Shown: piece by piece, positions 1 through 15,482 of the stretch
Layout: each line of letters starts with the position of its first letter
How positions within the stretch are numbered: position 1 is the first letter of the stretch
Assembly (NCBI GenBank): GCA_030655595.1
Contig: JAUSNQ010000021.1
Coordinates: 1-15,482, forward strand
Length of the DNA: 15,482 bases
Direction: 5' to 3'
From: Paludibacter sp.
GTDB taxonomy: Bacteria; Bacteroidota; Bacteroidia; Bacteroidales; Paludibacteraceae
The notes under the pieces: model-generated
Seen by the model: the letters and a program-made list of their open reading frames with translations, nothing else
The model's database searches: none
What the model was told of the DNA's origin: nothing
Translations under genes and position numbers: made by a program

Positions 1-108
1 ATTGAGAAAATCACTGTAAATAAACATGGTAAAGTGCGTCGCGCTAAACTGTATTATTTACGTGCACTGACAGGTAAAAAAGCCAGAATCAAAGAAAGAC
101 GCGTGTAA
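1..108 (+). CDS. rplS: 50S ribosomal protein L19, C-terminal fragment
   Basis: The window opens in frame inside this gene; only the last 35 codons are present, ending in TAA at 106-108. The visible end, with the core [19 protein letters not shown], matches the conserved basic C-terminus of bacterial L19 ([21 protein letters not shown] in E. coli, from memory). L19 sits at the interface of the large and small ribosomal subunits. The gene is followed by a likely intrinsic terminator at 149-169, so it probably ends its own transcription unit and is not joined to the transporter genes downstream. The start lies outside the window. The family call is confident despite the short length, because this C-terminal motif is diagnostic. 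Confidence 0.93.
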
Positions 109-148
109 TCAGATTACAGCAAGAAAGATTTTAGAAAGAGATATATGG

Positions 149-169
149 GAAACCGGGTTTCTTTTTTTT
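149..169 (+). terminator. Probable intrinsic terminator of rplS
   Basis: A short hairpin, GAAAC (149-153) pairing with GTTTC (157-161) around a three-base loop, is followed directly by eight T residues (162-169). G-T pairs could lengthen the stem by about two. The stem is short, but the position after rplS and the T-run support a terminator. Confidence 0.6.
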
Positions 170-218
170 ATGAATAATCCTGCAGTTATTGCTTCAAGAA
201 TATTTTCAGAAAAAAACG

Positions 219-226
219 TATATTTG
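219..226 (+). promoter_or_regulatory. Possible -7 promoter element for mlaE
   Basis: TATATTTG fits the Bacteroidota -7 consensus TAnnTTTG and lies 42 bases before the mlaE start codon, downstream of the rplS terminator. No TTTG or TTG is found at the ideal spacing of about 19 bases upstream; the nearest TTG-like sequence is about 27 bases away. The call rests on the -7 box and location only. Confidence 0.35.
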
Positions 227-268
227 CAGACTTTAGTCGATAGGAAATAATTAAATTTTAAATAAGCA

Positions 269-1009
269 ATGAACATCTTTGAAGATACCGGTAAATATAC
301 TTTGCTGATGAAGCGGGTGTTGGTTCAGCCCGACCGCTGGAAAATGTTTTTCCGCCAGTTTCCGAAAGAACTCGAAAAATTAGGGCTGCAATCCTTGCCC
401 ATCGTAATCATCATCTCCTTGTTTATTGGGGCCATTATGACCATTCAAACCAAGTTGAACACAGAAAACCCAATGTTGCCGACTTATAGCACCGGACTGG
501 TAACGCGGGATACCTTGCTACTCGAATTTTCATCCACAATTCTTTGTCTGATTTTAGCCGGAAAAATCGGCTCTAATATCGCATCGGAAATTGGAACAAT
601 GAGGATTACCGAACAGATTGATGCACTCGAGATTATGGGCGTGAACTCTGCAAATTACCTGATTCTCCCCAAAATTACCGCTTTTGTAATCATGATGCCT
701 TTTTTGGTTATCTTCAGCATGGGGATCGGTTTGCTCGGGGGCTATTTTGTGGGTATGTTTACCGATATCATCACAACGGCGGATTATCTGCTGGGGATTC
801 AATATGCATTTATACCTTATTATGTAACGTATTCACTCGTCAAATCACTGGTTTTTGCATTTCTTATTTCATCAGTTGCTGCCTACTACGGCTATTATGC
901 CTATGGCGGTGCGCTTGATGTCGGTAAAGCAAGTACAAATGCGGTGGTAAATGGTAGTATTTTGATTTTGTTTTTCAATCTGTTGATAACGAATGTGATG
1001 CTTAATTAA
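269..1009 (+). CDS. mlaE: MlaE/YrbE-type lipid ABC transporter permease
   Basis: Inner-membrane permease of an MCE-type (Mla) ABC transporter, a family that moves phospholipids or other lipids between the inner and outer membranes. The 246-residue length is normal for the family. The signature motif is present as IASEIGTMRITEQIDALEIM (residues 104-123), followed by GVNS. Hydrophobic segments lie near residues 43-62, 86-100, 137-160, 190-205 and 228-243. The matching ATPase starts 51 bases downstream, so the two are probably co-transcribed. The substrate-carrying MCE protein (MlaD), often next to these genes, is not here. The family assignment is firm; the lipid substrate and direction of transport are not visible in sequence. 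Confidence 0.93.
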   Translation: MNIFEDTGKYTLLMKRVLVQPDRWKMFFRQFPKELEKLGLQSLPIVIIISLFIGAIMTIQTKLNTENPMLPTYSTGLVTRDTLLLEFSSTILCLILAGKIGSNIASEIGTMRITEQIDALEIMGVNSANYLILPKITAFVIMMPFLVIFSMGIGLLGGYFVGMFTDIITTADYLLGIQYAFIPYYVTYSLVKSLVFAFLISSVAAYYGYYAYGGALDVGKASTNAVVNGSILILFFNLLITNVMLN

Positions 1010-1059
1010 CAAACTGGGAATAACGAATATTATATGGTTTAAAAAAATCGTAGAAACAC

Positions 1060-1818
1060 ATGATTGCAGTAACAAACGTTGATAAAACATTCGGAGATAA
1101 CCATGTACTGAAAAATATTTCAGCGGTGTTTGAAGCCGGCAAAACGAATATGATTATTGGAGCCAGTGGTTCCGGCAAAACAGTTTTGATGAAAAGCATC
1201 ATCGGTTTGCACCGCATCGATGGCGGTAGAATTGAATATGATGGTCGAAATCTGCCGGAAATGCGAATGAGCGATATTCGGAAGTTGCGACGTGAAGTTG
1301 GCATGTTATTTCAGGGTTCGGCTTTGTTCGACTCATTGAGTGTGCTCGAGAATGTGATGTATCCCCTGGAAATGTTTTCGAGAAGTGTCAAAGAAGCCAT
1401 GATCGAAAGGGCAATTACTTGTTTGCGCAGGGTCGATTTGCCGGAAAACTCCTATCATTTAGCACCTTCGGAAATTAGTGGCGGTATGCAGAAGCGTGTT
1501 GCCATTGCACGGGCGATTGCTTTGCAGCCTAAATACCTGTTTTGCGATGAGCCAAATTCCGGCTTAGACCCGAAAACATCTTTGATTATTGACCAGTTGA
1601 TTTGTGAGATTACCCATGAGTTCAATATGACGACTATCATTAATTCTCACGATATGAATTCTGTCATGGAAATCGGGGAACACATCATTTTTATTCATCA
1701 GGGAGAAAAAGCCTGGGAAGGAAATAAAGCGGAAATTTTCCATGTGGAAAACGAGGAGTTGAATAATTTTGTGTTTGCTTCGAATTTGTATCAGATGGTG
1801 AAAAAGGCGAATCAATAA
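1060..1818 (+). CDS. mlaF: MlaF-type lipid ABC transporter ATPase
   Basis: Cytoplasmic ATPase that powers the MlaE-type permease encoded just upstream. All ABC nucleotide-binding motifs are intact in the 252 residues: Walker A GASGSGKT (34-41), Q-loop Gln85, signature ISGGM (139-143), Walker B ending in Asp163-Glu164, D-loop SGLD (167-170) and switch His197. ISGGM in place of the usual LSGGQ is typical of the MlaF branch, as is the wording FCDEPNSGLDP. The C-terminal tail (about 218-252) resembles the MlaF extension that contacts partner subunits. No MCE or STAS protein gene follows; the next gene is a DNA-repair enzyme after a repeat-bearing gap. Family call firm, substrate unknown. Confidence 0.93.
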   Translation: MIAVTNVDKTFGDNHVLKNISAVFEAGKTNMIIGASGSGKTVLMKSIIGLHRIDGGRIEYDGRNLPEMRMSDIRKLRREVGMLFQGSALFDSLSVLENVMYPLEMFSRSVKEAMIERAITCLRRVDLPENSYHLAPSEISGGMQKRVAIARAIALQPKYLFCDEPNSGLDPKTSLIIDQLICEITHEFNMTTIINSHDMNSVMEIGEHIIFIHQGEKAWEGNKAEIFHVENEELNNFVFASNLYQMVKKANQ

Positions 1819-1846
1819 TAGTGGTTAATGGTTAGTGGTTAATTGT
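1819..1846. repeat. Tandem 14-bp repeat after mlaF
   Basis: Two copies of TAGTGGTTAAT (1819-1829 and 1833-1843) sit in a 14-bp period directly after the mlaF stop codon. The rest of the 112-base gap before xth is low in complexity (CTTATGTG occurs twice). No stem or T-run typical of a terminator and no clear promoter box were found in the gap. Confidence 0.7.
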
Positions 1847-1930
1847 TGGTTCGGAAATTTATTCTTTTAAGGTTTAAGAGTTGCTTATGTGTAGCTAATG
1901 TGTCTTATGTGGTTTTAACGTAAATAAAAG

Positions 1931-2692
1931 ATGAAGATAATTTCTTATAATGTAAATGGGATACGTGCGGCATTGAACAAAGATTTTGCGGGATGGTTGA
2001 AGGAGGAGAATCCCGATATCCTTTGTCTGCAGGAAACAAAAGCACAGCCTGAACAAGTGGATACGATGATTTTTGCGGAGATGGGGTATACAACTTACCT
2101 GCATTCGGCTGAAAAAAGGGGTTATAGCGGTGTTGCTATTCTGACCAAATCTGCTCCTGATAATGTGGTGATTGGGATGAATCATCCGCGTTATGATGCT
2201 GAAGGCAGGGTAATACGTGCTGATTTTGGAGAACTGTCTATTATTTGCGTTTACATTCCTTCCGGTTCGTCGGGTGATGAAAGGCAGGCTTTTAAGATGG
2301 ATTTTCTGGAAGCCTTCCTGCCGTTTATAACGGAATTGAGAAAAACCCGCCCCAATCTTGTTGTTTGCGGCGATTATAATATTTGTCATAAGCCAATTGA
2401 TATCAATCATCCCGAGCGACAAATCGGCGTTTCGGGATTTTTGCCAGAAGAGCGTGAGTGGTTAGATCGCTACGAAGCTACTGGCATGATCGATACTTTC
2501 AGGGTTTTTGACCTGAGTCCGGAGAAATACAGTTGGTGGAGTTACCGTGGCGGTGCACGTTTCAGAAATGCCGGCTGGAGAATTGATTATCATTGGGTCA
2601 GTGAAACCTTACGTAAAAGGCTCATAGGTGCTGATATTCTGGCAGATGTGGTACATTCCGACCATTGTCCGGTTACTGTTGAGTTATCTTAA
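1931..2692 (+). CDS. xth: Exodeoxyribonuclease III / AP endonuclease (Xth family)
   Basis: Metal-dependent DNA-repair nuclease of the exonuclease III/APE1 family, which cleaves DNA 5' to abasic sites and trims 3' ends in base-excision repair. The 253-residue length is normal. Expected active-site residues are visible: Asn7 in SYNVNG, Glu35 in LQETK, Tyr108 in VYIP, Asp148 and Asn150 in GDYN, and Asp244-His245 in SDHCP. The conserved [20 protein letters not shown] stretch (201-220) carries the DNA-contacting loop. The ATG at 1931 puts SYNVNG at residue 5, as in relatives. It stands apart from its neighbours by more than 90 bases on each side and is probably transcribed alone. Nothing unusual is seen. 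Confidence 0.95.
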
Positions 2693-2756
2693 TTAAACAT
2701 CTTTAAAGATTTAAAAAATATAAATATTCGCAGGGGGAGATGTTTAACAGTTTTTT
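2693..2756 (+). terminator. Possible terminator or long-loop inverted repeat after xth
   Basis: A perfect 10-bp inverted repeat, TTAAACATCT (2693-2702) and AGATGTTTAA (2738-2747), flanks a 35-base spacer and is followed after three bases by six T residues (2751-2756). It starts immediately after the xth stop codon. The large loop makes it a weak terminator candidate, but position and T-run fit. Confidence 0.4.
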
Positions 2757-2761
2757 GTTAT

Positions 2762-2769
2762 TACTTTTG
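2762..2769 (+). promoter_or_regulatory. Possible -7 promoter element for the Asp-box lipoprotein gene
   Basis: TACTTTTG fits TAnnTTTG and lies 19 bases before the ATG at 2789. No TTTG stands at the expected spacing upstream, and the resulting leader would be only about a dozen bases. Confidence 0.3.
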
Positions 2770-2788
2770 CATTTCAAAATTTCAATCA

Positions 2789-4177
2789 ATGAGAAACAAC
2801 TTTTTTAAGTTTTTGATATTCATAGTTACAATCGGCATTTTCAGCTCTTGCTTGTGGGATGATGATGATGAAACAGAACTATCTAACAATCCGAATTTTG
2901 TATCACTAAAATTTTCAAAAAACGACAGCATTCCCGGTTTGGATGGTGCTGTTTTTACCTTTACGTATGATTCAATTGTAGGAGATTCAATTATTGTGAA
3001 TCTTGACTCATTGCCCTATTTAACTCGCATCGACAGCGTTTTTCCCACCTTTACTTTTAGAAGTACTTATGCAACCTACCTGGTGTTGACCGATTCTTTA
3101 GGAACCGGTCTGGATTCCATTGGACTTTCGGGCAAAGACACAGTTGATTTTACCAAGGTGTTGCATGTCACGAATATTGCGCAAGATAAGGTAACAGAAA
3201 GAACGTATAAAATAAAAGTAAACGTACACCAGGTGCAACCTGAGTTGTATCAGTGGCAAATGAAAAAAAGTCAGATTTACACACACAGTGGAAGTGTGCA
3301 ACAAGCAGTATTTTTTCAAAATAAGTTTTACTTCTATGTAAGTTCAGGCGTCAACAACTACTTATATACTTCTTCTGATGCTGTAAGTTGGGCAAATGCC
3401 ACCGTAACCGGTCTGCCTCCTTATTCGAATTTACGTAATATTACTGCCTTCAACAATAAACTATATCTTGTTCACGAAGATGGCAGGGTTTTCAGTACTG
3501 GTAACGGTTTTACTTGGACAAGCGCAGACCCTGGTGTTGCAGGATACACCATACACAACCTCCTTTTCGCATTGGAAAATAATTTGTGGTCGGTGTTTCA
3601 ACAGCAAGCCAATCAAAAATATTATTTTGCAACGAGTGCTGATGGGATTGTTTGGCAGATCGAAGATGAACTGCCTGCAAAGTTTCCGATAGTAGATTTT
3701 GCGGCTCTATCATTTCAATCGCGTACAAAAAAGCCGAAAGCGATTGTATTGGGAGGATATGCTCCGAATGGAGAATTGTTATCATCGGTTTGGAGTGTTC
3801 AGAATAATATCAATAATGAGTATAAGTGGGTGAATTTTGCACTAAATAAATCTACGACTGGTTCGCTGGCAGGTGCATCGATGATTCCTTACGACAATAA
3901 ATTATTATTATACGGAGGCATGGACATCAATGATAATGTAGTCGAAAATCATTATATGGAATCGATTGATGAAGGTTTTTCGTGGAGGAGGGCAGATACT
4001 TTGTATAATAACATCGAAGATTTGGAGATACCGCTTTCATACCAACCACGCAGTTATCAATCGGTAATTCACGACGAAACCGGTCATTATATCTACTTGA
4101 TTGGTGGTCGGACAAAAAATCAGGTTTTTTCGGATGTTTGGGTAGGCAAGTTGAATCGTTTATCATTCCTAAGATAA
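2789..4177 (+). CDS. Asp-box repeat lipoprotein, DUF6242-like
   Basis: Predicted lipoprotein of 462 residues. The signal peptide ends in FSSC, with Cys21 as the lipidation site; the following LWDDDDETE is acidic, like the export signal that sends Bacteroidota lipoproteins to the cell surface. Residues about 35-147 look like a beta-sandwich domain rich in Asp, Ser and Thr. The rest carries four S-x-D/N-x-G-x-x-W type Asp-box motifs (194-201, 236-243, 282-289, 392-399) and kelch-like GG pairs (322-323, 376-377, 439-440), suggesting a beta-propeller. From memory this layout fits the DUF6242 family, whose function is unknown. It lies 7 bases before a small-protein gene and upstream of a BtuB-like receptor, so a ligand-capturing role on the cell surface is plausible but inferred. 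No catalytic residues are recognised. Confidence 0.75.
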   Translation: MRNNFFKFLIFIVTIGIFSSCLWDDDDETELSNNPNFVSLKFSKNDSIPGLDGAVFTFTYDSIVGDSIIVNLDSLPYLTRIDSVFPTFTFRSTYATYLVLTDSLGTGLDSIGLSGKDTVDFTKVLHVTNIAQDKVTERTYKIKVNVHQVQPELYQWQMKKSQIYTHSGSVQQAVFFQNKFYFYVSSGVNNYLYTSSDAVSWANATVTGLPPYSNLRNITAFNNKLYLVHEDGRVFSTGNGFTWTSADPGVAGYTIHNLLFALENNLWSVFQQQANQKYYFATSADGIVWQIEDELPAKFPIVDFAALSFQSRTKKPKAIVLGGYAPNGELLSSVWSVQNNINNEYKWVNFALNKSTTGSLAGASMIPYDNKLLLYGGMDINDNVVENHYMESIDEGFSWRRADTLYNNIEDLEIPLSYQPRSYQSVIHDETGHYIYLIGGRTKNQVFSDVWVGKLNRLSFLR

Positions 4178-4184
4178 TAGTATT

Positions 4185-4496
4185 GTGCAAAAATCCAAGG
4201 TAAATATCAGCTTTTCATACCGTTTCCGTCGCTGGAGCCGGAAGGCTTATGCTGTGTTTGCCAGTTTGAACAAAGCGATTTCAATCGGGAGTTTGTCGGT
4301 CGACATGGCAAGTGCGACTTTGTTTCGATCCATGCAGCAGATAAATCGTTTCTTATTCCAGGAAACGGAAGAAGAGCAAGGCGAGGAGGCTGAATTATTA
4401 GCACTATTGAACGAAAATATTGTATTAGTGAATTTTACAAATGAACCATCTAAGGCTTATCCTGCGACAGGTTTACTAACTTTAATATATTATTAA
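4185..4496 (+). CDS. Small basic protein of unknown function (103 aa), GTG start
   Basis: I do not recognise a named family. The N-terminal half is basic and aromatic: RFRRWSRKAYAVFASLNKAI (13-32), followed by SIGSLSVDMASATL; an acidic run QETEEEQGEEAE (59-70) and a hydrophobic C-terminus follow. It has no signal peptide or clear membrane segment. Proteins with this RxWSRKxYAxFxSL opening seem familiar to me as small Bacteroidota products next to TonB receptor genes, but I cannot confirm that here. The only good start is GTG at 4185, 7 bases after the lipoprotein stop, so the two are probably co-transcribed. A strong terminator starts 6 bases after its stop codon, so it may act as a leader reading frame for the receptor as well as, or instead of, a functional protein. 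Confidence 0.6.
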   Translation: MQKSKVNISFSYRFRRWSRKAYAVFASLNKAISIGSLSVDMASATLFRSMQQINRFLFQETEEEQGEEAELLALLNENIVLVNFTNEPSKAYPATGLLTLIYY

Positions 4497-4502
4497 TCTT
4501 GA

Positions 4503-4544
4503 CGGTTAAGATGGCATGAGGCTATTTTAACCGTTTTTTTATTT
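4503..4544 (+). terminator. Strong intrinsic terminator or attenuator before the TonB receptor
   Basis: CGGTTAAGATGGC (4503-4515) pairs along all 13 positions, two of them G-T, with GCTATTTTAACCG (4521-4533) around a five-base loop, and seven T residues follow (4534-4540). This is the best terminator in the window. It begins 6 bases after the small ORF's stop codon and its T-tract ends 11 bases before the receptor ATG, leaving almost no room for a separate promoter. Either it is a read-through attenuator, or the receptor promoter overlaps it: TTGACG (4499-4504) and TATTTT (4523-4528) are 18 bases apart, but that is a sigma70-style pair, not the Bacteroidota type. Confidence 0.85.
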
Positions 4545-4551
4545 ATGTACG

Positions 4552-6480
4552 ATGAGAAAAAATATGATTTTGTTTTTGTTAGTTTCTTTTTATGTAAATA
4601 GTCACGCCATTGAATTCAACGATTCGACCGCAATTCGTTTATCTGATGTAGATATCCATGCATCCCGTCAAAAACAATTCTCCGAAATCGGAAAGGTTTT
4701 GAAAGTAATTCATGCCAATGAGATAAAGAGTTTGCCGGTGCAGACTTTGGATGTTTTGTTGAAAAACATTGCAGGTGTAGATGTTCGTCAAAGGGGTATG
4801 GGTGGAACCCAGGCGGATATCTCCCTGCGTGGTGGGTCGTTTGATCAGGTCTTGATTTTGTTGAATGGTGTTAATATCACCGATCCTCAGACTGGTCATC
4901 ATAATTTGAATATCCCCATCGATTTAAGCGAAATAGCCAGGGTGGAAGTCTTACAGGGCAGTGCTGCCCGAAGATATGGTAATCAGGCTTTCAGTGGAGC
5001 AATCAATATTGTGACCGACACCCACTCCAAAAGTCTGATCGACGCATCTTTGACCTACGGCTCATTGAATACCCACGCTCAAAAGCTGACGGTAGGCCTG
5101 GGGAAAAAAGCTTTGCGGCATTTTACTTCAGTAGCACGCAATAGCAGCGATGGATACCGATCGAATACCGATTACGAGACGCTGAACGTATATTCACAAA
5201 CAACCTGGAACTCAAATAAATTGGGTAACTTCGATTTTCAGATGGCGTGGCAGCATAAATCTTTTGGTGCAAATGGTTTTTATTCTTTGGATTATCCGAA
5301 TCAGTTTGAACATACCCAAACGCAATTTTCCTCGCTAAGTTGGCAAAAGGCTTTCAGCGATTTGCATATCAATATTCGTGCGTATCATCGCCGACATTAC
5401 GATCGTTTTGAGTTGTTCCGCGATTTTCAGGATGCTGCCAGTTGGTATGTTGATCACAATTATCACCTGACAGATGTTGCAGGCGGAGTGTTTGACTTTC
5501 AGTATTTTGCTGATTTTGGAAAAATAAGCGGAGGCATTGAATTGCGGAATGACCACATTTTCAGTACAGTCTTGGGGACCGAAATACCAGATTTGAATCA
5601 ACGCCCTAAAAATATGTATGAAAAACAACAGGATAAATACTTCAGCAAACAAGCAGCAAGGTTTGTAAAGACGGGGTATGTTGATTTTTCGAAAAATATT
5701 GAGCAAGTTTATTTTTCTGCAGGAGCATCCATGTCACACAGTGAAGAATTTGGGGTTCAAAATCATTTTGGAGGCGATGTGAGTTATTTTTTCACAAATC
5801 ATCTTTCGGTTTATGCCGCGGCCAATTCTGCTTCACGCTTGCCTACGTTTACTGATTTGTATTATAAAAGCGCTACACAAAACGCAAACCCTAATTTGAA
5901 ACCTGAATTTTCAACTACAGCGGAATTAGGCTTGAAGTATCAATATGGAACTTTTCAACTGCAAGGGAGTACGTTTTTTCGACAAGGAAAAAATATCATC
6001 GATTGGGTTAAATTTCCCGATCAGGAAAAGTGGGAAAGTATGAACTTAACTGCTTTGAATACTTTTGGAGTGCATATTGCGGGTGGGTATCATTTTGATA
6101 ATATGAAACTTAAAAGTCTATCCTTAGCTTATAGTTTTATCAATGCCGACAAACTTACCGGTGACTTTGATTCCAAATATGCGCTGGATTATTTGCGTCA
6201 TCAAATTATTTTTCAGGCAAATCACAGAATTATCAGGAATCTGGAAATGACCTGGTATGTTTCTTACAACGACCGGGCAGGCGATTATGCCGATTTCACT
6301 TCAGGAAATCAAATGAATTATCAACCTTATTTGATGGTGAGCAGTCGTGTTGCCTGGCAATTTCGAAAATTGATGGTTTATGCAGATGCAAATAATTTGC
6401 TAGATAATAAATTCGTGGATTTTGGGGGTTTACCGCAGCCGGGGATACATGGGAATTTGGGGGTGAGAATAAATTTTTAG
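4552..6480 (+). CDS. TonB-dependent outer-membrane receptor, BtuB-like
   Basis: Outer-membrane beta-barrel that imports a scarce ligand using TonB energy. The 642-residue protein has a signal peptide (about 1-19, cleaved near SHA), a possible TonB-box region (about 27-38), a plug domain (about 43-156) with ISLRGGSFDQVLILLNGVNI and the closing YGNQAFSGAINIVT, then a barrel containing NPNLKPE and ending in Phe. The length and the lack of a carboxypeptidase-like N-terminal domain set it apart from the SusC receptor at 7534 and place it with cobalamin, haem and siderophore receptors; automatic pipelines often name such proteins BtuB. I see no cobalamin riboswitch upstream, so the ligand is open. 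Transcription must pass or overlap the terminator ending 11 bases before its ATG. The gene order suggests partnership with the Asp-box lipoprotein. Confidence 0.9.
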   Translation: MRKNMILFLLVSFYVNSHAIEFNDSTAIRLSDVDIHASRQKQFSEIGKVLKVIHANEIKSLPVQTLDVLLKNIAGVDVRQRGMGGTQADISLRGGSFDQVLILLNGVNITDPQTGHHNLNIPIDLSEIARVEVLQGSAARRYGNQAFSGAINIVTDTHSKSLIDASLTYGSLNTHAQKLTVGLGKKALRHFTSVARNSSDGYRSNTDYETLNVYSQTTWNSNKLGNFDFQMAWQHKSFGANGFYSLDYPNQFEHTQTQFSSLSWQKAFSDLHINIRAYHRRHYDRFELFRDFQDAASWYVDHNYHLTDVAGGVFDFQYFADFGKISGGIELRNDHIFSTVLGTEIPDLNQRPKNMYEKQQDKYFSKQAARFVKTGYVDFSKNIEQVYFSAGASMSHSEEFGVQNHFGGDVSYFFTNHLSVYAAANSASRLPTFTDLYYKSATQNANPNLKPEFSTTAELGLKYQYGTFQLQGSTFFRQGKNIIDWVKFPDQEKWESMNLTALNTFGVHIAGGYHFDNMKLKSLSLAYSFINADKLTGDFDSKYALDYLRHQIIFQANHRIIRNLEMTWYVSYNDRAGDYADFTSGNQMNYQPYLMVSSRVAWQFRKLMVYADANNLLDNKFVDFGGLPQPGIHGNLGVRINF

Positions 6481-6498
6481 AAATATTTTCAAAAATAT

Positions 6499-6529
6499 TT
6501 TGTCAGTTGAAATATTCATAGTAATTTTG
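6499..6529 (+). promoter_or_regulatory. Consensus Bacteroidota promoter of the GntR regulator gene
   Basis: TTTG (6499-6502) and TAATTTTG (6522-6529) are separated by 19 bases, matching the -33/-7 consensus TTTG-N19-TAnnTTTG. The expected transcription start is near 6536, leaving a leader of about 56 bases to the ATG at 6592. The -7 box overlaps an operator-like palindrome (6527-6538). Confidence 0.75.
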
Positions 6530-6538
6530 GTCAACCAA
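6527..6538. promoter_or_regulatory. Operator for the GntR regulator (autoregulatory site)
   Basis: TTGGTCAACCAA fits the palindrome TTGGT-NN-ACCAA; with flanking bases the arms are six long (6526-6539). It has the general form of FadR/PdhR-subfamily operators (TGGT-n-ACCA). It covers the end of the -7 box and the predicted transcription start, so binding should block polymerase. The same 12-mer form recurs twice before susC. Confidence 0.75.
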
Positions 6539-6591
6539 ATACGACAATTTAACAAGTTGTATTTTAATCGTTAGATTGAAAAAAAATTATT

Positions 6592-7305
6592 ATGGTAGAT
6601 GTTTTAAGCGGACATAAACAATTAGGAGTTGCGACTCCCTCCGACAAAGTGATCTCGAAAATTAAAGAGATGATTAAAAATGGTGTATTAAAACCGGGAG
6701 ACAGGTTGCCAGCTGAAAGAAAGATGGCACTTGACTTCGGGTTTGGAAGGACACAAATCAGAGAAGCTTTGCATAAATTGGAGTTTTACGGGATTGTCAA
6801 AACCCTTCCCCAAAGCGGATCAGTAATTAACTGCTTAGACATTAATGCTTTGGATGGATTGATATCTGATGTGTTGACGCTGCAGGGTTATGACTTCTAC
6901 TCCTTGGTTGAAACTCGTATTGTTTTGGAAGTCAATTCAATACGTATGTGCGCCGAACGTCGTACCGATGAAGATTTGCAAAATATAGAAAAAGCCCACG
7001 GGAACTTTTTAAGATACTGGGATACTGAAGAACGTGTAAGTTACGATTTTGCTTTCCATCGTGCAATAGCAGAAGCCAGTCACAACCCTGTTTTTAAAGC
7101 GCTTATGCTGATTATCACACCCGATATCATGAATATCTACAACAAAGAACGAATTTGTGCTCCCAGCACTACTGTTGTAGAAGAACATGTTCATATGGTA
7201 GAGGCAATAAGGAATAAAGATGCCGATAAAGCTGCTGAATTGATGACAAAACACATGCAGGGTGTACTTGATTTTGCTAAATCCAAGCTAAATGGTGTGG
7301 GGTAG
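6592..7305 (+). CDS. GntR-family transcriptional regulator, FadR subfamily (FCD domain)
   Basis: Predicted DNA-binding repressor of 237 residues. Residues about 17-80 form the GntR winged helix-turn-helix, with LKPGDRLPAERKMALDFGFG (33-52) and RTQIREALHKLEFYGIV (53-69). Residues about 100-230 form an FCD ligand-binding domain, with putative metal ligands Asp152, His156, His199 and His221; the 22-residue step between the last two fits the family. Such domains bind small organic acids. The gene stands just before a susC operon that carries a PL6 lyase, and palindromes of FadR type lie at its own promoter and at the susC promoter. Marine Bacteroidota alginate loci are controlled by a GntR repressor (AusR of Zobellia galactanivorans), so repression relieved by an alginate breakdown product is likely. 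The effector is inferred. Confidence 0.92.
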   Translation: MVDVLSGHKQLGVATPSDKVISKIKEMIKNGVLKPGDRLPAERKMALDFGFGRTQIREALHKLEFYGIVKTLPQSGSVINCLDINALDGLISDVLTLQGYDFYSLVETRIVLEVNSIRMCAERRTDEDLQNIEKAHGNFLRYWDTEERVSYDFAFHRAIAEASHNPVFKALMLIITPDIMNIYNKERICAPSTTVVEEHVHMVEAIRNKDADKAAELMTKHMQGVLDFAKSKLNGVG

Positions 7306-7336
7306 GCCAGCTGTTTAAAATAATTTTCTCGCATTC

Positions 7337-7362
7337 AAAAGCTGTCAATCGACAGCTTTTTT
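7337..7362 (+). terminator. Intrinsic terminator of the GntR regulator gene
   Basis: AAAAGCTGTC (7337-7346) pairs perfectly with GACAGCTTTT (7351-7360) around the loop AATC, and the T-run extends to 7362. It separates the regulator transcript from the susC operon, so the two depend on separate promoters. Confidence 0.85.
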
Positions 7363-7425
7363 CGTTTTAGATTTAACGAAAAAATATGTTTAAGAACATA
7401 AATCAATCAAAAATCGAATTATAAT

Positions 7426-7456
7426 TTTGTAGTTTTAAAAAGTATGCATAATTTTG
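7426..7456 (+). promoter_or_regulatory. Consensus Bacteroidota promoter of the susC operon
   Basis: TTTG (7426-7429), 19 bases, then TAATTTTG (7449-7456): the same spacing and the same -7 sequence as the regulator's promoter. The predicted start lies near 7463, giving a leader of about 70 bases. Two operator palindromes overlap and follow the -7 box. Confidence 0.8.
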
Positions 7457-7467
7457 GTCGACCAAAA
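7452..7467. promoter_or_regulatory. Operator 1 of the susC promoter
   Basis: TTTTGGTCGACCAAAA is a perfect 16-bp palindrome containing TTGGT-CG-ACCAA (7454-7465). It covers the end of the -7 box and the predicted transcription start, so occupancy by the GntR regulator should prevent initiation. Confidence 0.8.
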
Positions 7468-7481
7468 ATTGGTATACCAAT
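7468..7481. promoter_or_regulatory. Operator 2 of the susC promoter
   Basis: ATTGGTATACCAAT is a perfect 14-bp palindrome containing TTGGT-AT-ACCAA (7469-7480). Its centre is exactly 15 bp from that of operator 1, about one and a half helical turns, so two dimers would sit on opposite faces of the DNA. This arrangement may allow tight or cooperative repression of the operon. Confidence 0.78.
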
Positions 7482-7506
7482 ATTGACGTTGTTGAATATT
7501 GAACTA

Positions 7507-7541
7507 TTAAAATGAATTTATTAAACTTTTAAAATGAATTT
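7507..7541 (+). repeat. Direct 13-bp repeat duplicating the susC start region, with a mini-ORF
   Basis: TTAAAATGAATTT occurs at 7507-7519 and again at 7529-7541, where it includes the susC ATG. The first copy opens a six-codon frame, MNLLNF, from 7512 to its TAA at 7530-7532, one base before the susC start codon. Confidence 0.6.
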
Positions 7542-10500
7542 CATGAAAAAAAACGCAAACAAGCCACAATTTATCAGAAATTGGATGTTGGTGCTTGTAG
7601 GAATCTTTGGAAGTTTTGGTGTGTTACATGCTCAAATTAAAGTAAGCGGAACAGTTACCGACACAAACAAAGAGCCTTTGATTGGGGTGAATATCACCGT
7701 TAGTGGCACCAGAACAGGCACGATTACAGATTTTAACGGGACCTACACCATCGAGGTGCCTGAAAGTAAATCTGTTTTAATTTTTTCTTACATCGGTTAT
7801 AAAACCATGTTGAGAGATGCTGGTACAACAGGAGTTATCAATGTTACTTTGGTAGAAGATGCATTGCAAATGGAGGATGTGATTGTTGTAGCTTATGGTA
7901 CTCAAAAGAAGTCGCATTTAACTGGTGCAATATCTTCACTGAAAACAGAAAGATTAGACGAGGTACCTGTTTCGCGTGTTGATCAGGCGTTGCAGGGTAA
8001 ATTAGCAGGTGTGCAAATTCTGAATACCAACCCTGAAGCTGGAGAAGCTCCGCAAATTAGGGTGCGTGGTATGGGTTCAATTAGCGCAGACAATAATCCT
8101 TTGATAGTGGTTGATGGATTTCCTAACATGGATGGATTGTCGATGGTAAGTATGAATGATATTGAATCGATAGAAGTATTGAAAGATGCTGCATCAGCGG
8201 CTTTATATGGTTCGCGTGCAGCCGGCGGGGTTATTCTGGTTACTACAAAGAGTGGTAGCAATATCAAGAAACCAAGATATACATTTAAAATGTATACAGG
8301 TATACGTTCTGCACTCAAATTACCCGAGATTCATACAACAGAATCATATATCGGTATGTTGTATGATGAAGCTGAACTACGTAAACTTGATCCTGCTATC
8401 AATGGAATTGCTACAGAAACTATGGCTTTCAACAGGGCGACTGACCATGAGCGTGCTACCTTGTTGTTGGAGCGTTATCTTGTAGACCAACCGACCGATT
8501 GGTTACAGGAAGGGTTACGTACATTTGGATCGAATAAGAGTTATCAGCTCAGTGCTTCAGGAGGTGACAAAAACATCCGTTACTATGTCTCCGGAAGCTA
8601 TGTCGGTGAAGAAGGCATTATGAAAAACAGTTCATACGATAAATATAATTTCAGAGCAAAAGCAGATATCAAACTGTCGAATAAAGTTACGCTGGGATTT
8701 AACCTGAGCCCAACTTTTACCCGTCAGGAACGTCCTGGAACTGACTTGACCGACTATGTTCGTTTTCCATCCTGGATTCCCATCCGGCACAATGCGGCAA
8801 CAGCTGCTTTGACAGGTAAAGTCGCCGGTGAATATGCGCAACCGGCTGATTTTAACGGAATCTCAATCAGTGGCGAAGGCTTAAACGGTGAAATATGGCA
8901 TCTGGCAGGTGTTAATCCATTCAGTTCAAGTAACAACAACCCGGTATCTATCCGCGAAAGAACCAGCATTTTTAACGATGAATATAAATTGCAGACGAGT
9001 ACTTATCTAACGATTGACTTTACACCCAATCTCCAGTTTAAGACTTCTAATGGTTTTTATTTTGCTTTCAAAGAATATAATAAAAAAGAACAAACCTCGG
9101 CAAATAAACAGGGCAATCCTAATATGCTAACACGCCAGTTGACCATGCGAAGGCATTTACTTAATGAAAACACACTGACTTATAAAAACAATTGGGGGGT
9201 GCACGAGATTGAGGGTCTTATAGGATTTACTGCTGAGAAAGAATTAAATAGTTACAATGCCATTATTGGGACGAATTTTCCTGACGAAAATATTTTATCC
9301 TTTAATATGGCTTCACAGCTGATATTGAACAGTCCAAGTATCTCAGGAACTACTTCATATTACGATTCGAAAGCCCTGGCGTCATTCATAAGCAGGGTGA
9401 ATTATGCTTATATGGGAAAATATCTCTTCTCTGTGAGTATGCGTGCTGATGGTAGTTCATTGTTTGCTTCGGGACGTAAATGGGTTAATTATCCGGCAGG
9501 TTCATTCGGGTGGAGACCGTCAGAAGAAGATTTTATGAAGGATCTGGACTGGTTGTCGAATCTGAAAGCCAGAGTTAGTTATGGTATTAATGGCAATAAT
9601 GCTATACCTCAATATGCCTATATGAACCTCATCAATACCAATAATTATGTACTAGGTGCAGGCACAGGCTCTTTGGTACAAGGTATGGCATCAACCGATG
9701 CAGCACTTGGTAATCCGGACATTACCTGGGAGAGGCTAGGAGAGTTGAACATAGGTCTGGATTTGGGATTTTTTAACAGTAAAGTTAATTTATCGATTGA
9801 ACATTATAGTTCCAACACCATTCAGATGCTGTTGCAACAACCCGCCATGTTTATCACAGGTCATCAAACTTTTTGGAATAACATCGGTTTGGTAAATAAT
9901 AAAGGTTGGGAATTTGAACTGACAACGACCAATATCAATCGCAGAAATTTAACCTGGAAAACTACAGCTAATCTATCTACCAATAAAAATCTATTGTTGG
10001 ATTATGGGGATAAAGATACAGAAGATCATTTCGGTGAAAGAAATGAAGTGTATCGTTCTATCGTTGGTCAGCCTGCCATCCAATTCTATGGGTATAAAAG
10101 CGATGGCATCTGGACAACGTACGAAGAAGTAGCTGCGGCAAAAGCAGTTAAGGATGTTGATGGAAATCCTTTTACCTACACCCGATATGCGCCGACAGTT
10201 GGTGGTCTTAAGGTAGCTAATACCAACAATGACAATCGTATTGATGCCGACGACCGTACAGTCCTTGGTGATCCATTCCCTGATTTCACATGGGGTATTA
10301 CCAATTCCTTCACATGGAAAAACTTTGATTTGAGTTTCTTGTTCCAAGGAGTTCAGGGAATAAAGGTGATCAATGGAAATATTAATTACAACGAACAGTT
10401 GCGTTATAATAAAGCATACACGAATGACCGATATATCAGTCCAATGTTCCCGGGAGACGGTCAAACGGTTTACTCGACAACTACTTCAGGTGGCGACCTG

Positions 10501-10788
10501 ATGCTTACCGATTATGCGATTGAAGATGCTTCTTATGCTGCACTCAGAGACTTTACACTGGGTTACAAACTTTCTGAATCAGTTGTAAAGAAGCTGAAAA
10601 TAAGTAACATAAGGCCTTATTTTTCTGCGCAGAATTTATTGTACTTCATGGCATCCGACTATCGTGGAATCAATCCAGAAGCAAGACGTACTTCAGGTAT
10701 TTATAACAGTCCGCTGATAGAAGGATATCAACGTGGAGCTTTCCCGCTCAATCGTACCTTTACTGTGGGTGTTGATATACTATTCTAA
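7534..10788 (+). CDS. SusC/RagA-family TonB-dependent receptor of the alginate-type PUL
   Basis: Outer-membrane oligosaccharide importer that works with the SusD lipoprotein encoded next. The 1084 residues show a signal peptide ending near LHAQ (31-34), a carboxypeptidase-D-like beta domain (about 36-107), the SusC signature EDVIVVAYGTQKK (114-126), a plug with VRGMGSISADNNPLIVVDG (177-195) and LYGSRAAGGVILVTTKSG, and a long barrel ending VGVDILF with the terminal Phe needed for membrane insertion. Size and domain order are typical. The start at 7534 is one option; ATG at 7543 (MKKNANK) would also give a good signal peptide. It is first in an operon with susD, a small lipoprotein gene and a PL6 lyase, driven by a promoter with two operators. 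Alginate as substrate is inferred from the lyase. Confidence 0.95.
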   Translation: MNFMKKNANKPQFIRNWMLVLVGIFGSFGVLHAQIKVSGTVTDTNKEPLIGVNITVSGTRTGTITDFNGTYTIEVPESKSVLIFSYIGYKTMLRDAGTTGVINVTLVEDALQMEDVIVVAYGTQKKSHLTGAISSLKTERLDEVPVSRVDQALQGKLAGVQILNTNPEAGEAPQIRVRGMGSISADNNPLIVVDGFPNMDGLSMVSMNDIESIEVLKDAASAALYGSRAAGGVILVTTKSGSNIKKPRYTFKMYTGIRSALKLPEIHTTESYIGMLYDEAELRKLDPAINGIATETMAFNRATDHERATLLLERYLVDQPTDWLQEGLRTFGSNKSYQLSASGGDKNIRYYVSGSYVGEEGIMKNSSYDKYNFRAKADIKLSNKVTLGFNLSPTFTRQERPGTDLTDYVRFPSWIPIRHNAATAALTGKVAGEYAQPADFNGISISGEGLNGEIWHLAGVNPFSSSNNNPVSIRERTSIFNDEYKLQTSTYLTIDFTPNLQFKTSNGFYFAFKEYNKKEQTSANKQGNPNMLTRQLTMRRHLLNENTLTYKNNWGVHEIEGLIGFTAEKELNSYNAIIGTNFPDENILSFNMASQLILNSPSISGTTSYYDSKALASFISRVNYAYMGKYLFSVSMRADGSSLFASGRKWVNYPAGSFGWRPSEEDFMKDLDWLSNLKARVSYGINGNNAIPQYAYMNLINTNNYVLGAGTGSLVQGMASTDAALGNPDITWERLGELNIGLDLGFFNSKVNLSIEHYSSNTIQMLLQQPAMFITGHQTFWNNIGLVNNKGWEFELTTTNINRRNLTWKTTANLSTNKNLLLDYGDKDTEDHFGERNEVYRSIVGQPAIQFYGYKSDGIWTTYEEVAAAKAVKDVDGNPFTYTRYAPTVGGLKVANTNNDNRIDADDRTVLGDPFPDFTWGITNSFTWKNFDLSFLFQGVQGIKVINGNINYNEQLRYNKAYTNDRYISPMFPGDGQTVYSTTTSGGDLMLTDYAIEDASYAALRDFTLGYKLSESVVKKLKISNIRPYFSAQNLLYFMASDYRGINPEARRTSGIYNSPLIEGYQRGAFPLNRTFTVGVDILF

Positions 10789-10819
10789 TTTTATTGTTGA
10801 AAATTCAAAAAAAAGAAAA

Positions 10820-12364
10820 ATGAAAAAGATATTATTTATTATCAGCTTGTTCTCGGCGGTGATGTTTTTTACAGCTTGTGAGGATTTCCTGACAGAAAAA
10901 CCCGAATCAGTACTAACTCAAGTTGATTTTTACACCACTCCGATTCGTATCAATCAGGGGGTATTGGGTAGCTATGCCGGCTTGGCTTCTACTTTAAAAG
11001 ACGAGTGGTTGTTTACTGAACTGAGATCTGACAATACCTGTCAGGACAATACCGGTTCCAGTACGACAGCTCGTATCGATCAAACTGATTTGACTTTATT
11101 CAGAACATCTCCCAGTTTACCGATATTGATTGACTATTGGTACAAAGTATTTCAGAATATTTCGAATGTGAATGCAGTGTTGCCATCTGTCAAAGACAAT
11201 GCGTACATCACCATCGAATCACAACGTGCTCAATATGAGGCAGAGTTGTTGTTTATCAGAGCGTTGCATTATTATAATTTGGTTACTTTCTTTGGAGATA
11301 TGTTCAAAGTTACGACTGTGATCGGTCCCAATGAAGCGAAACGCATTCCTCGTTCTTCTGTCAATGAGATTTATGATGAAATTATCATACCTGATTTAAT
11401 CAAAGCTGCCAATCAGGCTCCTTCGACATATCCTAATGCTGAAAAAGGACGCGTAACCAAATGGGCTGCTAAAGGTTTATTAGCTAAAGCCTATATGATG
11501 CGTGGTGGAGCTGCAAATATTGCCTTGGCTAAACCATTGTTGGAGGAAATTATGACATCTTCACCCCATAGTTTGTTGACCGGAGCAGGTGCATTTGCGA
11601 ATATTTTCAGCACAACAAATGAAATGAATAATGAAATCATCTTTGCAGTGCGATATAAAGGTGGAGCGCTTGGTGTTGGATCTCCTTTCTGGAGTTATTT
11701 TGCACCGCTTGGCTCAGGAAATACTTTCCTGAAAATAGGTACACCAATGGGTTATAACGCTCCGACTCTGGAAATTCGCGCATTATTCGATAGTATAGGC
11801 GGTGCTGATCGCAAAGATGCTTCTTATCGTATTTGGAACAGATCTGCAACTTCTCAGTTACCGTATATTTTCAAGTATAACGACCCCGCCATATCTCAAA
11901 CTTTTCAGGCAGAAAACGACTGGATATTGTTACGTCATGCCGATGTTGTTTTGCTTTATGCTGAAGTGTTGGCTCAGGATGGAAATCATGGTGATGCGCA
12001 TACTTATGTAAATCAGGTTCGCAACAGAGCAGGAGCCGGAGCTGCTCCGGTGGGTCCTTATGCCTCAAAAACGGAAGCGCTTGATGGTGTTTACACAGAA
12101 AGAAGGCTGGAATTAGCATTCGAAAATCAACGTTGGTTCGATTTGCTGCGTATGAATAAATCGTACAATGATCCTTTGAAAGCTGTCAACATCATGAAAA
12201 AACATGTGTTTGAAACCGATTGGGTTTTGCTTTATTCTAAATATAACCCAATTCAACCACCTGAAGAACGATTCTTTATCCCCGCTCGTCTGATTCTGCC
12301 TATTCCGCAAACGGAACTGGATACCAACAATGAGCTGGATATTGAACAAAATGAAGATTATTAA
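10820..12364 (+). CDS. SusD/RagB-family glycan-binding lipoprotein
   Basis: Surface lipoprotein that caps the SusC barrel and captures oligosaccharide, 514 residues long. I chose ATG at 10820, preceded by an A-rich stretch, because it yields a standard lipoprotein signal with FFTAC and Cys20; the reading frame is open further upstream but would overlap susC and bury the signal. The family features are clear: NQGVLGSYAGL (45-55), TPR-like helices AELLFIRALHYYNLVTFFGD (141-160) and AAKGLLAKAYM (216-226), and the C-terminal SusD region (about 368-445) with LLRHADVVLLYAEV and ERRLELAFENQRWFDLLRM. It follows susC by 31 bases, the usual obligate pairing. Ligand specificity cannot be read from sequence; alginate oligomers are likely from context. 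Confidence 0.95.
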   Translation: MKKILFIISLFSAVMFFTACEDFLTEKPESVLTQVDFYTTPIRINQGVLGSYAGLASTLKDEWLFTELRSDNTCQDNTGSSTTARIDQTDLTLFRTSPSLPILIDYWYKVFQNISNVNAVLPSVKDNAYITIESQRAQYEAELLFIRALHYYNLVTFFGDMFKVTTVIGPNEAKRIPRSSVNEIYDEIIIPDLIKAANQAPSTYPNAEKGRVTKWAAKGLLAKAYMMRGGAANIALAKPLLEEIMTSSPHSLLTGAGAFANIFSTTNEMNNEIIFAVRYKGGALGVGSPFWSYFAPLGSGNTFLKIGTPMGYNAPTLEIRALFDSIGGADRKDASYRIWNRSATSQLPYIFKYNDPAISQTFQAENDWILLRHADVVLLYAEVLAQDGNHGDAHTYVNQVRNRAGAGAAPVGPYASKTEALDGVYTERRLELAFENQRWFDLLRMNKSYNDPLKAVNIMKKHVFETDWVLLYSKYNPIQPPEERFFIPARLILPIPQTELDTNNELDIEQNEDY

Positions 12365-12384
12365 TCAGTATAAATGAATGAGTT

Positions 12385-12978
12385 ATGAAAACAAAGAATT
12401 TTATTAAATATCTTCTACTTCTGATGGTTATAAGTGTCTTTGGTGCTTGTACTATGGAAGAGGAGACCGTAATTATTCCAAAAACTCTCGAACAATATAA
12501 ACAGGAATTTCAGGAGTTTGTAACTTCCCAGATAGATTTTGTTGATAATTGTGTCAATGGGTATAACAAAGGTGATTTCCGTTCGACAATCAACTACGGT
12601 CCTTATACCACGAACTACAAAACGAAATTGGTTGCTGCACTGGCAGTGCTTGATAAGGCTGACTTGAAAATTGAAGATATTGCAAAAGCCTATACAACAT
12701 TCGCTGCTGAAGGAAAACTGTATCAAGCTGAGATATTTATTTCAGATCGTCGTCCGCTTCACGAACTAATTGTTGCATGTGATGCGCTCAATACAGCGAC
12801 TCCGGATGGATCTTCTTCCGGTTCAGTTAATCCTGCTGATAGAGTTCCATTTGCTGCGGCAATTGCTGCGGCAAAAGTAAAGCGGACCGCTACGGCCCTA
12901 GTTGAAAGGCAGGTACAAGAAGAAGTAGATAAATTAAATGCGGCAAAACAGGCGTTTGAAAGCGCTATCATTCCATAA
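12385..12978 (+). CDS. Small helical lipoprotein after susD, DUF4972/FIVAR-like
   Basis: Lipoprotein of 197 residues with a signal peptide ending VFGAC (Cys22) and an acidic TMEEE after the cysteine, suggesting surface exposure. The mature part looks all-helical, with two similar stretches: YKTKLVAALAVLDKADL (about 73-89) leading into IAKAYTTF, and PFAAAIAAAKVKRTATALVE (about 154-173) leading into LNAAKQAFESAI. This resembles FIVAR-type three-helix modules, and I tentatively connect it with DUF4972, a Bacteroidota family of unknown function. The gene begins 20 bases after susD and occupies the position where SusE/F-like surface glycan-binding proteins usually sit, so glycan binding or a scaffold role beside SusCD is plausible, though no binding site is visible. 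A hairpin separates it from the lyase gene. Confidence 0.75.
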   Translation: MKTKNFIKYLLLLMVISVFGACTMEEETVIIPKTLEQYKQEFQEFVTSQIDFVDNCVNGYNKGDFRSTINYGPYTTNYKTKLVAALAVLDKADLKIEDIAKAYTTFAAEGKLYQAEIFISDRRPLHELIVACDALNTATPDGSSSGSVNPADRVPFAAAIAAAKVKRTATALVERQVQEEVDKLNAAKQAFESAIIP

Positions 12979-13006
12979 AGCTGAATTAAATCAGCGTATT
13001 TTATCA

Positions 13007-13036
13007 ACACCTGTCAGCGTAAAATCTGACAGGTGT
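13007..13036 (+). other. Intercistronic hairpin between the lipoprotein and lyase genes
   Basis: ACACCTGTCAG (13007-13017) pairs perfectly with CTGACAGGTGT (13026-13036) around an eight-base loop. No T-run follows, so it is not a standard terminator. Such structures commonly protect the 3' end of the upstream cistron or set unequal expression in an operon. It ends 26 bases before the lyase ATG. A GTG that extends the lyase frame lies in its 3' arm (13033), arguing against that start. Confidence 0.7.
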
Positions 13037-13062
13037 ATATATCTCATCCTAAAATTATTATC

Positions 13063-15444
13063 ATGAGCAAAAAGTTATTATTCTTTACCCTTTTATCAAT
13101 CATTTCGTTTCAAATCGCAGTTGCTAAAACTATCAAAGTTCAAAATATAACTGAGTTTGATCGGGCAGTGAAAACACTCAATGCCGGTGATTCTTTGGTT
13201 TTAGCAAATGGAATTTGGAAAGATGTTGAGTTTAAACTGAAAGGTCAGGGCGCAAAAGACAAGTATATCTATATGGTGGCTGAAACTCCCGGAAAAGTAT
13301 TTGTCGAAGGAAAATCGCGCTTGCAGTTTTCAGGTAAATACCTGCATGTTGCGGGTTTTGTATTCCGCAACGGCAGTACGCCAAAAACTGCTGTTATTGA
13401 ATTTCGTACCAGTTCAACCGATTATGCATACAACAGTGTTTTATCTAATTGTGTGATTGATAGTTATAATTTACATAAGGATAGCTCGGATCACTGGGTA
13501 AGTGTCTATGGAAAAGAGAACCGGGTGGAGTATTGCTATTTTGCCGGTAAAGCCAATGAGGGTGTTACTTTGGTCGTGTGGCCAAACGATTCGAACAGCA
13601 TCGAAAATAACCATTTGATTACCCGGAATTATTTTGGTCCCAGACCGAGATTAGGCTCGAATGGCGGTGAAACAATCCGTATTGGTACCAGCCATGTATG
13701 CCACCTTAATTCGAGTACAATCGTTGAAGGCAATTATTTTGAACACTGTAATGGTGAAACAGAAATTATCTCCATTAAATCAGGTGCTAACAGAATACTA
13801 AACAATACCATATTTGAATGTGAAGGTAGCGTGGTGCTTCGGCATGGCGATAATAATATTGTGGCCGGGAACTGGTTTATCGGTAATGGCAAACCTTTTA
13901 CGGGTGGGGTAAGAATTGTCAATGAAGGACATCGGGTCTTTAACAATTATTTCTATAAACTTACGGGAGAAGAATTCCGTGCGCCTTTGTCAATCATGAA
14001 TGCAATTCCAAATTCACCGGCTAACGGATATGCTGCAGTTAAGAATGTAATTATTGCTAACAATACTTATGTGGATTGTGTAACACCGTGGGCTTTTGGA
14101 GTTGGTTTTGGTTTTAGGGACAGGGTGGTGCGACCGGAAAATACATTGTTATTAAACAACCTGGTTTATTCACCAAATGAAACTGATTTAATCAAAGCCT
14201 ATGATCAAATCGAAGGTGTTAAGTTCGACAATAATCTCATGATTAGTAAAGCGGGTATGTTATCTGGCGATGGTACGGTTGTGGGTGAAATTGGAAAAGG
14301 TGAAGTCTGGGGTGTTGATTACATTGCTACGAAAGCAAAAGCCAGAAAATTAGGTTTTGTGCGGACTGATATTACGGGAGTGGTTCGTGATGAATCATAC
14401 GTTGGGGCTTTCCAGCATACAGGGGCTGAGCCGATGATAGAATTGGCATCTGCAGTGAATTGTGGTCCGGAATGGTACAAACCACAAGATCAGCAAGTAG
14501 CCCAAAAATCTGCAAAAGTTCATACCGTTGCACCAGGAACCGATATTTTGGCAAGACTTATTTCCAAAACCTCGGCAGGTGACATCATCGAACTGGAAGA
14601 AGGAGTTCACGTGTTGACGCGTAAAGTTATTTTGCCAAAAAGTTTAACCATTCGTGCAGTCAAGAAGGCAGATACAAAACCTGTCATCAAAATGGAAGTG
14701 CAGCGTGAAAACGCTTCTTTGTTTGAGATTGAAGGCAATTCAACGGTCAGATTTGAAAATATTGCCATGGACGGAGATAGCAAAGCACGTTTTCCGGCCA
14801 AATATGCCATCGTTTCATCAAAAGAAAACGCAGTTGGATATAATTTAATCATCGACAATTGTGATATTTACGATTTCAATGTTGCAACAGGTGCGATCAT
14901 CAATGCATACAAAGGCAGTATTGCAGATACAATCAGAATTATCAATTCAAATTTGAGAAATTCTTACAGAGGATTAATATTGTCGCAGGAAAAAGACGAC
15001 AAAGGGAAGTATAGTGCTGAACATGTGCATTTTGACAACACCGTTTTCAGTAATATCACGCAGTATGTCCTGGATTATTACCGTGGGGGCATGGATGAGT
15101 CAACCCTTGGCGGAAGCTTATACGTGAATCATTGCGTGTTTGATTTGTCGGCCAAGGATGAAAAACAATATATCTTACGAACAAGCGGAATCGTTTATGT
15201 TACGATCAGAAATTCCATTTTCAGTCGATCGCAGGCAAAAATCCCAATCAGGTTATCCGGTTCACGCAATATGATTTCACATTGTAACTTTTTTGAATGT
15301 GCTGACCCACGGGTTGAAAAAGGTGCTGTTTCAAAAGGTTTGATTTATGAAAATCCGCGTTTTGAAAGAAGAAGTTATGTCATCAGTGATAAATCGAGAT
15401 TGAAAGGAAAAGCGGATAAAGGAGGAAATATTGGATTGAGGTAA
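13063..15444 (+). CDS. PL6-family polysaccharide lyase, probable alginate lyase
   Basis: Secreted lyase of 793 residues, predicted to cut alginate by beta-elimination. ATG at 13063 gives a good signal peptide (cleaved near AVA-K, residue 22); a GTG 30 bases upstream only adds residues before it. The N-terminal parallel beta-helix (about 24-450) contains NGGETIRIG (200-208), CNGETEIISIKSG (229-241) and VVLRHGDNN (257-265). Lys239 and Arg260 are 21 residues apart, as in the catalytic pairs of chondroitinase B and AlyGC, and Glu232/Glu234 match the calcium ligands. A second beta-helix (about 485-785) makes it a two-domain protein like exolytic polyguluronate lyase AlyGC; chondroitinase B has only one. 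The GntR regulator and SusCD context favour alginate. Dermatan sulphate is a less likely alternative. Confidence 0.9.
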   Translation: MSKKLLFFTLLSIISFQIAVAKTIKVQNITEFDRAVKTLNAGDSLVLANGIWKDVEFKLKGQGAKDKYIYMVAETPGKVFVEGKSRLQFSGKYLHVAGFVFRNGSTPKTAVIEFRTSSTDYAYNSVLSNCVIDSYNLHKDSSDHWVSVYGKENRVEYCYFAGKANEGVTLVVWPNDSNSIENNHLITRNYFGPRPRLGSNGGETIRIGTSHVCHLNSSTIVEGNYFEHCNGETEIISIKSGANRILNNTIFECEGSVVLRHGDNNIVAGNWFIGNGKPFTGGVRIVNEGHRVFNNYFYKLTGEEFRAPLSIMNAIPNSPANGYAAVKNVIIANNTYVDCVTPWAFGVGFGFRDRVVRPENTLLLNNLVYSPNETDLIKAYDQIEGVKFDNNLMISKAGMLSGDGTVVGEIGKGEVWGVDYIATKAKARKLGFVRTDITGVVRDESYVGAFQHTGAEPMIELASAVNCGPEWYKPQDQQVAQKSAKVHTVAPGTDILARLISKTSAGDIIELEEGVHVLTRKVILPKSLTIRAVKKADTKPVIKMEVQRENASLFEIEGNSTVRFENIAMDGDSKARFPAKYAIVSSKENAVGYNLIIDNCDIYDFNVATGAIINAYKGSIADTIRIINSNLRNSYRGLILSQEKDDKGKYSAEHVHFDNTVFSNITQYVLDYYRGGMDESTLGGSLYVNHCVFDLSAKDEKQYILRTSGIVYVTIRNSIFSRSQAKIPIRLSGSRNMISHCNFFECADPRVEKGAVSKGLIYENPRFERRSYVISDKSRLKGKADKGGNIGLR

Positions 15445-15482
15445 AAAAGCCGATATCCAATTACAGAAAAATCCAGATGAAC

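Follow-up and report, generated by a model that had tools for sequence, protein, structure and literature searches.

The window, a 15,482-nucleotide stretch of Paludibacter sp. DNA, encodes a GntR-family regulator followed by a SusC-like transporter, a SusD-like protein, a small protein and a PL6-type lyase (Table 1). The family names of these products point to an alginate-type polysaccharide as the probable substrate of the operon. Relatives hold further PL6, alginate-lyase-domain, MFS and SDR genes. The segment at 7426-7481 is very probably the promoter-operator of this polysaccharide utilization operon, run by the adjacent GntR/FCD repressor.

Table 1. Features of the regulator gene, the susC promoter region and the downstream operon, in window coordinates
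Feature	Position	Strand	Description
Regulator-gene promoter	6499..6529	+	TTTG (6499-6502), N19, TAATTTTG (6522-6529), fused to operator
Regulator-gene operator, single	6527..6538	+	TTGGTCAACCAA; perfect core; ends 53 bases before the gene
GntR-family regulator with FCD domain, 237 aa	6592..7305	+	Pfam GntR 7e-16, FCD 5.4e-25
Terminator-like stem-loop	7337..7360	+	stem of 10 pairs plus T run; lies between the regulator gene and the susC promoter
Crp-like (BT4338-type) palindrome	7385..7400	+	TATGTT-TAAG-AACATA; centre 67 bp before the centre of operator 1
susC promoter, -33 element	7426..7429	+	TTTG, 19 bases upstream of the -7 element
susC promoter, -7 element	7449..7456	+	TAATTTTG
Operator 1	7452..7467	+	TTTTGGTCGACCAAAA; perfect 16-bp palindrome, 16/16 bases pair; centre 7459.5
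Operator 2	7468..7481	+	ATTGGTATACCAAT; perfect 14-bp palindrome, 14/14 bases pair; centre 7474.5
SusC-like TonB-dependent transporter, first gene of the operon	7534..10788	+	TIGR04056, 824.7 bits (cut-off 368)
SusD-like protein	10733..12364	+	SusD_RagB 1.3e-29; listed frame, true start probably later
Small protein, presumably same operon	12385..12978	+	no Pfam match
Probable alginate lyase of PL6 type (Chondroitinase B family), 803 aa	13033..15444	+	PF14592 1e-118

The promoter, its palindromes and the regulator

The region ahead of susC had been described, in a sequence-only reading, as two perfect palindromes with centres 15 bp apart, the first overlapping the -7 element of a promoter of the form TTTG-N19-TAATTTTG. 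Both statements are exact on re-reading of the window. The palindromes have the core TTGGT-N2-ACCAA in common, and the last five bases of the -7 element fall inside operator 1, whose left arm holds the TTTG of the box. The Bacteroidota promoter consensus, as quoted in PMC4306948, is TTG at -33 and TAnnTTTG at -7, and the promoters of susC and of the regulator gene both match this type in sequence. Without mismatch, the core occurs three times in the window, each time between genes. With up to two mismatches it occurs 10 times, as against 10.5 in shuffled sequence, so that the weight of the motif lies in its exact form, its positions and its conservation. The third perfect site, which the sequence-only reading did not list, precedes the regulator gene, as comparable sites do in relatives.

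Two further sequence details lie near this promoter. The TTTG of the -33 element also ends a second copy of TAATTTTG (7422-7429), making a second, upstream promoter register possible. Two nearly identical copies of a 22-nt stretch stand immediately ahead of the susC start (7497-7540, 91% identity), and this duplication creates a decoy ATG at 7512, with a frame of six codons, upstream of the listed start.

The regulator belongs by its domains to the FadR (FCD) subfamily of the GntR family, scoring 58.1 bits with PF00392 (cut-off 27) and 88.7 bits with PF07729 (cut-off 24.3). FadR-subfamily sites are described as A/T-rich palindromes with TKGT and ACMA boxes and 2-3 nt between GT and AC (PMC4494728), and the three perfect sites of the window have this form. 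The proposal that a protein of this subfamily is encoded next to sites of its own type agrees with both domains and boxes. The nearest named regulators are those of two Paludibacter metagenome-assembled genomes (L001, L002; 89% identity), beside which the window is placed in the tree. In the FCD domain, residues D152, H156, H199 and H221 occupy the positions of D, H, H and H in NanR and CGL2915, where this set has a metal role. A structure model (mean pLDDT 75, below 50 for residues 71-88) gave only fold-level matches in Foldseek, NanR being the top one, and yielded no site geometry.

Motif, fusion and spacing among relatives

Public genomes were scanned with a 30-row regulator alignment, and the best 80 of 435 confirmed relatives were used as loci. 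The core TTGGT-N2-ACCAA occurs 150 times in the window and these relatives (1.40 Mb), compared with 7, 0 and 5 times in three order-3 Markov copies, 0-9 times for nine rearrangements of the arms and 3-10 times for seven other spacers. Pairs 12-20 bp apart number 54 and are absent from the Markov, rearranged-arm and spacer controls. When all 57 successive pairs less than 100 bp apart are considered, 31 stand at 15 bp and 19 at 16 bp, with four at 13, 14 or 17 bp and three at 27-28 bp. Grouped into clusters, the 150 sites make 93, of which 85 are intergenic. The remaining eight fall in frames of a crude ORF caller that marks 88% of the sequence as coding, and those in L058, L072, L073 and L077 lie just before the regulator gene.

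Fusion to the -7 box follows a consistent pattern. Of 56 multi-site clusters, 49 carry the box on the first palindrome (38 of 45 without near-copies), two carry it on the last, and one carries it reversed on the first. Single-site clusters are fused in 22 of 37 cases. Among 68 fused clusters, with copies removed, 48 have a TTTG 17-20 bases upstream, and none has one at 8-16 or 21-29 bases. This spacing and the bias toward the first palindrome indicate that the fusion is directional and part of a promoter.

Spacing differs between groups, as assigned by us. It is 14-17 bp and mostly 16 bp in Bacteroidales (7 of 12), mostly 15 bp (23 of 38) and then 16 bp (12) in Sphingobacteriales, and mostly 15 bp (5 of 7) in a Chitinophagaceae/Saprospiraceae group. 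Arrays of three palindromes at a constant period of 15 or 13 bp, with some copies imperfect, were seen in L070, L067, L151 and L159.

The number of copies also varies with the gene. Locus promoters of Bacteroidales account for 12 strict pairs, and those of L016 and L022 have pairs with one mismatch in the second copy; the genes that follow were called susC by length (1,046-1,101 aa in 12 of 12), with an HMM check on the window and L116. At the regulator gene itself, Bacteroidales have 17 strict sites, all single, whereas in Pedobacter the regulator gene too has mostly paired sites. Three kin of the window (L003, L004, L007) have a large plus-strand gene ahead of the regulator gene; its length in L003 and L004 is close to that of the TonB receptor gene found ahead of the regulator gene in the window. 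Their regulator promoters align with those of the window, L001, L002 and L047, keeping TTTG and TAnnTTTG and lacking the palindrome, a state consistent with gain of an operator on a -7 box that was already there, or with its loss from one. As a separate observation, a pair of genes of similar length, the second a FabH-type condensing enzyme by eye, precedes the regulator gene in L010, L017, L018, L019, L028 and L032, in an order that looks conserved.

A second input probably comes from a Crp-like protein. The consensus of the Bacteroides regulator BT4338 is given in an excerpt of PMC3878776 as wwwTATGTTnTAnAACATAwww, and the palindrome at 7385-7400, which had gone unlisted in the sequence-only reading, fits TATGTTnTAnAACATA by hand comparison at 15 of 16 positions, if both n are taken as fits, with one central mismatch. 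Deletion of such a site abolished BT4338 binding at fusA2, according to the part of PMC6989115 consulted. Within 130 bp upstream of the 93 clusters, strict TGTT-N4-AACA occurs 14 times, always exactly at -67. With one mismatch allowed, a site at -67 accompanies 18 of 31 intergenic Bacteroidales clusters; the strict Bacteroidales tandem clusters have one in 11 of 12, L038 being without. Two more strict matches in the window are intragenic. The site at 7385-7400 resembles BT4338 sites in its palindromic form and differs from them in standing at a fixed 67 bp from a substrate-specific operator. It is a probable activator site, and its position suggests that one promoter combines activation under carbon limitation with substrate-specific repression.

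Co-occurrence across genomes and a probable KDG regulon

Evidence that the palindromes are operators of the neighbouring GntR protein, as had been proposed, comes from comparison of genomes. Of 12 loci, 11 were followed in whole genomes; all 11 have one to four strict 15-16 bp tandems, and a backward control gave none. In a draw of 395 Bacteroidota genomes seeded with G006, the regulator is present in 13 (E up to 1e-30). Strict 15-16 bp tandems occur in three of these 13 and in none of the other 382. A 13-bp form, with C or T starting the second copy, is found in nine of the 395 genomes, its backward control matching two (G097, G150); this form was first read from the regulator genomes' own loci, and its absence elsewhere is the sole fresh result. 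Taken together, tandems of 13, 15 or 16 bp are present in 11 of the 13 regulator genomes and absent from all 382 others (Fisher 1e-19); without the seed, the regulator genomes with tandems number 10 of 12 (Fisher 3e-18). Both values overstate independence because the drawn genomes are kin. The two regulator genomes without a pair are G044, with two sites 138 bp apart, and G165, with a 13-bp pair carrying one mismatch.

Discrimination depends on the form of the site. Single fused sites are found in 12 of 13 regulator genomes and 62 of 382 others, and hand counts give 28 fused sites in the former set and 88 in the latter. A scan with bare TTGGTNNACCAA, which had been put forward as the genome-wide test of specificity, failed in that role: it found 8-10 sites per genome against 4-10 in the backward control over four genomes. 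The fused and tandem forms discriminate regulator genomes, and the bare 12-mer is not specific genome-wide.

The 13-bp form bears on a further proposal, that two dimers lie on opposite faces of the DNA. Spacings of 15-16 bp fit this arrangement. The 13-bp spacing, present in eight of the 13 regulator genomes apart from G006, is about a quarter turn off, and two loci in these genomes add a third copy after another 13 bp, with a single mismatch at one locus and two mismatches at the other. Because spacing differs between groups, a strict opposite-face arrangement is not general. From their gene content, our guess is that the eight genomes are flavobacteria. Five genes at their sites were checked with HMMs, giving two PL6 proteins, two with alginate-lyase and heparinase domains and one of SusC type; the rest were assigned by eye.

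Many regulator genes lack a strict site nearby. In 34 of 80 regulator rows, the stretch from 500 bp upstream to 900 bp downstream of the gene contains none; among these rows, L029, L033 and L036 have a fused site with one mismatch. This site-less state switches at least 17 times on the tree, or at least seven times if only well-supported branches are counted. A search of 20 site-less loci for another shared palindrome near the regulator gene found none common to more than three. Seventeen of the 20 (L018, L028 and L031 were left out) were followed into whole genomes, where no tandem pair was found. A PL6-family gene is absent from 16 of these 17 genomes, the exception being G416; in each of the five other genomes examined, whose locus has tandem sites, there are two or three such genes. 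The possibility that site-less regulators are paralogues beside a locus-bound copy was rejected, as 21 of 22 genomes have one copy and G421 has two.

The site-less genomes retain fused sites at a different set of genes. Thirteen of the 17 contain such sites, 22 in total, and four contain none; the backward control gave two hits, both in G421. A KDG-kinase-like gene follows 13 of the 22 sites and a gene for KduI (5-keto-4-deoxyuronate isomerase) follows eight, the last site lying in or beside a SusD-like frame. Among the five locus-bearing genomes, the kinase site is present in five and the isomerase site in three. HMM comparison of three representatives placed KduI above its cut-off and two kinases below the cut-offs of the KDG-kinase models, and all 29 kinase and isomerase genes of the 17 and five genomes are at least 82.9% identical to these representatives. 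The 29 sites are all single, the best neighbouring palindrome having at least three mismatches, and Crp-like sequences near them are sporadic and vary in distance. These kdgK and kduI sites were read in the genomes of relatives, and they add a putative regulon that the sequence-only reading did not contain. In site-less genomes, then, 21 of the 22 single fused sites stand before genes for KDG-kinase-like proteins or KduI. This makes it probable that the regulator is a repressor of the KDG pathway and that doubled operators brought alginate-type loci into its regulon.

Distal tandem sites in G005, G006 and G007 precede secreted PL6-domain proteins, and that in G004 precedes a SASA-type esterase gene. 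The G189 pair lies between a SusC-like gene, toward which the -7 box points, and a divergent KDG-type PfkB kinase gene. In G009:C3 the gene behind the distal tandem site is Mal s 1-like, and a uronate role for it is not evident. Separately, G002:C2 has several fused and tandem sites along one cluster of long genes (10000-44500; L124, L125), apparently an expanded regulon.

Proposed mechanism, alternatives and meaning

Several layers of control may act at this promoter. From the sites, their fusion to the promoter, their co-occurrence with the regulator and the gene sets that follow them, we infer a model of binding, repression and induction. The GntR/FCD protein would bind each TTGGT-N2-ACCAA palindrome as a dimer, much as FadR dimers bind palindromes symmetrically (excerpt of PMC8012715). 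Since operator 1 overlaps the -7 element, a dimer there would cover that element and shut out RNA polymerase. Since the palindrome is doubled, a further dimer at operator 2, over the start region, should deepen repression. The single palindrome at 6527-6538 would provide negative autoregulation of the regulator gene. The derepressing signal probably arises in the cytoplasm from the shared uronate route, as KDG, DEH or an intermediate close to them, given that site-less relatives retain the fused operator almost exclusively before genes for KDG-kinase-like proteins and KduI. Control by carbon limitation is probably added through the Crp-like site 67 bp upstream, acting as an activator site.

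It is quite possible, if short of probable, that dimers occupy the regulator's operators singly, without cooperativity, the second copy only raising occupancy. Variation of spacing by group (14-17, 15-16 and 13 bp, with 27-28 bp in three pairs) is what such binding would allow; within each group, however, spacing is narrow, and independent binding would tolerate many distances. Adjacent FCD-type dimers can cooperate, because those of NanR do, yet NanR requires a 32-residue N-terminal extension for it (excerpt of PMC8012715), and the alignment leaves about 16 residues ahead of the matched region of the window's regulator, at most half of that extension. Cooperative binding is a conditional part of the repressor model.

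Readings that take the palindromes away from a GntR repressor fare worse. The regulator might activate, or work both ways, but overlap of the -7 box in 49 of 56 multi-site clusters is a repressor's position, AusR is described as a repressor (excerpt of PMC8286568), and the Crp-like site is better placed for activation; we consider an activating role very improbable. A different factor, such as a LacI-type KdgR or a UxuR analogue, could bind the sites with the GntR gene as a mere neighbour, as glucuronate and mannuronate genes of Bacteroides are predicted to be under LacI-type KdgR, UxaR, UxuR and UxmR (excerpt of PMC3878776). This very improbable reading was rejected, since the sites go with the GntR gene from genome to genome (11 of 13 with it, 0 of 382 without), even where the two lie far apart, and have the form of the FadR subfamily. 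Perfect inverted repeats near a presumed start site might also act in RNA as 5' leader hairpins. Operator 1, however, extends into the -7 element, so that most of it would not be transcribed, sites of this kind also stand singly at other genes, and a 2-base loop is ill-suited to a hairpin; on these grounds this reading, which we hold to have next to no chance, was rejected as well. Repression by the adjacent GntR/FCD protein remains the preferred explanation.

The components of this system are known in kind. The nearest described one is AusR of Zobellia galactanivorans, likewise a GntR-family regulator of alginate genes: passages of PMC8286568 present it as a repressor of most of them and propose release by an oligosaccharide product, and its gene sits in an alginate locus (excerpt of PMC8073546). 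We know AusR through papers citing Dudek 2020, and its orthology with the window's regulator is presumed; a regulon of kdgK and kduI only was not found described for AusR in those excerpts. UxuR-type operators, also of a uronate pathway, are TKGT/ACMA palindromes with the same 2-nt spacing (PMC4494728). Those of the window differ in being doubled and fused to the TAnnTTTG box, and the protein scores 55.6 bits with the UxuR NCBIfam model (cut-off 442) and 51.4 with that of ExuR (cut-off 396). E. coli NanR is an FCD-type GntR repressor that places several dimers on adjacent sites of a (GGTATA)3 operator; it differs in its direct repeats, its extension and its sialic acid target genes (excerpt of PMC8012715), and the window's regulator scores 114.4 bits with the NanR NCBIfam model (cut-off 260). 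Gut Bacteroides, too, have alginate loci with regulators of FadR type (excerpt of PMC11381880). The operator form, the fusion rule, the division between core and locus and the fixed Crp-like position were not found in the literature searched, which covered AusR through citing papers, and the operator motif may already be in print with AusR.

A wider reading, tentative and a little short of an even chance, is that these features follow a phylum-wide grammar. An ancestral KDG-pathway repressor with single operators at kdgK and kduI would have gained control of polysaccharide loci as its palindrome grew onto the TTTG of a -7 box already present and was then doubled or tripled; the number of operators would set the depth of repression, and the period of 13, 15 or 16 bp, which differs by group, would reflect co-evolved contacts of neighbouring dimers. 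If this grammar is true, Bacteroidales would use one copy for the core enzymes and the regulator and two for the costly locus.

The doubled-site layout recurs in relatives that have the regulator and alginate-type genes. One promoter leads to a rule, open to testing, about how control over polysaccharide loci arises in Bacteroidota. Regulon members are predicted genome-wide by the site in its fused and doubled form, which the bare motif does not achieve. The differing periods offer a natural operator-spacing series for testing cooperativity in FCD-type GntR repressors. The regulon links alginate-type breakdown to the general KDG pathway, and suggests a common uronate intermediate as the signal.
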